A DNA stretch of 64,000 nucleotides from Agromyces mangrovi (GTDB lineage Bacteria > Actinomycetota > Actinomycetes > Actinomycetales > Microbacteriaceae), in assembly GCF_030296695.1 (NCBI RefSeq), contig NZ_AP027737.1, forward strand, positions 2,356,001 to 2,420,000. Reading direction: 5' to 3'. The translations under genes and the position numbers were made by a program. This document shows positions 1 to 64,000 of the stretch, in pieces. The notes beneath the pieces are model-generated. The model searched no databases and had not been told where the DNA came from. It worked only from the letters and a program-made list of their open reading frames with translations. Within the stretch, counting starts at the first letter, position 1. Each line of letters starts with the position of its first letter.

Positions 1-1051
1 CGAGCGTCTCGCGCGCGGCATCCTCGTCGGCGTCCTCCACCGCGACCGCCGCTCGCCGGGCGAGCCCCGCGTAGTGGGCCGCATGCCGATCGCGCGCCTC
101 CGCGGCGCGGCCGGACGCCTCGAGACGGTCGTCCGCGAAGCCGTGCACCAACCGGCTCAGCCGGAAGTGCCCGTCGTCGTGCCCCGGGTCGAGCTCGACG
201 AGGCGCAGGTCGAGCAGCTCGCCGAGCGCGTCGTAGCAGTGCGAGACGACCCCGTCGCTCACCGCCTCCATGGCCTCCAGCGTGAACGGGCCGCGGAACA
301 CGGCGAGCAGCTCGAGCAGGTGCTGCGCCTGCTCCGACGACATGCGCTGGCTGGCGAGCACCAGGTCGCCGACACCCGCGACGTCGGGCCCGGCCCCGAG
401 CGGCGCGGTCAACACGCCGAGCGCGCGGCGCGGGTCGGAGAGCACCGCCTCGAGCACGGCGAGCGACAGGAACGACAGGCGGCACGCGGCGAGCTCGATG
501 GCGAGCGGGTTGCGGTCGACGGAGTCGCAGATGCGGGCGATCAGTTCGTCGGTCTCGGGGGCGTCGTCGATGCCGGCCCCGACGGACGCCGCGGACCGGC
601 GGAAGAGTTCGCTCGCGGCATCCGCCCCCAATGGTTCGAGCAGCAGGCCCGCGCAGCCGTCAGCCCGGAGCTCGGGCACCGACTCGACGAGCACGGTGAG
701 CGCGCCGTCGTGCGCGGCGAGTTCCACGAGCTGCGGCGCCACGGGTGCGAGCCGGTCGCCGCGGTGGAGCACGAGCAGCGATCGACCGCCGCGCTCGGCG
801 GGCGGCGTCACCGGCATCTGCGCCAGCACGTCGCGCACCGCTGCGAGCGCATCGCCCGGGTCGTCGCCGTGCAGTTCGAGCTGACGGATGTCGCTGAAGT
901 CGCGACTCGCGAGCTCGAGCACGCTGCGCATGAGCGCCGTCTTGCCCACGCCGCGCGGGCCGGTCACGTTCAGCACGCGTGCGCCGCCCGGCCGGAGCCC
1001 GTCGTGGAGGCGCGTGCGCTCCGTGTCACGCCCGATCAACGGCGCGTTCAC
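1..1051 (-). CDS. NB-ARC/AfsR-type ATPase regulator, 3' part outside window
   Basis: The reading frame starts at a GTG (minus strand, 1049-1051) and runs off the left edge with about 350 codons. It opens with a LIGRD-type motif followed by a P-loop GPRGVGKT at residues 31-38, a degenerate Walker B stretch (SLLVLHRGD) near residue 105 and an RNPLAIELAA motif near residue 215, the order seen in the NB-ARC/STAND ATPase part of AfsR- and LuxR-type (LAL) regulators. It probably acts as a cytoplasmic ATP-dependent signalling or transcription factor. No DNA-binding domain lies N-terminal to the ATPase, so any effector domain (LuxR HTH or TPR repeats) must follow beyond the window. A nine-codon ATG reading frame at 1084 ends just before the GTG and is not the start. 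The family is clear; the exact role is not. Confidence 0.75.
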   Translation of the reverse strand, partial: MNAPLIGRDTERTRLHDGLRPGGARVLNVTGPRGVGKTALMRSVLELASRDFSDIRQLELHGDDPGDALAAVRDVLAQMPVTPPAERGGRSLLVLHRGDRLAPVAPQLVELAAHDGALTVLVESVPELRADGCAGLLLEPLGADAASELFRRSAASVGAGIDDAPETDELIARICDSVDRNPLAIELAACRLSFLSLAVLEAVLSDPRRALGVLTAPLGAGPDVAGVGDLVLASQRMSSEQAQHLLELLAVFRGPFTLEAMEAVSDGVVSHCYDALGELLDLRLVELDPGHDDGHFRLSRLVHGFADDRLEASGRAAEARDRHAAHYAGLARRAAVAVEDADEDAARETL

Positions 1052-1127
1052 GGGTCACCCCACGCGTTTCGGCCGCTGTGCCATGGGTTGATCATGGCAG
1101 CCGCCGGGGCGGAATGGAATGGGCGGT

Positions 1128-1508
1128 TCAGTCCGCGCGCATGCCGGGCGAACCGAGCACGCGCTCGACGGTCAGTTCGAGCACGACCCGCTCGGGGTTC
1201 GGGCGCGGCTGCCGGTAGCGGGCGGCGTAGAGCTCGACGGCGAGGGCGACCGACTCGGGGTCGGTCAGGATGCGCACCGGGCCCTCGAACCCGATCCAGC
1301 GCCCGCCGTCGACCGACGCGACGGTCGCGCGGCCGCTGCGCTCGGCGTTCAGGAACTTCTGCGAGCCGCGGCTGCCGATCACGCGCACGATGCCGTCGCG
1401 GTACGTGATGCCGACGGGCACCGCGTGGATGCGGCCGTCGCGGCCGAGCGTGGACAGGGTGGCGAGGTGGCGTTCGGCCAGGAACGCGAGCGCGGCGTCG
1501 GTGATCAC
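1128..1508 (-). CDS. PPOX-class (Rv1155-like) F420-dependent protein
   Basis: The 126-residue product begins at GTG 1508 with the pattern AALAFLAERHLATLST, continues with GRIHAVPVGI and YRDGIVRV, and ends with a region reading PNPERVVLELTVERVLG. This is the split beta-barrel of the pyridoxamine-5'-phosphate-oxidase superfamily, closest to the short Rv1155-type family that uses coenzyme F420. Such proteins are soluble and reduce or bind F420-linked substrates; the physiological substrate is generally unknown. The reading frame stays open upstream of 1508, but that part lacks the conserved fold and overlaps the neighbouring gene, so the GTG start is preferred. A second F420-type enzyme occurs at 37604, which supports F420 use in this organism. 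Confidence 0.8.
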   Translation of the reverse strand: MITDAALAFLAERHLATLSTLGRDGRIHAVPVGITYRDGIVRVIGSRGSQKFLNAERSGRATVASVDGGRWIGFEGPVRILTDPESVALAVELYAARYRQPRPNPERVVLELTVERVLGSPGMRAD

Positions 1509-1525
1509 CGGGCCACGGTACCCCG

Positions 1526-1750
1526 TCAGGTGGCCGGCGGTTCGGGCTCGTCGACGCCGAGTCCGACCGCGCGGTGGTCCGGCTCGGTCTCGTCCGGCTG
1601 CGCCTCGTCCGGCTGCGCCGAACGCGGTTCCTCGCCTGGCTCGGTCTCGGTGCTCGGCTCCTCGAGTTCCTCGTCGGGCACCGCCTCGGTGTCCGGTTCG
1701 TCCGGTGTCTCCTCGGGAGCGGTGTCGTCGGCTCCGGTGGTGTCGGTCAT
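1526..1750 (-). CDS. small acidic low-complexity protein
   Basis: A 74-residue product made almost entirely of Asp, Glu, Thr, Pro and Gly, starting MTDTTGADD and ending DEPEPPAT. The ATG at 1750 is chosen because GGAGG lies 6 bases upstream; a longer in-frame ATG at 1786 lacks such a site. I do not recognise the family. No membrane segment or signal peptide is visible and the composition predicts an intrinsically disordered protein. The good ribosome binding site argues that it is translated, but composition alone could arise by chance in a GC-rich genome. Confidence 0.5.
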   Translation of the reverse strand: MTDTTGADDTAPEETPDEPDTEAVPDEELEEPSTETEPGEEPRSAQPDEAQPDETEPDHRAVGLGVDEPEPPAT

Positions 1751-1856
1751 CGCGGCCTCCGTAGTCGTGTTCGGTGCTCCCACCATGCAACGGCGAGTCG
1801 CCCTCCGCCAGCGGGTTGACCGACAACGGGTGCGAGGGTACCGGTCGACAGGGTGA

Positions 1857-2756
1857 CTACGACGTCGCGCCGTACCGCTCGATGGCTCCGAGCAGCGCGA
1901 CGAGCATCGCGTTCAGCGGGGTGGGGACGCCGTGGCGGGCGCCGGCCCGCACGATCGCGCCGTTGCGGGCGTCGATCTCCATCGGCCGCCCCGCCAGGCG
2001 GTCGGCGTGCAGCGAGTTGATGCCGTCGCCGGGGCCGGCCCGGTAGGCGGCGACGACCTCGTCGGCGAGGTCGTCGGGCAGGACGGCGCCCTCGGCGCGG
2101 CCGACCGCGACCGTCTCGCGGATGATCTCCCGCATGAGGTCGGCGACGGCGTCGTCCTGGGCGATCCGGGGCGGGGCGAGGGTCACCGCGTTGAGCGCGC
2201 CGACGGAGTTGACGCAGAGCTTGTGCCAGAGCGCGGAACGCATGTCGTCGGTCGTGCGCACGTCGAGCCCGCACCCGTCGAAGGCCTCGACGAACGCGAC
2301 GCCGGCCGGCGAGTCCGGTACCGTCAGCACTCCGGGCCCCCGCTGCCGCACTACACCGGGCCCGATGCGCTCGGCCGGGAGGTCGATCATCACCGGGAGC
2401 AGTCGGTCACGGTCGACGAACCGCTCGAAGCGCTCGACATGCTCCACGCCGTTCTGGACGATCGCCACCCGCGTGCGCTCGCCCATCAGTCCCGGCAGCC
2501 AGCGAGCAGCCCCCTCGGCGTCGTACGCCTTGGTCGTGACCAGCACCCAGTCGACGGGCGCCCCCTCAGCAGGATCGGTGATGACGGATGCCTCAGCGCG
2601 CACGACCGACTCGCCGTCGTGCAGCTCCAGCTCGCGGAACGGCGTCCGCACGGCGACGACCACCTCGCGGCCCGCCCCGGAGGCGAGGCGTGCGGCCAGC
2701 GCGGTGCCGATGGCCCCGGGCCCGATGACGGCGATCGTGGGTGTGTCGGTGCTCAC
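1857..2756 (-). CDS. ketopantoate reductase family (ApbA/PanE-like)
   Basis: A 299-residue protein with the NADP-binding glycine motif GPGAIG at residues 12-17, the TTKAYD segment near residue 75, IVQNG near 100 and the C-terminal-domain motif WHKLCVNSVGALNA near 178-190, where Lys is the proposed catalytic residue of 2-dehydropantoate 2-reductase. The length matches the family. PanE reduces 2-dehydropantoate to pantoate in pantothenate and CoA synthesis, but actinobacteria often carry several paralogs of unknown substrate and no other pantothenate genes are nearby, so I leave the symbol empty. Confidence 0.8.
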   Translation of the reverse strand: MSTDTPTIAVIGPGAIGTALAARLASGAGREVVVAVRTPFRELELHDGESVVRAEASVITDPAEGAPVDWVLVTTKAYDAEGAARWLPGLMGERTRVAIVQNGVEHVERFERFVDRDRLLPVMIDLPAERIGPGVVRQRGPGVLTVPDSPAGVAFVEAFDGCGLDVRTTDDMRSALWHKLCVNSVGALNAVTLAPPRIAQDDAVADLMREIIRETVAVGRAEGAVLPDDLADEVVAAYRAGPGDGINSLHADRLAGRPMEIDARNGAIVRAGARHGVPTPLNAMLVALLGAIERYGATS

Positions 2757-2773
2757 CGCCCCACGGTACCGGG

Positions 2774-3055
2774 TCAGGTTGCGCGCAGGCCCGAGATGCG
2801 GATGACGCCGGCGCGGAGCCCGTCGTCGGTGAGCTCGGACGTGCGCGTCAGCTCCGCATCCGACAGGTCGTAACTGCCCGAGAGGCGATGTCGAATCGCC
2901 GCCTCCTCGCCGTCGTCGCCGATGTCCTTGGCGTGCACCACCACGATGTCGTGCACCGTGCCGTCGTCGGCGGTGACGGTGACCGCCCAGCCGGAGTTCT
3001 GCCCGAAGTCGTTCAGGTGCGGACGGGCCACACCGTTCAGCGTGTCTTCCCCCAT
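2774..3055 (-). CDS. conserved small hypothetical protein
   Basis: A 93-residue soluble protein beginning MGEDTLNGVARPHLNDF and containing GWAVTVTADDGTVHDIVVVHAKDI, which reads as a pair of beta strands. I do not recognise a named family. It lies between the PanE-like gene and the YdeI-like gene in the same orientation, with gaps of 9 and 17 bases, so it is likely co-transcribed. No signal peptide or membrane segment is visible. Reading-frame quality and spacing support a real gene; function is unknown. Confidence 0.6.
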   Translation of the reverse strand: MGEDTLNGVARPHLNDFGQNSGWAVTVTADDGTVHDIVVVHAKDIGDDGEEAAIRHRLSGSYDLSDAELTRTSELTDDGLRAGVIRISGLRAT

Positions 3056-3064
3056 GGGGTCACT

Positions 3065-3727
3065 CTACGACTCCGCGCGCGCCGCCGCAGCAGCCCGTTC
3101 GACCCACTTCGGCTCGTCGCCGTAGCGCTGGAACGACACCAGCCGGCCAGCGGCGCTGTCGTCGATGACCTGCTGGAGCCGCCGGTCGCGGGTCGCCTGC
3201 TGCTTCGCGGTGAGCACCCAGTTGGTCACGGTCTTGCGGTACGAAGGCGTCGCCGCGTTCCAGAAGGCGGTGGCGGGGGCGGATGCCGCGAGCTGCTCGG
3301 CGTACTCGGGCGGCAGTTCCGTGAGCAGCGTCTCCGACGAGTACCCGGTGGCCTGGTCGGCACGCCGGCCCTCGAACGCGGCGGTGCCGGCAGGTCGCAT
3401 CCGCCCCTCTGCCGTCAGCTGCTCGACGAGCGCGATGTTCACGGCCGACCACACGCTCGTGCGCTTGCGCGGGGTCCAGCGCTGGCGCCGGGCGTCGTCG
3501 TCGATGCGCTGCCCGACCGAGTCGATCCAGCCGAAGCACAGCGCCTCGGGCACGGCCTCCTCCCACGTGAGGCCACGGTCGGGAACGTGCTTCTTGTAGA
3601 GCCCCATCCAGAGCTCGGTCTCGGTCTCGTGGTTCGCCTCGAGCCAGTCGCGGAACTCGGCCGGCCCCGAGAAGAACAGCGCTGGGCGCTCGGGCGTGCC
3701 GCCGGGCGTGCCGATCTGGGCGGTCAT
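3065..3727 (-). CDS. YdeI/OmpD-associated family protein
   Basis: The 220-residue protein from ATG 3727 carries the family signatures LFFSGPAEFRDWLEANH, ELWMGLYKKH, LTWEEAVPEALCFGWIDS, RRQRWTPRKRTSVWSAVN and a C-terminal LTAKQQATRDRRL segment. The family is cytoplasmic and is often annotated as a bacteriocin-protection protein after genetic data in enterobacteria; its biochemical activity is not established. Longer upstream start codons would run into the phosphopantetheinyl transferase gene, so 3727 is preferred. Confidence 0.85.
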   Translation of the reverse strand: MTAQIGTPGGTPERPALFFSGPAEFRDWLEANHETETELWMGLYKKHVPDRGLTWEEAVPEALCFGWIDSVGQRIDDDARRQRWTPRKRTSVWSAVNIALVEQLTAEGRMRPAGTAAFEGRRADQATGYSSETLLTELPPEYAEQLAASAPATAFWNAATPSYRKTVTNWVLTAKQQATRDRRLQQVIDDSAAGRLVSFQRYGDEPKWVERAAAAARAES

Positions 3728-3777
3728 GCATCGAGTCTTGCACCACCCGCCGACGCCCGCGCCGTTCGGCGCCCGAG

Positions 3778-4389
3778 TCAGTCCGCGACCGCCGTCGCAA
3801 CCACGCAGCCCTCCCGGCGGATCGTGCGCACGCGGTAGCGCGTGCCGGTGCTGTCGATACGGGCGCCGCGCAGGCCGAACCGCACCTCGGCGGGATCGAC
3901 CTCGAGCCCGCGCCCGTCGGCCTTCAGCACGGCCTCGACCCGCGTCCACCGCGCGAGCGGGTCGCCCCGGCCCCCGCCGGTGAGCGCCCGCGCCGCGTCG
4001 AGGCGGGGCGACGGGGTGTCCAAGGGCTCGGCGTCGATGCCCACGGGCGAGAACGCGGCCACGGCGAAGGCGCGGCCGGCGGCGTGCGCGATCGAGACGT
4101 GCACCGGCCGGCCCGGACCGGTGACCGTCGGGCGCCCGTGCGTGCCGCCGCAGCGGGGGCACGCCGCGTCGATCGTGAACGCGCCGGCCGGAACGCGGGC
4201 GAGGCGCGATGCCGCGGTGAGCGCCGCCCGGCGCCCGGCGAGGAAACGGGCGCGCTGTGCGGCGGTCGCGGCGTCGACCCTGCGGCGGTCGGATGCCCCG
4301 AGGCGATCGAGGATGCCCGGACCGTCGTCGCCCGTGGCGCTGCGCTCGCCGGAGGCATCCGCTTCGCTGAGGACGACCAGCATGGTCAT
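3778..4389 (-). CDS. 4'-phosphopantetheinyl transferase (Sfp/EntD-like)
   Basis: The 203-residue protein has the order expected for Sfp-type transferases: RARFLAGRRAAL, a CPRCGGTHGRP segment, VSIAHAAG, the Mg-binding VGIDAEPLD motif, and RWTRVEAVLKADGRGLEVD corresponding to the WxxxEAxxK helix. These enzymes move the phosphopantetheine arm of CoA onto acyl or peptidyl carrier proteins. No carrier protein, PKS or NRPS lies in this window, so its client is elsewhere. ATG 4389 and ATG 4383 are both possible; an upstream in-frame ATG at 4425 is less likely because it lacks a ribosome binding site. Confidence 0.85.
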   Translation of the reverse strand: MTMLVVLSEADASGERSATGDDGPGILDRLGASDRRRVDAATAAQRARFLAGRRAALTAASRLARVPAGAFTIDAACPRCGGTHGRPTVTGPGRPVHVSIAHAAGRAFAVAAFSPVGIDAEPLDTPSPRLDAARALTGGGRGDPLARWTRVEAVLKADGRGLEVDPAEVRFGLRGARIDSTGTRYRVRTIRREGCVVATAVAD

Positions 4390-4442
4390 GGGGGCGAGTC
4401 TGCGAGGAGCGGCCCGCGGAGTCAAGCCGATCGAGGCGTCGG

Positions 4443-5474
4443 TCAGGCCGGCGGGCGGGTCGACTCGCGCACGATGAGTTCGGGCTCGAGCACGAAGTGG
4501 TGGGGCTTCTCGCCCGTGACGATCTCCTGGTGCAGCATGCGGAACGTCTGCACGCCGAGCTCGCGGAAGTCGAGTCGCATGGTCGTCAGCGGCGGTGAGA
4601 AGAACGCGGCCGAGGGCATGTCGTCGACGCCGACGATCGAGTAGTCGCCGGGGGCGCGGATGCCGCGGCGATCCATCGCGCTCATGAAGCCGAGCGCGAG
4701 CTCGTCGTTCGCGGCGAACACCGCGGTGAAGGCGTCGGGGTCGGCGGCGAGCCCCGCGCGGTGGCCCGAACCGGCGTTCCAGTCGGTGGCGTCGCCGGCG
4801 ACGAGTGGCTCGAGGGCGTCCTCGGCGAGCGCGTCGCGGTAGCCCTGCTCACGGGCCTGGGCCTCGTTGCGGGTGCCGGGGCCGGCGACGTGCAGGATGC
4901 GCCGGTGGCCCAGCTCGATCAGGTGCCGGGTCGCCTGGTGGCCCGCGGTGTACGAGTGCATGGTGGCGGCGTGCTCGGGCAGGATCGGGCGCTCGGAGAC
5001 CACGACGACCGGGGTCGACTGCTCGATGTCGCCCAGCATGGCGTCGGCGTCGCGGATGGGCGTCGACACGATGATGCCGTCGACCGGGATCGACAGGAAG
5101 TGGTCGAGCGCGCGGCGCGCCTCGGCCTCCCAGCCGATCGCCTCGAAGTCGAGGTCGAGCTGACTGATCGACAACGTCACCTCCGCCTCGCGCGCGGCGA
5201 GGCTGAGGCCCGTGAGCACGCTCGCGGCGCCGTAGTTGAGCGCGCCCATGGTGAGCACGCCGATGGTGTCGGTGCGTGCCGCCCGGAGGTTGCGCGCCGA
5301 GAGGTTGCGGCGGTAGCCGAGCTCGTCGATCGCCTCGGCGACGCGTTCGCGCGTGTCGTCGCCGACGTAGCCGGTGCCCGTGAAGTAGCGGGAGACGGTC
5401 TGCGTCGAGACGCCGGCGAGTCGGGCGACGTCGGCCATGCTCGGGCGGCGGGTGGTCGTGCGCGCTGCGGGCAT
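4443..5474 (-). CDS. LacI-family transcriptional regulator
   Basis: 343 residues with an N-terminal LacI helix-turn-helix (MADVARLAGVSTQTVSRYF from residue 13), the YRRNLSARNLR hinge, and a periplasmic-binding-protein-like effector domain ending with the usual SIVGVDDMPSAAFFSPPLTT segment. It is divergent from the nucleoside-hydrolase-like gene at 5650 and is the obvious local regulator of the 5650-14311 sugar cluster, probably a repressor released by a sugar ligand. The shared intergenic region contains several GTTATCG/CGATAAC half-sites that could be its operator. Confidence 0.9.
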   Translation of the reverse strand: MPAARTTTRRPSMADVARLAGVSTQTVSRYFTGTGYVGDDTRERVAEAIDELGYRRNLSARNLRAARTDTIGVLTMGALNYGAASVLTGLSLAAREAEVTLSISQLDLDFEAIGWEAEARRALDHFLSIPVDGIIVSTPIRDADAMLGDIEQSTPVVVVSERPILPEHAATMHSYTAGHQATRHLIELGHRRILHVAGPGTRNEAQAREQGYRDALAEDALEPLVAGDATDWNAGSGHRAGLAADPDAFTAVFAANDELALGFMSAMDRRGIRAPGDYSIVGVDDMPSAAFFSPPLTTMRLDFRELGVQTFRMLHQEIVTGEKPHHFVLEPELIVRESTRPPA

Positions 5475-5502
5475 GCGGTCCGTTCCGGTCGATCACGGGA
5501 AT

Positions 5503-5573
5503 GTAACGATGAGATAACGCTCCCGATCATTCTATAGGTTATCGTTCTCCCATCGAGTTAGGTTATCGATGAC
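5503..5573. promoter_or_regulatory. operator-like repeats in divergent promoter region
   Basis: In this unusually AT-rich stretch the decamer TAGGTTATCG occurs at 5535-5544 and 5559-5568 (24 bases apart), and the related ATAACG half-site occurs in the opposite sense at 5514-5519, with GTAACG near 5503. The site GTTATCGATGAC at 5562-5573 is one mismatch from a CG-centred palindrome, the usual form of LacI-family operators. Position between the LacI gene and the 5650 gene suggests control of both. Confidence 0.5.
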
Positions 5574-5581
5574 TTACCACC

Positions 5582-5595
5582 GGTCAACCGGTTTG
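5582..5595. promoter_or_regulatory. shared operator-like motif, copy 1
   Basis: GGTCAACCGGTTTG, built on the perfect octamer palindrome AACCGGTT, lies about 55 bases upstream of the 5650 gene. The identical 14 bases recur at 11701-11714, upstream of the SDR gene of the same cluster, which suggests one regulator binds both promoters. Confidence 0.5.
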
Positions 5596-5649
5596 GTCAG
5601 ACATCGCATCACCGCACACCGCACCGACGCACGACGAAGAAGGTCAAGG

Positions 5650-6693
5650 ATGACTCAGGTACCCGGCCCCGAATTCCGCACGCAGGGGTTCGACGTTCCG
5701 ACGTGGAGGCTCGGCGCCGCGCCCTGGCAGGCGATCCCGTCGCACGGCCCGGCCCGGCAGCGCGTCATCCTCGACAACGACTTCTCGGGCGACCCCGACG
5801 ACCTGTACCAGCTCGTCCACCACCTCCTCTCGCCGAACGTCGACGTGCGTGCGGTGATCGGCTCGCACCTGCGCGAGGGCGACCCGTTCGACCCGGGCCC
5901 CGACACCGCGCGCAACGCCGTCGCCGTCGCCGAGTACGTGTTCGCGCAGATGGGGCTCGCCTCGACCGAGTGCATCCACGAGGGCGCGAACGCCCCGCTG
6001 GTCGACCGCAGCACCCCGCAGCATTCGGCGGCCGCGCAGGCGATCGTCGACGAGGCGATGCGCGACGACGAGCGCCCGCTGTTCTTCCTCGCCGGGGGCG
6101 GGCTCACCGACCTGGCGTCCGCCTATCTCATCGAGCCCCGCATCGCGGAGCGCATGACGGTCGTCTGGATCGGCGGGCTCGAGCACGAGGGGCTCGCCTC
6201 CCCGCCACCGGACGCGATGCCGATCGAGTACAACCTCCTTATCGACCTCGTCGCGGGCCAGGTCGTCTTCAACGACTCCGACCTGACCATCTGGCAGGTG
6301 CCGCGTGATGTGTACCGCCAGTGCCTGGTCTCTGACGCAGAGCTGCGCCTGCGGGTCGCCGCGACCGGGCCGCTCGGCCGGTATCTGTACGACGAGATCG
6401 CGCTGGTCATGACGCGCGCGGCCGAGCAGGGACGTGGGCCGGCCGAGACCTACGCGCTCGGCGACTCGCCGCTGGTGCTGCTCACGGCGCTGCAGTCGCT
6501 CTTCGAGGCCGACTCGTCGTCGAGCAAGCACGTCGTGCGCCCGACCCCGGCGCTCGCGGACGACGGCACGTACGTCGAGGTTCCGGATGCCCGGGACATG
6601 CGCGTCTACACCTGGGTCGACGTCCGGCTCATGTTCGAGGACTTCTACCTCAAGCTCGACGAGTTCAGCCGTTGGCAGGCGGCGGGCTCGTGA
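5650..6693 (+). CDS. inosine-uridine nucleoside hydrolase-like protein
   Basis: 347 residues from ATG 5650, preceded by GAAGAAGGTCAAGG. The N-terminal RVILDNDFSGDPDD motif matches the Ca-binding DTDxxxDDxxA signature of nucleoside N-ribohydrolases with changes, followed by TARNAVAVAEYV, PLFFLAGGGLTDLASAYL and WIGG. Classical members hydrolyse the N-glycosidic bond of ribonucleosides; this divergent member sits first in an operon with an ABC sugar importer and a GH3 enzyme, so a glycoside or other N- or O-riboside is equally plausible. No signal peptide is visible, so it should act in the cytoplasm after import. Confidence 0.75.
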   Translation: MTQVPGPEFRTQGFDVPTWRLGAAPWQAIPSHGPARQRVILDNDFSGDPDDLYQLVHHLLSPNVDVRAVIGSHLREGDPFDPGPDTARNAVAVAEYVFAQMGLASTECIHEGANAPLVDRSTPQHSAAAQAIVDEAMRDDERPLFFLAGGGLTDLASAYLIEPRIAERMTVVWIGGLEHEGLASPPPDAMPIEYNLLIDLVAGQVVFNDSDLTIWQVPRDVYRQCLVSDAELRLRVAATGPLGRYLYDEIALVMTRAAEQGRGPAETYALGDSPLVLLTALQSLFEADSSSSKHVVRPTPALADDGTYVEVPDARDMRVYTWVDVRLMFEDFYLKLDEFSRWQAAGS

Positions 6694-6770
6694 GGCGGCG
6701 CACCCGACGCGTCGCGACGGGCCCGGGAGCGCCGGGCTCGCACACTGCACATCACAAGGGAACGGAAGCA

Positions 6771-8036
6771 ATGATGCAACTCAATCGATCATGGGGCACC
6801 GTGGCCATGGGAGCGGCCGCCGTCATGGTGCTGGCCGGATGCACCGCCGGAGGGTCCGACGACGACGGAAGCACCGAGCTGACCGTCTGGCTGCCCACGC
6901 AGGAGGAGACCCAGGCGACCGCGATGGACGGGCTCATCTCGGCCTTCGAGGAGGCGAACCCGGGCATCACCGTCAGCGTCGAGGAGCGGGCCGTCGACCC
7001 GCACAAGGAGGCGCTGCGCCAGGCCGCCGGCACCGGCACCGGCCCCGACCTGTACTGGTACTGGGAGGGCTCGGGCCTCGGCGGCGAGCTCGTCGACGTG
7101 GGCGTGAGCCTCGACCTCACCGACTACTACGCGGAGTACGGCTGGGAGGACCGGTTCACCCCGGCATCGCTCGGCGGCATCACGCAGTACGGCGGATTCC
7201 ACGGTGTGCCGTGGACCCAGCAGGGCGAGGGCCTCTACTACAGCAAGTCGCTGTTCGCCGAGGCGGGCATCGACACGCCTCCGACGACCTACGACGAGTT
7301 GGTCGAGGCCGCGGATGCGCTGGTCGACGCGGGCGTCGTGCCGATGAGCCTCGGCGGCACCGTGAACTGGCACGTCATGCGCCTGCTCGATGCGCTCATC
7401 GAGACAAAGTGCGGCGCCGACGTCGCCGACGAGCTGAACACCGGCGACGGCGACTGGGGTGCCGAGCCCTGCGTGACCGAGGCCTTCACCGAGCTGAAGA
7501 CCTGGGGCGACCAGTACCTGAGCGACGGGTTCATGGGCATCAGCAACGACGACGCCAGCCAGCTGTTCTACACGGGCGAGTCGGCGATGCAGTTCGAGGG
7601 CACCTGGTTCAACGCCAACGTGGTGGAGAACGGCATGGACGCCGAGGACATCGGCATCATCATGTTCCCGACGGGCACCGACCGCCTCTACGGGTTCGGC
7701 GAGGCGTACTACATCAGCGCCGAGTCGGAGCACCCGGACGAGGCCGCGCTGTTCCTCGACTTCATCACCTCGACCGAGGGCCAGGAGATCGCCGGTTCCG
7801 CGTGGGCGGCGCTGTCGGTCAACGCCGAGGTGCCCGTCTCGACGGAGAACCCGCTGAACGAGGTCTGGGCCGGCCTGTTCAACGAGGCCGCCGGCATCTA
7901 CACGAACAACGACCAGAACTTCTCGACCGCCGAGACGACCGAGTACTGGCGCATCCAGAACTCGGTGATCACCGGCGACATCGACCCGGCCGACGCCGGG
8001 GCGGAGTTCCAGGCCTACCGGGACGCCAACGGGTAG
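6771..8036 (+). CDS. ABC transporter sugar-binding lipoprotein (CUT1)
   Basis: 421 residues with a short signal peptide ending in the lipobox VLAGC at about residues 20-24, then a solute-binding protein family 1 fold (LTVWLPTQEETQ, FEEANPGITV, WTQQGEGLYYSKSLFAEAGI with the TYDELVEAADAL segment). It should be exported, lipidated and anchored to the outer face of the membrane, delivering a sugar or glycoside to the permeases at 8131 and 9080. Start ATG 6771 is preceded by AAGGGAACGGAAG. The ATPase subunit is absent from the cluster, as is common for actinobacterial CUT1 systems that share one MsiK-type ATPase. Confidence 0.9.
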   Translation: MMQLNRSWGTVAMGAAAVMVLAGCTAGGSDDDGSTELTVWLPTQEETQATAMDGLISAFEEANPGITVSVEERAVDPHKEALRQAAGTGTGPDLYWYWEGSGLGGELVDVGVSLDLTDYYAEYGWEDRFTPASLGGITQYGGFHGVPWTQQGEGLYYSKSLFAEAGIDTPPTTYDELVEAADALVDAGVVPMSLGGTVNWHVMRLLDALIETKCGADVADELNTGDGDWGAEPCVTEAFTELKTWGDQYLSDGFMGISNDDASQLFYTGESAMQFEGTWFNANVVENGMDAEDIGIIMFPTGTDRLYGFGEAYYISAESEHPDEAALFLDFITSTEGQEIAGSAWAALSVNAEVPVSTENPLNEVWAGLFNEAAGIYTNNDQNFSTAETTEYWRIQNSVITGDIDPADAGAEFQAYRDANG

Positions 8037-8048
8037 TCCTCGACGGAA

Positions 8049-8080
8049 CCGGCGGGGGTCGTTCCGACGACCCCCGCCGG
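8049..8080 (+). terminator. strong hairpin between binding protein and permease genes
   Basis: Perfect 14-base inverted repeat, CCGGCGGGGGTCGT and its complement around a TCCG loop, 12 bases after the binding-protein stop codon. No T-run follows, so it is more likely an mRNA-stabilising or partial-termination element that raises binding protein over permease than a full terminator. Confidence 0.65.
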
Positions 8081-8130
8081 GCTCCACCAACCACGCGGGC
8101 CTGCCCGCATCCGGTCGAAGGAAGCAACAC

Positions 8131-9083
8131 ATGTCCACTGTCGCGATCGTCACGCGCGGGCGCTCCGCGCGGCGCGGTGACCCGGGTACGAACCGCCGCA
8201 CCCCGAAGCACCACCGCCTCACCCTGGCGCTGCCGTACCTCATACCGACCCTCGTGCTCTACGGGTGGTTCCTCGTGTACCCGATGCTCGACGCCGTGCG
8301 GCTGTCGTTCTTCGAGTGGTCGGGGTTCCGCACCCAGGAGCAGACCTTCGTCGGCATGGACAACTACGTGCGCCTGTTCACGCAGGACGCCGTGTTCTGG
8401 ACCGCGCTCGGCAACTCGGTGATCTGGGTGGTGCTGTCGCTGCTGCTGCCCACCGTGATCGCACTCCTGCTCGCGCTCGGCCTGAACCGCAAGATGGTGG
8501 GCCGCAACCTGATGCGCGCCGTCTTCTACATCCCCGCGGTGTTCGCCTCGATCACGGTCGCGGCGATGTGGCGGTGGATCTACAACCCCACGCTCGGGTT
8601 CGTGAACCAATTCCTCACGGCCATCGGGCTCGAGGACTGGACCCAGTCCTGGCTCGGCGACCCGCAGTTCGCGCTCGGCTCGATCTTCGTCGCGAGCATC
8701 TGGCAGGCGGTCGGATTCAGCATGGTGCTGTTCCTCGCCGGCCTCCAGACCGTGCCGGTCGAGCTCATCGAGGCCTCGAAGCTCGACGGTGCGAACGCCT
8801 GGCAGCGGTTCTGGGCCGTGACCATCCCCGCGCTGCGGCCGACCACGGTGGTCGTCGTGATCCTCACGATCATCAACGCGCTGAAGGTCTTCGACCTCGT
8901 CGTCGGCATGACCGGCGGCGGCCCGGCGCAGTCGACGCAGGTGCTCGCGCTCTGGTCGTACACGCAGTCGTTCACCAACCACCAGTTCGGCATGGGCGGC
9001 GCCGTCGCCACCGTGCTGCTGATCGTCACGCTCGCGCTGGTCATTCCGTACATGGCCTGGTCGATGAAGGGGAGGAGCGATGA
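8131..9083 (+). CDS. CUT1 ABC permease (MalF-type), 3' end frameshifted
   Basis: About 316 residues with six expected membrane segments and the EAA loop EASKLDGANAWQRFWAVTIPALRP. Read as given, the frame has no stop codon at the end of the gene and stays open through the whole second permease into the GH3 gene. Adding one G to the GGGG run at 9069-9072 gives the C-terminus SMKGEER and a TGA at 9081-9083 that overlaps the next ATG, the standard ATGA coupling. I therefore annotate 8131-9083 as the real gene with a one-base deletion, most likely a sequencing error. It forms the channel with the 9080 permease. Confidence 0.85.
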
Positions 9084-9973
9084 CGCAGACGCTCTCCACG
9101 AAGCAGGCGCCGCCGGCGCCGCGGCAGGCCGCCGAGCGGCGCCGCCCGCCCCGCGACTGGGTCGGCATCGGGCTCTGGGTCGCGCTCGCCGTCACGGCGT
9201 TGCTGTGGTTCCTGCCGCTCTACCTCATGTTCATGACCTCGGTGAAGTCGAAGCCCGAGCTGAACGCCCTGCCGCAGTGGTCGCTGCCGCAGACCTGGGA
9301 GTGGGGCAACTACGCCTCCGCGATCGAGATCGGCGACTTCTGGGTCACTGCCGGCAACAGCCTGTTGATCGCCGCGATCAAGGTGCCGCTGGGTCTCGCC
9401 ATCGCGGCGGCGACCGCGTTCGCGCTCGCGCGCATCCGCTTCCGCGGCGGTCGCATCCTGCTCATGTTCATCGCGATCGGGTCGATGATCCCGATCCAGA
9501 TCGGCCTCGGCCCGCTGTTCAGCACGATGCTCGACCTCGGCCTGCTCGACTCGCGCATGGGCCTGATCCTGCCGTACCTCGCGTTCGGCATTCCGTACCA
9601 GGTCTTCGTGCTCTACGGCTTCTTCCGGGGAGTGCCCGACGAACTCGAGGAGTCGGCCCGCATCGACGGGGCATCGACGTTCCGCATCTTCTGGCAGATC
9701 ATCCTGCCGCTGGCCAAGCCCGCGCTCGCGGCGCTGTTCGTGCTCGACTTCGTCGCGACCTGGAACGAGTACGCGATGGCGACGACACTGCTGCGCTCGC
9801 AGGACAACTGGACGATCCCGCTCGCGGTGCAGAGCTTCTCGACGCAGCACGGCACCGACTACGGCCCTATGAACGCCTTCATCTTCATGTCGGCGATCCC
9901 GGTGCTCATCGTCTACCTGCTCTTCCAGCGGTACTTCGTGCAGGGTGCGCTCGCCGGCGCGGTGAAGGGGTGA
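9080..9973 (+). CDS. CUT1 ABC permease (MalG-type)
   Basis: 297 residues, six predicted membrane segments and the EAA loop EESARIDGASTFRIFWQIILP typical of MalG-type permeases. The N-terminus is a short basic cytoplasmic tail. ATG 9080 overlaps the corrected stop of the upstream permease by four bases, and its own TGA at 9971-9973 overlaps the GTG of the GH3 gene. It pairs with the 8131 product to import the ligand bound by the 6771 lipoprotein. Confidence 0.92.
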   Translation: MTQTLSTKQAPPAPRQAAERRRPPRDWVGIGLWVALAVTALLWFLPLYLMFMTSVKSKPELNALPQWSLPQTWEWGNYASAIEIGDFWVTAGNSLLIAAIKVPLGLAIAAATAFALARIRFRGGRILLMFIAIGSMIPIQIGLGPLFSTMLDLGLLDSRMGLILPYLAFGIPYQVFVLYGFFRGVPDELEESARIDGASTFRIFWQIILPLAKPALAALFVLDFVATWNEYAMATTLLRSQDNWTIPLAVQSFSTQHGTDYGPMNAFIFMSAIPVLIVYLLFQRYFVQGALAGAVKG

Positions 9974-11697
9974 CGGGCTCGGGCGCGCCCTACCAGGATC
10001 CGACACTGGAGCCGGCGGACCGCGCCGCGGACCTCGTCGGGCGGCTGCCGCTTCGCGACAAGGTCGGCCTGCTGTTCCATACGCCGGCCATGTCGGACCT
10101 GGATGTGCCCGGTCCGTTCGGCGCACCGTCGACGCGTGACCTGCTCGACCTCGGCATCCGGCACTACAACTTCGCCGACGCGCCGACCGCTGGTGAGATG
10201 GCTCGCTGGCACAACGAGATGCAGCGCGAAGCGCTCGCACGCCCGTTCGGCATTCCCGTGCTCATGTCGAGCGACCCGCGTCACGCATTCACCGAGAACC
10301 CTGCGATGTCGCACCCGGTGGGTCCGTTCTCGCAGTGGCCCGAGCCACTCGGACTTGCCGCCATCGGGTCGGATGAGCTGGTCGGGGAGTGGGCATCGAT
10401 CGTGCGCGACGAGTACCTCGCGGTCGGTCTGCGTGTCGCGCTGCATCCGCAGGTCGACCTGGCGACCGAACCCCGCTGGACCCGCGTGAGCGGAACGTTC
10501 GGTGAGGACGTCGAGACCGTCGAGCGCCTGCTCGTGCCCTACCTCGAGGGATTGCAGGGTACCGAGCTCGGACCTCGGAGCGTCTCGGCCATGGCCAAGC
10601 ACTACCCGGGGGCCGGCCCGCAGCGCGACGGCCTCGATCCGCACTTCCCCGAGTCGCGCGAGCAGGTGTACCCGGGCGACCGTTTCCGGCTCCACCTCCG
10701 CCCGTTCGCGACGGCGATCGAGGCTGGAGTGACCCAGCTGATGCCGTACTACGGGCTGCCCGTCGGTGCCGGCGTCGAGGAGGTCGGGTTCAGCTTCAAC
10801 CGCGAGGTGCTCACGGACGTGCTCCGCGACGAGCTGGGCTACGCCGGCATCGTGTGCGCCGACTGGTGGGCGCCGAGCCGCATGCCGTGGGGAGTGGAGC
10901 ACCTGAGCTACGAGGATCGCCTGGTGCAGGCGATCGACGCAGGCGTGGACCAGTTCGGAGGAGAGTGGCGGGCCGACGTACTGCTCGGCCTCGTCGAGTC
11001 CGGGCGGATCTCCGAGCGCAGGGTCGACGTCTCCGTCACCCGGGTGCTGGAGCTCATGTTCCGGCTCGGCGTGTTCGACGAGCCGTTCGTCGATGCGGAT
11101 GCCGCGGATGCCGCCGTCGGCCGTGCACCGGCGCGCGAGGCCGGCCGGCGTGCACAGGCCGCGGCGCATGTGCTGCTCGAGCACGCGGCCTCCGGACCGG
11201 CTCGCCTGCCGCTCGGACGGGGACTGCGTCTGTATGTCGAAGGGATGGATCCGCACGCCGTCGACGAATTCGCCGAGGTCGTCGACGACGCGACGCAGGC
11301 GGACGTGGCGGTCGTGCGTCTCGTCGCGCCCTGGGAGGACTTCGGCGATCCGGGCGACCTCAGGTCGTGGTTCCACTCCGGCTCGCTCGACTTCTCGGAG
11401 CAGGCCATCGCGCACCTGCGGGCGATCGCGGCGCACGTGCCCGTCGTGGTCGACGTGTACCTCGACCGTCCCGCGATCCTGGCGCCGATCGCGGAGATCG
11501 CGACGACGCTGCTCGTGAACTTCGGTGCGACGGATGGCGCGGTCGCCGATGTGCTCTTCGGCGCCGTGCGCCCCGAGGGGCGGCTTCCCGTCGAGGTGCC
11601 GCGGTCGATGGAGGCGGTGCGTGCGAGCCGCAGCGACGTGCCGTTCGACTCCGAAGCGCCGCGATACCCGTTCGGGTACGGGCTCGAGCTGGGCTGA
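9970..11697 (+). CDS. intracellular glycoside hydrolase family 3 enzyme
   Basis: 575 residues starting at GTG 9970, coupled by GTGA overlap to the permease. Family features include RWTRVSGTFGEDVETVERL, the substrate-binding Lys-His pair at residues 210-211 (AKHYPG), and the nucleophile Asp298 in IVCADWW. The C-terminal half holds the second (alpha/beta sandwich) domain and ends PRYPFGYGLELG. No signal peptide is present, so it hydrolyses an imported beta-linked glycoside in the cytoplasm. GH3 covers beta-glucosidases, xylosidases and others; substrate cannot be read from sequence, but the cluster context (D-apionate-lactonase-like gene) leaves an apioside open. Confidence 0.85.
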   Translation: MTGSGAPYQDPTLEPADRAADLVGRLPLRDKVGLLFHTPAMSDLDVPGPFGAPSTRDLLDLGIRHYNFADAPTAGEMARWHNEMQREALARPFGIPVLMSSDPRHAFTENPAMSHPVGPFSQWPEPLGLAAIGSDELVGEWASIVRDEYLAVGLRVALHPQVDLATEPRWTRVSGTFGEDVETVERLLVPYLEGLQGTELGPRSVSAMAKHYPGAGPQRDGLDPHFPESREQVYPGDRFRLHLRPFATAIEAGVTQLMPYYGLPVGAGVEEVGFSFNREVLTDVLRDELGYAGIVCADWWAPSRMPWGVEHLSYEDRLVQAIDAGVDQFGGEWRADVLLGLVESGRISERRVDVSVTRVLELMFRLGVFDEPFVDADAADAAVGRAPAREAGRRAQAAAHVLLEHAASGPARLPLGRGLRLYVEGMDPHAVDEFAEVVDDATQADVAVVRLVAPWEDFGDPGDLRSWFHSGSLDFSEQAIAHLRAIAAHVPVVVDVYLDRPAILAPIAEIATTLLVNFGATDGAVADVLFGAVRPEGRLPVEVPRSMEAVRASRSDVPFDSEAPRYPFGYGLELG

Positions 11698-11700
11698 TTT

Positions 11701-11714
11701 GGTCAACCGGTTTG
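11701..11714. promoter_or_regulatory. shared operator-like motif, copy 2
   Basis: GGTCAACCGGTTTG, identical to 5582-5595, starts 3 bases after the GH3 stop codon and 46 bases before the SDR start. It suggests that the SDR-lactonase pair has its own promoter under the same regulator as the 5650 promoter. Confidence 0.5.
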
Positions 11715-11759
11715 CAGCATGGGACGGGACGCGAAATGATGACCAACGGAGGTCACAGC

Positions 11760-12518
11760 ATGAGTGAACGACTGCAGGGCAAGACGGCGATCGTGACGGG
11801 CGCCGCGTCGGGCATCGGCAAGCAGGTGGCGCTGCGCTTCCTGCGCGAGGGCGCGCGGGTCGCGTTCGCCGACCGCGACGCCGAGGCCGTGACGGCGCTC
11901 GTCGCCGACCTCGGCGAGGGCGCGCGGGCGGCGGTGATGGACATCTCCGACGAGGCATCCGTCGCCCAGGCGATGGAGGCGCTCGTCGCCGACGGGTGGA
12001 GCCCCGACGTGGCCGTCGTCAACGCCGGCGTGCAGCTGTTCGGGCACGACGCGAAGGCCGCCGACCTCGACCTCGAGGTGTGGCGACGCACGATCGACAT
12101 CAACCTGACCGGCAGCTTCCTCACCATCAAGCACGTCGTGCGGGCGATGCTCGCGACGGGCGGCGGGTCGATCATCCTGACCGGCAGCCCCACCGGCGTG
12201 CGCGGCGAGGGCGCCGACTTCACCGCCTACAGCGCGTCGAAGGCCGGCATGCACGGGCTCGGGCGCACGGTCGCGGCGGCGTATGCCCGCGACGGCATCC
12301 GCGTGAACACCGTGATCCCGGCGTACACCGAGACACCGCTCGTCTCGACGCTCACGGGCGACGACGAGGCGCGCACCGCGATCGTCGGGCGCATCCCGAT
12401 GGGTCGCGCGGGCAGCGCAGAGGACGTCGAGGGCGTCATGGTCTACCTCGCGAGCGACGACAGCGCGTTCGCCACCGGCGCGGCGTTCGCCGTCGACGGG
12501 GGGATGTCGACGCTGTGA
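11760..12518 (+). CDS. short-chain dehydrogenase/reductase
   Basis: 252 residues with the classical SDR motifs: TGAASGIG at residues 13-20, NAG near 87, and YSASK with Tyr157 and Lys161. The C-terminal DGGMSTL ending is typical of 3-oxoacyl-ACP-reductase-like SDRs. ATG 11760 is chosen because GGAGG lies 8 bases upstream; in-frame ATGs at 11736 and 11739 sit before that site. Its stop overlaps the GTG of the lactonase-like gene, so the two are translationally coupled, which fits an NAD(P)-dependent oxidation of a sugar to a lactone followed by hydrolysis. Confidence 0.9.
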   Translation: MSERLQGKTAIVTGAASGIGKQVALRFLREGARVAFADRDAEAVTALVADLGEGARAAVMDISDEASVAQAMEALVADGWSPDVAVVNAGVQLFGHDAKAADLDLEVWRRTIDINLTGSFLTIKHVVRAMLATGGGSIILTGSPTGVRGEGADFTAYSASKAGMHGLGRTVAAAYARDGIRVNTVIPAYTETPLVSTLTGDDEARTAIVGRIPMGRAGSAEDVEGVMVYLASDDSAFATGAAFAVDGGMSTL

Positions 12519-14311
12519 GCCGCGAGTGCTGGGCCGCGGGCGAGGAGGCCTGGGGCGACCACGAACCCGAGCCGGTGCTGGTCTCGGTCGGGGACTGGAC
12601 CCTCGAGGTGCGCGGCGACGAACTCGCCGATCTCGCGTTCGACGGGTCGGCGGTGCTGCGGAGCATCCGTGCCGTCGCCCGCGACCGCGACTGGGGCACG
12701 GTGCCGACCGTCGTCGAGGCGCTCGACGTGCGCGACGACGGGTGCGACCTGCGCCTGCGCATGCAGGGGCTCGGCGCCGACATCGCCGCCCGCGTCGAAG
12801 TGCGGGTGAACGACGGATGCCTCCGGGTCGGCCTCTCGGCCACTTCACGCACCGAGTTCGCGCGCAACCGCCTCGGGCTCGTCGTGCTGCACCCGCCCGC
12901 GCTCGCGGGCACCGCGCTCGACATCGGCGCGCCCGACGGATCGCACCGGCGCACCGCCTACCCCTACCGGATCGCGCCGCACCAGCCCGCGAAGGACATC
13001 GCCTCGCTCGCCTGGACCCACGACGGCGTCGCCGTGACGACCCGGTTCGACGGCGACGTGTTCGAGATGGAGGACCAGCGCAACTGGACCGACGCCTCGT
13101 ACAAGACGTACAGCACGCCGCTCGCGCTGCCGTTCCCGGTGACGCTCGCCGCCGGCACCGTGGTCGAGCAGTCGATCGAGGTGTGCGCCGAGCGGGTCGA
13201 CGCCGGGGCGCGGGTGACGGATGCCTCGCCGCAGCGCGACCTGCGCCTGACGGTGACCGATCGCGCGGTGCCGCCCGTCACGCTCGGCGCGTCGACCGTG
13301 CCCGACGCCGCGTGGGCCGCCGTGGCGCTGCCGCACGGCGTCGCGGGCCTGCTGGTCGAACTCGACGTGCGCACCGCATCGTGGCGTGCCGCGCTCGACC
13401 GCGCCCGCCGCGTGGCGCGCGACCTGCCGCTCGACGTGCGCATCACCGCCGACGACCCGGCCGACGTGGACGCGGTGGTCGAGGCCGTCGCGGCGACCGG
13501 GCGGGCGACCCGGCTCGGCGTCTTCTCGGGCACGACCCACGTGACCGAGCCGGAGCTGTGGACCGCGCTGACCGCTTCGGCGGCCCGGCACCTGACCGAC
13601 GCCGGGCTCGTCGGCGGCGCCCGCTCGCACTTCACCGAGCTCAACCGCGAGCACGAGCGCCTGCCCGGCGACCTGCCCGCGATCGCGTTCGCCATGACCC
13701 CGCAGATGCACGCCACGGAGCGCGCGCAGCTCGACGAGTCGATCGCCATGCAGGCGCTCGCCGTGCGCGACGCCGGGCGCATCGCCGACGGCCGCCCGCT
13801 GCACGTCGGGCCGATCACCCTGCGCTCGCGGTTCAACGCGGTCGCGACGAGCGCGGCAGCGCCGAGCCCCGAGACGACGCTCGCCGACGGCTACGGCGCC
13901 GAGCAGGTGCCCGATGCGACCGACCCGCGTCAGGCGTCGCGGGCGCTCGCCGCTTGGGCGGTCGCGAGCTTCGCGGCGATCTGCGCGGGCGGCGCGGCGG
14001 GCGCCGGCCCGGTCGCGAGCGTGACCTGGTTCGAGACGCAGGGGCCCCGGGGCATCCGTGACGCCGACGGCTGGTTCCCGGTGGCGCGTGCGATCTCCGC
14101 GATCGCCGGGCTGCGCGGTGCGCGGCTGCTGGTGGGGGGCATCGACGGGCGCGACGGCGTGTGGGCGGTCGGCGGGCGGATGCCCGGCGGCGGCGTGCAT
14201 GTGCTCGCGGCGAACCTCGGAGGCACCCGGTCGACGGGATCGGTCGTCGTGGGCGATCTGCGACTCGCGTACGACCTCGAGCCGTACGGCTTCGCCGAGC
14301 TCGCCGGCTGA
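12515..14311 (+). CDS. D-apionate lactonase-like protein
   Basis: 598 residues from GTG 12515 (GTGA overlap with the SDR). The N-terminal half contains EMEDQRNWTDASYKTYSTPL, and the second half reads as a TIM barrel with SHFTELNREH, AFAMTPQMHA, VGPITLRSRFN and VTWFETQGPRG. This arrangement matches what I recall of the D-apionate lactonase (ApnL) family, which opens D-apionolactone in D-apiose catabolism. The identification rests on remembered motif patterns and not on an alignment. The coupled SDR could supply the lactone. Downstream apionate enzymes (ApnO, RuBisCO-like protein) are not in the window. Confidence 0.6.
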   Translation: MSRECWAAGEEAWGDHEPEPVLVSVGDWTLEVRGDELADLAFDGSAVLRSIRAVARDRDWGTVPTVVEALDVRDDGCDLRLRMQGLGADIAARVEVRVNDGCLRVGLSATSRTEFARNRLGLVVLHPPALAGTALDIGAPDGSHRRTAYPYRIAPHQPAKDIASLAWTHDGVAVTTRFDGDVFEMEDQRNWTDASYKTYSTPLALPFPVTLAAGTVVEQSIEVCAERVDAGARVTDASPQRDLRLTVTDRAVPPVTLGASTVPDAAWAAVALPHGVAGLLVELDVRTASWRAALDRARRVARDLPLDVRITADDPADVDAVVEAVAATGRATRLGVFSGTTHVTEPELWTALTASAARHLTDAGLVGGARSHFTELNREHERLPGDLPAIAFAMTPQMHATERAQLDESIAMQALAVRDAGRIADGRPLHVGPITLRSRFNAVATSAAAPSPETTLADGYGAEQVPDATDPRQASRALAAWAVASFAAICAGGAAGAGPVASVTWFETQGPRGIRDADGWFPVARAISAIAGLRGARLLVGGIDGRDGVWAVGGRMPGGGVHVLAANLGGTRSTGSVVVGDLRLAYDLEPYGFAELAG

Positions 14312-14384
14312 CCCGCGACCTCACCGGCGGCGCACGGAACGTGGGACGATGGAACGGTCACGCCCGCCGCAACCGGGAGGTGCC

Positions 14385-14879
14385 ATGATCCGGGTACACG
14401 TGCTCGGCGTCGCGCTCGACGCGTCGGGGCAGCACATCGTGCTGCTCGAACCGCTCGAGGGCGAGGCAGGGGAGGGCCGCGTGCTGCCGATCTGGATCGG
14501 GTCGCAGGAGGCCACGTCGATCGTCATCGCGGTCGAGGGCGCACGGGCGCCGCGGCCGCTCTCGCACGACCTCATCACGACGCTGTTCGAGGCGCTCGAC
14601 GCGCGCGTGGAGCGGGTCGAGGTGACCCGGCTCGACGAGGGCACCTTCTACGCGGAGCTCACGATCGTGACGCCGACCGGCACCCAGGTGCTCGACTCGC
14701 GGCCGTCGGATGCCATCGCGCTCGCGGTGCGCGCCGACGCGCAGTTGCTCGTGGCCGAGGAGGTGCTCGACGAGGCCGGCGTGCCGGCCGACATGGTCGA
14801 CCTCGCGCGCGACGAGGAGAAGCTCGACGAGTTCCGCAAATTCCTCGACACGGTCGACCCGGAGGACTTCGAGGGCTGA
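14385..14879 (+). CDS. bifunctional nuclease family protein (BFN/DUF151)
   Basis: 164 residues carrying the full BFN signature: LPIWIGSQEA, RPLSHDLITTLFEAL, GTFYAELTIVTPTG and DSRPSDAIALAVRADAQLLV, with an acidic C-terminal tail ending DPEDFEG. Plant members of the family have nuclease activity on single-stranded RNA and DNA; bacterial function is unproven. ATG 14385 is preceded by GGGAGG. In actinobacteria such genes usually sit near MerR regulators, which is not the case here. Confidence 0.9.
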   Translation: MIRVHVLGVALDASGQHIVLLEPLEGEAGEGRVLPIWIGSQEATSIVIAVEGARAPRPLSHDLITTLFEALDARVERVEVTRLDEGTFYAELTIVTPTGTQVLDSRPSDAIALAVRADAQLLVAEEVLDEAGVPADMVDLARDEEKLDEFRKFLDTVDPEDFEG

Positions 14880-14924
14880 GGACAAGACCGGCTCGCCGCA
14901 TCCGCTGCTCAGTACCATCGGGGG

Positions 14925-15320
14925 ATGCAGCGCGCAGACGTGGTCCGTTCCCTGTTCGACGATGGCTGGAACCGCGGCGACTTCTCGCCCACGGCCGCGT
15001 GGCTGGGCGACTACCGCGTGCATGTCGGCGGTCGCACGATGGAGCTCGACGTGCCCGCCACCGACGCGCTGCTCGCGCGCTGGCGCATCGGGTTCCCCGA
15101 CCTGCGCTTCGAGGTGCACCGCATGGTCGACTCCGGCGATGAGATCGCCGTGCACCTGTCGCTCACCGGCACGCACCTCGGCGAGTGGAACGGCCGCCCC
15201 GCCACGGGCAACCGGGTGTCGGTGCCGCACGCGATGTTCTTCCGCTTCGACGGCGACCGCCTCACCGACATCTGGGAGGTCGTCGACACGGGGGCGATGG
15301 ACGCGCAGCTCGGCGCCTGA
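14925..15320 (+). CDS. SnoaL-like ester cyclase family protein
   Basis: 131 residues with the NTF2-like fold pattern of the SnoaL polyketide cyclase family: DDGWNRGDFSPTAAWLGD, FPDLRFEVHRMVDSGDEIAVHLSLTGTHLGEWNGRPATG and FRFDGDRLTDIWEVVD. The family covers many small cytoplasmic enzymes and ligand-binding proteins and is often found as single genes without a pathway, as here. No polyketide genes are nearby, so a role in antibiotic synthesis is not implied. Confidence 0.8.
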   Translation: MQRADVVRSLFDDGWNRGDFSPTAAWLGDYRVHVGGRTMELDVPATDALLARWRIGFPDLRFEVHRMVDSGDEIAVHLSLTGTHLGEWNGRPATGNRVSVPHAMFFRFDGDRLTDIWEVVDTGAMDAQLGA

Positions 15321-15342
15321 AGGCTGAAGCCCCTTCGCGATC

Positions 15343-15362
15343 AGTACACGAAACGCTGTACT
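15343..15362. promoter_or_regulatory. operator of the CmtR-like repressor
   Basis: AGTACA-N8-TGTACT, a perfect 6+6 inverted repeat ending 9 bases before the start codon of the ArsR/CmtR-type gene. Position and symmetry suit autoregulation by the dimeric repressor encoded immediately downstream. Confidence 0.7.
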
Positions 15363-15371
15363 ATCGGCGGC

Positions 15372-15704
15372 ATGTCGACCTCGGCCAGCCTGACCCACAC
15401 CGCGGCGCTCGCTCGTTTCGGGCACGCGCTCGGGGACCCGACCCGCACACGGGTGCTGCTGGCGCTGCGCGATGGGCCTGCGCGCCCGTCGGACTTGGCG
15501 GACGCCCTCGACGTGTCGCGGCAGGTGATGTCGAACCAGCTCGCGTGCCTGCGCGGGTGCGGCCTGGTCGAAGCGATCCCGGACGGCCGCCGCACCTGGT
15601 ATCGGCTGGCGGACGCGCATCTGGCCCCCGCCCTGGACGAGCTCCTGCGCGTCGTCCTGCACGTCGAGCCCGACTGCTGCGACGGCGAGGCGTGCACGTG
15701 CTGA
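15372..15704 (+). CDS. ArsR/SmtB-family metal sensor, CmtR-like
   Basis: 110 residues with a winged helix (TRTRVLLALRDG, PSDLADALDVSRQVMSNQLACLRGCGLV). Cys59 and Cys63 sit in the DNA-recognition helix in the LxCLRxCG pattern, and the C-terminus is cysteine-rich (Cys102, 103, 108, 110). This matches the Cys57/Cys61/Cys102 Cd(II)/Pb(II) site of mycobacterial CmtR. It should repress its own operon until bound by a thiophilic metal. The next gene is a cation efflux protein overlapping by seven bases. Confidence 0.88.
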   Translation: MSTSASLTHTAALARFGHALGDPTRTRVLLALRDGPARPSDLADALDVSRQVMSNQLACLRGCGLVEAIPDGRRTWYRLADAHLAPALDELLRVVLHVEPDCCDGEACTC

Positions 15705-16366
15705 CCCCGGGCACGGCCGAGCGGTGGGAGCTGCTGCATCGTCGCATCCGACTGATCGTGGCCATCACGATCGGCTACAACCTGCTCGAAGCCGTCATCG
15801 CGCTGCTCGCCGGCCACGCCGCCTCATCGGTGGCGCTGATCGGGTTCGGGCTCGACTCGGTGATCGAGGTCCTCTCCGCCGCCGCGGTGGCCTGGCAGTT
15901 CACCCGCCGCGAACCCGAACGGTGGGAGCGGCCCACCCTGCGGGTGATCGCCATCGCGTTCTTCGCCCTCGCCGCGTACGTCACGGTCTCCGCGATCCTG
16001 ACGCTCGTCACCGGAGCCGCCGCCGAGCACAGCACCATCGGCATCATCCTGACCGCGCTGAGCGTCCTCCTCATGCCGGTGCTCTCCCTCGCCGAGCGGC
16101 GCGCCGGCCGGGAACTCGGCTCGGCGACCGCCGTCGCCGACTCGAAGCAGACCCTGATCTGCTCCTACCTCTCCGCCGCCGTGCTCCTCGGCCTGGCCTT
16201 GAACAGCACGCTCGGCTGGTGGTGGGCCGACCCGCTCGCCGCCCTCGTCATCGCCGCGTTCGCGATTCGAGAAGGGGTCGAAGCCTGGAAGGGCGACGCC
16301 TGCGCCACCTCGGTCGGCATGATCCTCGAAGACGACCACGACCACCTCGACCACCACGACGACTGA
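15698..16366 (+). CDS. cation diffusion facilitator efflux protein
   Basis: 222 residues from GTG 15698 (GGCGAGG seven bases upstream; GTG 15692 is an alternative). The membrane segments show the CDF pattern with polar residues FGLDSVIEVLSA in the second segment and VADSKQT in the fifth, the positions of the metal-binding Asp residues in the YiiP type. The C-terminus is Asp/His-rich (DDHDHLDHHDD). It is shorter than typical CDF proteins and lacks most of the cytoplasmic domain. With the CmtR-like sensor it forms a metal-inducible efflux unit, probably for Cd, Pb or Zn. Confidence 0.88.
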   Translation: MLTPGTAERWELLHRRIRLIVAITIGYNLLEAVIALLAGHAASSVALIGFGLDSVIEVLSAAAVAWQFTRREPERWERPTLRVIAIAFFALAAYVTVSAILTLVTGAAAEHSTIGIILTALSVLLMPVLSLAERRAGRELGSATAVADSKQTLICSYLSAAVLLGLALNSTLGWWWADPLAALVIAAFAIREGVEAWKGDACATSVGMILEDDHDHLDHHDD

Positions 16367-16417
16367 TCGGTTCGCGGCCGAGATCTCGCCTCACAGGGTT
16401 CACCGCGCCGGCTGCGG

Positions 16418-18307
16418 TCAGGCGGCGCGCGCGGCCTCGAGTGCGGCGTCGCCGCTGCGTCGCCGGGCCACGCCCGCGAACGCGAGCCCGAGCCCGACGA
16501 ACGTCCACACGCCGAGGGCGACGAGCGCGCCCCAGCCGGAGCCAACGTCGATCGCGGCGAGCAACAGCACGTCGCCCGACCCGGTCGGCAGGAACGCCGC
16601 CAGGGTCTCGAGCGCGTTCGGCACGGTCGACGAGGTGCCGACGACGAGCGCGACCACCGCCACGAGTGCCGCGAGCGTGCGGCCGACGCCGTCGAACGCG
16701 GCCGCCAGCCCGTGGTTCACTACCGCGTAGACCGCGCCGAGGAAGACGCAGGCGGCGCCGAAGCCGATCCAGTACGCCGGGTCGACCGCGAGGAAGCCCG
16801 TCACCGCGAGCGCCACGACGAGGCCCTGGCCCGCGCCCAGCGCCGCCGCAGGCCACGCGCCCGCGAGCATCAGCCGGAACGACGACGCCGACCCGAGCAG
16901 CCGGGCTGCAGGCACCGACCGCCACGCCAGCGCGATCACGAGGCCGCCGACCCACAGCGCGACGACCGCGAACAGCGGCACCGATTGCGACCCGGCCGCG
17001 GGCAGGTCGAGCTCGGCCGAGACGGGCTTCGCGACGACCGCGGACAGCGTCGTGATGTCGTCGTCGGTGTAGGTCGGGATCTGCTCGACCGCCTCGGCGA
17101 GCCCGTCGGAGAGCTGCGCGGCCCCGCTGTCGACCTCGGCGGCACCGGATGCGGCGGAATCGGCGCCCTCCGCCACCGAGGCGCCGCCCGCGGCGGACTC
17201 GCCGGCCCCGGCCGCCACCTCGTTCGCCCCTGCGGCCGACGCGTCGACGCCCGCCACGAGCCCGGGGATGCCGTTCGCGAGCTGCTGGTTGCCCGCCGCG
17301 ACCTGGTCGGCGCCCGCCGCGAGGGCCGCCACGTCGCTGTTCGCGGTCTGCAGACGGCCGAGCGCCGCGGTCGCCCGGTCGCACAGGCCGCCCGGGCCGG
17401 GCAGCGCGCACAGGTCGGTCACGATCGTGGCGAACTCGGCCGTGGCCCCCGCGAGTGCGGCAGACCCGGCGTCGATCGCCGCCGCCACCTGCGCCGACCC
17501 GGCCGCGAGCTGCGCGGTCTGCCCGGGCAATGGCTGCACCGACGTGTCGAGCTGGGCGAGGCCTGCGGCGAGCGACTCCGCGCCGGCGTCGAGCGAGTCG
17601 AGCCCGGCCGAGAGCTGCTCGGCGCCCGAGGCGAGCTCGCCGGTGCCCGAAGCGAGCGACGCCGCCCCGTCGGCCAGCTGCGCGGCCCCGTCGGCCGCCT
17701 GCCCGATGGACTCGTTGATCTGGTTGAACCCGTCGTACACGTTCGACAGGTACCGCTCGGTGAGCTGCTGGTTGAGCGTCGCGACGGCCTGCTCCACGAG
17801 CACCGCCGTGAGTGCGGGGTCGAGGTACGCGGTCGCGGGCGTGGTGGTCACCTCGAGGCTCGCCGGCACGGCGTCGGCGGCCGGCCCCGAGATCGAGGTC
17901 GCGTTCGCCGAGAACGACGGCGGAATGGTCACCACCGCCGCGTACGTGCCCGCCTCGAGGCCGGTGCGGGCGTCGTCGTCGTTGGTGAGCACCCAGGTGA
18001 AGTTCGGTTCGGCGGGGGTGGGGGTGGCCGTGGCATCCGGTCCCGGATCGTCGGGCGCACCGAGCCCCGCGTCGCCGCCGATGAGGTTCGCCGCGAACTC
18101 CCGCCCGAGCGGCACGGTCTGCCCGTTGACGGTCACGGGCTGGTCGTCGTTGACGATCGCCGCGGTGACCCGCTCGAGGTGCTGCGACGGCGCCGACAGC
18201 GCCCACGCGAGCAGCACCGCGACGAGCACGGGCAAGAGCAGCAGGCCGACGACGGTCGTCCACGCGGGCCGCTCGACCCCGCGCGTCGCGTCGAACGGCG
18301 CCCTCAC
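16418..18307 (-). CDS. YhgE/Pip domain membrane protein
   Basis: 629 residues from GTG 18307, coupled to the upstream MMPL gene by a GTGA overlap. One N-terminal membrane segment (VVGLLLLPVLVAVLLAWAL), a large extracytoplasmic region rich in AxxLAxGAxxLxxG repeats predicted as coiled coil (roughly residues 190-420), and five to six C-terminal membrane segments give the architecture of YhgE/Pip proteins, the group that includes the phage infection protein and ESX/type VII accessory proteins such as EsaA. The function of actinobacterial members beside MMPL transporters is not known. Confidence 0.85.
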   Translation of the reverse strand: MRAPFDATRGVERPAWTTVVGLLLLPVLVAVLLAWALSAPSQHLERVTAAIVNDDQPVTVNGQTVPLGREFAANLIGGDAGLGAPDDPGPDATATPTPAEPNFTWVLTNDDDARTGLEAGTYAAVVTIPPSFSANATSISGPAADAVPASLEVTTTPATAYLDPALTAVLVEQAVATLNQQLTERYLSNVYDGFNQINESIGQAADGAAQLADGAASLASGTGELASGAEQLSAGLDSLDAGAESLAAGLAQLDTSVQPLPGQTAQLAAGSAQVAAAIDAGSAALAGATAEFATIVTDLCALPGPGGLCDRATAALGRLQTANSDVAALAAGADQVAAGNQQLANGIPGLVAGVDASAAGANEVAAGAGESAAGGASVAEGADSAASGAAEVDSGAAQLSDGLAEAVEQIPTYTDDDITTLSAVVAKPVSAELDLPAAGSQSVPLFAVVALWVGGLVIALAWRSVPAARLLGSASSFRLMLAGAWPAAALGAGQGLVVALAVTGFLAVDPAYWIGFGAACVFLGAVYAVVNHGLAAAFDGVGRTLAALVAVVALVVGTSSTVPNALETLAAFLPTGSGDVLLLAAIDVGSGWGALVALGVWTFVGLGLAFAGVARRRSGDAALEAARAA

Positions 18308-21167
18308 GAGCGCCCCCACGACTCGGCGAGCTGCGGTGCGCCCGCCAGCTCGAGCGCGACCCGGGCGGCACCCGCGGGCAGCAGGTCGTCGACGTCGGCC
18401 GGGTCGTCGCACGCGACGATCAGGGTGAGCGGATGCCCCGTGCGGGCCTCCGCCCCGCGCCGCGCGTCGTCCAGCACGGCGCGCAGCCCGTCGCGCGCGG
18501 CCGGGTCGGCCACCCCGTCGACGCCGTCGAGCGCCACGACGACCGCGTCGCCGTCGAGGGCCGTGCGCAGCGCCGCGACCGGGTCGTCGCCGACCAGCTC
18601 GGCCACCGACGACCGCCCGCGCACCGACGCCGCCCGCGTCGGCAGCACGAGGTCGGCCACCTTGCAGCGCCCCTCGGCGATGCCCAGCCGACCGGTGAGC
18701 GCGAGCAGGAGATCCGTGCGTGAGGCGGGGCTCCCCCGGAGACGACGAGCACGTCGCCCGCGGGCACGCGGAGGTCGAGCGCGTCGGCCTCCAGAGGCAT
18801 CCGCTCGTGTCGGCACCCCTCGGCCGCGATTGCGAGCCGGTCGCCGGGCTCGGGCCACGACGCCAGCTCGTCCTCCTTCGTGAGCCCCTCGCCCTCGACG
18901 TCGAACGACGGCAGCACCCGGTCGAGCCACGCCGGCAGCCACCAGGCGTGCCGGCCGAAGGCCATGAGCACGGCAGGGATCAGGGTCATGCGCACGATGA
19001 ACGCGTCGATCGCGACGCCCACCGCGAGCCCGAACGCGATCGGCTGCATCGACGCCTCGCCGTTCAGGATGAACCCGCCGAACACGCTCGTCATGATGAT
19101 CGCGGCGGCCGTGACCACGCGGGCCGACGCGTGGAAGCCGCGCTCGACGGCGGGCCTGGGCTCGTGGTGATGCACCCAGTCCTCGCGCATGCGGCTGACG
19201 AGGAACACCTCGTAGTCCATCGCGAGCCCGAACAGCACACCCATCACGATGATCGGCATGAAGCTCGTCACCGACCCGACCGACTCGACGTTCAGGGGGC
19301 CCGCGAGGAACCCGTCGACGAACACGAGACTGGTCAGGCCGAACGCCGCGCCGATCGACAGCGCGTAGCCGAGCGCGGCCGTCACCGGCACCACGACGGA
19401 GCGGAACACCATCGCGAGCAGCACGAGCGAGAGCCCCACGACGAGCAGCCCGAACGGCAGCATCGAGGCGCCGAGCCGCTCGGAGATGTCGATGCCGAGC
19501 GCCGTGTAGCCCGTGACCGCGAGCGACACGGCGTACTGCTCGACGAAGTGGTCGTGCAGGCCGCGCAACCGCTGCACCAGCTGCTCGGTCTCGGCCGAGT
19601 CGGGCGCGCCGGTCGGGATCACCTGGATCACCGCGGTGTCGCCGGTCTCGTTCGGGGTCGACAGGGGCACGGATGCCACGCCGGGCACGTCCGCCACCTC
19701 GGCGGCGATGTCGTTCACCAGCGTGACCGGGTCGGTCGACTGGATGACCGAGCCGGTGAGGATGAGCGGCCCGTTCGCACCCGCACCGAAGTGCTCGGCG
19801 ATGAGGTCGTAGGTCACGCGGCCGGGGGAGCCCTCGGGCAGGGACCCCGAGTCGGGCAGTGCGAGCCGCAGCCCGAGCGCAGGGAACGCGGCGAGGGCGA
19901 GCAGCCCGGTCACGAGCACGATCGTCACCGGCGGCCACTTCGTGACGGCGCGCACCCAGTGGCCGAAGAAGCCGCCGGGGCGGGTGGCGGATGCCTCGGG
20001 CTCGGCGTCGTCGGCGGGGGTGTCGTCGGGCGTCGCGGTGTGGTTCGCCGTGCCGGGGGAGTCCGCCGGCTCAGGGGCATCCGTTTCGCTGTCACCTTCG
20101 CTCGCGTCTGCGTCGGGCGCGTGCTTGTGGCCGGGCCGGTCGCGCCGGCGGAGGACGCGCCAGCCGGCGAAGCCGAGCAGCGCCGGGGTGAGGGTGAGCG
20201 CGACCGCCGCGGCTGCGGCGACCGCGAGCCCGGCGGAGATGCCGGTGACGGTGAGGAACGGGATCTGCGCGACCGAGAGGCCGAGCAGCGCGATGATGAC
20301 CGTGGTGGCGGCGAACGCGACGGCAGAGCCGGCGGTCGCGACCGCGCGCGGGGCGGACTCCTCGGGCGGGATGCCGTGCTTCAGCTGGTCCTGGTGGCGG
20401 CTCACGATGAACAGCGCGTAGTCGACGCCGACCGCGAGGCCGAGCATGACCGCGAGCAGCGGCGCGGTCGACGTGACCGTCACCCATTGGGTGCCCGTGA
20501 GCACGATCGCGACCGCGACGCCGACCCCGGTGATGGCGGTGACCAGCGGCATGCCGGCGGCGACCAGCGAGCCGAACGTCAGCAGCAGCACGACCAGCGC
20601 GATGAGCAGGCTCGTCAGCTCGCTGATGCCGATGCCGGGGTCGACCTGCGAGTACAGCGCGCCGCCGACCGCGACCTTCGAGCCGTCGGGGAGCGCCTGC
20701 TGCAGCGTGGTGCCCGCGGACTGGAGTGCGTCGGAGGTCGACGGGTCGACCGCCGTCGCGACGACCGAGAGCTGGATCGGCACGAGCACCGCGGAGTCGT
20801 CGCTCGCGATGTTCGCGGTCGACGTACCGCCGTACGGGTCGGTCGCGCCCGAGACCTGCGGGATCGCCTCGATGGCGGTGACGGCGTCTTCCACCGCCTG
20901 CTGGAAGTCGGCGTCGGTGACGCTGCCGCCGTCGGGCGCGACCGCGACCAGCTGCGCCGACGTGCCCGAGAACTGCGGGAACGTGCGCGAGAGCGAGTCG
21001 AGCGCGTCCTGCGACTGCGTGCCGGGGAAGGCGTACGTGTTGTCGGTGCCGACGCCGACGAGCCAGGCGATGCCGAGCAGCGCGGCCAGCACGAGCGCCC
21101 AGCCCACGACCACGAGCCGCCGGGCGTGGTAGGCCCAACGGCCGAGTGCGAACAGGGCTGCGGACAC
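18304..21167 (-). CDS. MMPL-family transporter with C-terminal ATPase-like domain (frameshifted)
   Basis: 954 residues after correction. Two RND repeats are evident: first membrane block from residue 14, GVDYALFIVSRHQDQLKHG, then GLAMDYEVFLVSRMREDW in the second, each with the Asp-Tyr pair of the MmpL proton relay. A 60-residue acidic linker separates the halves. The C-terminal 200 residues (LRVPAGDVLVVSGG, LLLALTGRL, VALDGVDG) resemble a degenerate ABC-type nucleotide-binding domain. The frame breaks at the CCCCC run 18731-18735 (plus strand); one more base restores reading to a TGA at 18304. It likely exports lipids or hydrophobic compounds. GTG 21167 is the start. Confidence 0.85.
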
Positions 21168-21260
21168 GGTCCCGCCCCCAATCGGTCACCTGCGGGGGAT
21201 TCGTCGAAGCCGAGCGCTCCTCAACCTACGCGGGGTGAGCGGGGCTCTGCAACGGTCGGG

Positions 21261-22280
21261 TCAGGAGCAGGGGAACCACTCGGCCGCCCGATCGGCGGCG
21301 TCGCGGTAGCGCGCGAACCGATCGCGCACGTCGGCGATCGCGTCGGCGAGCGGGAAGATCTCGCGCCGAACGAACAGCGAGTCGTCGATCGCCGCGACCG
21401 GGTGCCACCACACACCGTCGGCCGTGATCGTGACCTCGGGCACGAGCGACGCGGCCGTGAACTCGATGCCCTCCTCGGCGACCCCCTGGTGTGCGATGGC
21501 GCGGATCACGCGGTGCTCCGGCCGGATGCCGAGGTCGCCGAGGAAGTCGACGAACGGGGCCACCTCGTGGGCCTGCTCTGCCGGCAGCGTCGCGGCCACC
21601 TTGACGCCGAACCCCTCGTCGAGGGCGAGGCGGATGCCGGCGACGGCCCGTTCCCACGCGCGCGGCCCGCGGTGCGCGTCGTGCTGGTGCGGCGTGGCCG
21701 AGTCGAGGCTGATCTGCAGCATGAGCCGGTCGCGATCCATGCGTCGCAGGCGCTCGAGGCGCTCGCCGCGGAAGAGCATGCCATTGGTCAGCAGCGTCGT
21801 CGGCAGCCGGGCGGTGCACGATGCCACGAGATCGTCGATGTCGGGCAGGAGGAACGGCTCGCCGCCGGTGAGGATGAGCTCGCGCACCCCCGCGTCGACC
21901 GCCTCGGCTGCCAGGCGGTCGACCCGGTCGGCGCCCAGTGCCCGCCGGTCGGTCTGCGGCGACGAGGCCACGCAGCAGTAGTCGCAGTGCAGGTTGCAGT
22001 CGAAGTTCGTGTACATCCAGAGGCGGGTGCCGGGCAGGAGTTCCGGGTCGAGCGAGGCGAGCGGATCGCGCCGCCGGCCGTGCCGCACCACGACCGCGTC
22101 GGGTCGTACCTCGACGAGTTCGTTGCCGCTCGAGCGGCACCACGCCGCGACCAGGTCGGTGTTCGCCGCCACCTCTGCGGCGTCCGCGGCGCCCGCCGAG
22201 ACGTCGAGTTCGACCGGGTGGCCCGCCGGAGTTCCGGCGAGCCGCTCGACCAGGTCGAGGATGAGCGAGTGGTTCACCAT
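21261..22280 (-). CDS. radical SAM protein with TusA-like N-terminal region
   Basis: 339 residues, last gene of a five-gene operon. The radical SAM site is CNLHCDYC (CxxxCxxC) at about residues 103-110, followed by ELILTGGEPFLLPDI and DRLMLQISLDS. No second cysteine cluster (SPASM or twitch) is apparent. The first 75 residues include LVAAWCRSSGNELVEV, close to the second half of TusA-type sulfur carriers (DIPxWCxxxGHxL), but without the TusA CPxP cysteine. ATG 22280 overlaps the upstream stop by seven bases. It should be a cytoplasmic Fe-S enzyme cleaving SAM; the substrate is unknown. Confidence 0.82.
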   Translation of the reverse strand: MVNHSLILDLVERLAGTPAGHPVELDVSAGAADAAEVAANTDLVAAWCRSSGNELVEVRPDAVVVRHGRRRDPLASLDPELLPGTRLWMYTNFDCNLHCDYCCVASSPQTDRRALGADRVDRLAAEAVDAGVRELILTGGEPFLLPDIDDLVASCTARLPTTLLTNGMLFRGERLERLRRMDRDRLMLQISLDSATPHQHDAHRGPRAWERAVAGIRLALDEGFGVKVAATLPAEQAHEVAPFVDFLGDLGIRPEHRVIRAIAHQGVAEEGIEFTAASLVPEVTITADGVWWHPVAAIDDSLFVRREIFPLADAIADVRDRFARYRDAADRAAEWFPCS

Positions 22281-23110
22281 CGAGCCGGGATCCCCTGTTC
22301 CGCCACCGCCGCGAACAGGCCGGCGTACCCGTCGAGGTTCGGTGGCACCCACGCGCGGAGGCCCTCGAGCTCGAGGATCTCGCGGTGCTCCGGCCGATCC
22401 CACTCCATGGCCATGAGGTTCGCGACCCACGCCTCGGCGCGGTCGTCGGCGAGCGCGGGCATCGCCGTGAACGTGCAGTGGCTGTACTCGGGTGAGGTCC
22501 AGAACGCCTCGAGGGCACCGGCCATCACGTCGCCGCGCGCGACCGACTCCCACGTGTTGATGCCGATCGCCGCCGCATCCGCCCGGTCGTCGAGCACGGC
22601 CCGCATCGCGTCGAGTTCGCTGCGCCCGGTGTCGCCGTGCTTGCCGACATCGCTGTCGATGCGGAGGAACTCGACCTCGTCGTCGGGGATGCCCGCCTCG
22701 CGCAGGTAGTGCACGGGAAGGATCGCCGCCTGGGCGGAGTCCCGTGACCCCAGCGCGAGTCGGCGGCCCCGCGTCGCACCGATGCCGTCGTATCCCGCGC
22801 CTGCGCGCGAGACGAACACGGTGCGGAACACCAGGTCGGTGTCGCGCGATGCGAGCGCGCGACACGCGCCGTCGGTCTGCGCGACCGTGCGCACGTACGC
22901 AAGGTTCGTGTTCCACGCGATATCGACATGGCCCGCGACCAGGCTGTCGACGAGCCGCCCGTAGTTCGAGTAGAGCACGAAGTCGATCGGGGTGCCGGTC
23001 GTGGAGAAGTAGTCGCGCAGGCCCTCCCAGATCGTGACGACGTTGGGGGTGTACGCGACCGAGCCGATGACGAGCGGCGTCGGCGTCGTGGCATCCGCTT
23101 CGCTCGTCAT
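22274..23110 (-). CDS. PhnD/SsuA-type substrate-binding protein without signal peptide
   Basis: 278 residues with the periplasmic-binding-protein pattern of the PhnD/NMT1 family: LVIGSVAYTPNVVTIWEGLRDYF, FVLYSNYGRLVDSLVAGHVDIAWN, GRRLALGSRDSAQAAILP, and AAAIGINTWESVARG. The N-terminus (MTSEADATTPTP) has no hydrophobic segment or lipobox and no permease or ATPase gene is adjacent, so the protein is probably cytoplasmic and acts as an enzyme or ligand-binding partner of its operon rather than an importer. ATG 23110 overlaps the stop of the acyl-CoA-dehydrogenase-like gene by four bases. Confidence 0.8.
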   Translation of the reverse strand: MTSEADATTPTPLVIGSVAYTPNVVTIWEGLRDYFSTTGTPIDFVLYSNYGRLVDSLVAGHVDIAWNTNLAYVRTVAQTDGACRALASRDTDLVFRTVFVSRAGAGYDGIGATRGRRLALGSRDSAQAAILPVHYLREAGIPDDEVEFLRIDSDVGKHGDTGRSELDAMRAVLDDRADAAAIGINTWESVARGDVMAGALEAFWTSPEYSHCTFTAMPALADDRAEAWVANLMAMEWDRPEHREILELEGLRAWVPPNLDGYAGLFAAVAEQGIPARW

Positions 23111-24273
23111 GCTGCGGCCTCGCCGCCGGCCTTCGCGGGCTCTGCGTCGGCGGGCGGATCGAAGAGCGGACGCCCCGTGATGGCGCGGCCGTAGAACTCG
23201 TAGAGCGCGTCGGCGGTCGGCGCCATGACGTGCCCGGCGCGGGCGTCGCGGAAGTAGCGGTCGATCGACAGGTGCTGTGAGAACGCCGCCCCGCCGCAGA
23301 CCCGCATTGCCGCGTCGGTGATCCGCAGCGCCGCGTCGTTCGACGCGGCCTTGCTGCCCAGCACGAACAGCGGCGTGTCCTCCTCGGGTGAGGCGACCTT
23401 GCCGGCGGCCCTGTCGAGGTAGGCGGATGCCGCGGCGAGCTCGATCGACATGCGCGCGAGCTGCGCGCGGATCGTCGGCAGCGCCGAGAGCGTCTGGTCG
23501 AGGTGCTGCAGGCGGGCGCCGGTCGTGTGGCGGATCGCCGCGTCGACGGATGCGCGGCTCAGCCCCAGGGAGACGGCGGCGTTGCCGAGGTTGAACCACG
23601 GCAGCACGACACCCAGCATGAGGTCCGTGCCCGCGCCGACCTCGCCGAGCCGGATGGAGTCGTCGAGGTCGACGTCGTAGGTCATCGGGCTCGACGCGTT
23701 GCCGCGGAAGCCCATGCCCGACCACGGCTGGTCGATGGTCACCCCGGGGGTGTCCGATGCGAGCGCGTAGAGGTCGACGCCCGTGCCGTCGGGGGTCTTC
23801 GCCGAGCTCACGTAGACGTCGGCGTACCCGGCCGAGGTGACCCAGCTCTTCTGCGCGACGACGTGCAGGCGCCCGTCGACCTCCTTCGGCTGGGAGACCG
23901 GCGACCAGAAGTGCGAGCGTGAGCCCTTCTCCGAGAACGCGAGTGTGCCGAGCGTACGACCCGACGCCATGTCTGCGAGCAGGTCCGGCATGGCGGACGG
24001 CACGGCCTGCGACAGCGGCGCGACGGCGGCGAAGTGCATGAGCGTGATCATCGCGGTCGAGCCGCAGGCGCCTGCGATCTCGCCGAGCACGTCGACGAGC
24101 TCCTGCGGCCCTCCGCCAAGGCCGCCGACCTCCGGTGGCAGGGTCAGCCCCATGAGGCCCGAGTCGCGCAGCGCCTGCACGGCCTCGTCGGGGAAGCGTC
24201 CGCGCTGGTCGACGTCGGTGGCGTGCTCGCGAGCGATCGCGAGCATCGGGTCGAGCCGGTCGTGCAGGTCCAT
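23107..24273 (-). CDS. acyl-CoA dehydrogenase-fold flavoenzyme
   Basis: 388 residues with the acyl-CoA dehydrogenase fold: GLTLPPEVGGLGGGPQEL, LAFSEKGSRSHFWSPVSQ, the middle beta domain (AQKSWVTSAGYADVYV, PWSGMGFRGNAS) and a C-terminal helical domain with LRITDAAMRVCGGAAFSQ. The EKGSRSHFWSPVS region is reminiscent of the DszC/SfnB group of FMN-dependent monooxygenases that act on organosulfur compounds, not of fatty-acid dehydrogenases. ATG 24273 follows GAGAGGG. Substrate is not determined; operon context (DoxX-like, TusA-like, PhnD-like) leans toward sulfur chemistry. Confidence 0.82.
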   Translation of the reverse strand: MDLHDRLDPMLAIAREHATDVDQRGRFPDEAVQALRDSGLMGLTLPPEVGGLGGGPQELVDVLGEIAGACGSTAMITLMHFAAVAPLSQAVPSAMPDLLADMASGRTLGTLAFSEKGSRSHFWSPVSQPKEVDGRLHVVAQKSWVTSAGYADVYVSSAKTPDGTGVDLYALASDTPGVTIDQPWSGMGFRGNASSPMTYDVDLDDSIRLGEVGAGTDLMLGVVLPWFNLGNAAVSLGLSRASVDAAIRHTTGARLQHLDQTLSALPTIRAQLARMSIELAAASAYLDRAAGKVASPEEDTPLFVLGSKAASNDAALRITDAAMRVCGGAAFSQHLSIDRYFRDARAGHVMAPTADALYEFYGRAITGRPLFDPPADAEPAKAGGEAAA

Positions 24274-24313
24274 CGGTATCCCTCTCGGTCGTCGGTGTTG
24301 CGGGAGTCGCGGT

Positions 24314-24736
24314 TCAGGTGGTGCGGTCGGATGCCCCGGGGTCGGGCGTCTCGGGATCGCGCAGCGAGCGACGGGCGAGCGCGACCGCCAGCAGCCCGAT
24401 GCCGAATCCGCCGAAGGCGGCCATCGCGGAGGCGTCGCGGCCGAGCAGTCCGGGCGCCAGGTGCAGCGTGGCGAGCTGCACGAGTGCGGCAAGCGTGAGG
24501 CCGGCGCCGGCGATCCAGGTCAGCGCGGGCCGGTGGAACTCCCCGCCGAGCACCGCGAGCACGCCGAACACGACGAGCACGACGGCGCCCCAGAGGCCCA
24601 CGCGAACGAACTGGGCCTCGGTCGGCAGGCCGGCCCCGAACACGTACAGTGCGACGAGCGCGCTGGCCGCGCCGAGCACCGCGGCTGCGCGGTCCAGGCG
24701 CGGCAGCTGAGCGCGTGCGAACTCGGCGTCGCTCAT
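24314..24736 (-). CDS. small four-helix membrane protein
   Basis: 140 residues with four hydrophobic segments (around residues 17-37, 45-65, 72-95 and 105-122) and polar ends. I do not recognise a named family. It is translationally coupled to the DoxX-like gene (ATGA overlap at 24733-24736) and lies 40 bases before the acyl-CoA-dehydrogenase-like gene, so it is a membrane component of the same operon, perhaps a partner subunit of the DoxX-like protein. Confidence 0.65.
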   Translation of the reverse strand: MSDAEFARAQLPRLDRAAAVLGAASALVALYVFGAGLPTEAQFVRVGLWGAVVLVVFGVLAVLGGEFHRPALTWIAGAGLTLAALVQLATLHLAPGLLGRDASAMAAFGGFGIGLLAVALARRSLRDPETPDPGASDRTT

Positions 24737-25272
24737 GACAGACTCCGCATCGTCCGGGCGAATCGGGTCTCCGAGCGCAGCCAGATCGGGCGCAGGACGC
24801 CGTCGACGCCGTAGCAGCGACCCGCGGCCACCGCGAACAGCGCGAGGTGCGCGAGGAACATGAGGTAGTAGGCCCAGTGCCACTCGTGTGGCGCGTTCAG
24901 CACCGACAGAAGGATCGCGACCGTCTGCGCCATGCCGACCACCGCCCAGAGCCGCGTCGCCAGACCGACGAGCAGGAACGCGCCGAGGCCGCCCTCGACG
25001 AGCAGGATGATCCAACCGACGAACTCGATGTTCGGCAGGAAGACCGTCTCGACGAACCAGGAGTACGGTGCGAGCACCGGGAACTCGACCGCCTGCCCGG
25101 CCCAGAAGTAGAGCCCGTTGTCGGCGGCTCGACCGAAGTCGAGGGGGCGCTTCCAGGCGACGTTCTGGATCCACATGAGGGCCACGCCGACGCGGACCAC
25201 GGCGATGAGCGTGCGCGACACCGGAGACTCCAGCGGGTTCGCCGGAACGTCGGCCCCGACCGCGGTCATCAT
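24733..25272 (-). CDS. DoxX/DoxD-like membrane protein
   Basis: 179 residues, first gene of the operon. Segments VVRVGVALMWIQNVAWKRP, PNIEFVGWIILLVEGGLGAFLLVG, and LSVLNAPHEWHWAYYLMFLAHLALFAVAAG give the DoxX four-helix pattern. DoxX/DoxD proteins include the membrane subunit of thiosulfate:quinone oxidoreductase and integral components of redox stress complexes. The NAPHEWxWAY motif is typical of actinobacterial members. A 97-base gap to the next minus-strand gene upstream holds the presumed promoter. Confidence 0.82.
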   Translation of the reverse strand: MMTAVGADVPANPLESPVSRTLIAVVRVGVALMWIQNVAWKRPLDFGRAADNGLYFWAGQAVEFPVLAPYSWFVETVFLPNIEFVGWIILLVEGGLGAFLLVGLATRLWAVVGMAQTVAILLSVLNAPHEWHWAYYLMFLAHLALFAVAAGRCYGVDGVLRPIWLRSETRFARTMRSLS

Positions 25273-25369
25273 CGACCCCCTTCGACGCCCCCAGTCAACT
25301 CCGCTCGAGCGACGCGATCAATGCCGATTCCTTACGAACGGCTGACGGCGGGGTCGGGTCGGGTGTGCG

Positions 25370-25831
25370 TCAGCGTCGCTTGCGCCGCGCGCCCTTCGCG
25401 GGGTTGCGCGCGCGCTCGACCTCGATCACCTCGGTCATGAAGGTGCCGGGCTTCTCGGCGAGCCAGTTCTGCTCGACCAGCTGCACGGGGGAGAGCATGG
25501 TCTGCGCGCGCACGTTGATCACGACGAGTTCGGGGCGGTACTCGTCGGTCGTGATGCGCCACTCGAGCGACGTGCAGCCGACGAGGTGCTCGCCCAGCGC
25601 GACGCCCAGCGCGTTGATGCGCGTGCGCGGGTCGCTGCGCTCGGGCGGGTTGATGCGGCGCCAGCGACCGGCCCAGTGGTCGTACAGGGCGCGCACCTGG
25701 CCGGAGTCCGAGACATCGGTGCCCGTGCTCGCGACGAGCTGGAGGTGCGCGTCGATCCACTCCCGCTCCTGCTCCACGAGCTCCGCCAGGGGCGGCAGCA
25801 CGCTGCGAGAGCGGTTTCCGAAGAGTGGCAT
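25370..25831 (-). CDS. DUF3806-like protein
   Basis: 153 residues from ATG 25831. The core INALGVALGEHLVGCTSLEWRITTDEYRPELVVIN followed by SPVQLVEQNW matches my recollection of the DUF3806 family, small cytoplasmic proteins of unknown function. The C-terminus is strongly basic (NPAKGARRKRR). No link to the neighbouring genes is evident; the gene is separated from the DoxX operon by 97 bases. Confidence 0.65.
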   Translation of the reverse strand: MPLFGNRSRSVLPPLAELVEQEREWIDAHLQLVASTGTDVSDSGQVRALYDHWAGRWRRINPPERSDPRTRINALGVALGEHLVGCTSLEWRITTDEYRPELVVINVRAQTMLSPVQLVEQNWLAEKPGTFMTEVIEVERARNPAKGARRKRR

Positions 25832-25943
25832 CAGCCTATTCTGCCCGTTGCCGGTGAACCGGCCCTGACGCCTTTTCGGGGGGTACCGGAGGGGGTACGC
25901 CGCGTACTGCGCGCGGAGTGCGTCGAGCGGATGCCGCCGGGCA

Positions 25944-27311
25944 CTACGCCGACCCGATGCGCACGTCGCCCGACCAGCCGTCGCCGGCCGGGACGCGCTC
26001 GGCCGCGATGCGCCCGTCGCGCGCGAACTCCGCCCACGCCGCGCGCAGCGGCGCACCGCCCGCGACCGTGGAGCGGCCGCCTGCGGGACGCAGCAGCGGG
26101 GCATCCGCCCACACCGTCGCCGGGAAGAGCAGCGGCACCTCGATGGCGTGCGCCGCGCCGAGCGGGCTGCCGTCGGGTCGGAGCGACACCTGGCCGACCT
26201 GCACACGCGCGCCGCCGCGGGCGAGGGTCCGCGCGAAGCGGCGGCCGTCGCGCGAGTACACGGCGCGGGTGAGGATGCGGATGAGGATGGCCCGGAGCAT
26301 CCGCCCGACCACCGGCCGCTCGGCGAGCGCCCGCAGGCGCGGGTCGACCTCGACGAAGTACGCGGCCTCGTCGCGGTTCCAGGTGACGAGCACGTCGAGG
26401 CCCGCGGCGCGGTCGCGCCAGCGGTCGTGCATCTCGCCCGCCGCGGGGAACGGCGCGCGGCCGTACTGCGGGGCGAACGCCATGCTCGAGCGGAGCCCGT
26501 CGCCCGCGGCCGCCTCCTTCGCGCGGGCCTGGGCGGCGAGCACGTCGTCGACGGGCATGGTGGCATCGAGCGGGCCGGCCGCCCGGAGCATCCGCTCGTG
26601 CATCTGCCCGCGCCCGCCGAGGATGCCGAACGGGGCGCTCTGGATGATCGCGCGCCGCACGAGCCCCTCCGCGCCGTCGGCCGCGATGAGGTGCGCGACC
26701 GCGTCGGCGCCGGACGACTGGCCGACGACGGTCACCTGCTCCGGATCGCCGCCGAACGCCGCGATGTGCGCGCGCACCCAGCGGAGCGCCTCGATGAGGT
26801 CGAGGAGTCCGAGGTTCGCGGGGCGGCCCGCCTCGTCGTCGCCGACGAAGCCGAACAGGCCGAGCCGGCTCGTGACCGTGACGACCAGCACGCCCTGCTC
26901 GCGCACCATCGCCGAGGCGTCGTGACCGGCCATGTCGCCGGCGCCCGAGGCGTACGAGCCGCCGTGCATCCAGACGAGCACCGGCGCCGGGGCATCCGCT
27001 CGCTGTGCCGTGCTCGTGATGGTGAGGCGCAGGCAGTCCTCGTCGGGCACGGAGCCGCGCATCGGCTCGCCGACGAACGCGGCGCTCGGGCTCGCAGGCT
27101 GCGGGCAGGCGATGCGCTCCTGCTGGAGGCCGGCGCTCTCGGCGGGGTCGGGCGCGACCGGCTCGGGCGGGGCGAAGCGGTCGGCCCGCGCGTAGCGGAT
27201 GTTGCGGATGCGCACGACGTCGCCGTCGGCCATCGCGGGGAAGGCGCCGAGCGGCGTGTCGACGTCGACGCGCTCGCCGGGCACCGCGGTCGGGTCGGTG
27301 CGTTCGGTCAT
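25944..27311 (-). CDS. type-B carboxylesterase/lipase family protein
   Basis: 455 residues with the carboxylesterase type B order: IRYARADRF near the N-terminus, DEDCLRLTI, the oxyanion-hole motif WMHGGSY, GLLDLIEALRWVRAHIAAFGGDP, and the nucleophile elbow GQSSGA. No signal peptide is visible, so it acts in the cytoplasm. The protein is shorter than many family members (about 500 residues) and the acid and His members of the triad cannot be placed with certainty by eye. The substrate is probably a carboxylic ester; no pathway context. Confidence 0.85.
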   Translation of the reverse strand: MTERTDPTAVPGERVDVDTPLGAFPAMADGDVVRIRNIRYARADRFAPPEPVAPDPAESAGLQQERIACPQPASPSAAFVGEPMRGSVPDEDCLRLTITSTAQRADAPAPVLVWMHGGSYASGAGDMAGHDASAMVREQGVLVVTVTSRLGLFGFVGDDEAGRPANLGLLDLIEALRWVRAHIAAFGGDPEQVTVVGQSSGADAVAHLIAADGAEGLVRRAIIQSAPFGILGGRGQMHERMLRAAGPLDATMPVDDVLAAQARAKEAAAGDGLRSSMAFAPQYGRAPFPAAGEMHDRWRDRAAGLDVLVTWNRDEAAYFVEVDPRLRALAERPVVGRMLRAILIRILTRAVYSRDGRRFARTLARGGARVQVGQVSLRPDGSPLGAAHAIEVPLLFPATVWADAPLLRPAGGRSTVAGGAPLRAAWAEFARDGRIAAERVPAGDGWSGDVRIGSA

Positions 27312-27410
27312 CGGGAGTGCTCCACGGCGACCATGCTAGGCGGGCGCGCGGGTCGTGCCTGGACGGCCGTGGATGACCGCGTCGGCCCGGTGCTGCTCAG
27401 GCGCGGGTGC

Positions 27411-27974
27411 TCAGTTGCAGGTGGCGTCGACCTGGATGCTGTGGCTCTCGCCGCCGAGGTCCGTGAAGGTGCCGTCGACCTGCACCGTGCTCTCGGTGAT
27501 CGTCACGCCCTCGGTGCCGGTGGCGCTGACGTCGATCGACGGGTCCTCGGGCGCATCGGTGTCGAAGACCGTGATCTCGTAGACCACGCCGTCGCCCGAC
27601 ACGCGGTCCTGCCCGCTGTCGTCGCGCACGTCGACGAGGAGCTGCACGCCCAGGCCGTCGACCGTCGTGAACGACGTCGAGCTGAACGAGTAGACGTCGC
27701 TGCCGGTGTTCGCGTAGCCGGTGACGCAGAGGTAGCTCGGGTACTCCCAGGTCTCGCCGTCGACCGTGACCGTCGCCGAGCCCGAGCCCGAGCCGCCGGA
27801 GGCGTCGCCGCCGTCGTCCTCGGTGCCCGAGTCGTCCGTGCCGGTGTCCTCGGTCGACTGGCTCGCCGTGTCGTCTTCGGCGGCGCCGTCGGTCGATGGC
27901 GACGACGCGCACGCGGAGAGCGCGAGCGCGCCGGCGGCGAGAAGTGCGAGCAGTGCGGAACGACGGCCGTTCAT
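27411..27974 (-). CDS. LpqH-like lipoprotein
   Basis: 187 residues. The signal peptide ends in the lipobox LSAC at about residues 19-22, followed by a 45-residue Ser/Thr/Asp/Gly-rich linker and a beta-rich domain that starts VTVDGETWEYPSYLCVTG and ends IQVDATCN. A Cys near the start and one at the end of the domain could form the disulfide seen in the mycobacterial 19-kDa (LpqH) lipoprotein family, which has the same layout. It should be anchored to the outer face of the membrane; function unknown. Confidence 0.75.
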   Translation of the reverse strand: MNGRRSALLALLAAGALALSACASSPSTDGAAEDDTASQSTEDTGTDDSGTEDDGGDASGGSGSGSATVTVDGETWEYPSYLCVTGYANTGSDVYSFSSTSFTTVDGLGVQLLVDVRDDSGQDRVSGDGVVYEITVFDTDAPEDPSIDVSATGTEGVTITESTVQVDGTFTDLGGESHSIQVDATCN

Positions 27975-28076
27975 GAGGAACCCCCAAGTTGTTTGCGCCC
28001 CACCTTCCCGGCCGGTGGCGGATGCGTCATCAGTGCGTGCACCGACTGCGCCGCCGCGACGCGGCATGATGGCTGC

Positions 28077-28874
28077 ATGAGCGCAGCGTTCCCCGGCATG
28101 ACCGAGATGCCCGAACCGCAGTACGTCATGAGCGTGAACGGGCGGCGCCTCGCCACCTACCTGTGGGGGCCCGAGGACGGGCCGGTCGTGCTGTGCGTGC
28201 ACGGGTTCGCGTCGAGCTGCCGCGACAACTGGGTGAGCACCGGATGGGTGCGCGACCTCACGCGCGCCGGGTTCCGCGTGCTCGGCGTCGACCAGCGCGG
28301 GCACGGGGCGAGCGACAAGCCGTACGAGTACCGGGCGTACGACATGGACCGACTGGTCGAGGACCTCGACACCGTGCTCGACACGTACCTCCTCGACTCC
28401 GTCCTGTACGTCGGCTACTCGCTCGGCGCCCGCGTCGGCTGGCAGTTCGCGGTCGCGCACCCCGAGCGGGTCGAGCGCGCGGTGCTCGGCGGCATCCCCG
28501 ACGGGCGGCCGCTCGCCCGGCTGCAGATCGAGCAGGCGAGGGCGTACGCCGAGTCGGGCACGCCGGTGGAGGACAAGGTCACGCACAACTACGTCACCCT
28601 CGCGGAGCGGGTGCCCGGCAACGACCTGCGCGCTCTCGTCGCGCTCGCCGAGGGCATGCGGCACGGGCAGGCCGACCCCGACCCCGACGACCCGCCGCAG
28701 CAGCCGATCCTCTTCGCGACCGGCAGCGAGGACGCCATCCTCGAGCGCTCGCGCGCGCTCGCCGAGGCGACGCCCGCGGGCACGTTCGTCGAGCTGGCCG
28801 GCCGCCACCACTTCAACGCGCCCGGGTCGCGCGACTTCCGCCGCGCCGCCGTGGAGTTCCTCTCCGCGGAGTAG
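28077..28874 (+). CDS. alpha/beta hydrolase
   Basis: 265 residues with the alpha/beta hydrolase core: VVLCVHGFASS (oxyanion region), VDQRGHGASDKP, the nucleophile elbow VGYSLGARVGW, an Asp in ILFATGSEDAI and the final His in LAGRHHFNAP. The nucleophile position reads GYSLG (Ser). No signal peptide is present. The ATG at 28077 lacks a clear ribosome binding site; ATG 28098 is an alternative. The family includes esterases, lactonases and epoxide hydrolases, so the reaction is not assigned. Confidence 0.82.
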   Translation: MSAAFPGMTEMPEPQYVMSVNGRRLATYLWGPEDGPVVLCVHGFASSCRDNWVSTGWVRDLTRAGFRVLGVDQRGHGASDKPYEYRAYDMDRLVEDLDTVLDTYLLDSVLYVGYSLGARVGWQFAVAHPERVERAVLGGIPDGRPLARLQIEQARAYAESGTPVEDKVTHNYVTLAERVPGNDLRALVALAEGMRHGQADPDPDDPPQQPILFATGSEDAILERSRALAEATPAGTFVELAGRHHFNAPGSRDFRRAAVEFLSAE

Positions 28875-28897
28875 CGCGCGTGCCAGGGGAGGGTGCC

Positions 28898-29767
28898 GTG
28901 GGGTTCGACGTTCGGGAGTTCGCGCGCTCGGCGCAGGGGAGCCTGCGCGGGGAGCTCGACCTCGAGGCGTTCGCGGCGCACCCGCTTCCGCCGGCGGTGT
29001 CCGACGGCGTCGGCGTGCTCGGTCGACTCGAGGGCGCGACCATGGACGTGCTGCGCAACGTGCTGGTCACCGCGACGCACAAGGACGCGCGCGTCACCGC
29101 GTTCCTCGTGACCTGGGCGTACGAGCGGTTCTGGGTGGCCGACGCGTACGCGGCGATCGCGGCGGCATGCGGGCGGTCGGCGGGGGATGGGGCGGCGGCG
29201 TCGCGCGGGCCCGGGCCGGTGCGGCGCGCGTTCGCGGGGTTCGTGCAGGGACGGGCGATCGTGGGCGCGCACCTCGCCGCGCTGCTCGTCGACGACGTCG
29301 TGCTGGGCGCGATCGCCGCGCGGCTGGTCGAGGCGGCGCGTGCGGGGCAGGACGCCGTGGGCCGAGCGAACGGCGACGGCGGCGCGGGTGGGGCGGATGC
29401 GGCGACCGAGGCGTTCGCCACCGCGGTCGAGCGCGTCGGGCGCATCACGGCGAGACACGACGCGTTCCTGCGCGAGGAGGTCGCCGCGCGGCTGCGCGAC
29501 GACCGGCGGGCGCGGCGGCTCGCGGCACGCGAGCTGCGGCGGTGGCCCCTGCCGCTCGGGTCGGGCGCCGTCACGGCGCGCGAGCGCGACGCGCTGCTCG
29601 CGCTCGCGTTCGGCGGGGACGGCGGCCGGGAGGCGGCGGCGGCCGTGGTCGCCGAGGTCGGCACGGTGCCGGGGCTCGACGCGACGGCACGGGTCGTGGC
29701 GACACGGCTGGGTGCGACATGGCTGGGTGCGGCGACCACGGGTGCGGACGCGACGCACGCGACCTAG
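28898..29767 (+). CDS. degenerate ferritin-like paralog of the next gene
   Basis: 289 residues from GTG 28898 (AGGGGAGGG upstream). The first 90 residues align with the product of the next gene: FDVREFARSAQ vs FDIDRYTATSV, then LDLEAFAAHPLPP vs LDLDAFASDPLPP, then DARVTAFLVTWAYERFW vs EADVSAFMTMWNREEFW. However the metal-ligand pattern is broken: the EExxH of the paralog reads ERxxV here and the later ExxRH reads TxxRH. It probably lost the diiron site and may be a regulatory or structural partner. Much of the second half is Ala/Arg-rich helix. Confidence 0.6.
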   Translation: MGFDVREFARSAQGSLRGELDLEAFAAHPLPPAVSDGVGVLGRLEGATMDVLRNVLVTATHKDARVTAFLVTWAYERFWVADAYAAIAAACGRSAGDGAAASRGPGPVRRAFAGFVQGRAIVGAHLAALLVDDVVLGAIAARLVEAARAGQDAVGRANGDGGAGGADAATEAFATAVERVGRITARHDAFLREEVAARLRDDRRARRLAARELRRWPLPLGSGAVTARERDALLALAFGGDGGREAAAAVVAEVGTVPGLDATARVVATRLGATWLGAATTGADATHAT

Positions 29768-29820
29768 GGTGAGGACAGGGCGCGGCAGCGCCGGGGAAGG
29801 CGCCGAGGGGAGGCATCCGA

Positions 29821-30615
29821 GTGGCCTTCGACATCGATCGCTACACCGCGACGTCGGTGCGGGTCGAGTGGGACGACCTCGACCTCGACGCATTCGCGAG
29901 CGATCCGCTGCCGCCCGAGTCGCTGCGCACGCTGCGGTACATGACCGACGTCGAGTACCACACGGTCTGCTACACGCGCGACCTGCTGACGACGCCGTCG
30001 CACCGAGAGGCCGACGTGAGCGCGTTCATGACCATGTGGAACCGCGAGGAGTTCTGGCACGGCGAGGCGCTCGCCGCGGTGCTCGCGCGGCACGGCGTCA
30101 CGGTCGACTACGACGAATTGCGGGCCAAGCGCGTGAAGCTCGGCTGGAAGGACCGCATCGACCCGATCAAGCAGTCCGTCGCCGGGGCGCTCGTCGGCGC
30201 CGACTTCGTGGCGGTGCACATGTCGTGGGGCGCGGCGAACGAGTGGTCGGCGATCACGGCGTACCAGCGCATGGCGGAGCTCGAGCAGCATCCGGTGCTC
30301 GCGGAGCTGCTGCGGCGCATCGCGAAGCAGGAGGCCCGGCACGTGGCGTTCTACACCTCGCAGGCGAGGCAGCGGCTCGCCGCGAGCAGGCGCGCGCAGC
30401 AGGTGACGCGGTTCGCGCTGCAACGGTTCTGGGCGCCGGTCGGGTCGAGCATCATGCGTGAGGACGAGGTGCGGCACGTCATGGGCCAGCTCATGGCCGG
30501 GCCCGAGGGGCGGCGGGCGGCGCGCAAGGTCGACGACTCGATCAGCGCGATGCCCGGCCTCGGTGGCCTCACGATCGTGCAGGACGCGCTCGACCGCCTC
30601 GGCGTGGCTGCGTAG
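29821..30615 (+). CDS. ferritin-like diiron protein (acyl-ACP desaturase-like)
   Basis: 264 residues from GTG 29821 (GGGGAGG upstream). The helical bundle carries a complete set of carboxylate and His ligands: VEYHTVCYTRDLL near residue 45, NREEFWHGEAL near 75 (EExxH), NEWSAITAYQRM near 145 and KQEARHVAFYTSQ near 180 (ExxH). This ligand pattern is that of ferritin-like oxidases and acyl-ACP desaturases; some mycobacterial desaturase-like proteins have this size. It should be a soluble O2-activating enzyme. Substrate unknown; the upstream gene is a ligand-poor paralog in the same transcript. Confidence 0.75.
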   Translation: MAFDIDRYTATSVRVEWDDLDLDAFASDPLPPESLRTLRYMTDVEYHTVCYTRDLLTTPSHREADVSAFMTMWNREEFWHGEALAAVLARHGVTVDYDELRAKRVKLGWKDRIDPIKQSVAGALVGADFVAVHMSWGAANEWSAITAYQRMAELEQHPVLAELLRRIAKQEARHVAFYTSQARQRLAASRRAQQVTRFALQRFWAPVGSSIMREDEVRHVMGQLMAGPEGRRAARKVDDSISAMPGLGGLTIVQDALDRLGVAA

Positions 30616-30632
30616 CCGGGCCGGGACGACGA

Positions 30633-30664
30633 ACGGGGGCGAGGCCCAGCGGCCCCGCCCCCGT
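30633..30664. terminator. bidirectional hairpin between convergent genes
   Basis: ACGGGGGCGAGGCC and its near-perfect complement (one mismatch) around a CAGC loop, placed between the ferritin-like gene (plus) and the secreted GH3 gene (minus). GC-rich hairpins without a T-run are the usual terminators in such genomes. Confidence 0.7.
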
Positions 30665-30676
30665 CGCCTCAGGGGA

Positions 30677-32938
30677 TTACTTGATGGTGAAGGATGCCGA
30701 GGCCGACGTGTCGACCGAGCCGCCGACGGTCACCACGTAGGCGCCCGAGGCGGTCGACCAGTCACCGGCTGCGGTGTCCCAGTACTCGAGCAGGTGCATG
30801 TCGGCGAGGTCCTCCGCCGTCAGCGTGACCTGCACGTTCTGGTGCTGGCCCGGCTCGAGCGTGACGCGCTCCCAGCCGACGAGGCGCTTCGAGGGCTCGC
30901 CCGTGGCATCCGGCAGCTCGAGGTAGACCTGCGCCACCTCGGTGCCCGCGACGTCACCGGTGTTGGTGAGCTTGAAGCGCACGCGGATCTCCTTGTCGCC
31001 CGTGGTCGACTTCGGGGTCACCGTCACCTTGTCGTACGAGAACTCGGTGTAGCTCAGGCCGTGTCCGAACGCGAACAGCGGCTCGATGCCCTGCGCCTCG
31101 TACCAGCGGTAGCCCACCTCGAGGCCCTCGCTGTAGTCGACCTGCAGCGTGCCCTCGGCGTCGGCGATGCCCGGGTACTGGGCCTCCGACTGCGCCGTCG
31201 GCGTGTCGGCCAGCGACACCGGGAACGTCATCGGCAGCTTGCCCGACGGGTTCACGTCGCCGTAGACGAGACCGGCCAGCGCCGGGCCGAACCGCTCGCC
31301 CGAGTGCCAGGCGTGGAACACCGCGTCGACGTCGTCGATCCACGGCATCTCCACGGCCGAGCCCGCGTTCAGCACCGCGACGGTGCTGGGCGCTGCGGCG
31401 GCCACCGCGGCGATCAGCTCGTCGCCGTTGCCGTCGAGGCGCAGGTCGGGCAGGTCGGCGCTCTCACCCATGGTGTAGTGCCCGAACACGATGGCCACGT
31501 CGGCAGCGGCTGCCACGTCGGCGGCCGCGGCCGCGTCGGCACCGTTGTCGAACACGACGGTTCCGCCGGCATCGGTCACGCGCTCGGTGAGCGAGGTGAG
31601 CGGGTCGACGATCTCGTCGCAGTTCAGCACCGTGCCGCCTGGGCCGAACGGGAAGTCCCAGGCGCAGCCGGTCTTCGCGCTCACGCCAGCGGTCGCGGTG
31701 GTCGACGCGGTCTGCCCGATGACGGCGACGGTCAGGTCGCCCTCGGCGAGCGGCAGCACGCCGTCGTTCTTCAGCAGCACGGTCGACTGCTCGGCGATCT
31801 CCTGGGCCAGCGCCTTGTGCTCCGGCGTGGAGACGTCGGCGACCGGGACATCCGGCACCGGGTTGTCGAACAGCCCGCCGTCGATGTACGAGTGCACGAC
31901 CCGGAAGGCCGCCTCCTCGATGCGCTCCTGCGTGATGTCACCCGCGGCGAGCGCGGCGTCGAGGCGCTCGGGGCTGAACCAGCGGGGCCGGTTGAGCTCC
32001 TGGTCCATGCCGGCGTTGAGCGACGGCGCGGTCGAGTGCACCGAGCCGAAGTCGCTCATGACGTAGCCCGTGAAGGGATAGTCCTCGCGCAGGCTCGTGG
32101 TCAGCATCGGGTTCTCGCACGCGTACAGGCCGTTGACCTGGTTGTACGAGCACATCAGGCTGCCCGGGTCGGACTTGCGGACCGCGATCTCGTAGGGGAG
32201 GTCGTAGATCTGCTTGAACGTGCGCTCGTCCATGTTCGACGAGCTCGACTGGCGGGCCTCCTCCTGCTCGTTCGCGACGTAGTGCTTGAGGTTCGCGACG
32301 ATGGGCTTGTCGGGGTTGCCGTCTTCGAGGCCGCGCACGTTGGCGGCCGCCATGAGGCCCGAGAGCACCGGGTCCTCGCCGAAGTACTCCGAGCCGCGGC
32401 CCGAGAGCGGGGTGCGGCCCGAGGCGATGCCCGGGCCGAGGATGACGGCGCTGCGCTTGTCGAACGACTCGGCGCCGTGGGCGATCGCCTTCTCCTCGCC
32501 CAGCTCGAGGTTCCAGGTCGCGGCGACTGCGATCGGCCCGGGCCACGCCGTGGTGCCGGCCGACAGGTAGACGCCGTCGGGGCCGTTGGCGTAGATCACG
32601 AGCGGCGTGCAGGGCACCTGCTCGGGGTAGACGATGGGGTCCTCGCCCGCGAAACCGGGGTTCCAGTTCGTGCGGGTCGGGTCGTTCGCGGGCTGCTCCA
32701 CCAGCCAGCGGTAGATCTGGTGCTGCTCGCTGGCGTCGAGCAGGGCGTTCGCACGCTCCTCGGAGCTCAGCGAGGTGTCCATCCACGGCACGGTCGAACA
32801 GTCGACCTCTTCGGCGGCCGCCGGAGCGGCCGTGGCGGCGAAGAGCATGGGTGCGGCGAGCGCGGATGCCGCGACGGCCGTCACCACCCCTCTCCGTCGG
32901 GCGCCGGGCCGTCGGCCCGTCGTCTGCGAATGCGTCAT
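30677..32938 (-). CDS. secreted glycoside hydrolase family 3 beta-glucosidase-type enzyme
   Basis: 753 residues. A twin-Arg-poor Sec-type signal peptide (basic n-region, then VAASALAAPMLFAATAAPAAA) precedes the mature start near residue 43. The GH3 N-domain has RGSEYFGEDP, the Lys-His pair in NLKHYVANEQE, and the nucleophile Asp296 in YVMSDFGS. The C-domain (STVLLKNDGVLPL) and a fibronectin-III-like tail (EVAQVYLELPD, SKRLVGWERVTLEPGQ) follow, giving the usual three-domain layout of secreted beta-glucosidases and xylosidases. It is divergent from the rhamnosidase gene around a double LacI-type operator, so the two are likely co-regulated. Confidence 0.9.
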   Translation of the reverse strand: MTHSQTTGRRPGARRRGVVTAVAASALAAPMLFAATAAPAAAEEVDCSTVPWMDTSLSSEERANALLDASEQHQIYRWLVEQPANDPTRTNWNPGFAGEDPIVYPEQVPCTPLVIYANGPDGVYLSAGTTAWPGPIAVAATWNLELGEEKAIAHGAESFDKRSAVILGPGIASGRTPLSGRGSEYFGEDPVLSGLMAAANVRGLEDGNPDKPIVANLKHYVANEQEEARQSSSSNMDERTFKQIYDLPYEIAVRKSDPGSLMCSYNQVNGLYACENPMLTTSLREDYPFTGYVMSDFGSVHSTAPSLNAGMDQELNRPRWFSPERLDAALAAGDITQERIEEAAFRVVHSYIDGGLFDNPVPDVPVADVSTPEHKALAQEIAEQSTVLLKNDGVLPLAEGDLTVAVIGQTASTTATAGVSAKTGCAWDFPFGPGGTVLNCDEIVDPLTSLTERVTDAGGTVVFDNGADAAAAADVAAAADVAIVFGHYTMGESADLPDLRLDGNGDELIAAVAAAAPSTVAVLNAGSAVEMPWIDDVDAVFHAWHSGERFGPALAGLVYGDVNPSGKLPMTFPVSLADTPTAQSEAQYPGIADAEGTLQVDYSEGLEVGYRWYEAQGIEPLFAFGHGLSYTEFSYDKVTVTPKSTTGDKEIRVRFKLTNTGDVAGTEVAQVYLELPDATGEPSKRLVGWERVTLEPGQHQNVQVTLTAEDLADMHLLEYWDTAAGDWSTASGAYVVTVGGSVDTSASASFTIK

Positions 32939-33036
32939 TGCGTTCTTCCTCTCATCGTCGAGAGCCCCGGGATGGGGTCCGATCGGTCGTGATCGCGTCT
33001 CACCTCGCCGCGCCGACCCAGACGTGCCCGTCTGAA

Positions 33037-33063
33037 GTGAAGCGGTTCAATGAAACGCTTCAC
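33037..33063. promoter_or_regulatory. tandem LacI-type operators
   Basis: Two 12-base sites of form TGAANCGNTTCA, TGAAGCGGTTCA at 33038-33049 and TGAAACGCTTCA at 33051-33062, one base apart, together forming a 27-base near-palindrome. They lie between the divergent GH3 and GH78-like genes and about 70 bases from the GH78-like start. The LacI regulator at 35318 is the best candidate to bind them. Confidence 0.7.
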
Positions 33064-33118
33064 AGCGTAGGGTGGGTCATGTCGGACGGTCAACCCCCTT
33101 CCGAAGATCGGAGCGAAG

Positions 33119-35352
33119 ATGCCCGCGGACACCCCCGAGGCCCTGCGTCGCCACCTCGCGGCGGTGACGGGGGAGCAGGCGACGGATGCCTCCGGGCGGC
33201 CGCTCGACGCATCCGGCGACGCGACCGGTGACGGCGTGGGCGGGGCGACGGATGCCTCCGGCGAGCCCGCGGCCGACGGCACGACCACCTGGTGGTACGC
33301 GCCCGACCAGTACGAGCTCGGCGTGCTGCACCGCCTCGTGCGCGAGGGGTTCGCGGCCAACCGGTTCGTGCACTACGCGATGAACTTCGGCGCGACGGAA
33401 CCGGCGACGACGTTCGCCCGCGACCTCGACGCCGACGAGACCGACGTCGAGCTCGCCGCATCCGGCTCGGCCACCGTCGAGGTCGACGGCGTGCGCGTCG
33501 AGGCCCGCGGCGGCGCCGGCGAGTTCCACGTGTCGCTGCCGGTCGGGGCCGCGCGCATCGAGGTCGTCGTGCGCACGCCCGAGGGCGTGCCCGCCGCGCT
33601 CGCCGAGATCGGCGGCGCCCATGCCTGGCACCTCCGCACCGCCGACGGCCTCGTGCCCGCCGAGCCCCGCCCGGGCACCGCGGCTACCGCCCCGCACGAC
33701 GCCGGCGAACCGCTGGTCGAGGTGCCCGTGAAGCGGCTCGGGCCCGCCGACTGGGAGGTCGATCCGCCCGCGCTCGGACGCCCGTACGTCGAGAGCGCCG
33801 TGCGCCCGCGCATCGGCGTCGGCGAGACCGCCGCCGAGGCGCTCGCCACCAGCGAGGAAGCCCCGACTCCGAGACGCGCATCGAGGTCGTCGAGGCCGCC
33901 CCCGGCGTCTGGACCACCTCGCACGAGGTGGCCATGCGATACCTGCACGTCGAGCCGGGCCGAGCGTCGGCGGGCGGACCCGGTGAGCTCAGGGGCATCC
34001 GTGTCGAGGCCAGACGGCGACGGATGCCCCGTGCCGGCGCCTTCGCGTGCAGCGACGACGTGTTCACGCGCATCTGGGCGACGAGCGCGCGCACGCTGGA
34101 GACCTGCATGCAGTCGCTCATGATCGACGGCATCAAGCGCGACCGCATGCCCTGGATCGGCGACCACGCCCTCGGCATCCTCGCGAACGCGTTCGCCGCG
34201 GGCGACGCCGGGATCGCGCGCGACAGCCTCGTCGCGCTCGGCCGCCCGCGGCACGGGTTCGTCAACGGCATCGCCGACTACTCGCTGTGGTGGCTGATCG
34301 CCGTGCGCTCGTACGTGCGGCACTTCGGCGACGACGGCTTCGCGCGGCGAGAGGCGGCGCACGTGCGGCGCTTCCTCGAGACGATGGACGCGTTCACCGA
34401 CGCCGACGGGGTGCTGCGCCCGGTCGCGGGCGAGGACGCGTTCGGGCCGGCGGGGGAGCGCGCGGTGTTCATCGACTGGGGCGTCGCGTTCGACGACGGA
34501 CGCGACCCGACCGCGCTGCAGGTGCTCTGGTACTGGGCGCTGCGCGATGGCGCCGAGGTGCTCGACCTGGCCGGCGCGGACGACGCGGGCGCGTGGGCGG
34601 CGCGGGCCCGTGGCATCCGCTCGGTGCTGTTCGATCGTGCGTGGGACGCGGGCCGGGGCGCCTGGCGCACCTACCTCGACGACGGCTCGCGCGATGCCGG
34701 GCACGTCGACACGACCGCCGACGCCGCGCTCGCGGGCTACCCGAACTTCCTCGCGGTGCTGGCAGGGCTCGAGACGGATGCCGCGGAGCGACCCGTCGCC
34801 GGGATCGACGGGCGCGCCGCCGCGATCGCCGCGACGGCCACGGGCACTCCGTTCATGCAGGCGTTCGCGCTGCTCGCGCTCGCGCGGCTGGGGGAGCGCG
34901 GTGCGTCGGTCGCGCGCATCGGGTCGCTCTGGGGCGGCATGCTCGACGCGGGGGCGATGACCTTCTGGGAGGAGTTCGGCGTCGACGACGACGGCGCACA
35001 TGCGGCGATGTACGGCCGGCCGTTCGGGCGGAGCCTCGCGCACGCGTGGGCGTCGGGTCCGGCGGCACTGCTGCCGGAGGCGGTGCTCGGCATCCGCCCA
35101 CTCGAGGACGGGTGGCGGGTCGTGTCGGTCGCGCCCGAGCTCGGTGCGCTGGAGTGGGCGTCGGCGATCGTACCGACGCCGGCGGGCGACCTGTTCGTGC
35201 ACGCCGACCGTGCAGGGGTGCGGGTGCAGGCCCCGGCGGGGGTGACCGTGCGCACGCCGGGCGGGGAGTTCGCCGGGTCCGGCGAGTGGGCTTCGGATGC
35301 TGCAGCGATCGGTATCGCTACCGGCTCGACGCCCGCGTCGTCGACGACCTGA
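33119..35352 (+). CDS. GH78-like alpha-L-rhamnosidase family protein (frameshifted)
   Basis: 744 residues after correction. The (alpha/alpha)6-barrel core shows the GH78 signature DGIKRDRMPWIGDHALG, followed by NGIADYSLWWL, FIDWGVAFDDGRD, and TFWEEFGVDDDG. The N-terminal part is beta-rich (residues 30-290). No signal peptide is visible, so it is intracellular. The frame breaks at the CCCC run 33861-33864; one added C joins SEEAP to DSETRIEVVE. ATG 33119 follows GGAG. The likely reaction is release of alpha-L-rhamnose from imported rhamnosides. The last 35 bases overlap the convergent LacI gene. Confidence 0.82.
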
Positions 35353-36358
35353 CCTCGATGCGGGGCTCGAGCACGACCCGCCGGTGCGTGTGCTCCGACG
35401 GCGCGGTGCGGAGCTCCTCGAGCAGCAGTTCCATCGCGGCCTCGCCGATCTCGAGGCCGCGCATCGAGATGGTGGTGAGCGTCACGTCGCCGTCCCACGA
35501 CTGCGTGTTGTGGTCGCAACCCATGACGAGGAGGTCGCCCGGCACGTCGAGCCCGGCCGACTGCAGGCCGCGGATCGCGCCGATCGCGATCGCGTCGGTC
35601 AGGCAGAGCAGCCCGTCTGGTCGCTCGCCGGCCGGTGCCGCGGCGATCGGCGCCACCGCGGCCGCGCCGGCCTCGGGCGTGAGGCCGTCGGTCGTCACCG
35701 TGTCGACCGCAACCGCGTCGCCGGCCTCCTCGATGGCGCGGTGGATGCCGCGGCGCCGCAGCTGCACCGGCTGGAACTGGTCGCCCCCGCCGAGCACGGT
35801 GATGCGGCGGCATCCGCGCTCGAGCAGGTGGCGGGCGGCGAGGTAGCCGACCTGCTCGTTGTCGACCACGACGCGGCAGGCGTCCTCGTGGCCGTCGTAG
35901 TTCATGAGCACGACGGGGCGGCCGTGCGAGGCCATGCGCTCGACGTGCTCCGACGAGTCGACCATGGGCGCGAGCAGCATGCCGGCCACGCGCGCCTCGT
36001 CGAAGAAGCCGACGAACTCGCCCTGCGTGTCGTAGCTGTCCTCGCTGCCCGCGAGCAGCAGGTTGTACCCGGCCCTGCGGGCGACCCGCTGGGCGCCGCG
36101 CGCGATGTCGACGAACATCGAGTTGCCGAAGGCGATCGCGACCATGCCGATGTTGCTGCTGCGTCCCGTCGCGAGCGTGCTGGCGTTGGCGTTGCGCACG
36201 AAGCCCAGCTCGCGGATCGCGTCGTTCACGCGCTCGAGCGTCGCCGGGCGCACGCGGCTGGGGTGGTTCAGAGCGTGCGAGACCGTGCCGAGGGACACGC
36301 CGGCGAGGCGCGCGACGTCGGAGATGCGCGCCGGTCGCCGTGGCAACTGGTCGGTCAC
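35318..36358 (-). CDS. LacI-family transcriptional regulator
   Basis: 346 residues with the helix-turn-helix RISDVARLAGVSLGTVSHALN at residues 11-31, a hinge ending in FVRNANASTLATG, and an effector domain (NIGMVAIAFGNSMFVDIARGAQ, VVVDNEQVGYLAARHLLERG, VMGCDHNTQSWDGDVTLTTI). It is convergent with the GH78-like gene and overlaps its 3' end by 35 bases. It most likely represses the GH3/GH78 divergon through the tandem operators at 33037-33063. Confidence 0.9.
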   Translation of the reverse strand: MTDQLPRRPARISDVARLAGVSLGTVSHALNHPSRVRPATLERVNDAIRELGFVRNANASTLATGRSSNIGMVAIAFGNSMFVDIARGAQRVARRAGYNLLLAGSEDSYDTQGEFVGFFDEARVAGMLLAPMVDSSEHVERMASHGRPVVLMNYDGHEDACRVVVDNEQVGYLAARHLLERGCRRITVLGGGDQFQPVQLRRRGIHRAIEEAGDAVAVDTVTTDGLTPEAGAAAVAPIAAAPAGERPDGLLCLTDAIAIGAIRGLQSAGLDVPGDLLVMGCDHNTQSWDGDVTLTTISMRGLEIGEAAMELLLEELRTAPSEHTHRRVVLEPRIEVRSSTTRASSR

Positions 36359-36484
36359 GGGGCCTCCGGTGAGGGCTGCCGCGCCTCGCGGCGCGGCGGA
36401 AAGCGGTGCCCATACTCTAGCCCCGTCGGCGCGATCGACCGGGGAACTGGCCCTCGGAGGTGGGGCGTGGGCGGTCCGGTTCCC

Positions 36485-36526
36485 GGTCGCCCGCCGCGCG
36501 TCGCCCGCCGCGCGTCGCCCGCCACG
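36485..36526. repeat. three tandem 14-base units
   Basis: The unit CGTCGCCCGCCGCG is repeated three times with one substitution in the first and one in the last copy. It lies in the 218-base non-coding stretch between the LacI and GNAT genes, which otherwise shows no gene. Confidence 0.6.
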
Positions 36527-36576
36527 CGGCGTCCCCCGCTGGTCGGCTCGCCGGCCGTCGGCCTCTCATCGTCCGC

Positions 36577-37149
36577 TCAGCGCAGGTCGAGCCGCATGAG
36601 CACCCGAGGGAACCCGTTCAGCACCGACGTCGTGTCGGCCGCCTTCGTGAACCCGGCGCGCTCGAACAGCGCGCGCGTGCCGACGTACGCCATGGTCTGC
36701 TCGATCTTGGCGCCCGCGTTGTCGAGCGGGTACCCCTCGATCGCGGGCGCGCCGTACGACCGCGCGAACTCGACGGCGCCGGCCAGGAGCGGGTGCGAGA
36801 CGCCCTGCCCGCGATGCCCGGGGCGGATGCGGATGCACCACACCGACCAGACGTCGAGGTCGTCGACGTGCGGGATCTTGCGGTTGCGCGCGAACTGCGT
36901 GTCGGCCCGCGGATGCACCGCCGCCCAGCCGACCACCTCGTCGCCGTCGTACGCGAGCACGCCCGGCGGCGGATCTTCGGCGCACAGCTCGCGCACCCGC
37001 TCGCCGCGCCCGCGCCCGCCCAGTTCGCGGTGCTCACGGCTCGGGATGCGGTAGCTGAGGCACCAGCACACGTTCGCGTCGGGCCGCTTCGGCCCGACCA
37101 TCGTCGCGACGTCGGCGAACTCCGACGCCGGGCGCACCTCGATCGCCAT
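36577..37149 (-). CDS. GNAT-family N-acetyltransferase
   Basis: 190 residues. The acetyl-CoA-binding motif is VWCIRIRPGHRGQGVSHPLLAGAV, with the RxxGxG-type core RGQGVS near residue 118. The front half (VCWCLSYRIPSREH, PGVLAYDGDEVVGWAAVHPR) and the ending YVGTRALFERAGF fit a cytoplasmic acetyltransferase of the GNAT superfamily. ATG 37149 is the first good start. The substrate is unknown; many such genes modify small molecules or protein N-termini. Confidence 0.82.
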   Translation of the reverse strand: MAIEVRPASEFADVATMVGPKRPDANVCWCLSYRIPSREHRELGGRGRGERVRELCAEDPPPGVLAYDGDEVVGWAAVHPRADTQFARNRKIPHVDDLDVWSVWCIRIRPGHRGQGVSHPLLAGAVEFARSYGAPAIEGYPLDNAGAKIEQTMAYVGTRALFERAGFTKAADTTSVLNGFPRVLMRLDLR

Positions 37150-37249
37150 GCGGCCAGTGTCGCACCGGCATCCGACACCGGGGGCCTGCCGGCGCGCGTC
37201 CCGCCGCTTCGCTGTCCCGCCCGCCCGCTCGCCCGTCAGCCGGCCAGCC

Positions 37250-37310
37250 GGCCCGCCGCTTCCGCTCGCCGCTCGCCCGCCGGCCCGCCGGCCCGCCGCT
37301 TCCGCTCGCC
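37250..37310. repeat. 21-base direct repeat in GC-rich spacer
   Basis: GGCCCGCCGCTTCCGCTCGCC occurs at 37250-37270 and, unchanged, at 37290-37310. It sits in the 454-base spacer 37150-37603, which holds only repeats (this pair and the two 64-base palindromic elements that follow) and no gene. Confidence 0.6.
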
Positions 37311-37363
37311 CGGCCGGCCATGGGGCGCAGCCCGCGCGTGCGACCCTCCACCGCCGTGTGCGA

Positions 37364-37427
37364 AACGTAGGAGATTCGCGCCCGCGCCGGGCGGGAGCTC
37401 GGCGTGTAGCGCATCGAGTCCTACGTT
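37364..37427. repeat. 64-base palindromic element A, copy 1
   Basis: The ends AACGTAGGA and TCCTACGTT are inverted repeats; inside, GATTCG follows the left arm and GCATCGAG precedes the right. A second copy of the same length follows 31 bases later. Confidence 0.65.
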
Positions 37428-37458
37428 CGGCCCGGGTGGCGCGACAGGGTGCGAGCGG

Positions 37459-37522
37459 ACCGTAGGAGATTCGGCGTCGCCGGAGGGCCGGGCACGGCGT
37501 GTCGTGCATCGAGTCCTACGTT
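37459..37522. repeat. 64-base palindromic element A, copy 2
   Basis: Same layout and length as 37364-37427: CGTAGGAGATTCG at the left, a GC-rich variable centre, and GCATCGAGTCCTACGTT at the right. The ends are conserved while the centre varies, as in mobile REP-like repeats. Confidence 0.65.
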
Positions 37523-37603
37523 CTGCACAGGGCGAGCGGTGCGGGCGGAATACGAGCGGGCCGGGTCGCGCTGGACAGGGTGAACGTGCGACAGGAGGCA
37601 TCC

Positions 37604-38011
37604 GTGAGCGACTGGAACCAGGGCATCATCGACGAGTTCCGCGACAACGGCGGGTTCGTGAGCACCGCGGGCTTCGGCCGCAACCTCGTGCTCGTGCACC
37701 ACGTCGGCGCGAAGTCGGGGGTCGAGCGCGTCTCGCCGCTCTTCGCGATCCGCGACGACGCCGGGTGGCTGATCGCCGCGTCGAAGGGCGGAGCCCCGAC
37801 GCATCCGGCCTGGTTCCACAACCTGGCGGCGAACCCCGACACGGTGGTCGAGGCGCCCGGCGAGGGCGAGGTGCCGGTGACCGCGGTCGAGCTCGAAGGC
37901 GCCGAGCGGGATGCCGCGTGGTCGCGGTTCACCGCGAGGAGCGACGGGTTCGCGACGTACCAGGCGCGTACGGACCGCGTGATCCCGGTGGTCGAGCTGC
38001 GTCGTCGCTGA
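37604..38011 (+). CDS. F420H2-dependent nitroreductase family protein (Ddn-like)
   Basis: 135 residues from GTG 37604 (AGGAGG five bases upstream). The motifs VLVHHVGAKSGVERVSPLFAI, GWLIAASKGGAPTHPAWFHNLAANPD and the ending DRVIPVVELRRR are those of the deazaflavin (F420)-dependent nitroreductase family that includes Ddn of Mycobacterium tuberculosis. Such enzymes use reduced F420 as hydride donor, probably for quinone reduction. The split beta-barrel fold is complete. It stands alone between repeat elements A and B. Confidence 0.92.
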   Translation: MSDWNQGIIDEFRDNGGFVSTAGFGRNLVLVHHVGAKSGVERVSPLFAIRDDAGWLIAASKGGAPTHPAWFHNLAANPDTVVEAPGEGEVPVTAVELEGAERDAAWSRFTARSDGFATYQARTDRVIPVVELRRR

Positions 38012-38051
38012 CGCGGGGCGCCCGCCCGCGGCATCCGCTCGCCCCGTTCGC

Positions 38052-38109
38052 CGAGTCGTCATGGAATGCCGCATCGCAGGTGCCCGAAGCGGCAGTTCAT
38101 GACGACTCG
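38052..38109. repeat. 58-base palindromic element B, copy 1
   Basis: Left arm CGAGTCGTCATGGAATGCCG and right arm CGGCAGTTCATGACGACTCG pair at 18 of 20 positions around an 18-base centre ending in GCCCGAAG. A perfect-arm copy of equal length lies 18.5 kb away at 56532-56589. Confidence 0.8.
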
Positions 38110-38219
38110 AGGAGAAGTGGGGGCGCGCATGCCGGGTGGGGAATGCGTCGGCGACCGGCGCCCGTAGGTCTACAGTCAGGGGGTGAACGCGGGCGGATGC
38201 CTCGCGGGGAGGTGACCCG

Positions 38220-39272
38220 ATGGACACGGAGCGTGCCGCGCCCGACGCCGTCGCCGCGCCGACGAAGCCCGCGACCATCTACGACGTCGCCCGGGTGGCG
38301 GGGGTCTCGCACCAGACGGTGAGCCGGTACCTCAAGGGGTACGAGGGCATCCGGCCGGCGACGCGCGAGCGCGTGGAGCACGCGCTCAAGGCGCTCGACT
38401 ACCGCGTGAACCTCGCCGCACGGTCGCTCGCGACGCGCAGGTCGAACCGGGTCGCGGCGCTCGTGCACGACATCGTGCAGGTCGGGCCGAGCAAGACCGC
38501 GCAGGGGGCGAGCAGCGGCGCGCACGAGGCCGGATACGTGCTCGACTTCATCGCGCTCGACTTCCGCGACCGCACCGCGATCGACGAGGCGCTCGAACTG
38601 ATCAACCGGCAGGACCTCGCGGGCGTCGTCGCCCTGTCGTCGACCGACGACATGGCCGCGGCGTTCGCCGCGACCGACTTCCGCATGCCGGCGTACATCG
38701 TGCCCGAGGACGAGGACGACGACGACCTCGCCTCGGACGATCCGCTCACCGTGCACGGCCACGGCATGAAGGTGAGCGTCGACCACCTGGTCGAGCTCGG
38801 TCATCGGCGGTTCTTCTACATCGCCGGCCCGACGGGCTGGTCGTCGGCGCGCAACCGCACGGCGGCCTACCACTTCGCGCTCGAGCACCACGGCATCACC
38901 TCGCTGGGGCAGACGGAGGGCGACTGGTCGCCCGCGTCGGGGTACGACGCGGCGCAGCGGGTCGCGGTGCACACCGACGCCACCGCGCTCGTCGTGGCGA
39001 ACGACCAGATGGCGCTCGGCGCGATGCTCGCACTCGAGGAGGCGGGCAAGCGCGTGCCCGACGACGTGAGCGTGGTGGGGTTCGACGACATCCCCGAGGC
39101 GCGGTTCTTCCGCCCGCCGCTCACGACCGTCCGCCAGGACTTCGACCTGCAGGGGCGCATCGCGTTCGGCCGGCTGCTGCAGCTGATCGACGGGCCGGGC
39201 GCGTACACGGCGCCGCCGAACGTTCCCGACCTCGTGGTGCGTCGCTCGACGGCGGCCGCCCTGCGCGCCTGA
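38220..39272 (+). CDS. LacI-family regulator of the galactoside cassette
   Basis: 350 residues with the helix-turn-helix TIYDVARVAGVSHQTVSRYLK at about residues 19-39 and an effector domain ending SVVGFDDIPEARFFRPPLTTVRQDF. An acidic insert (VPEDEDDDDLAS) near residue 160 is unusual. The region MKVSVDHLVELGHRRFFYIAGP is typical of LacI proteins responding to sugars. It is preceded by GGGGAGG. It lies in front of the GH42/ABC cassette and is the probable ligand of the paired operators at 39530-39575. Confidence 0.9.
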   Translation: MDTERAAPDAVAAPTKPATIYDVARVAGVSHQTVSRYLKGYEGIRPATRERVEHALKALDYRVNLAARSLATRRSNRVAALVHDIVQVGPSKTAQGASSGAHEAGYVLDFIALDFRDRTAIDEALELINRQDLAGVVALSSTDDMAAAFAATDFRMPAYIVPEDEDDDDLASDDPLTVHGHGMKVSVDHLVELGHRRFFYIAGPTGWSSARNRTAAYHFALEHHGITSLGQTEGDWSPASGYDAAQRVAVHTDATALVVANDQMALGAMLALEEAGKRVPDDVSVVGFDDIPEARFFRPPLTTVRQDFDLQGRIAFGRLLQLIDGPGAYTAPPNVPDLVVRRSTAAALRA

Positions 39273-39372
39273 GGCGGCCGCGCGGCGCTGGACCGGGCGC
39301 GCCGGCCGGCGGGCGCGGGCCCAGGGGCATCCGCTCGCTCTCGTCCGGCCCCGCGCGCCTGAGCAGACGGTG

Positions 39373-39511
39373 CTTTTCAGGAGCCGCCGAGCGACCGGCG
39401 ACGAACGTTGCGCGGCGAGTGCCCGGCGCGGCGACCTGCGTCCTGAGAAGTGCCGGATGCGGCGAGACGTTGCGCGCGGTCGCGCTCTCCGCCCCGGCAA
39501 CTCCTGAAAAG
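39373..39511. repeat. inverted-repeat element C, copy 1
   Basis: CTTTTCAGGAG at 39373-39383 is matched by the exact complement CTCCTGAAAAG at 39501-39511; a degenerate third copy (GTCCTGAGAAGTGCC) lies between. The same outer arms occur at the other end of the galactoside cassette (47210-47337). Confidence 0.65.
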
Positions 39512-39529
39512 TGCCCCACCCGCCGGCGG

Positions 39530-39575
39530 TGTTAGCGGTAACAACTTGATAACGAGGGACTTGTTAGCGGTAACA
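39530..39575. promoter_or_regulatory. paired LacI-type operators
   Basis: TGTTAGCGGTAACA occurs identically at 39530-39543 and 39562-39575, 32 bases apart (three helical turns), a spacing that allows looping or cooperative binding on the same face. They lie directly before the GH42 gene. Confidence 0.75.
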
Positions 39576-39589
39576 AACCGGTGTAGCTT
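39561..39589 (+). promoter_or_regulatory. promoter of the galactoside cassette
   Basis: TTGTTA (39561-39566) and TAGCTT (39584-39589) separated by 17 bases resemble -35 and -10 boxes. The second operator copy overlaps the -35 box and spacer, so repressor binding would block transcription. Confidence 0.5.
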
Positions 39590-39646
39590 CCCCAGCAGAT
39601 CGTCACAGTCGACACCCCACCGCACGACAACGGAGTTCTGCAGCGC

Positions 39647-41748
39647 ATGACCTCGCACCAACCGCACCAGCCCACCGGCATCCTCTTCGGAGCCGCCTAC
39701 TACGCCGAGTACCACGTCGAGGAGCGCACCGCGCAGGACCTCGACCTGATGGTGGAGGCGGGCTTCACCGTCATCCGCGTGGGTGAGTCGGTCTGGTCGA
39801 CCTGGGAGCCGCGCGACGGCGAGTTCGACCTCGACTGGCTGCAGCCGGTGCTCGACGGGGCGCACGAGCGCGGCATCAAGGTGATCCTCGGCACGCCCAC
39901 CTACGCGGTGCCGCCGTGGCTGCAGACCGCCTACCCCGAGATCGCGGCCGACACCCGCACCGGCGAGCCCATGCCGTGGGGCGCGCGCCAGGAGGTCGAC
40001 TACTCCCACCCCGCGTTCCGGTTCCACGCCGAGCGGGTGATCCGCCAGGTCATCGCCCGCTACGCCGACCACCCCGCCGTGATCGGCTACCAGGTAGACA
40101 ACGAGCCCGGCATGGTGCTCTTCCACAACCGCGGCAGCTTCCAGCGGTTCGTGCGCCGCCTGAAGGCGCAGTACGGCGACGTCGAGACGCTCAACCGCGA
40201 GTGGGGGCTCACCTACTGGTCGCACCGGCTCTCCGACTGGTCGGACCTGTGGACCCCCGACGGCAACTCGCTGCCGCAGTACGACCTCGCCTGGCGCCGG
40301 TACCAGGCCGACCTCACGACCGAGTTCATCGCCTGGCAGGCCGACATCGTGCGCGAGTACGCGAGCCCCGAGCAGTTCGTCACCACCTGCATCGCCTACC
40401 CGCGGCCGGCGCTCGACGACGAAGAGCTCGTCGAGGCGCTCGACATCACCGCCGGCAATCCGTACTACGCCATGCAGGACCACCTCGACGCGACGAAGCA
40501 GCTCGACCCGGTCACGCCGTGGACCACCTCGGGCGTCGCCGCGATGTTCCGCCAGGCCGACCGCCTGTTCTCGTCGAAGCAGTCGCGCTTCCTCGTCACC
40601 GAGACCGACGCGCAGGCGATCGGCGGCTCCGAGTTCAACCTCCCGCCGTACCCCGGGCAGCTCCGCCAGGCCGCGTTCGCGTTCATCTCCCGCGGCGCGG
40701 CGATGATCGAGTACTGGCACTGGCACACGCTGCCGTACGGCACCGAGACGTATTGGGGCGGCATCCTCCCGCACAGCCTCCAGCCGGGCCGGGTCTATCA
40801 CGAGCTTGCGGCCGTCGGCGCCGACCTCGGCGCGATCGGCGATGCGCTCGACGGGTACGAGCCCGACGGCGACGTGGCGATCCTGTGGTCGAACGACAGC
40901 CGCTTCGCGTTCGAGTTCTTCCCCCGCTCGCCACCGCCGACGGCGCGCCCGACCGCCAGTCGTACACGCGCATCTTCGACGCTTTCCACCGCGGCGTCGT
41001 CGACGCGGGCGCGCAGGCGCGCGTCCTGCACGCCGCCCAGGCGCACGCGCTCGGCGCCGCCGACCTCGCCGCGAGGTACCCGGTGCTCATCGCGCCGGCG
41101 TTCTACGTGGCATCCGATGCCGACCTCGACCTGCTGCGCGAGTACGCCGCCGCCGGCGGCCACCTCGTCGTCGGCATCCGCACCGGCTACGGCGACGAGG
41201 AGGCCCGCGCCCGCGTCGAGGTCGCGCCCGCCCGCCTCGCCGAGGCCGCCGGCGTGCACTACGAGGAGTTCTCGAACCTGCAGGCCGACGTGCCCGTGCA
41301 CGGTGCCGACGACTTCGAGACCGCAGCGGATGCCGCGGGGCGGCTGTGGGCCGACGGACTCATCGCCGACGGGGCCGAGGTGGTCGCGCAGTACGCGCAC
41401 CCGCGCTTCGGCGACTTCCCCGCCGTCACGACCCACCCGCACGGCGACGGCCGCATCACGGTCGTCGGCACGGTGCCGTCGCCCGCCCTGGCCGCCGACC
41501 TCGTGCGCAGCCTCGTGCCCGCGCCGATCGCCGACGAGCTGGCCGCAGGCCGCGCGCTGCCGGTCACGGTCTCGTCGGGCACGCTGCCCGACGGTCGCCG
41601 CGCCTGGTTCTCGTTCAACTGGAGCTGGGACGAGACCTCCATCACGCTCTCCCGCGACGCGGTCGACGCCGTCACCGGCACCGCCCACGCCGCGGGCACC
41701 GAACTCGCCCTCCCCGCATGGTCGACGCTGACCCTGCTCGACGGGTGA
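39647..41748 (+). CDS. GH42 beta-galactosidase (frameshifted)
   Basis: 700 residues after correction. The N-terminal TIM barrel has FGAAYYAEYHVEERTAQDLDLM, the acid/base Glu153 in VDNEPG and the nucleophile Glu319 in VTETDAQ. The trimerisation and C-terminal beta domains follow (VLIAPAFYVASDADLDLL, LPAWSTLTLLDG). The frame breaks at the CCCCC run 40921-40925; one more C gives FEFFPPLATADG. No signal peptide, so it cleaves imported galactosides in the cytoplasm. The Cys cluster of zinc-type GH42 enzymes is absent, unlike the second GH42 at 45191, so substrates may differ. Confidence 0.87.
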
Positions 41749-41815
41749 CCCACCGGCATCCGCCGGTACCGGAAGACCAGGAACCCCTGGGACACCACAG
41801 AACAAGGAAGAGGAC

Positions 41816-43171
41816 ATGAGGAACGCACCAAGAACAGCACTGAAGCTGGGCTCCGTCGCCGCTGCCGCAGCACTGCTCCTCACGGCGTGCTCGTCGAGTG
41901 ACGGGGGCGGCTCCGGCGCATCGGGCGACGCCATCACCGATGAGCAGCGCGAGGAAGCGCTCAACACCCCCACCGAGCTCACGTTCTGGACGTGGGTGCC
42001 CGACATCCAGAACGAGGTCGACCTCTTCGAGGAGGCCTACCCCGCGATCAGCGTCACGGTCGAGAACGTCGGCCAGGGCCTCGAGCACTACCAGAAGCTC
42101 CGCAGCGCACTCGAGGCGGGGCAGGGCGCACCGGATGTCGCGCAGATCGAGTACCAGTACATCCCGTCGTTCGTGCTGACCGAGTCGCTGCTCGACCTCG
42201 AGCCGTACGGTGCCTCCGACATCTCGGGTGACTACGTCGAGTGGGCGTGGAACCAGGTGTCGCCGGCCGACCAGACCTGGGCCGTGCCGCAGGACGTCGG
42301 CCCGATGGGCAACCTCTACCGCGAGGACATCCTCGCCGAGGCCGGCATCGACGAGGCGCCCGCGACGTGGGACGAGTACGCCGACGCCGCGCAGGCGGTG
42401 AAGGACGAGACGGGCTCGTACATCTCGAACCTCGGCGCGACCCAGGCCGGGCAGATGATCGGCTTCTTCTGGCAGGCGGGCGTGAAGCCCTTCAGCTACG
42501 ACGGTGCCGAGACCGTGGGGATCAACGTCAACAGTGCGGAGGCCAAGGAGGTCGCCGACTACTGGACCGACCTGATCCAGGCCGACCTGATCTCGACCGA
42601 CGTCGACTTCAACGACGAGTGGTACCAGGGCCTCGCGAACGGCAAGTACGCGGGCTGGCTCACCGCCGCCTGGGGGCCGATCTTCCTCCAGGGCACGGCC
42701 GAGTCGACCTCGGGCCTGTGGCGCGCCGCGCCGCTGCCGCAGTGGTCGGCGGGTGAGGCGGTCTCGGGCAACTGGGGCGGTTCGTCCGACGCCGTGCTCG
42801 CGACCAGCGAGAACCCGATCGCGGCCTACGAGCTCGCGAAGTTCATCAACCACGACGAGGAGTCGGCCTTCCGCCTCGCGACGGAGCAGTTCCTGTTCCC
42901 GCCGCAGCTGTCGGTGCTCGAGGACCCGGAGTTCGCGGGCCAGCAGCTCGAGTTCTACGGCGGCCAGGAGGTCAACGCGCTGTTCGCCGAGATCTCGGAG
43001 ACGGTCGACACCGACTTCGAGTGGCTGCCGTTCATGGACTTCGTCTACTCCACCTACGAGGAGACGGTCGGAACCGTGATCGCCGCGAAGGGCGACATCT
43101 CGGCCGCACTCGACGAGTGGCAGACCGAGCTCACCGAGTACGCCGAGGCGCAGGGCTTCACCGTCGAGTGA
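41816..43171 (+). CDS. ABC transporter sugar-binding lipoprotein
   Basis: 451 residues. The signal peptide ends in the lipobox LLTAC at about residues 21-25, then LTFWTWVPDIQNEVDLFEEAYP, WAVPQDVGPMGNLYREDIL and a Trp-rich ligand region (WLTAAWGPIF). It is a family 1 solute-binding protein, lipid-anchored outside the cell. It lies between a GH42 gene and the permeases and should bind galacto-oligosaccharides or galactosides. No ATPase gene is in the cassette, so a shared MsiK-type subunit is presumed. Confidence 0.92.
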   Translation: MRNAPRTALKLGSVAAAAALLLTACSSSDGGGSGASGDAITDEQREEALNTPTELTFWTWVPDIQNEVDLFEEAYPAISVTVENVGQGLEHYQKLRSALEAGQGAPDVAQIEYQYIPSFVLTESLLDLEPYGASDISGDYVEWAWNQVSPADQTWAVPQDVGPMGNLYREDILAEAGIDEAPATWDEYADAAQAVKDETGSYISNLGATQAGQMIGFFWQAGVKPFSYDGAETVGINVNSAEAKEVADYWTDLIQADLISTDVDFNDEWYQGLANGKYAGWLTAAWGPIFLQGTAESTSGLWRAAPLPQWSAGEAVSGNWGGSSDAVLATSENPIAAYELAKFINHDEESAFRLATEQFLFPPQLSVLEDPEFAGQQLEFYGGQEVNALFAEISETVDTDFEWLPFMDFVYSTYEETVGTVIAAKGDISAALDEWQTELTEYAEAQGFTVE

Positions 43172-43214
43172 GGCGAGGGCGTGCGGTCGGATGCCTCCGG
43201 CCGCACGCCCGCTC

Positions 43215-43245
43215 CGGGCGCCGGCCGACACCCGGCCGGCGCCCG
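43215..43245 (+). terminator. strong hairpin between binding protein and permease genes
   Basis: Thirteen-base arms CGGGCGCCGGCCG and complement around a five-base loop, 43 bases after the binding-protein stop; a smaller hairpin (GTGCGG...CCGCAC) precedes it. The same arrangement occurs at 8049-8080 in the other ABC operon. Confidence 0.65.
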
Positions 43246-43279
43246 CCCCGCCCGGAACCGCAGAGAGTAAGGAGCCGTC

Positions 43280-44239
43280 GTGTCCCACGCACCGGCGCTC
43301 GACGATGAGCGCCCCACTGCCGCCGCACCGCAGAAACGTCGCGTGAGCGCGAACCAGCGCAAGCTGAACCGCGCCGCATACCTGTTCATCACCCCGTTCT
43401 TCGTCATCTTCGTCGCGATGCTGATCGTGCCGCTCGGCTACGCCGGGTACCTCAGCCTCTTCGAGTCCCGCCTCATCGGCGGCGAGACGTTCGCCGGGTT
43501 CGCCAACTACGTCCGCGCCCTGCAGGACCCGGACTTCCTCGCCAGCATCGGCCGCATGGCCCTGTTCTTCGTCGTGCAGGTGCCGATCATGCTCGGGCTC
43601 GCACTGTTCTTCGCGCTCGCGCTCGACAGCGGTCGGGCACGCGGGTCGAAGGGCGCGCGCCTGCTCATCTTCATGCCGTACGCCGTGCCGGCGGTGGTCG
43701 CCACCCTCATGTGGGGTTACCTGTACGGCCCCGACTTCGGTCCGATCGCGCAGATCGCACGCAGCATCGGGTTCGGCACCCCCGACTTCCTCTCGCCCGA
43801 GAACATCCTCGGCTCGATGATGAACATCGTCACGTGGGAGTTCGTCGGCTACAACATGATCATCCTGTACGCCGCGCTCCGGGCGATTCCGTCGGAGCTG
43901 TACGAGGCCGCCGAGATCGACGGCGCCGGTCAGTTCCGCACCGCGTGGAGCGTGAAGATCCCGGCGATCCGCTCGGCGATCCTGCTGACGGTGATCTTCT
44001 CGATCATCGGCACGTTCCAGCTCTTCAACGAGCCGAGCCTGCTGAACACGATCGCGCCCGACGCGATCACCAATTCGTTCACGCCCAACTACTACGCGTA
44101 CAACCTCGCGTTCATCAACCAGGAGCTGAACTACGCGGCGGCGATCGCGTTCCTCCTGGGCCTCGTGATCGCGATCGTGTCGTACGTCGTGCAGCTCAAC
44201 GAGCAACGACGGGCGCGCAAGGAGAGGAGCGGAGCATGA
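43280..44239 (+). CDS. CUT1 ABC permease (MalF-type)
   Basis: 319 residues from GTG 43280 (AAGGAG upstream). Six predicted membrane segments beginning LFITPFFVIFVAMLIVPLGYAGY and the EAA loop YEAAEIDGAGQFRTAWSVKIPAI. The C-terminus EQRRARKERSGA ends in a TGA that overlaps the start of the next permease. Works with the 44236 permease and the 41816 lipoprotein. Confidence 0.93.
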   Translation: MSHAPALDDERPTAAAPQKRRVSANQRKLNRAAYLFITPFFVIFVAMLIVPLGYAGYLSLFESRLIGGETFAGFANYVRALQDPDFLASIGRMALFFVVQVPIMLGLALFFALALDSGRARGSKGARLLIFMPYAVPAVVATLMWGYLYGPDFGPIAQIARSIGFGTPDFLSPENILGSMMNIVTWEFVGYNMIILYAALRAIPSELYEAAEIDGAGQFRTAWSVKIPAIRSAILLTVIFSIIGTFQLFNEPSLLNTIAPDAITNSFTPNYYAYNLAFINQELNYAAAIAFLLGLVIAIVSYVVQLNEQRRARKERSGA

Positions 44240-45183
44240 CCGATCTCGAGACCCGGGCCGCGGTCACCGTCGGCGCGAAGGGCGGCCGACGCAGCCCGTT
44301 CGGCCGCGGCGCCGCGACCGCCCGCCGCTTCGCCCCGGAGCGACGCCGCAACTGGATGCTCACCGTGCTGCTCTGGCTGTGCGTGCTCTACTTCATCCTG
44401 CCGCTCTGGTGGCTGCTCGTCTCCTCGACCAAGGACAACTCGGCGCTGTTCTCCACCTTCGGGCTCTGGTTCGGCGGCGAGCTGTCGCTCTGGGAGAACC
44501 TGCAGACGCTGTTCACGATCCGCGGCGGCATCTTCACGCGCTGGCTGCTGAACACCGTGCTCTACGCGGGCGTCTCGGCGGTCGGTGCGACCCTGCTCGC
44601 GGCCGCAGCCGGCTACGCGTTCGCGAAGTACCGCTTCCCGGGCTCCGCAGCGCTGTTCAGCATCATCCTCGGCGCCATCATGATCCCGCTCACGGCGCTC
44701 GCGCTGCCGACCTACCTGCTGTTCTCGCGGGCGGGCCTGACCGACACCCCGTGGGCGATCATCATTCCGTCGCTGGTCAGTCCGTTCGGCGTGTACCTCA
44801 TGCGGGTGTACGCGGCCGACGCGGTACCCGACAGCATGATCGAGGCGGCGCGCGTCGACGGTGCGGGGGAGTTCCGCATCTTCTGGCAGGTCGGCCTCCG
44901 GCTGCTCGGGCCGGGCCTCGTGACGGTGTTCCTGTTCTCGCTCGTGGCGACCTGGAACAACTACTTCCTGCCGCTGATCATGCTGAACAGTTCGGACCTG
45001 TACCCGATCACGGTCGGGCTGGCCCAGCTCCAGTCGGCGGCGAGCGCCGGCGGCGGGTCGCAGGCGCTGTTCTCGACGGTGATCACCGGATCGTTCGTAT
45101 CGATCCTGCCGCTCGTGATCGCATTCCTGTTCCTGCAGCGGTACTGGCAGTCGGGCCTCGCCACCGGCGGAGTGAAGGGATGA
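44236..45183 (+). CDS. CUT1 ABC permease (MalG-type)
   Basis: 315 residues with a basic N-terminal tail of about 38 residues, then six predicted membrane segments and the EAA loop IEAARVDGAGEFRIFWQVGLRLL. ATG 44236 overlaps the upstream stop (ATGA). The GH42 gene follows eight bases after its stop, so import and hydrolysis are encoded in one transcript. Confidence 0.93.
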   Translation: MTDLETRAAVTVGAKGGRRSPFGRGAATARRFAPERRRNWMLTVLLWLCVLYFILPLWWLLVSSTKDNSALFSTFGLWFGGELSLWENLQTLFTIRGGIFTRWLLNTVLYAGVSAVGATLLAAAAGYAFAKYRFPGSAALFSIILGAIMIPLTALALPTYLLFSRAGLTDTPWAIIIPSLVSPFGVYLMRVYAADAVPDSMIEAARVDGAGEFRIFWQVGLRLLGPGLVTVFLFSLVATWNNYFLPLIMLNSSDLYPITVGLAQLQSAASAGGGSQALFSTVITGSFVSILPLVIAFLFLQRYWQSGLATGGVKG

Positions 45184-45190
45184 GTGCATC

Positions 45191-47196
45191 GTGACCATCT
45201 GGTACGGCGGGGACTACAACCCCGAGCAGTGGCCGCGCGAGGTGTGGGACGAGGACGTCTCGCTCATGCAGCAGGGCGGCATCAGCCTCGCGACCGTGGG
45301 CGTGTTCTCGTGGGCCCGGCTCGAGCCGCGGCCGGGCGAGTACGACTTCGGCTGGCTCGACGACGTGCTCGACACGCTGCACGCCGGGGGCGTGCGGGTC
45401 GACCTCGCCACGGCGACCGCCTCGCCGCCGCCCTGGCTGGCGAAGCGGCATCCGGAGACCCTGCCCGTCACCGAGCAGGGCGTGCGCCTCGCGGTCGGCA
45501 GCCGGCAGCAGTACTGCCCGAGCTCGCCGGTGTACCGGTCGTACGCGAAGCGCCTGGTCGAGCAGTTGGTCGCGCGCTATGCGGGGCATCCGGCACTCGA
45601 GCTCTGGCACGTCAACAACGAGTACGGATGCCACGTGAGCCACTGCTACTGCGAGGTGTCGGCCGACGCGTTCCGGGCGTGGCTCGAGGCGAAGTACGGC
45701 ACGGTCGAGGAGCTGAACCGGGCGTGGGGCACCGCGTTCTGGTCGCAGCGCTACGACGCGTTCGACGAGGTGTCGCCGCCGTCGGCCGCGCCGAGCTTCC
45801 GCAACCCGACGCAGCTGCTCGACTTCGACCGGTTCTCGAGCGACGAGCTCATGGCCTGCTACTCGGCGGAGGTCGAGGTGATCCGCGCCGCCTCCGACGT
45901 GCCGATCACGACGAACTTCATGGGGTTCTTCAAGCCTGTCGACTACTGGAAGTGGGCGCCGCTCGTCGACGTCGTCTCCGACGACACGTACCCCGACCCG
46001 GCCGACCCCCGCTCGCCGGCGTACGCGGCGATGGTGCGCGACCTCATGCGCTCGCTCGGCGGCGGCAAGCCGTGGCTGCTCATGGAGCAGGCGCCGAGCG
46101 CGGTGAACTGGCGGGCCCGCAACGCGCCCAAGGCGCCCGGGCAGATGCGCGCCTGGTCGTACCAGTGCGTGGGGCGCGGTGCCGACGGCATCCTCTTCTT
46201 CCAGTGGCGGCAGTCGGCCGCGGGCGCGGAGAAGTTCCACTCGGGCATGGTGCCGCACGGCGGCACCGACACCCGTGTGTGGCGCGAGATCGCGCAGCTC
46301 GGGGAGAGCTGCGCGACCTGTCGGGCCCCGATGGGGGAGTCGAGGGCGGTCGGGTGCCTGCGGCGGTGGCGATCGCCCTCGACTGGGACAGCTGGTGGGC
46401 GATCGAGCAGCCGGCGTCGCCCACGACCGTGCCGTACCTGCAGGTGCTGTTCGCCTGGCACCGTGCGTTCACGTCGCTCGGGCACACGGTCGACTTCGTG
46501 CGCGCCGACGGCGACCTGTCGGCCTACGGCCTGGTCGTCGCGCCCGCGCACTTCGTGGCGACCGACGCGCAGGTCTCCGGGCTGGCCGCCTACGCCGACG
46601 GCGGCGGCACGCTCGTCGTCGGGTTCGGCACCGGCATCACCGACGAGGACCTGCGCATCCGGCTGGGCGGCTACCTCGGCGAGCCGCTGCGCGAGGCGCT
46701 GGGCGTCTGGGTGGAGGAGTTCGCGCCGCCGGCCGGGCCCGATCTCGCGGCGACCGGCGGGGGCGAGGTGCCGCCCGTCGGGCTGTCGGGTGAGGTGCTC
46801 GGGGCGGATGCCACGGGCTCGACCTGGGCCGAGGTCGTGCGCGTGACCGACGCCGACGTGCGCGCCACGTTCACCGACGGCGCGCTCGCGGGTTCGCCGG
46901 CCGTCACTCGCCGTGCTGCGGGCGACGGGTCGGCCTGGTACGTCGCCACGCTGCCCGACCCGGAGCCGCTGCGCGCGCTCGCCGCGGCGCTCGCCGCGGA
47001 CGCGGGCGTCACGGCGCCCGAGCCCGCCGCGACCGGCGACGAGGTCGAGGTCGTGCGGCGCGGGGAGCTCACGTTCGTGATCAACCACGGGGCATCCGAT
47101 GCCCGCGTGCTGCTGACCGGCACCGACGTGCTCACCGGTGCGGACGCCTCCGGCCTGGTGCTCGCGCCGCAGGGGGTCGCGATCGTGCACCCCTGA
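45191..47196 (+). CDS. GH42 beta-galactosidase, zinc-type (frameshifted)
   Basis: 668 residues after correction, from GTG 45191. TIM barrel with YGGDYNPEQWPREVWDEDV, the acid/base Glu144 in HVNNEYG and nucleophile Glu299 in LMEQAPSAVNW. Cys residues in QQYCPSS and YGCHVSHCYCEVS form the zinc cluster of classical GH42 enzymes. The frame breaks at GGGG 46301-46304; one added G gives QLGGELRDLSG. The C-terminal domains end LVLAPQGVAIVHP. Cytoplasmic. It differs from the GH42 at 39647 in having the metal site, so the two may take different galactosides. Confidence 0.88.
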
Positions 47197-47209
47197 CGTT
47201 CGGGGGTCG

Positions 47210-47337
47210 CTTTTCAGGAACTGGTTGCGACCCCGCGCACGGATGCTGCGTGGGGGCCCGGATCTCGGCCGGAATCGGCCGGATCCGGGCCCGTCACGCC
47301 GGGATCCGCCGTCGGGCCGGCTGGGGCTCCTGAAAAG
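47210..47337. repeat. inverted-repeat element C, copy 2
   Basis: CTTTTCAGGAA at 47210-47220 and CTCCTGAAAAG at 47327-47337 enclose a GC-rich centre. Same outer arms as 39373-39511. It lies between the convergent second GH42 and QuiC-like genes and may also act as their terminator. Confidence 0.6.
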
Positions 47338-47352
47338 TGACGGTCTTCGACG

Positions 47353-49140
47353 TCAGGCGGAGGCGCGGCGCTGCATCGCGAGGCGCACGGGGGCGCTCGC
47401 GGCGCCGTAGCCGTCGTAGCCGCCGCGGCGCTCGACGAGTTCGAAGAACACGCCGCCGATGGTCGGCGTGTAGAAGTGGATGAACTCGCCGCCCGAGCCG
47501 TCGCGGTCGTAGAGCAGGTCGAGCTCGCGCAGCTCGGCGAGCAGGGCCGGGTCGAGGTCGAACTGCGCGGCGAGGTCGTCGTAGTAGTTCGTCGGGATGC
47601 GGAGGAAGTCGAGCCCGGCGGCGCGCGCGGCCCGGGCGGCGGCGACCACGTCGTCGCAGCGCACGGCGACGTGCCGGTCGGGCACGGGCGCGGTCGGCGG
47701 TGCGAGGTTCATCGGCAGGCGCACAACGCCGTCGGCGGTGCGCATCACCTGGCTGAGCACCAGCCCCTGCGGGCCGGGCACGTCGGCCGACGACTGCGTC
47801 GTGAGCGAGAGCACGCTCGACGCGAAGAGCACGGCCTCGTCGAAGTCCTGCCAGCGGTAGCCGACGTTGGCGTGGTCGACCACACCCGACGCGCACGCGT
47901 CGGAGCCGGGGGAGCCGCCCTCGAACTCGGTGATCCACGAGGTGTCGGCGGGGCGGTCGCTCCAGTACACGACCGTGCCGTCGGGTGAGGCGACGCCGCG
48001 CAGCTCCTGCTCGCCCGCGTAGGTGCGCCGGAACGCCGCGGGCGCGCCGAGGGCCACGGCCCGGTCCACCGCGGCATCCGCGTCGTCGACCATCAGCCCG
48101 ATGCCCGTGAGCCGCGGCGTCTCGTCGCGCACCTGCTCGTCGAGGATGATGCGCGCCTCGCCGGCGGTCCAGAGGCGCACGCGCTTGCTGCGGTGCCGGC
48201 CGCCGAACGCGAAGCCGAGCAGCTCGAGGGTCTCGTCGACGGCGGTGAGGTCGGCGCCGGCGATCTCGACGAAGTCGATGCCGCGCGCGACCTGCGGCTC
48301 GCCGAGCAGGTCGTCGGTCCAGCCGTTCGCCGCCGCGGTGCGGTCGGCGAGCCAGGTGAGCGACCGGCGGGCGTGGCCGGCGGTGCGCACGACGTCGGTC
48401 TGGCGGAACGTGTCGTTGAACACCTCGAGCGAGAGCGGGCCGGTGTACCCGGCGCGCAGCACGTGCGCGAGGAAGTCGGTCAGCGCGAAGTCGCCCTCGC
48501 CGGGGAAGAGGCGGTGGTGGCGGCTCCACGAGAGCACGTCCATGTCGAGCGCGGGCGCGTCGGCGAGCTGGAGGAAGAAGATCTTCTCGCCGTCGATCTC
48601 CTCGATGCCCGCGGGGTCGTGCCCGCGGGAGAGGATGTGGAAGCTGTCGAGGCACACCCCGAGATTCGGCCGATCGGCGCGCTGCACGATGCGCCAGGCG
48701 TGCCGGTAGTCGTCGACGAATCGGCCCCAGGCGAGCGCTTCGTAGGCGATGCGGATGCCCCGCTGCGCGGCCGCGTCGGCCAGGGCCGCGAGCTGTGCGG
48801 CGGCGACCTCGTCGTCGTCGATCGTGGCGGTGCCCGCGTTGCTGCAGACGAGGATGGTGTCCGCGCCGAGCCGCTGCATGACGTCGAACTTCGCCTCGGC
48901 GCGGCGGAGGTTGTCGGCGAAGACCTCGTCGGCGACGCCCTCGAGGTCGCGGAACGGCTGGAACAGGTCGATCGAGAGCCCGAGCCTCGCGCAGAGGGCC
49001 CGGATCTCCTCGGGGGACTCCATGGCGCCGATGAGGTCGGCGTCCATGATCTCCACTCCGTCGAAGCCGGCGTCGCTGCAGGCATGGAGCTTCTCGACCA
49101 ACCCGCCAGAGAGGCAGACGGTGGCGATCGAAGTGCGCAT
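47353..49140 (-). CDS. 3-dehydroshikimate dehydratase (QuiC-like, sugar isomerase-HPPD fusion)
   Basis: 595 residues in two parts. Residues 1-285 are an AP-endonuclease/xylose-isomerase-like TIM barrel (IATVCLSGGLVEKLHACSDAG, GVEIMDADLI, YEALAWGRFVDDY, CLDSFHILSRGHDPAG). Residues 290-595 resemble 4-hydroxyphenylpyruvate dioxygenase (two VOC modules; the ends GEFIHFYTPTIGGVFFELVERRGGYDGYGAAS). This fusion is typical of bacterial 3-dehydroshikimate dehydratases (QuiC, QsuB) that make protocatechuate from hydroaromatic acids. Start ATG 49140 has no ribosome binding site; an operator begins eight bases upstream, so a leaderless transcript is likely. Divergent from TRAP genes. Confidence 0.85.
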   Translation of the reverse strand: MRTSIATVCLSGGLVEKLHACSDAGFDGVEIMDADLIGAMESPEEIRALCARLGLSIDLFQPFRDLEGVADEVFADNLRRAEAKFDVMQRLGADTILVCSNAGTATIDDDEVAAAQLAALADAAAQRGIRIAYEALAWGRFVDDYRHAWRIVQRADRPNLGVCLDSFHILSRGHDPAGIEEIDGEKIFFLQLADAPALDMDVLSWSRHHRLFPGEGDFALTDFLAHVLRAGYTGPLSLEVFNDTFRQTDVVRTAGHARRSLTWLADRTAAANGWTDDLLGEPQVARGIDFVEIAGADLTAVDETLELLGFAFGGRHRSKRVRLWTAGEARIILDEQVRDETPRLTGIGLMVDDADAAVDRAVALGAPAAFRRTYAGEQELRGVASPDGTVVYWSDRPADTSWITEFEGGSPGSDACASGVVDHANVGYRWQDFDEAVLFASSVLSLTTQSSADVPGPQGLVLSQVMRTADGVVRLPMNLAPPTAPVPDRHVAVRCDDVVAAARAARAAGLDFLRIPTNYYDDLAAQFDLDPALLAELRELDLLYDRDGSGGEFIHFYTPTIGGVFFELVERRGGYDGYGAASAPVRLAMQRRASA

Positions 49141-49147
49141 GCATGTA

Positions 49148-49165
49148 ATGTACCAGTTCGTACAT
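49148..49165. promoter_or_regulatory. operator site 1, QuiC/TRAP divergon
   Basis: ATGTAC-N6-GTACAT, a perfect six-base inverted repeat, contains the core AACTGGTAC on the minus strand. It overlaps the presumed -10 region (TACATT) of the quiC-like gene. Confidence 0.6.
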
Positions 49166-49239
49166 ACCGTGGGCAGGTCGAGTTCCGAGACCGGATCGAG
49201 ACCTTCCGGGCTGGAGATCGACTTCGCGCGGTGCGTAAT

Positions 49240-49260
49240 GTAATAACTGGTACGTATAAC
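49240..49260. promoter_or_regulatory. operator site 2, QuiC/TRAP divergon
   Basis: GTAATAACTGGTACGTATAAC shares the nine-base core AACTGGTAC with site 1 and overlaps a -10-like TATAAC (49255-49260) pointing toward dctQ. The TetR-type gene at 54200 is a candidate regulator. Confidence 0.55.
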
Positions 49261-49311
49261 TGCGGCCCGAGGCGCTGCCGCCTCGACCGCCGGAACGGAC
49301 AAGGGTGTTTC

Positions 49312-49896
49312 GTGACCGAACCTGAACGACCGCAGGGCAGGGTGCCCGTGCTGCGGCGCATCTCGAGGATCGTCTTCATCGCAGAACTCGCGATCGGGTC
49401 GATCGCGCTGCTGGCGATCCTCGCCTTCGTCTTCCTCCAGGCGCTGCAACGGTACCTGCCGATCGAGGGGTTCCCGTGGACGGGCGAGCTCGCCCGGTTC
49501 TCGCTCGTCTGGCTCACGTTCTCGGCGGCCGGCCTCCTCGTCACGAGCCGTGGCCACATCGCCCTCGAGGTCGTCGACGTTGCCCGCAACAAGATGCTCG
49601 TACGCATCGTGCAGGTGTTCGCGATGCTCGTCGTCGCCGCGACCGGCGTGGGCCTCACGCTCGAGGCGTGGGCGCTCATCGAGACGCAGGGGATCATCAA
49701 GTCGCCCGTGCTGCGCATGCCCATGTCGTGGGTCTACGTGCCCGTGCTCATCGGCGCCGCGAGCACCGCCATCCGCGCGACCATCGCCGCGATCGACGTG
49801 GCCGTGAACGGCCCCGTCATCAGCACCGACGCGTCCGCCGACGGCGCCGAGCCCGACCGGTCGGCCGGCAACGGCGAGCAGGAGGCGACCGCATGA
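49312..49896 (+). CDS. TRAP transporter small membrane subunit (DctQ-like)
   Basis: 194 residues from GTG 49312. Four membrane segments with the DctQ-type region YLPIEGFPWTGELARFSLVWLTFSAAG. Start at AAGGGTG-type site. It works with the DctM-like protein and the DctP-like binding protein of the same operon as a Na+ (or H+)-driven importer of an acid, here probably quinate, shikimate or dehydroshikimate given the neighbours. Coupled to dctM by an ATGA overlap. Confidence 0.88.
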   Translation: MTEPERPQGRVPVLRRISRIVFIAELAIGSIALLAILAFVFLQALQRYLPIEGFPWTGELARFSLVWLTFSAAGLLVTSRGHIALEVVDVARNKMLVRIVQVFAMLVVAATGVGLTLEAWALIETQGIIKSPVLRMPMSWVYVPVLIGAASTAIRATIAAIDVAVNGPVISTDASADGAEPDRSAGNGEQEATA

Positions 49897-51167
49897 CGCT
49901 CGCGCTCCTCGGCCTCGCCATCGCGCTGCTGCTCGTGCTGCGCGTGCCCGTCGCATTCGCCTTCCTCGGGCCCGCCCTCGTCTACCTGGCCATCGAGGGG
50001 CAGTCCACAGGGTTCGCCCTCCGCCAGGTCACCAACGCCGCAGCCAGCTTCCCCCTGCTCGCCGTGCCCCTGTTCGTCTTCCTCGGCGCGCTCGCCAACC
50101 ACGCGGGCATCGCCGACCGGCTGTTCCGGTTCGCACTCGCGCTGCTCGCGCGCCTGCGCGGCAACCTCGGCTACGTCGCGGTCGGCGTGAGCGTCGGGTT
50201 CTCCTGGATGAGCGGCTCGGCCGTCGCCGACGCCGCCGCGCTCGGCAAGGTGCAGATCCCGGCGATGCTCCGCGCCGGCTACAGCCGCCGGTTCGCGACC
50301 GGCCTCTCCGGCTCGTCGTCGCTCATCGCGCCGATCATGCCCCCGAGCATCCCGGCGGTCATCTTCGCGGGACTCGCCGCGGTGTCGACGGGCGCGCTCT
50401 TCGCGGCGTCCGTCATACCCGCCCTGCTCATGGCGGCGGGCCTCTGCGTCGTCGTCTGGGTGCTCGTGCGGCGCAACCCGAAGGTCACCCGCGGCGAGTT
50501 CGACCGCGCCGAGCTCGTCGCGTCGCTCAAGGGCGTCGTGCTGCCGCTCATCTCGCCGATCATCATCCTGGGCGGCATCCTCGGCGGCATCTTCACCCCC
50601 ACGGAGGCGGCAGCGGTCGGCGTCGTCTACATCATCATCGTCGGCATCGTGCAGCGCTCGCTCAGCTGGCGCGGCTTCTTCGAGGCCGTGAAGGAGGCGG
50701 TGCTCACCACCGCGGGCATCATGCTGATCGTCGCCTCCGCGTCGCTGCTCGGGTACATCCTCGCGATCGAGCGCCTGCCGCAGCTGCTCGCCGAGTTCTT
50801 CCTCGGCATCACCGACAACCCGACGGTGTTCCTGCTGCTCATCGCGATCCTGATGCTGATCCTCGGCACGGTGATCGACGCGACCGCGATCCTCGTGCTC
50901 GTCGTGCCGATCCTGCTGCCGCTCGTACGCGACTACGGCATCGACCCGATCGCGGCCGGCGTGCTCATGATCGTCTCGCTCATGGTGGGCCTGCTCACGC
51001 CGCCCGTCGGCACCGTGCTGTTCGTGACCGCATCGGTCTCGAAGACGCGCGTCGGCGAGGTGTTCCGCGGCTCGCTGCCGTTCCTCGTCCCGTCGCTCGT
51101 GATCATGCTGCTGCTGATCCTCGTGCCCGACTGGGTGATGTGGCTGCCGGGGGTGCTGGGCCTGTGA
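49893..51167 (+). CDS. TRAP transporter large membrane subunit (DctM-like)
   Basis: 424 residues, around twelve hydrophobic segments, with LAVPLFVFLGALANHAGI, NLGYVAVGVSVGFSWMSGSAVADAAALG, SLIAPIMPPSIPAVIFAGLAAVSTGALFAAS and GGIFTPTEAAAVG, all typical of DctM. It forms the translocation pathway. Start ATG 49893 overlaps dctQ; the stop overlaps the GTG of the AroE-like gene, so import and first oxidation are translationally coupled. Confidence 0.93.
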   Translation: MTLALLGLAIALLLVLRVPVAFAFLGPALVYLAIEGQSTGFALRQVTNAAASFPLLAVPLFVFLGALANHAGIADRLFRFALALLARLRGNLGYVAVGVSVGFSWMSGSAVADAAALGKVQIPAMLRAGYSRRFATGLSGSSSLIAPIMPPSIPAVIFAGLAAVSTGALFAASVIPALLMAAGLCVVVWVLVRRNPKVTRGEFDRAELVASLKGVVLPLISPIIILGGILGGIFTPTEAAAVGVVYIIIVGIVQRSLSWRGFFEAVKEAVLTTAGIMLIVASASLLGYILAIERLPQLLAEFFLGITDNPTVFLLLIAILMLILGTVIDATAILVLVVPILLPLVRDYGIDPIAAGVLMIVSLMVGLLTPPVGTVLFVTASVSKTRVGEVFRGSLPFLVPSLVIMLLLILVPDWVMWLPGVLGL

Positions 51168-52081
51168 CGATCGATGCGCTGCCCGAGGTGCCGCTGCGGC
51201 GGGCCGTGCTGATCGGGCTGATCGGCGAGGGGGTCACCCCGTCGCTCACCCCGCCGATGCACGAGCTCGAGGGTGCGCGCCACGGCATGCACTACGTCTA
51301 CCGCACGATCGACCTCGCGCCCGGCGAGAGCACCGAGGAGTACGTCGGGCGGCTCCTGGCCGACGCCCGGCGGCTCGGCTTCGACGGCCTGAACGTCACC
51401 CACCCCGTGAAGCAGACGGTGCTGCCGCTGCTCGACGAGCTGGCCCCCGCGGCGCGCACGGTCGGCGCCGTGAACACGGTCGTCTTCGACGGCGACCGCA
51501 TGATCGGGCACAACACGGATGTCACGGGGTTCGGCGCCGCCTTCGACGAGACGCTCGGCGACGCCGACCGCGACCTCGTCGTGCTCGTGGGCGCCGGCGG
51601 GGCCGGTGCCGCGGTGGCGAGCGCGCTGGCCGCGCGCGACGTGGGCGAACTGGTCATCGCCGACGCGGCCGCGGGGCGGGCGGCCGCCCTCGCGGCATCC
51701 GTCGCCGAGGTCTCGACCGGGCGCGTGCGCGCCATCGGACCCGACGAGCTGGCCGACGTGCTCCCCGGCGCTGACGGCGTGGTCAACGCGACCCCGTTCG
51801 GCATGGCCGCGCACCCCGGCGCGGCGTTCGACGTGGGGCTCGTGCCGAGCCGCGCCTTCGTCGCCGACGTGGTCTACCGGCCCGTCGAGACCGAGCTGCT
51901 CGTCGCGGCACGCGACCGCGGATGCCGCGTCATGTCGGGTCTCGGCATGGCGATGCACCAGGCGGCCGACGCCTTCGAGATCTTCACCGGAGAACCTGCG
52001 GACCGCGAGGCCATGCTCGCGGACCTCACAGCCCTGGTCGCCGTCGAGGCGACCGGGACCCCACCCCCATGGCACCGATGA
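51164..52081 (+). CDS. quinate/shikimate dehydrogenase (AroE/QsuD-like)
   Basis: 305 residues from GTG 51164. Substrate-domain motifs GLNVTHPVKQ (Lys83, catalytic) and HNTDVTG with Asp near 118, and the Rossmann motif GAGGAG near residue 145. The N-terminal LIGLIGEGVTPSLTPPMHELEG matches catabolic quinate/shikimate dehydrogenases of Corynebacterium (QsuD) better than biosynthetic AroE. Its place within the TRAP operon supports oxidation of imported quinate or shikimate in the cytoplasm. The catabolic assignment is inferred from context. Confidence 0.85.
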   Translation: MTIDALPEVPLRRAVLIGLIGEGVTPSLTPPMHELEGARHGMHYVYRTIDLAPGESTEEYVGRLLADARRLGFDGLNVTHPVKQTVLPLLDELAPAARTVGAVNTVVFDGDRMIGHNTDVTGFGAAFDETLGDADRDLVVLVGAGGAGAAVASALAARDVGELVIADAAAGRAAALAASVAEVSTGRVRAIGPDELADVLPGADGVVNATPFGMAAHPGAAFDVGLVPSRAFVADVVYRPVETELLVAARDRGCRVMSGLGMAMHQAADAFEIFTGEPADREAMLADLTALVAVEATGTPPPWHR

Positions 52082-52095
52082 GAGGAAAGCACACC

Positions 52096-53136
52096 GTGAA
52101 TGCACGACGCACCAAGCGAACGACGTGGATCGCTCTGGCGGCGGCGCCGGCACTGTTCCTGCTGGCCGCCTGCTCGAGCGGTTCCGACGGCGGAACCGAC
52201 ACCGGCGACGAGTCGGGCGAGCAGGAGACGATCGAGCTCACGCTCGCGCACAGCTACACCGAGGACCAGCCGCAGCACCGCTGCGGCGCGCAGGTCATCG
52301 CCGACGAGGTCGCCGCGGCCGACGTGGGCCTCACGATCGAGATCTTCCCGGCCAGCCAGCTCGGCGGCGACGCCGACCGCATCGCCTCCGTGGCATCCGG
52401 CGACATCGACATGGACATCCAGGGCGCCTCGGCGCTCGGCGCGGTGTACGAGCCGATCAGCGTGATGGACGCGGCCTACGTGTTCGACGGGCCCGACCAC
52501 CTCGCGGCGTTCATGGCGAGCGACGACTCGGCCGTGCTCGTCGAGGGCTTCAAGGAGGCCTCGGGCGTGCAGACGCTCGGCGCCTGGTCGGCCGGCGCGC
52601 GGCTCTTCACCGCGAACACGCCGATCCGCACCCCCGAGGACCTCGAGGGCGTGCGCATGCGCTTCCCGGGCTCGCCGCAGTACCTGCTCAACGCGCAGGC
52701 GCTCGGGGCGGACGCGACCGAGGTCGCGTACGAGGAGCTCTACCTGGCGCTCCAGCAGGGCACGGTCGACGGGCAGGAGAACCCGATCACCAACATCGTC
52801 GCCCAGAACTTCCAGGAGGTGCAGGACTACGTCAGCCTGTCGGAGCACCAGCTCAACACGAACCTCGTCGTGATGAGCCCGATCTACGACGAGCTGAGCA
52901 CCGAGCAGCAGGACGCGCTGACCGCCGCGGTCGAGACCGCGGTCACCGAGGTGACGGCCTGCGTCGCCGAGGACGAGGAGGTCGTGCTCGACGAGTGGCG
53001 CAACGGCGATGACTGGGAGGTCATCGAGGACGTCGACGTCGAGGCCTTCCAGGGCCCCGCGGTCGAGTTCTTCCTCGAGAACTTCGAGGGCGAGTCGCTC
53101 GCGGTCTTCGAGGCGATCCGCGCGACCGCCGAGTGA
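52096..53136 (+). CDS. TRAP transporter solute-binding protein (DctP-like lipoprotein)
   Basis: 346 residues from GTG 52096, preceded by AGAGGAAAG; an in-frame ATG at 52078 overlapping the upstream stop is an alternative. Signal peptide with lipobox LLAAC, then LTLAHSYTEDQPQHRCGAQVIAD, IFPASQLGGDADRIASVASGDIDM, the ligand Arg in VRMRFPGSP and EELYLALQQGTVDGQENPI, all DctP family features. It is lipid-anchored and binds the transported acid. No PTE-like hydrolysis partner is known in the family, though such a gene follows. Confidence 0.9.
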   Translation: MNARRTKRTTWIALAAAPALFLLAACSSGSDGGTDTGDESGEQETIELTLAHSYTEDQPQHRCGAQVIADEVAAADVGLTIEIFPASQLGGDADRIASVASGDIDMDIQGASALGAVYEPISVMDAAYVFDGPDHLAAFMASDDSAVLVEGFKEASGVQTLGAWSAGARLFTANTPIRTPEDLEGVRMRFPGSPQYLLNAQALGADATEVAYEELYLALQQGTVDGQENPITNIVAQNFQEVQDYVSLSEHQLNTNLVVMSPIYDELSTEQQDALTAAVETAVTEVTACVAEDEEVVLDEWRNGDDWEVIEDVDVEAFQGPAVEFFLENFEGESLAVFEAIRATAE

Positions 53137-53157
53137 TCGGACGCGACTGACGACGAG

Positions 53158-54129
53158 ATGGTCCGCACGGTTCCGACCTGCACCGGCGAGGTGCAGGCGG
53201 AACGCCTCGGCACGACCCTGATCCACGAGCACCTGTTCGTGGGGCACCAGGAGCTCGACCTGAACCTGCCCCACCCCGAGTGGGACGAGCAGGATGCGGT
53301 GGAGCGGGCCGTGACCGGACTCGAGCGCCTGCACGCGCTCGGCGTGCGGACCGTCGTCGACCTCACGGTGCCGGGGCTCGGCCGCGACGTCGCACGCGTG
53401 CGGCGCGTGGCCGAGCGGGTGCCCGTCGAGATCGTGGTCGCCACGGGGTACTACACCGCCGACGTGCTGCCGCATGCGATCCGCCTGCACGGTCCGGGGC
53501 GCCTGGTCGACGGTCCCGACCCGCTCGAGCAGCTGTTCGTCGGTGACATCGAACGGGGCATCGCGGGCACGGGCGTCCGCGCCGGCATGCTCAAGGTCGT
53601 CACCGACGTCGAGGGGTTCACGCCGGACGTGCGGCGCGTGTGGGAGGCCGCGGCCGCGGCGCACCTGCGCACGGGCGTGCCGATCACGACGCACTCGCAC
53701 GCGCGGTCGGGCGGGGGACGCGAACAGCAGCGGATGCTCCGCGAGCTGGGCGTACCCCTCGACCGGGTCGTGATCGGGCACAGCGGCGACTCGACCGACC
53801 TCGACCACCTGCGCGAGCTCGCCGACGCGGGCTCGTACCTCGGGTTCGACCGGTTCGGCATGGCGCACGTGGCATCCGATGACGACCGCGTGCGCATGCT
53901 GCTCGCGCTGCTCGAGCTCGGGTACGCCGAGCGCATCGTGCTCTCGCACGACGCCGCGTTCTTCAGCCGCGTGACGCCGCCGTCGTGGCGCGCCGCGCAC
54001 GCGCCCGACTGGCACATGGAGCACCTCTTCACGGGCATCCTGCCCCGGCTGCGCGACGCGGGCGTCGACGAGGCGACGATCGAGCAGCTGCTCGTCGAGA
54101 ACCCGCGGCGCGTGCTCGCGGGGGCGTGA
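53158..54129 (+). CDS. phosphotriesterase-family hydrolase (lactonase-like)
   Basis: 323 residues. The binuclear-metal ligands of the phosphotriesterase family are visible: HEHL at 23-26, the carboxylated Lys in GMLKVVTD near 140, THSHA near 177, IGHSGD near 206 and LSHDAAFF near 263. Family members are commonly lactonases. It is the last gene of the TRAP operon. A role in opening a lactone such as quinide (quinic acid lactone) would fit the pathway but is not shown by the sequence. No signal peptide. Confidence 0.82.
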   Translation: MVRTVPTCTGEVQAERLGTTLIHEHLFVGHQELDLNLPHPEWDEQDAVERAVTGLERLHALGVRTVVDLTVPGLGRDVARVRRVAERVPVEIVVATGYYTADVLPHAIRLHGPGRLVDGPDPLEQLFVGDIERGIAGTGVRAGMLKVVTDVEGFTPDVRRVWEAAAAAHLRTGVPITTHSHARSGGGREQQRMLRELGVPLDRVVIGHSGDSTDLDHLRELADAGSYLGFDRFGMAHVASDDDRVRMLLALLELGYAERIVLSHDAAFFSRVTPPSWRAAHAPDWHMEHLFTGILPRLRDAGVDEATIEQLLVENPRRVLAGA

Positions 54130-54199
54130 GATGCCGGCGGCCTGCACAGTGCCCGTGCCGCTCCCGGGCGGCGGGGTCGCCGAGAACTAGGGTGGAATC

Positions 54200-54840
54200 G
54201 TGAGCGAACAACCGGTGGTCCGCCAGCGCGATCCCGAGCGCACCCGCGAGGACCTCCTCACGGTCGCCACCGAGGCCTTCGCCGAGTCGGGCTACTCGGG
54301 CACCCGCGTCGACGAGATCGCCGAGCGCACCCGCACGACGAAGCGGATGATCTACTACTACTTCGGCGGCAAGGAACAGCTGTACATGGCCGTGCTCGAG
54401 CGCGCCTACCGCAGCATCCGCGAGGCCGAGCAGGCCCTGCACGTCGGCGACCTCGAGCCCGTCGAGGGCTTCGCCGGCTCGCCGAGCTCACGTACGACCA
54501 CCACCTCGCGCACACCGACTTCATCCGCCTGGTGTCGATCGAGAACATCCACCGCGGCAACTTCATCCGCCGCCTCGACTCGCTGCGCGAGCTCAACCAG
54601 CCCGCGCTCGGCGTGCTCGACGGCGTGCTCGAGCGCGGCCGCGCCGACGGCAGCCTGCGCGACGACGTCGATGCGCTCGACGTGCACCTCGTGATCAGCT
54701 CGTACTGCTTCTTCCAGGTCGCCAACCAGTACACGTTCGGCTACCTGTTCGACCGCGACCTGCTCGCGGCCGACCGCCGCGACCACTACCGCGCGATGAT
54801 CGGCGACGTGGTCGTCGGCTGGGTCGGCCGCGAGCGCTGA
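54200..54840 (+). CDS. TetR-family transcriptional regulator (frameshifted)
   Basis: 213 residues after correction. N-terminal helix-turn-helix: RTREDLLTVATEAFAESGY, GTRVDEIAERTRTTKRMIYYYFGGKEQL (residues 14-61), and a ligand domain with LAHTDFIRLVSIENIHRGNF and FFQVANQYTFGYLF. The frame breaks in the GCCGG at 54473-54477; one added base gives VEGFARLAELTYDHH. It is close to but separate from the TRAP operon and is a plausible regulator of the quiC/TRAP divergon, acting as a ligand-responsive repressor. Confidence 0.87.
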
Positions 54841-54842
54841 GG

Positions 54843-56405
54843 TCAGCCGGCGGCGTTGGTCGTCTCGAGCCAGCCGCGCGGGTTCTCCTCGGTCTCGGCG
54901 TTGCGGCGCTCGAGCTCGGCCGCGAGCTCCGCCGCCACGTCGGGGTACTTCGCGAGCACGTCGTACGACTCGCTCGGGTCGGCCTCGAGGTCGAACAGCC
55001 ACGGCCCCTGCGTGAACGGGCTGGCGAACGACGTGCCGCTGATCGTGTAGAGGTACGGCTGCTCCGCGTAGTACTTGAAGCGGCCGTCGCTCACGGCGAG
55101 CAGGCTCTTGCTCGCGTAGGAGTAGTAGTACTCGCTGACGGTGTCGCCGGTTCCCCCGAGGACCGAGGCCATGCTCGTGCCGTCGAGCGCGCGGTCGGTC
55201 GGCGCGGGGAGGTCGAGCCAGTCGAGCAGCGTCGGCAGCACGTCGGTGCCCATCGCCATGGTGTCGACGGTCCGCCCGCCCTCGAGGCCGTCGGGCCAGT
55301 GCACGAGGAAGGGCACGCGCGTGCCGCCCTCGGAGATCATGCCCTTGCGGCCGCGGTGGTCGCCGGCGTCGCCCTGGAACCAGGGCCCGTTGTCGCTCGT
55401 GACCATGATGATCGTGTTCTCGAGCTGGCCCGTGGACTCGAGCTCGTCGACGATGCGGCCGATGCCGTCGTCGAGCCCCTCGACGACGTCGCCGTAGAGG
55501 CCGGCGTCCGAGCGGCCCTCGTTCTCTTCGGCCGCGAAAAGCGGCTCGTGCGGGAAGTTGTGCGCGAAGTAGAGGAAGAACGGGTCCTCGGTCTCGGCGG
55601 CGTCGGCGACGAACTCCACCGCGCGGTCGGTGTAGAGCGCGTCGAGCTCGGTCTGGTCGACGGTCTCGAGCACGACCTCGTCGTTCTCGTAGATCTGGAA
55701 CGGCACCATGTCGTTCGAGTACCGCGAACCGAGGAACGAGTCGAACCCGAAGTCGTTCGGGAGCGAGCCCTCGGTGTCGCCGATGTGCCACTTGCCGATC
55801 ATGCCGGTCTCGTAGCCCGAGGCCCGGAGCACGTCGGGGATCGTGATCTCGGCCTGGGTCAGGCCGAAGGTGCCCGACACGACGTTGATCAGGTTGCTGA
55901 CGCCCTCGCTGGGGAACAGCACGTCGGGCACGGCGGCGCGGGGCGCGAGGCGGCCGGTGAGGAGCGCGGCGCGCGAGGGGGTGCAGACGGCGGAGGGCGA
56001 GTGGTAGTTCGTCATGACGACGCCGGCCTCGGCGAGGGCGTCGAGGTTCGGCGTCTCGATAGGGGTGTCGCCCATGAATCCGAGGTCGCCGTAGCCGAGG
56101 TCGTCGTAGTGCACGAGGATCACGTTGGGCGACTCGCCGGAGGTCGCCGCCGTCGTGCTGAGGCGGTTGGTGAGGTACTCCTCCTTCAGTGCCTCGTGCT
56201 CGGGGGAGTCGTCGGGGCGGTTCGTGAGGAGCTCGAAGGCGATGTAGCCGAGGCCGGCGACGAGCAGCAGCGCGGGAAGCGCGAGCACGAGGCCGGTGGC
56301 CTTCAGGATGCGCCTGCCGAGCCCCTTCCGGTGCTTCCGCTTCGCGGTGGCGGGAGCGTCGTGGTCGGGTGTCGACGCAGGGGCGGCGGGCTGGTCGTTC
56401 GCCAT
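54843..56405 (-). CDS. membrane-anchored sulfatase
   Basis: 520 residues. One N-terminal membrane segment after a basic cytoplasmic tail (ATGLVLALPALLLVAGLGYIAF near residues 34-56) leaves the enzyme outside the cell. The sulfatase signature CTPSRAALLTGR starts at Cys141, the residue converted to formylglycine. NVILVHYDDLGYGDLG supplies the metal Asp residues, GMIGKWHIG and DNGPWFQG further conserved parts. It is a type I sulfatase acting on an extracellular sulfate ester. A formylglycine-generating enzyme must be encoded elsewhere. Substrate not determined. Confidence 0.9.
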   Translation of the reverse strand: MANDQPAAPASTPDHDAPATAKRKHRKGLGRRILKATGLVLALPALLLVAGLGYIAFELLTNRPDDSPEHEALKEEYLTNRLSTTAATSGESPNVILVHYDDLGYGDLGFMGDTPIETPNLDALAEAGVVMTNYHSPSAVCTPSRAALLTGRLAPRAAVPDVLFPSEGVSNLINVVSGTFGLTQAEITIPDVLRASGYETGMIGKWHIGDTEGSLPNDFGFDSFLGSRYSNDMVPFQIYENDEVVLETVDQTELDALYTDRAVEFVADAAETEDPFFLYFAHNFPHEPLFAAEENEGRSDAGLYGDVVEGLDDGIGRIVDELESTGQLENTIIMVTSDNGPWFQGDAGDHRGRKGMISEGGTRVPFLVHWPDGLEGGRTVDTMAMGTDVLPTLLDWLDLPAPTDRALDGTSMASVLGGTGDTVSEYYYSYASKSLLAVSDGRFKYYAEQPYLYTISGTSFASPFTQGPWLFDLEADPSESYDVLAKYPDVAAELAAELERRNAETEENPRGWLETTNAAG

Positions 56406-56531
56406 TGAAGTCGGCCTTTCGGGGTTCGGCACGCGCGAGTGGGGAGCGTGCCGCTGGTTCGGGACCGGACAAGTGTGACCGGTAGGCGCTCCAAAACCAA
56501 ATTGCCTTCTGGTTTCGCCTCGGACGCTCCG

Positions 56532-56589
56532 CGAGTCGTCATGAAGTGCCGGAATTCCGGCGCCCGAAGCGGCACTTCATGACGACTCG
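56532..56589. repeat. 58-base palindromic element B, copy 2
   Basis: Arms CGAGTCGTCATGAAGTGCCG and its exact complement (20 of 20) around an 18-base centre ending GCCCGAAG. It lies in the 319-base region 56406-56724 between divergent 5' ends, which holds no gene, so it cannot be a simple terminator. Copy 1 is at 38052-38109. Confidence 0.85.
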
Positions 56590-56724
56590 GCGAGGGAGCA
56601 GGGCGCCGCCGAGTCCCGCTGACTGGAACACGCTCCCGCTGGCTGGGACGACGCTGGCCGGGGCATCCGCTCGCCTCGTACGTTCGCCCCAACGGCCTCA
56701 CGCAATCGATCAAGGGAGATCACA

Positions 56725-57722
56725 GTGGAACGACTCGTACGATCAGGAATCGGCCTGCTTGCCGCGGCCGCGCTCGGCGCGGGCGTGGTCACCGCGACCG
56801 CCGGCTTCGGGGGCAGGCCCCGGCCGCACCCGGCAACGGCAACGGCAACGGCCTCGGCGGCCAGCCGACCACCATCAGCGAGGTCTACCAGGACCCGATC
56901 ACCGACTACGGCGTCTGTCGCGGCGTCGACCCGGTCTGCTACAACGACTGGGGCAACGGTTGGGAGGAGGGCGACGACGCCCCGCGCATCCTCATCTGGA
57001 GCCACACGCCGGGCCCGCGCCACGCGCACCTCGGCGACCGGCTCGGCGAGGGCCTGAACCCGCCGCTGAACGAGACCAACGTCGCCCAGGCGGCACTCGT
57101 CGAGTGGGCGGCCGATCGCGGCATCGAGGCCGACTACACCGAGGACCTCGGCAGCTTCACCCGCCTGAACAACTACAACGCGGTCGTGTTCCTCAGCGCG
57201 AACCGCGACACGCTCGACGACACCGCGCAGACCAACCTGAAGCAGTTCGTGCGGCGCGGTGGCGGCTTCGTGGGCATCCACAACGCCTTCGGCGCCGAGT
57301 ACCACTGGCCGTGGTACGAGGGGCTGCTCGGCGGGGCGAACTTCTACGACCACGCGCCGAACCGCGACGGCACCGTCGAGACCATCAACGGCAACGACGT
57401 GTCGACCGAGTTCATGCCCGACGAGTGGGAGTTCAAGGACGAGTGGTACAACCTCGTGCCGTACCCGAGCTACGTGAACGTGCTGCTCGAGGTCGACGAG
57501 GACACGAGCCTCAACGGACGCGACTCCGGTCACCCCGGGCACGGCGAGGAGCACGCGGTGAGCTGGTGCCACTACTACGACGGCGGCAAGGCGTGGCTCA
57601 CCACGCTCGGCCACAACGTCGACGTCTGGACGGGCGGCGCCACCAACGACGAGTTCTTCCAGGACCACGTCATGGCGGGCCTCGAGTCGGCGATCGGCAT
57701 GCAGCCCTTCTGCACCCTCTGA
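56725..57722 (+). CDS. secreted ThuA-like domain protein (frameshifted)
   Basis: 332 residues after correction, from GTG 56725 (AAGGGAGATCACA upstream). A signal peptide (GLLAAAALGAGVVTATAG) is followed by a Gly/Asn linker and the ThuA-like domain: APRILIWSHTPGPRHAH, YNAVVFLSANRDTLDD, LKQFVRRGGGFVGIHNAFGAEYHWPWYEGLLGG and WCHYYDGGKAWLTTLGHN. The frame breaks at GGGGG 56809-56813; one more G gives FGGQAPAAPGNG. ThuA-like domains occur in trehalose and other carbohydrate systems; the secreted, single-domain form has no assigned substrate. Confidence 0.85.
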
Positions 57723-57742
57723 CGGTTCGTCCGTCGCACGCG

Positions 57743-57773
57743 GCCCGGCCCCTGGTTCGATCGGGGGCCGGGC
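57743..57773. terminator. hairpin between convergent genes
   Basis: GCCCGGCCCC and its complement GGGGCCGGGC around an eleven-base loop, 20 bases after the ThuA-like stop codon, with the SDR gene converging from the right. No T-run. Confidence 0.7.
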
Positions 57774-57840
57774 TTCGGCGTGCGCGGGCCCGTAGTCGAC
57801 GGCGAGTTGCGGGCGGTGCGAGCGGATGCCTCGGGGCCGG

Positions 57841-58598
57841 TCAGCCCCGCAGGCCCGTGGCGTACGGCATGAGCACGTCGTGCACGCCGCCGTCGACGAG
57901 GAGGTCGACGCCCGTCACGTACGACGCGCCCTCGCCCACGAGGAACGCGACGGCGTCCGCGACGTCCTCCGGCGCGCCCATGCGCCCGAGCGGGATGCGG
58001 CCGGCGCGGGCCTCGCGCAGCTCGGCGTCGTGCGCCGCGGGGGAGAGCGGGGTGAGGATCATGCCGGGCGACACGCTCGCCGCGCGCACGCCCGCCGGCG
58101 CCCACTCGAGTGCGAGCTGGCGCACCATGGCCGACACGGCCGCCTTCGACGCGCTGTACGCGCCGAGGGCGGGCAGCGGATGCCTCGCGGCGATCGAGGA
58201 GACCGCGACGAACGCGCCCCGGGTCTCGCGCAGCCACGGGTCGGCGGCGCGGGCGAGCAGCCAGGTGGCGCGCGTGTTCACCGCGAACGTCTCCTCGTAG
58301 TCGGCGAGGTCGGTGTCGAGCAGGCGGCCGGGGCGGATGATGCCGGCGTTCGCGACCACGACGTCGAGCCCGTCGAGCCCTTCGGCCGCCGCCCGCACGA
58401 CCGCGTCGGCGGCGTCGGGCGTGCCGAGGTCGCCGGGGGCGTCGACGGCCCGCACGCCCGACGCGCGGAGGAGTCGAGCACCTCCGAGGCATCCGTCTGC
58501 TGCCGATGCCCCACGGCGACATCGGCGCCGTCGGCGGCGAGTCGGCGCGCGATCGCGAGGCCGATGCCGCTGGTCGCTCCGGTGACGAGTGCCTTCAT
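57841..58598 (-). CDS. short-chain dehydrogenase/reductase (frameshifted)
   Basis: 252 residues after correction. The start is MKALVTGATSGIG (minus strand ATG 58598, GGGAGG upstream); the remainder includes VVANAGIIRPGRLL, the catalytic YSASKAAVS and SPGMILTPLSP. The TGATSGIG cofactor motif at residues 6-13 and the catalytic part are in different frames; a single added base near 58470 joins LDS to LRASGVRAVD. Last gene of the minus-strand TRAP cluster, coupled to the flavoprotein gene by ATGA. NAD(P)-dependent oxidoreductase for a pathway intermediate. Confidence 0.87.
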
Positions 58599-59950
58599 GG
58601 GTGCCTCCCGCAGAGGGTGGTCGCGGCGATGCGTCCGAAGACGAGCGCCTTGGTGAGGGCCGAGCCGGTCATGTAGCCGGGGCCGTGGAAGCCGCCCGTG
58701 ACCTCGCCCGCGGCCGTGAGTCCGCGTATGCGGGTGCCGTCGACGCGGACGACGTCGGCATTCGGCGCGATGCGCAGGCCACCGTAGGTCGACGACATGA
58801 GGGTCTTCGCGGGGTAGGCGTGGAACGGCGGGCGGTCGATCGGCGTGGGGGTGCCGCCACCGTTGACGAGGCCCGAACGGCCGGCCGACTCTCCGCGCGC
58901 GAGGGCGGCGTTGTAGTCGTCGACCGTACGCGCGAGGCCGTCCGGGTCGATGCCCGCGGCGTCGGCGAGCGCGGTGATCGTGTCGGCGGTGACGATGCGG
59001 CCCTTGCGTTCGAGGGCGCGGATGTCGGAGAGCGGCGCGCCGGGCACCGACTTCGCCATGACGCGGGCATCGAAGACCTCGTACCCCATGCCGCCGGGCT
59101 GCTCGAGGCAGCTCGCGCCGATGGCCTTGTAGCTGGACGCCTCGTCGGCGAAGCGCTCGCCGCGGGCGTTCACGACGATGGCGCCGAGGTAGAACGCCGA
59201 GAGCAGCTCGTGCTCGGCGTCGGTCGTGAGCGGGTGCGAGCCGAACGTGCCGGAGACGAATCCGACGTCGAGCACGTCGGCGCCGAGCCGCCACGCCATG
59301 CGCAGGCCGTCGCCGGTGTTGCCGGCACCACCGTAGGGGATCGCGGCGAGCTGCTCGGGGGCGAACCGGCGCAGCAGGTCGGGCGAGCGGCTGAAGCCGC
59401 CGGTCGCGAGCACGACGCCGCGCCGGGCCTGGATCACCTGGCCGGTCGGCGCCGCGGCCACGCCGGTCACCCGCCCCGAGGCGTCGACCACGAGCCGCTC
59501 GGCCGCGCGGCCGGTCAGCACGTTGGCCTCCGGGTCGTCGGCGAGGCCCGCGGCCAGCACCCGCAGGAGCCCCGCGATGTCGTAGCGGTGGCTGCGGGGC
59601 CGGCGCATGCCCGCGCTGATCGTGAGCAGCTCGGGCGCGAACCCGCGGCGCTCCAGCCACGCGCGGCTCGCGTCCTGCTCGGCGACGAGCGCGTCGAGCA
59701 GCGCGGAGTCGGCGAAGCCGGCGGCCTCCTCGGCGAGCTCGGCGCGGAATGCGTCGTCGTGGTCGTCGACGCCCGCGTCGCGCTGTGCGGGCGTGCCGGC
59801 GAAGGCGAACCATCCGCCGCTCATCGCCGTGCTGCCGCCCAGCTCGGGCCGTGCTTCGAGCAGGGTGACGGATGCTCCGGCCTCGCGCGCGACCGTGGCG
59901 GCGACGAGGCCCGCGAGCCCGCCGCCCACCACGACCACGTCGACTGTCAT
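58595..59950 (-). CDS. FAD-dependent flavoprotein (fumarate reductase/3-ketosteroid dehydrogenase-like)
   Basis: 451 residues. The N-terminal FAD motif GGGLAG at residues 9-14, LLEARPELGGSTAMSGGWF, GVVLATGGFSRSPDLL, GGAGNTGDGLRMAWRLGA and the C-terminal STYGGLRIAPNADVVRVDG, GLTAAGEVTGGFHGPGYMTGSAL give the flavoprotein family of succinate dehydrogenase/fumarate reductase. Single-subunit members include tricarballylate and 3-ketosteroid dehydrogenases, which desaturate rings. That would suit dehydrogenation of a hydroaromatic substrate here, but is inferred. Coupled to Gfo/Idh/MocA and SDR genes by ATGA overlaps. Confidence 0.85.
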   Translation of the reverse strand: MTVDVVVVGGGLAGLVAATVAREAGASVTLLEARPELGGSTAMSGGWFAFAGTPAQRDAGVDDHDDAFRAELAEEAAGFADSALLDALVAEQDASRAWLERRGFAPELLTISAGMRRPRSHRYDIAGLLRVLAAGLADDPEANVLTGRAAERLVVDASGRVTGVAAAPTGQVIQARRGVVLATGGFSRSPDLLRRFAPEQLAAIPYGGAGNTGDGLRMAWRLGADVLDVGFVSGTFGSHPLTTDAEHELLSAFYLGAIVVNARGERFADEASSYKAIGASCLEQPGGMGYEVFDARVMAKSVPGAPLSDIRALERKGRIVTADTITALADAAGIDPDGLARTVDDYNAALARGESAGRSGLVNGGGTPTPIDRPPFHAYPAKTLMSSTYGGLRIAPNADVVRVDGTRIRGLTAAGEVTGGFHGPGYMTGSALTKALVFGRIAATTLCGRHP

Positions 59951-61038
59951 CGTGCGTCGCGCCCGGGGGTGCCGGGGGAATCGCGGAAGTCCGCGAGCTC
60001 GACGGTCGCGCCGCGCTCGGCGGCGAGCCGGGCGGCCTCGACGAGGGCGAGCGACTCGGCCGCGTCGGCCGCGCTCGCGATCGGAGCGGTCGCGCCGCGC
60101 ACGACCTCGACGAAGTGGTCGAGCTGGCGCGAGTACGAGTCGCCGGCCGCCGCCTGCGCGTACCGGCGCTGCATGGGCCTGCGCCACTCGCCCTCGACGC
60201 CGGCCGGGTAGCCGTAGGCGGCGAGGTCGGGGATCGAGAGCGCGCCCGCGGTGCCCGTGATGCAGTACGCGTACGCGTCGCGCGTGAACGGGAAATCGGG
60301 GATGTCGCCGCTGCCCTGGTCCCACCCCCAGGGCGAGGCGCCGGCGTCGGTCGCGAGGAAGCTCCCGATCGCGCCGCCGGCGAAGGTCAGGTTCACGGCC
60401 GCGGTGTCCTCGACGGGCAGGTTGCGGATCGCGTTGCCGGTGGTCGCCTGCACGGCGGTCACCTCGCCCAGGAGGTGCCGCAGCAGGTCGAGGTCGTGGA
60501 TGAGGTTGATGAGCATGACGCCGGCACCGGGGGAGCGGTGCCACTCCTCGTCGAAGTAGGCGTCGTGCTTGCGCGCGGCCCACATGCCGCTGACAGCGAC
60601 GATGCGGCCCAGCTCCCCTGCGGCGAGCACCGAGCGGGCGGCCGCGATCGACGGGTGGTGACGTCGGTGGTGGCCGACGAGCAGGGTGCCCGCGGTGCGC
60701 GCGACGGCGTCGGCGAGGCGGCGCGCCTCGAGGTACGAGGTCGCGACGGGCTTCTCCACGAGCACGGCGACCCCCGCCTCGAGGCAGTCGATGGCGGTGT
60801 CGACGTGCAGCGCGTTCGGGTTCGCGATGACGACGGCGTCGACCGCGCCGGCCGCCAGCAGTTCGTGGTGGTCGGCGAAGGCGGATGCCCCGTCGAACGC
60901 GTCCGCGGCACCGGGGCGCGGGTCGGCGACGGCCATGAGTTCGGTCGACGGATGCCGCTGGACCAGCCGTGCGTGCTTCGCACCCATGAACCCCGCGCCG
61001 ACCAGGCCGACGCGGATCGGGGACGGCTCGACGGTCAT
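59947..61038 (-). CDS. Gfo/Idh/MocA-family oxidoreductase
   Basis: 363 residues. NAD(P)-binding motif GLVGAGFMGAKHA near residues 10-22, NPNALHVDTAIDCLEAG, the EKPVAT motif near residue 95 and a C-terminal beta domain (DTAAVNLTFAGGAIGSFLATD, YCITGTAGALSIPDL). It oxidises a polyol, sugar or cyclitol; some inositol and quinate-type substrates are used by the family. Overlaps the AroQ-like gene by ATGA on one side and the flavoprotein gene on the other. Confidence 0.88.
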   Translation of the reverse strand: MTVEPSPIRVGLVGAGFMGAKHARLVQRHPSTELMAVADPRPGAADAFDGASAFADHHELLAAGAVDAVVIANPNALHVDTAIDCLEAGVAVLVEKPVATSYLEARRLADAVARTAGTLLVGHHRRHHPSIAAARSVLAAGELGRIVAVSGMWAARKHDAYFDEEWHRSPGAGVMLINLIHDLDLLRHLLGEVTAVQATTGNAIRNLPVEDTAAVNLTFAGGAIGSFLATDAGASPWGWDQGSGDIPDFPFTRDAYAYCITGTAGALSIPDLAAYGYPAGVEGEWRRPMQRRYAQAAAGDSYSRQLDHFVEVVRGATAPIASAADAAESLALVEAARLAAERGATVELADFRDSPGTPGRDAR

Positions 61039-61508
61039 CTCGCGGGGATCGGGCGGTGCGCGACGGCGTCGGTCGCGAGCATGCGGTGCGCGGCTCGAAT
61101 CGCCAGTTCGTAGCCGAACGGCCCGGCGCCCGCGATGACGGCGTCCACGACGCTCGAGATGATCGAGTGGCGGTGCAGGTCGTCGCGACGGTGGATGTTC
61201 GTCAGGTGCAGCTCCACGACCGGCGTGCGGAGGATCTTCACGGAGTCGAGCAGCGGCACCGAGCGGAACGACAGGCCCGCGGGGTTCAGCACCACCGCGG
61301 CATCCGTTCGGTAGGCCTCGTGCACCCACTCGATCAGCTGGTGCTCGGCGTTCGACTGGCGGAAGCGCAGGTCGACATCGAGCTCGTCGGCGATGCGCGT
61401 GCACTCGCCCTCGATCTCGGCGAGCGTCGTGGTGCCGTACAGGTGCGGTTCGCGTACGCCGAGCATGTTCAGGTTCGGGCCGTTGAGGACGTGGAGCGGC
61501 GGTTTCAT
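61035..61508 (-). CDS. type II 3-dehydroquinase-like protein with altered active-site loop
   Basis: 157 residues with the type II dehydroquinase fold: LNGPNLNMLG (residues 8-17), Arg19 and Tyr24 in REPHLYG, RQSNAEHQLI, and VVELHLTNIH (Glu99, His101). The substrate loop normally reading NPGAYTHTS reads NPAGLSFRS (residues 75-83), so Gly77 becomes Ala and the substrate-binding His81 becomes Phe. Numbering coincides with the Mycobacterium tuberculosis enzyme. It may act on a different hydroaromatic acid. First of four coupled genes after the TRAP binding protein. Confidence 0.85.
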   Translation of the reverse strand: MKPPLHVLNGPNLNMLGVREPHLYGTTTLAEIEGECTRIADELDVDLRFRQSNAEHQLIEWVHEAYRTDAAVVLNPAGLSFRSVPLLDSVKILRTPVVELHLTNIHRRDDLHRHSIISSVVDAVIAGAGPFGYELAIRAAHRMLATDAVAHRPIPAR

Positions 61509-61603
61509 GGGGAGCCCTTCGTTCAGGCGCGTGACGGGACGATCGGGGCGGACGGGCGGGATGCGGCGGTCGATCGCCGCCGCATCCCGTCGTCCTGGTC
61601 CGA

Positions 61604-62659
61604 TCAGCCGGAGAACCCGCGGATCGTCTCGTACAGCTCGAGCGTCTCGCCGTCGTAGTACTCGAGGAAGTACTCCTCGGCCATCTCGCGGAACGCGTCG
61701 AGGTCGATGTCCTCGCGCTCCACGACCGTGAAGTCGGGGTTCGCGCGGTACTCGTCGAGCAGCTCCTCGGTGTCGGCCTCCTCGCAGCCGCGCACCTCCT
61801 CGCGGAGCTCCTTCACGGTGCTGAACAGCAGCTCCTGCTGCTCCTCGCTCATCTTGTCGAGCGTGACGTTCGACACGGTGACCCAGTGCAGGCCGTACTG
61901 GTGCTCGTTCAGGCTGAACGTGTTGAGCACCTCGTCGTAGCTGGCGTTGTGCGTCGCGGGGATGGGGTTCTCCTGGCCCGCGGCGATGCCCTGCTGCAGC
62001 GAGACGTACACCTCCTCATAGGCGATCGTCACGACGTTGGCCCCCATCGCCTCGGCGTTCGCGAGGAACTGCGGCGAGTCGGGGAAGCGGATCGGCACCG
62101 CCGGCAGGTCGTCCGGCGAGGTGATCGGCGCGTCGACCGTCGAGAAGGTGCGCGTGCCGAACAGCCACGGGTCGGCGAACGTGAGGTCCGACGCGGCGGT
62201 CCAGTCGGCCTGGAGCTGCTCGCCCTCGGCGCCGTCGTAGAAGGCGTAGAAGTCGTCCAGGCTGTCCCAGGCGTACGCGGCCTCGACGGTGCCGAGCGGC
62301 TCCCAGATGGTCGCCAGGTTCGGCGAGCCCTGGAGGTCGATGTCGATGTCGCCGGCCTGCAGCGCCGTGAGGCGCTCGGTGTCGGGACCGAGGGCGCTGG
62401 CGGGGAAGAGCTCGACCGTGAGCCCCACGTCCGCGTCCTCGAGACGCTCCTTCAGCAGCTCGACGCCGCAGTAGTAGTTCGGAGCGGTCTCCGGCTGGCT
62501 CGTCGCCACCCGGAGCGTGACCTCGGGGTTGGACGCGTCGCCGTCGCCGGGGTCGGTCGTGTCGCCCCCGCCGCTGGCGCAGCCGGCGACGAGCACGACG
62601 ACGAGCGGGACGGCGGCGGCGGTTCCCAGCCGGGTCGCGCGCTGTGTTCTGCGTTGCAT
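61604..62659 (-). CDS. TRAP transporter solute-binding protein (DctP-like lipoprotein)
   Basis: 351 residues from ATG 62659, preceded by an AAGAAGGAGAGAG-type site. Signal peptide with lipobox VAGC at about residues 24-27, then TLRVATSQPETAPNYYCGVELLKERL, LFPASALGPDTERLTALQAGDIDIDLQG, the ligand Arg in VPIRFPDSP, and EEVYVSLQQGIAAGQENPIP. Clearly related to the DctP at 52096, so the two TRAP systems may take similar acids. Confidence 0.9.
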   Translation of the reverse strand: MQRRTQRATRLGTAAAVPLVVVLVAGCASGGGDTTDPGDGDASNPEVTLRVATSQPETAPNYYCGVELLKERLEDADVGLTVELFPASALGPDTERLTALQAGDIDIDLQGSPNLATIWEPLGTVEAAYAWDSLDDFYAFYDGAEGEQLQADWTAASDLTFADPWLFGTRTFSTVDAPITSPDDLPAVPIRFPDSPQFLANAEAMGANVVTIAYEEVYVSLQQGIAAGQENPIPATHNASYDEVLNTFSLNEHQYGLHWVTVSNVTLDKMSEEQQELLFSTVKELREEVRGCEEADTEELLDEYRANPDFTVVEREDIDLDAFREMAEEYFLEYYDGETLELYETIRGFSG

Positions 62660-62711
62660 TTTCTCTCTCCTTCTTTGGGTGTGGCCGGCTCGGGAGTCGC
62701 CGACCCGGGGT

Positions 62712-63986
62712 CTAGAAGCCGAGTGCCCTGGGCAGGAACATCACGACGTCGGGGAACAGGTTGATGAGCACGAGCACTGCAGCGAGCGGGATGAGGAACG
62801 GCGCGATGCCGCGGATCACCACGTCGACCGGTTCCCTCGTCACGGAGCTCGTGACGTAGAGCACGCTGCCGACCGGTGGGGTGAGCAGGCCGATCATGAG
62901 GTTCACGATCGTGATCACGCCGAAGTGGATCGGGTCGATGCCGAACTGGATCGCGACCGGCATCAGCACCGGCACGGTGACGAGGATGATCGCGGTCGCG
63001 TCGATGACCGCGCCGAGGATGATGAACAGGAGGTTCAGCAGCAGCAGGAACACCAGAGGGTTGTCGGTGAGCGCGCCGAGCGAGTCGGCCACCGTGTCGG
63101 AGATGCGGGCGCGGGCGAGGATCAGCCCGAGCGCCGCCGCCGAGGCGAGGATGATCATGATGCCGCCCGTGATGAGCAGCGTCTCCTTGAGTGCGTGCAG
63201 CAGCACCTTGAGGCGCAGCGTGCGGTAGAACGCGCCGAGGATCAGCATCCACACGGTGGCGGTCGCGGCGGCCTCGGTCGGGGTGAACACCCCGGTGAGG
63301 ATGCCGCCGAGGATGATGACCGGCGTGGCGAGTGCACCGAGCACGCGCACCGACGCCCGCCAGAACCGCCGCGCGTCGAACGGCACACTCGTGAACTCGG
63401 GGCGGCGGGCGGTCCAGATCGCGATGTAGATGAGCAGGCCCGTCGCCATGAGGGTGGCGGGGATGACGGATGCGGCGAAGAGGGCGCCCGTCGAGACCGC
63501 GGCCGTCGACGCGAAGATGACGGCCGGGATGCTGGGCGGCATGACCGGTGCGATGAGCGACGACGATGCGGTCAGGCCCGAGGCGAAGCCCATCGGGTAA
63601 CCGGCCCGGCGCATCGCTGGGATCTGGATCTTGCCGAGGCCGGCGACGTCGGCGAGCGCCGAGCCGCTCATCCAGGAGAACCCGACCGCGGTGCCGAGGT
63701 TCACGTAGGCGAGGTTGCCGCGCACCCGGGAGAGCGCGGCGAGGCAGAACTCGAAGAGCCGCTCGGCGATGCCGAGGCGGTTCGCGAGCACGCCCACGAG
63801 GATGAACAGCGGCACGGCCAGCAGGGGGAAGCTGTTGACCCCGGTGAACGCGGTCGAGACGGTGTAGCCGACCGAGAGGCCCTGCTGCATCGCCCAGACC
63901 ACGCACGGGCCGAGGATGGCGAGGCCCACCGGCACCCTGAGGAAGAGCAGCACCGCGATGACGAGCGCGAGGATTCCGACGTCCAT
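62712..63986 (-). CDS. TRAP transporter large membrane subunit (DctM-like)
   Basis: 424 residues, same length as the DctM at 49893 and closely similar in sequence (LAVPLFILVGVLANRLGI, GFSWMSGSALADVAGLGKIQIPAM, SSLIAPVMPPSIPAVIFAS, GVFTPTEAAATATVW). It forms the translocation pathway of the second TRAP system and lies before dctP in the transcript. ATG 63986 follows the presumed dctQ stop by two bases. Confidence 0.93.
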   Translation of the reverse strand: MDVGILALVIAVLLFLRVPVGLAILGPCVVWAMQQGLSVGYTVSTAFTGVNSFPLLAVPLFILVGVLANRLGIAERLFEFCLAALSRVRGNLAYVNLGTAVGFSWMSGSALADVAGLGKIQIPAMRRAGYPMGFASGLTASSSLIAPVMPPSIPAVIFASTAAVSTGALFAASVIPATLMATGLLIYIAIWTARRPEFTSVPFDARRFWRASVRVLGALATPVIILGGILTGVFTPTEAAATATVWMLILGAFYRTLRLKVLLHALKETLLITGGIMIILASAAALGLILARARISDTVADSLGALTDNPLVFLLLLNLLFIILGAVIDATAIILVTVPVLMPVAIQFGIDPIHFGVITIVNLMIGLLTPPVGSVLYVTSSVTREPVDVVIRGIAPFLIPLAAVLVLINLFPDVVMFLPRALGF

Positions 63987-63988
63987 GG

Positions 63989-64000
63989 TCAGCGCACCTC
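63989..64000 (-). CDS. possible 3' end of a dctQ gene
   Basis: The last twelve bases, read on the minus strand, are GAG GTG CGC TGA, two bases before the dctM start. TRAP operons usually carry dctQ in this place. Too short to prove from sequence. Confidence 0.3.
   Translation of the reverse strand, partial: EVR

What the first reader, a model, noticed from the sequence alone, without database searches (positions are those of the whole stretch)
21261..25272. Five-gene operon with sulfur-related features and no known pathway
DoxX/DoxD-like membrane protein, small four-helix membrane protein, acyl-CoA-dehydrogenase-fold enzyme with a DszC/SfnB-like EKGSRSHFW segment, PhnD/SsuA-type binding protein without signal peptide, and a radical SAM enzyme with a TusA-like N-terminal part. 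Most adjacent pairs overlap by four or seven bases. Each part has a link to sulfur chemistry in known families, yet I know of no described system with this set. It may handle an organosulfur or related small compound in the cytoplasm. This is the best candidate for an undescribed system in the window.
Basis: partly seen in the sequence, partly recalled or inferred. Interest (0 to 1): 0.75.

Follow-up and report, generated by a model that had tools for sequence, protein, structure and literature searches.

The report
Unsolved Rv1678-Rv1681-type enzyme operon
A five-gene operon in a soil-type actinobacterium is the counterpart of an unsolved tuberculosis-bacterium operon (Rv1678-Rv1681), and gene neighbourhoods suggest that it helps to process an unusual sulfur-bearing sugar.

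Summary
The operon is real and complete. It is not unnamed: four of the five proteins pass NCBIfam cut-offs for the Mycobacterium tuberculosis families Rv1678 (C-terminal half), Rv1679, Rv1680 and Rv1681. My searches found no described function.

Across 66 loci it resolves into two sub-modules: a flavoprotein of acyl-CoA-dehydrogenase fold, lacking that family's catalytic Glu, with a binding-protein-fold partner; and radical SAM with DoxD and a membrane protein. Beside the binding protein lies one of three enzymes, never two: TusA-like/radical SAM (31), TusA-like/R2lox-like diiron (13) or MetE-like (4).

The best clue lies outside the window. A methylthioadenosine phosphorylase lies within 20 kb of the binding-protein gene in 10 of 26 genomes (0.33 expected). 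Of 12 radical-SAM-type genomes 11 carry a phosphorylase/TIGR04282 cluster resembling the methylthioxylose genes of mycobacterial lipoarabinomannan.

Best reading: the operon handles a methylthio-pentose derived from methylthioadenosine. The reaction is not shown. Against it: 17 of 111 operon-negative genomes carry that cluster too, and in the window's own genome the two loci lie 1.78 Mb apart.

The parts
24733..25272 (-). gene 1: DoxD-like membrane protein, 179 aa; counterpart of the N-terminal half of Rv1678
   Evidence: PF04173 29.9 bits over cut-off 22.7; 41% identity over 154 aa to the N-terminal half of the 302-aa Rv1678-like protein of Mycobacterium simulans
24314..24736 (-). gene 2: small membrane protein, 140 aa; counterpart of the C-terminal half of Rv1678; overlaps gene 1 by 4 bases
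   Evidence: NCBIfam memb_Rv1678_C 96.8 bits, cut-off 50; in M. simulans the same model matches residues 212-294 of the 302-aa protein; direct BLASTP to that protein gave nothing usable
23107..24273 (-). gene 3: flavoprotein of acyl-CoA-dehydrogenase fold, Rv1679/FadE16 family, 388 aa
   Evidence: Rv1679_FadE16 651 bits, cut-off 600
23215..23226 (-). codons for M350-A351-P352-T353, where ordinary acyl-CoA dehydrogenases have Y-E-G-T with the catalytic Glu
   Evidence: profile alignment to solved dehydrogenases; M350 and P352 invariant in 25 aligned sequences, A351 and T353 at 90% or more
22274..23110 (-). gene 4: binding-protein-fold (PhnD-like) protein without export-type start, Rv1680 family, 278 aa; overlaps gene 3 by 4 bases
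   Evidence: SBP_like_Rv1680 487 bits, cut-off 400; AlphaFold2 pLDDT 92.5; Foldseek best hits PhnD, PtxB, ArrX
22736..22750 (-). codons for G121-S-R-D-S125, aligned to the G-S-x-S-S-T-S stretch of the PhnD-like protein 7s6g; only the first Ser of STS is kept
   Evidence: profile alignment; G121 and S125 invariant in 42 sequences
22475..22480 (-). codons for H211-C212, nearly invariant (90% or more) in 42 aligned Rv1680-like sequences
21261..22280 (-). gene 5: radical SAM protein, Rv1681 ('MoeX') family, 339 aa; overlaps gene 4 by 7 bases (4 from GTG 22277)
   Evidence: radical_Rv1681 514 bits, cut-off 380; Radical_SAM PF04055
22074..22265 (-). TusA-like N-terminal domain of gene 5 (about residues 6-69), without the CPxP cysteine
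   Evidence: HHalign against a TusA profile 96.4%, E 1.4e-9
21975..21998 (-). codons for C95-x3-C99-x2-C102 of the radical SAM core (followed by invariant C103)
   Evidence: invariant in 26 aligned sequences
21267..21269 (-). codon for C338, invariant cysteine one residue before the C-terminus of gene 5
   Evidence: invariant in 26 aligned sequences

Best explanation
Shown: this is the Rv1678-Rv1681 operon, with Rv1678 as two overlapping genes. Shown by comparison: it joins two separable sub-modules, [flavoprotein + binding-protein-fold partner] and [radical SAM + DoxD + small membrane protein]. Inferred: the module works in the cytoplasm on a 5-deoxy-5-methylthio-pentose (phosphate) that methylthioadenosine phosphorylase releases from methylthioadenosine. 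The PhnD-like protein holds the (phospho)sugar; the flavoprotein, which lacks the acyl-CoA-dehydrogenase base, does a flavin redox or oxygenation step on it (S-oxygenation is one option); the radical SAM enzyme does a C-H step, for instance inversion from ribo to xylo with an invariant cysteine as hydrogen donor; the DoxD/membrane pair anchors the radical SAM enzyme or links it to quinones. The product would pass to polyprenyl-phosphate glycosyltransferases of MtxS/MtxT type. Which of these steps happens is not shown.
For: Identity. Module structure: 66 loci, recounted (flavoprotein gene beside the binding-protein gene in 47; third gene rSAM 31, diiron 13, MetE-like 4, none of the three 18). 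DoxD lies with an rSAM relative also where no flavoprotein or binding-protein gene was found (L098-L101) and in 0 of 13 diiron loci. Linkage: a phosphorylase match within 20 kb of the binding-protein gene in 10 of 26 genomes, 0.33 expected; 7 of 18 genera. TIGR04282 within 20 kb in 8 of the 22 genomes that have it, 0.23 expected. Clusters uniting the operon with phosphorylase, epimerase, GT2 and TIGR04282 in L143, L151/L136, L152 and L154. Phosphorylase-TIGR04282 pair within 10 kb in 11 of 12 rSAM-type genomes against 0 of 11 diiron-type and 17 of 111 operon-negative class genomes. The window's own genome has phosphorylase, epimerase, GT2 and TIGR04282 together. MTX starts from methylthioadenosine and is added by a GT-C enzyme from a decaprenyl-P donor (PMC11127046 passage); MtxS = Rv0539, MtxT = Rv0541c (PMC8780516 passage). 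The binding protein's fold is that of P/As-oxyanion binders (one hit is GpxB with G1P).
Against: 17 of 111 operon-negative class genomes carry the phosphorylase-TIGR04282 pair, so the operon is not needed for such a cluster. In 16 of 26 genomes the phosphorylase was not found within 20 kb, the window's own included (1.78 Mb). None of 11 diiron-type genomes shows the pair, though 3 of them, one genus, have the phosphorylase 4.7-6.6 kb away; several of the 11 are in many contigs, so a linkage could be hidden. The phosphate-binding STS motif is mostly lost in the binding protein. In Acidimicrobiia the binding protein sits by KatG and a luciferase-like enzyme, in Polyangium without any of the partners. 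No ligand, reaction or phenotype was tested. The 20-kb and 10-kb limits were set after seeing the data and related genomes are not independent. NCBIfam's name for TIGR04282 is 'arsenosugar', not MTX; TIGR04282 alone is in 46 of 112 class genomes of the sample apart from six with the operon.
Confidence: 0.4

Rival explanations
1. Cytoplasmic organosulfur assimilation: a sulfonate-, sulfinate- or sulfone-like compound is held by the binding protein and opened by the flavoprotein acting as a monooxygenase; DoxD takes electrons from a sulfur intermediate.
For: DoxD family; weak SfnB (96 bits) and SsuA (16 bits) matches; luciferase-like enzyme near the binding protein in Acidimicrobiia.
Against: SfnB and DszC far below cut-off and no better than CoA dehydrogenases; binding protein nearest to P/As-oxyanion binders; explains neither the phosphorylase and glycosyltransferase linkage nor the radical SAM step.
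Confidence: 0.15
2. A 5'-deoxyadenosyl-transfer pathway like arsenosugar or futalosine biosynthesis: the radical SAM enzyme adds 5'-deoxyadenosyl to a small acceptor held by the binding protein (an arsenical or an enol acid), and the phosphorylase then removes adenine.
For: TIGR04282/TIGR04283 'arsenosugar' proteins near relatives; ArrX and AioX among the best folds and a nearly invariant His-Cys pair; MqnA/MqnD are binding-protein-fold enzymes working with radical SAM enzymes and a nucleosidase (recalled).
Against: ArsS-family scores of relatives (35-49 bits, cut-off 300) are no better than for many other radical SAM families; no methyltransferase in the window operon; the linked genes match the MTX set (as recalled) at least as well.
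Confidence: 0.15
3. The flavoprotein-binding-protein pair is a general oxidative supplier for sulfur/one-carbon chemistry, e.g. it releases a methyl or methylthio unit that the MetE-like partner turns into methionine; the rSAM and diiron partners use the same unit differently.
For: MetE-like partner keeps the Zn and homocysteine residues by eye (residues as given in PMC7857596, passages); 0 of 4 such genomes have a MetE N-terminal domain over cut-off and 3 of 4 lack the MetH activation domain.
Against: Three of the four are metagenome assemblies of unstated completeness, the fourth has the MetH domain; other methionine synthase types were not searched; rSAM-type loci have no such partner.
Confidence: 0.1
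4. The old annotations are literally right: fatty-acid beta-oxidation (FadE16), phosphonate uptake (Rv1680), molybdopterin synthesis (MoeX).
For: Superfamily membership only.
Against: Catalytic Glu of acyl-CoA dehydrogenases absent; binding protein without export-type start and with the STS phosphonate motif mostly lost; MoaA score 72 against cut-off 284.
Confidence: 0.03

Closest known systems
Mycobacterium tuberculosis Rv1678-Rv1679(fadE16)-Rv1680-Rv1681(moeX), NCBIfam NF049986/NF049984/NF049985/NF049973
   Same: Four of five proteins over the family cut-offs; same order as in the M. simulans locus L062
   Different: Rv1678 is one fused protein in M. simulans, two overlapping genes here; the redoxin-like and thioredoxin-like genes upstream in M. 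simulans are not upstream here. The M. tuberculosis locus itself was not fetched.
Methylthioxylose (MTX) cap pathway of M. tuberculosis lipoarabinomannan (MtxS Rv0539, MtxT Rv0541c)
   Same: Genes of its type (MTA phosphorylase, GT2, epimerase, TIGR04282; partly recalled) are united with or near the operon in several actinobacteria
   Different: The window operon is not mentioned in the MTX passages that I read; the original paper (Angala 2017) was not held
PhnD/PtxB/ArrX/AioX binding proteins
   Different: No export-type start by eye; STS oxyanion motif reduced to one Ser; nearly invariant His-Cys
SfnB/DszC flavin monooxygenases and acyl-CoA dehydrogenases
   Same: Acyl-CoA dehydrogenase domains
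   Different: Far below SfnB/DszC cut-offs; catalytic Glu of acyl-CoA dehydrogenases replaced
R2-like ligand-binding oxidase / VlmB diiron enzymes, in the alternative partner
   Same: E/EXXH/E/EXXH ligands in 13 of 13; profile and fold matches
   Different: Carries a TusA-like domain in front; model of moderate confidence (pLDDT 76)
MesD/MesX oxygen-dependent methionine synthesis
   Same: A core MetE with a redox partner (passages of PMC7857596)
   Different: Partner is the flavoprotein pair, not DUF1852; applies only to the MetE-like variant

Membership tests
Rv1678-Rv1681 operon | proteins over NCBIfam cut-offs | tested here: met
   four of five over cut-off; the DoxD half is not covered by an Rv1678 model
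Rv1678-Rv1681 operon | gene order DoxD/memb-FadE16-Rv1680-Rv1681 | tested here: met
   same order in M. simulans L062 and in 26 of 31 rSAM-type loci; exceptions L033, L142, L143 (DoxD downstream), L056 and L061 (no FadE16 beside)
acyl-CoA dehydrogenase (enzyme) | catalytic Glu in the YEGT loop | tested here: not met
   MAPT at that place; that this Glu is the base is recalled
SfnB / DszC | NCBIfam cut-off | tested here: not met
   96 of 430.9 and 45.7 of 850 bits
PhnD/SsuA transport binding protein | fold | tested here: met
PhnD/SsuA transport binding protein | phosphonate-binding Ser-Thr-Ser motif | tested here: not met
   S-A-Q in its place; role of the motif recalled
PhnD/SsuA transport binding protein | signal peptide | tested here: inconclusive
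   none seen by eye in the window protein; no predictor run; the Planctomycetia homologue L074 has a hydrophobic start
TusA | profile similarity | tested here: met
   HHalign 96.4% for the rSAM N-terminus
TusA | CPxP cysteine | tested here: not met
   absent in the window protein and in the other alignment rows printed (up to 14 per set)
radical SAM | CxxxCxxC | tested here: met
   invariant in 26 sequences
MoaA/MoeX (molybdopterin) | MoaA cut-off | tested here: not met
   72.1 of 284 bits
MTX-type pathway | linkage to MTA phosphorylase | tested here: inconclusive
   10 of 26 genomes linked, the window's own not
MTX-type pathway | substrate is a methylthio-pentose | not testable with these tools
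   needs biochemistry
arsenosugar pathway | ArsS-family radical SAM | tested here: not met
   ArsS not among the 25 best families shown for the window protein (the 25th at 42 bits); relatives 35-49 bits of cut-off 300

The most novel reading that the evidence does not exclude
A new kind of sugar-tailoring module: a former transport binding protein, now cytoplasmic, serves as substrate-holding subunit (or catalyst) of a flavoenzyme, and the next enzyme is exchangeable, radical SAM or R2lox-like diiron behind the same TusA-like docking domain. In actinobacteria it shapes a methylthio-pentose made from methylthioadenosine, and the M. tuberculosis copy (Rv1678-Rv1681) contributes to the methylthioxylose cap of lipoarabinomannan or its sulfoxide (the sulfoxide is recalled).
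Probability: 0.25. Interest if true: 0.85.

Novelty: new variant of a known kind. Interest (0 to 1): 0.6.

Why it matters
Rv1678-Rv1681 are mycobacterial proteins with no function that I could find in print; one is labelled a molybdopterin enzyme (passages), another a putative phosphonate transporter part. I recall Rv1681 as a urinary tuberculosis marker; only lists diagnostics papers that mention it. A concrete, testable link to methylthio-sugar chemistry would replace misleading annotations. The exchange of a radical SAM enzyme for a diiron oxidase behind one docking domain, around an unusual flavoprotein/binding-protein pair, is a clean case for studying how oxygen-dependent and radical enzymes replace each other.

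Tried and rejected
Rejected or led nowhere: tRNA/tmRNA and Rfam scans of the window (0 and 0). Literature for a function of the set: no paper with three or more of Rv1678-Rv1681/fadE16/moeX; of the 17 papers with Rv1680 or Rv1681 I read passages in 2, of the 82 with Rv1678/Rv1679/fadE16/moeX (40 listed, many false hits on 'moex') passages in 2: they gave 'putative phosphonate transporter component', an efflux-gene list, proximity to PacL1 and drug-resistance GWAS notes. A family-composition search and a locus-tag search found nothing. Cmr activates rv1676 next to dsbF (passages); this says nothing on Rv1678-81. Arsenic was my first reading of the TIGR04282 link; I demoted it when the linked set (phosphorylase, epimerase, GT2) matched the MTX genes that I recall. 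The diiron gene of L146 was first missed (note 4) and found by profiles. TIGR04282 alone is a weak marker: 52 of 118 class genomes have it, 6 of them with the operon. Direct BLASTP of gene 2 to fused Rv1678 found nothing usable; the link rests on NCBIfam. For the tree I dropped 8 of 66 loci (repeats of a genome or near-relative, or partial contigs: L138, L141, L068, L144, L077, L084, L059, L046); it has long branches and shows the label clustered, not independent gains. The co-occurrence p-values treat related genomes as independent and I do not lean on them. Families not listed by VIA-align are not thereby excluded.
Full report
Check of the observation. The window is positions 2,356,001-2,420,000 of a single-contig 3.61-Mb genome; the nearest other homologue of gene 4 is from Agromyces rhizosphaerae at 91% identity, so the organism is most likely an Agromyces. 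The five genes lie head to tail on the minus strand at the coordinates given. Three junctions overlap by 4, 4 and 7 bases (the last by 4 from the alternative GTG); genes 2 and 3 are 40 bases apart. Genes 3, 4 and 5 match their family models from end to end.

What the genes are. NCBIfam identifies them: memb_Rv1678_C, Rv1679_FadE16, SBP_like_Rv1680 and radical_Rv1681 all pass their cut-offs; gene 1 is DoxD by Pfam. In Mycobacterium simulans the first two are one 302-aa protein: gene 1 aligns to its N-terminal half at 41% and the memb_Rv1678_C model matches its residues 212-294. So the window holds the Rv1678-Rv1681 operon with Rv1678 split in two. I found no paper that describes a function for it. 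In print, as passages: 'putative phosphonate transporter component' for Rv1680 (PMC8562490), proximity of MoeX to PacL1 (PMC13043812), a drug-resistance association of moeX (PMC6440112), and Cmr activation of the upstream rv1676 (PMC5499769).

The parts tested. The flavoprotein has the domains of acyl-CoA dehydrogenases, but where those carry the catalytic Glu (YEGT) this family has MAPT. It is not closer to DszC or SfnB than to CoA-dehydrogenase-type families. The binding protein was modelled at pLDDT 92.5; its nearest solved folds are PhnD, PtxB, ArrX and AioX, from entries with phosphate, phosphite, methylphosphonate, arsenate or arsenite bound. Only one residue of the Ser-Thr-Ser motif is left, and a His-Cys pair is nearly invariant. 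The radical SAM protein has the CxxxCxxC motif, an extra invariant cysteine right after it and another one residue before its end; its N-terminal part is TusA-like by HHalign (96.4%) but lacks the CPxP cysteine.

Two sub-modules and an exchangeable partner. Profiles for the partners were run on them (recount). The flavoprotein gene lies beside the binding-protein gene in 47 of 66; of 31 radical-SAM-type loci 2 (L056, L061) lack it. The third gene is the Rv1681-type radical SAM in 31, a protein that I call C7 in 13 (behind the pair in 11, in front of it in L034 and L037), a MetE-like protein in 4, and none of these in 18 (10 Acidimicrobiia with KatG and/or a luciferase-like enzyme nearby, 5 Polyangium loci and one Planctomycetia with none of the partners, and L042 and L043 with the flavoprotein pair only). 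No locus has two of the three. C7 has a TusA-like N-terminus (HHalign 98.2%; solved TusA structures matched by its profile) in front of a diiron domain with all six ligand residues in 13 of 13 and R2lox/RNR-R2/VlmB relatives by profile and fold (model pLDDT only 76). On a tree of 59 binding proteins (window included, 8 loci dropped) the radical SAM type is one side of a branch (SH-aLRT 100), the MetE-like type another (97), and C7 needs three changes; seven changes in all against 29.4 with shuffled labels. This looks like an early TusA-like/diiron partner replaced once by TusA-like/radical SAM, but near-copies inflate such statistics. DoxD goes with the radical SAM gene, not with the pair: 0 of 13 C7 loci have it in the stretch held, while four other loci (L098-L101) have a shorter radical SAM relative beside DoxD, with no flavoprotein or binding-protein gene found in the stretch (the small membrane protein confirmed by NCBIfam in L101, the only one submitted).

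The functional clue. In several actinobacteria the operon is united with genes for methylthioadenosine phosphorylase, an epimerase, a GT2 glycosyltransferase and a TIGR04282 protein: L143, L151/L136, L152 and L154; L153 has phosphorylase, GT2 and TIGR04282 about 12 kb from DoxD. A further long protein of this set (L143, L151, L153, L154, and G150) had no Pfam match where tested; I take it for the GT-C type from its look and place. In 26 genomes with gene 4 homologues, a phosphorylase match lies within 20 kb on the same contig in 10 (0.33 expected from genome sizes; 7 of 18 genera), and TIGR04282 within 20 kb in 8 of the 22 that have it (0.23 expected). The pair phosphorylase-TIGR04282 within 10 kb occurs in 11 of 12 radical-SAM-type genomes (the twelfth, G300, is in 970 contigs), in 0 of 11 C7-type genomes (4 of which show no TIGR04282 and several of which are in many contigs), in 1 of the 3 others (G227), and in 17 of 111 class genomes without the operon (that these lack it rests, and the count 111 assumes that the C7-type genome G334 is in the sample). 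The window's genome has GT2, TIGR04282, phosphorylase and epimerase within about 7 kb, but 1.78 Mb from the operon. In the mycobacterium-like genome G150 the operon lies 13 kb from the phosphorylase, which sits beside menA-like and fabH-like genes as I recall for Rv0533c-Rv0535 of M. tuberculosis (gene names by eye and recall).

What that set is. The methylthioxylose (MTX) cap of M. tuberculosis lipoarabinomannan is made from methylthioadenosine and added by a GT-C enzyme from a decaprenyl-phosphate donor (passage of PMC11127046); MtxS is Rv0539 and MtxT Rv0541c (passage of PMC8780516). That Rv0535-Rv0541c hold phosphorylase, epimerase, GT2, DUF2064 and the GT-C is recalled; the primary paper was not held, nor did I align to the M. 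tuberculosis proteins. NCBIfam calls TIGR04282 an arsenosugar protein, which keeps that rival alive.

Interpretation. The economical reading is that the operon processes a methylthio-pentose. A phosphate-binding fold for a sugar phosphate, a flavoenzyme able to oxygenate or oxidise, and a radical SAM enzyme with an invariant cysteine near its end would fit S-oxygenation and/or the ribo-to-xylo inversion, but neither is shown. Because clusters of the MTX type also occur without the operon, it would be a tailoring addition rather than a core step, or those clusters make something else. The MetE-like variant hints that the flavoprotein pair itself serves sulfur/one-carbon chemistry: 0 of its 4 genomes has a MetE N-terminal domain over cut-off and 3 of 4 lack the MetH activation domain, though three are assemblies of unstated completeness.

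Verdict. Observation confirmed; interpretation partly supported. The operon is a member of named families of unknown function, with a split first gene. What I have not found in print (searches; an open-licence library only) is the two-module structure, the radical SAM/diiron exchange and the linkage to methylthio-sugar genes.

Noticed in passing
window 29821-30615 (+): Ferritin-like protein with a KQEARH motif (rubrerythrin match just below cut-off), preceded by an apparent relative (by eye) in the ORF at 28163-29767 with no Pfam match.
   Followed up: partly
window 18420-21167 (-): MMPL-family transporter whose longest ORF starts 93 bases downstream of the operon on the same strand.
   Followed up: partly
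L041, L071, L072, L073: Binding protein (with flavoprotein in 3 of 4) beside a core MetE-like protein; 0 of 4 genomes have a MetE N-terminal domain over cut-off and 3 of 4 lack the MetH activation domain. Possibly a further folate-independent methionine synthase system.
   Followed up: partly
L093-L096: Metallophosphoesterase-like N-terminus (by eye) in one frame with an Rv1681-like radical SAM domain (about 560-680 aa), near TIGR04283 (L093) and an MTA-phosphorylase-like gene (L095).
   Followed up: partly
L098-L101: Rv1681-like radical SAM protein beside DoxD, with an AhpD/peroxidase-like neighbour in L098 (profile) and L099, L101 (by eye), without flavoprotein or binding protein.
   Followed up: partly
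L075-L084: Acidimicrobiia: a divergent Rv1680-like protein directly between KatG and a luciferase-like (F420-type) oxidoreductase in 6 of 10 loci, near one or both in the others.
   Followed up: no
L045, L050: Cryobacterium: a TIGR04282-like protein follows the radical SAM gene (12 bases between them in L050); in L050 it scores 106 bits, cut-off 134.
   Followed up: partly
L061, L056: Lolliginicoccus and an Amycolatopsis assembly have binding protein and radical SAM but no flavoprotein gene found beside them.
   Followed up: no
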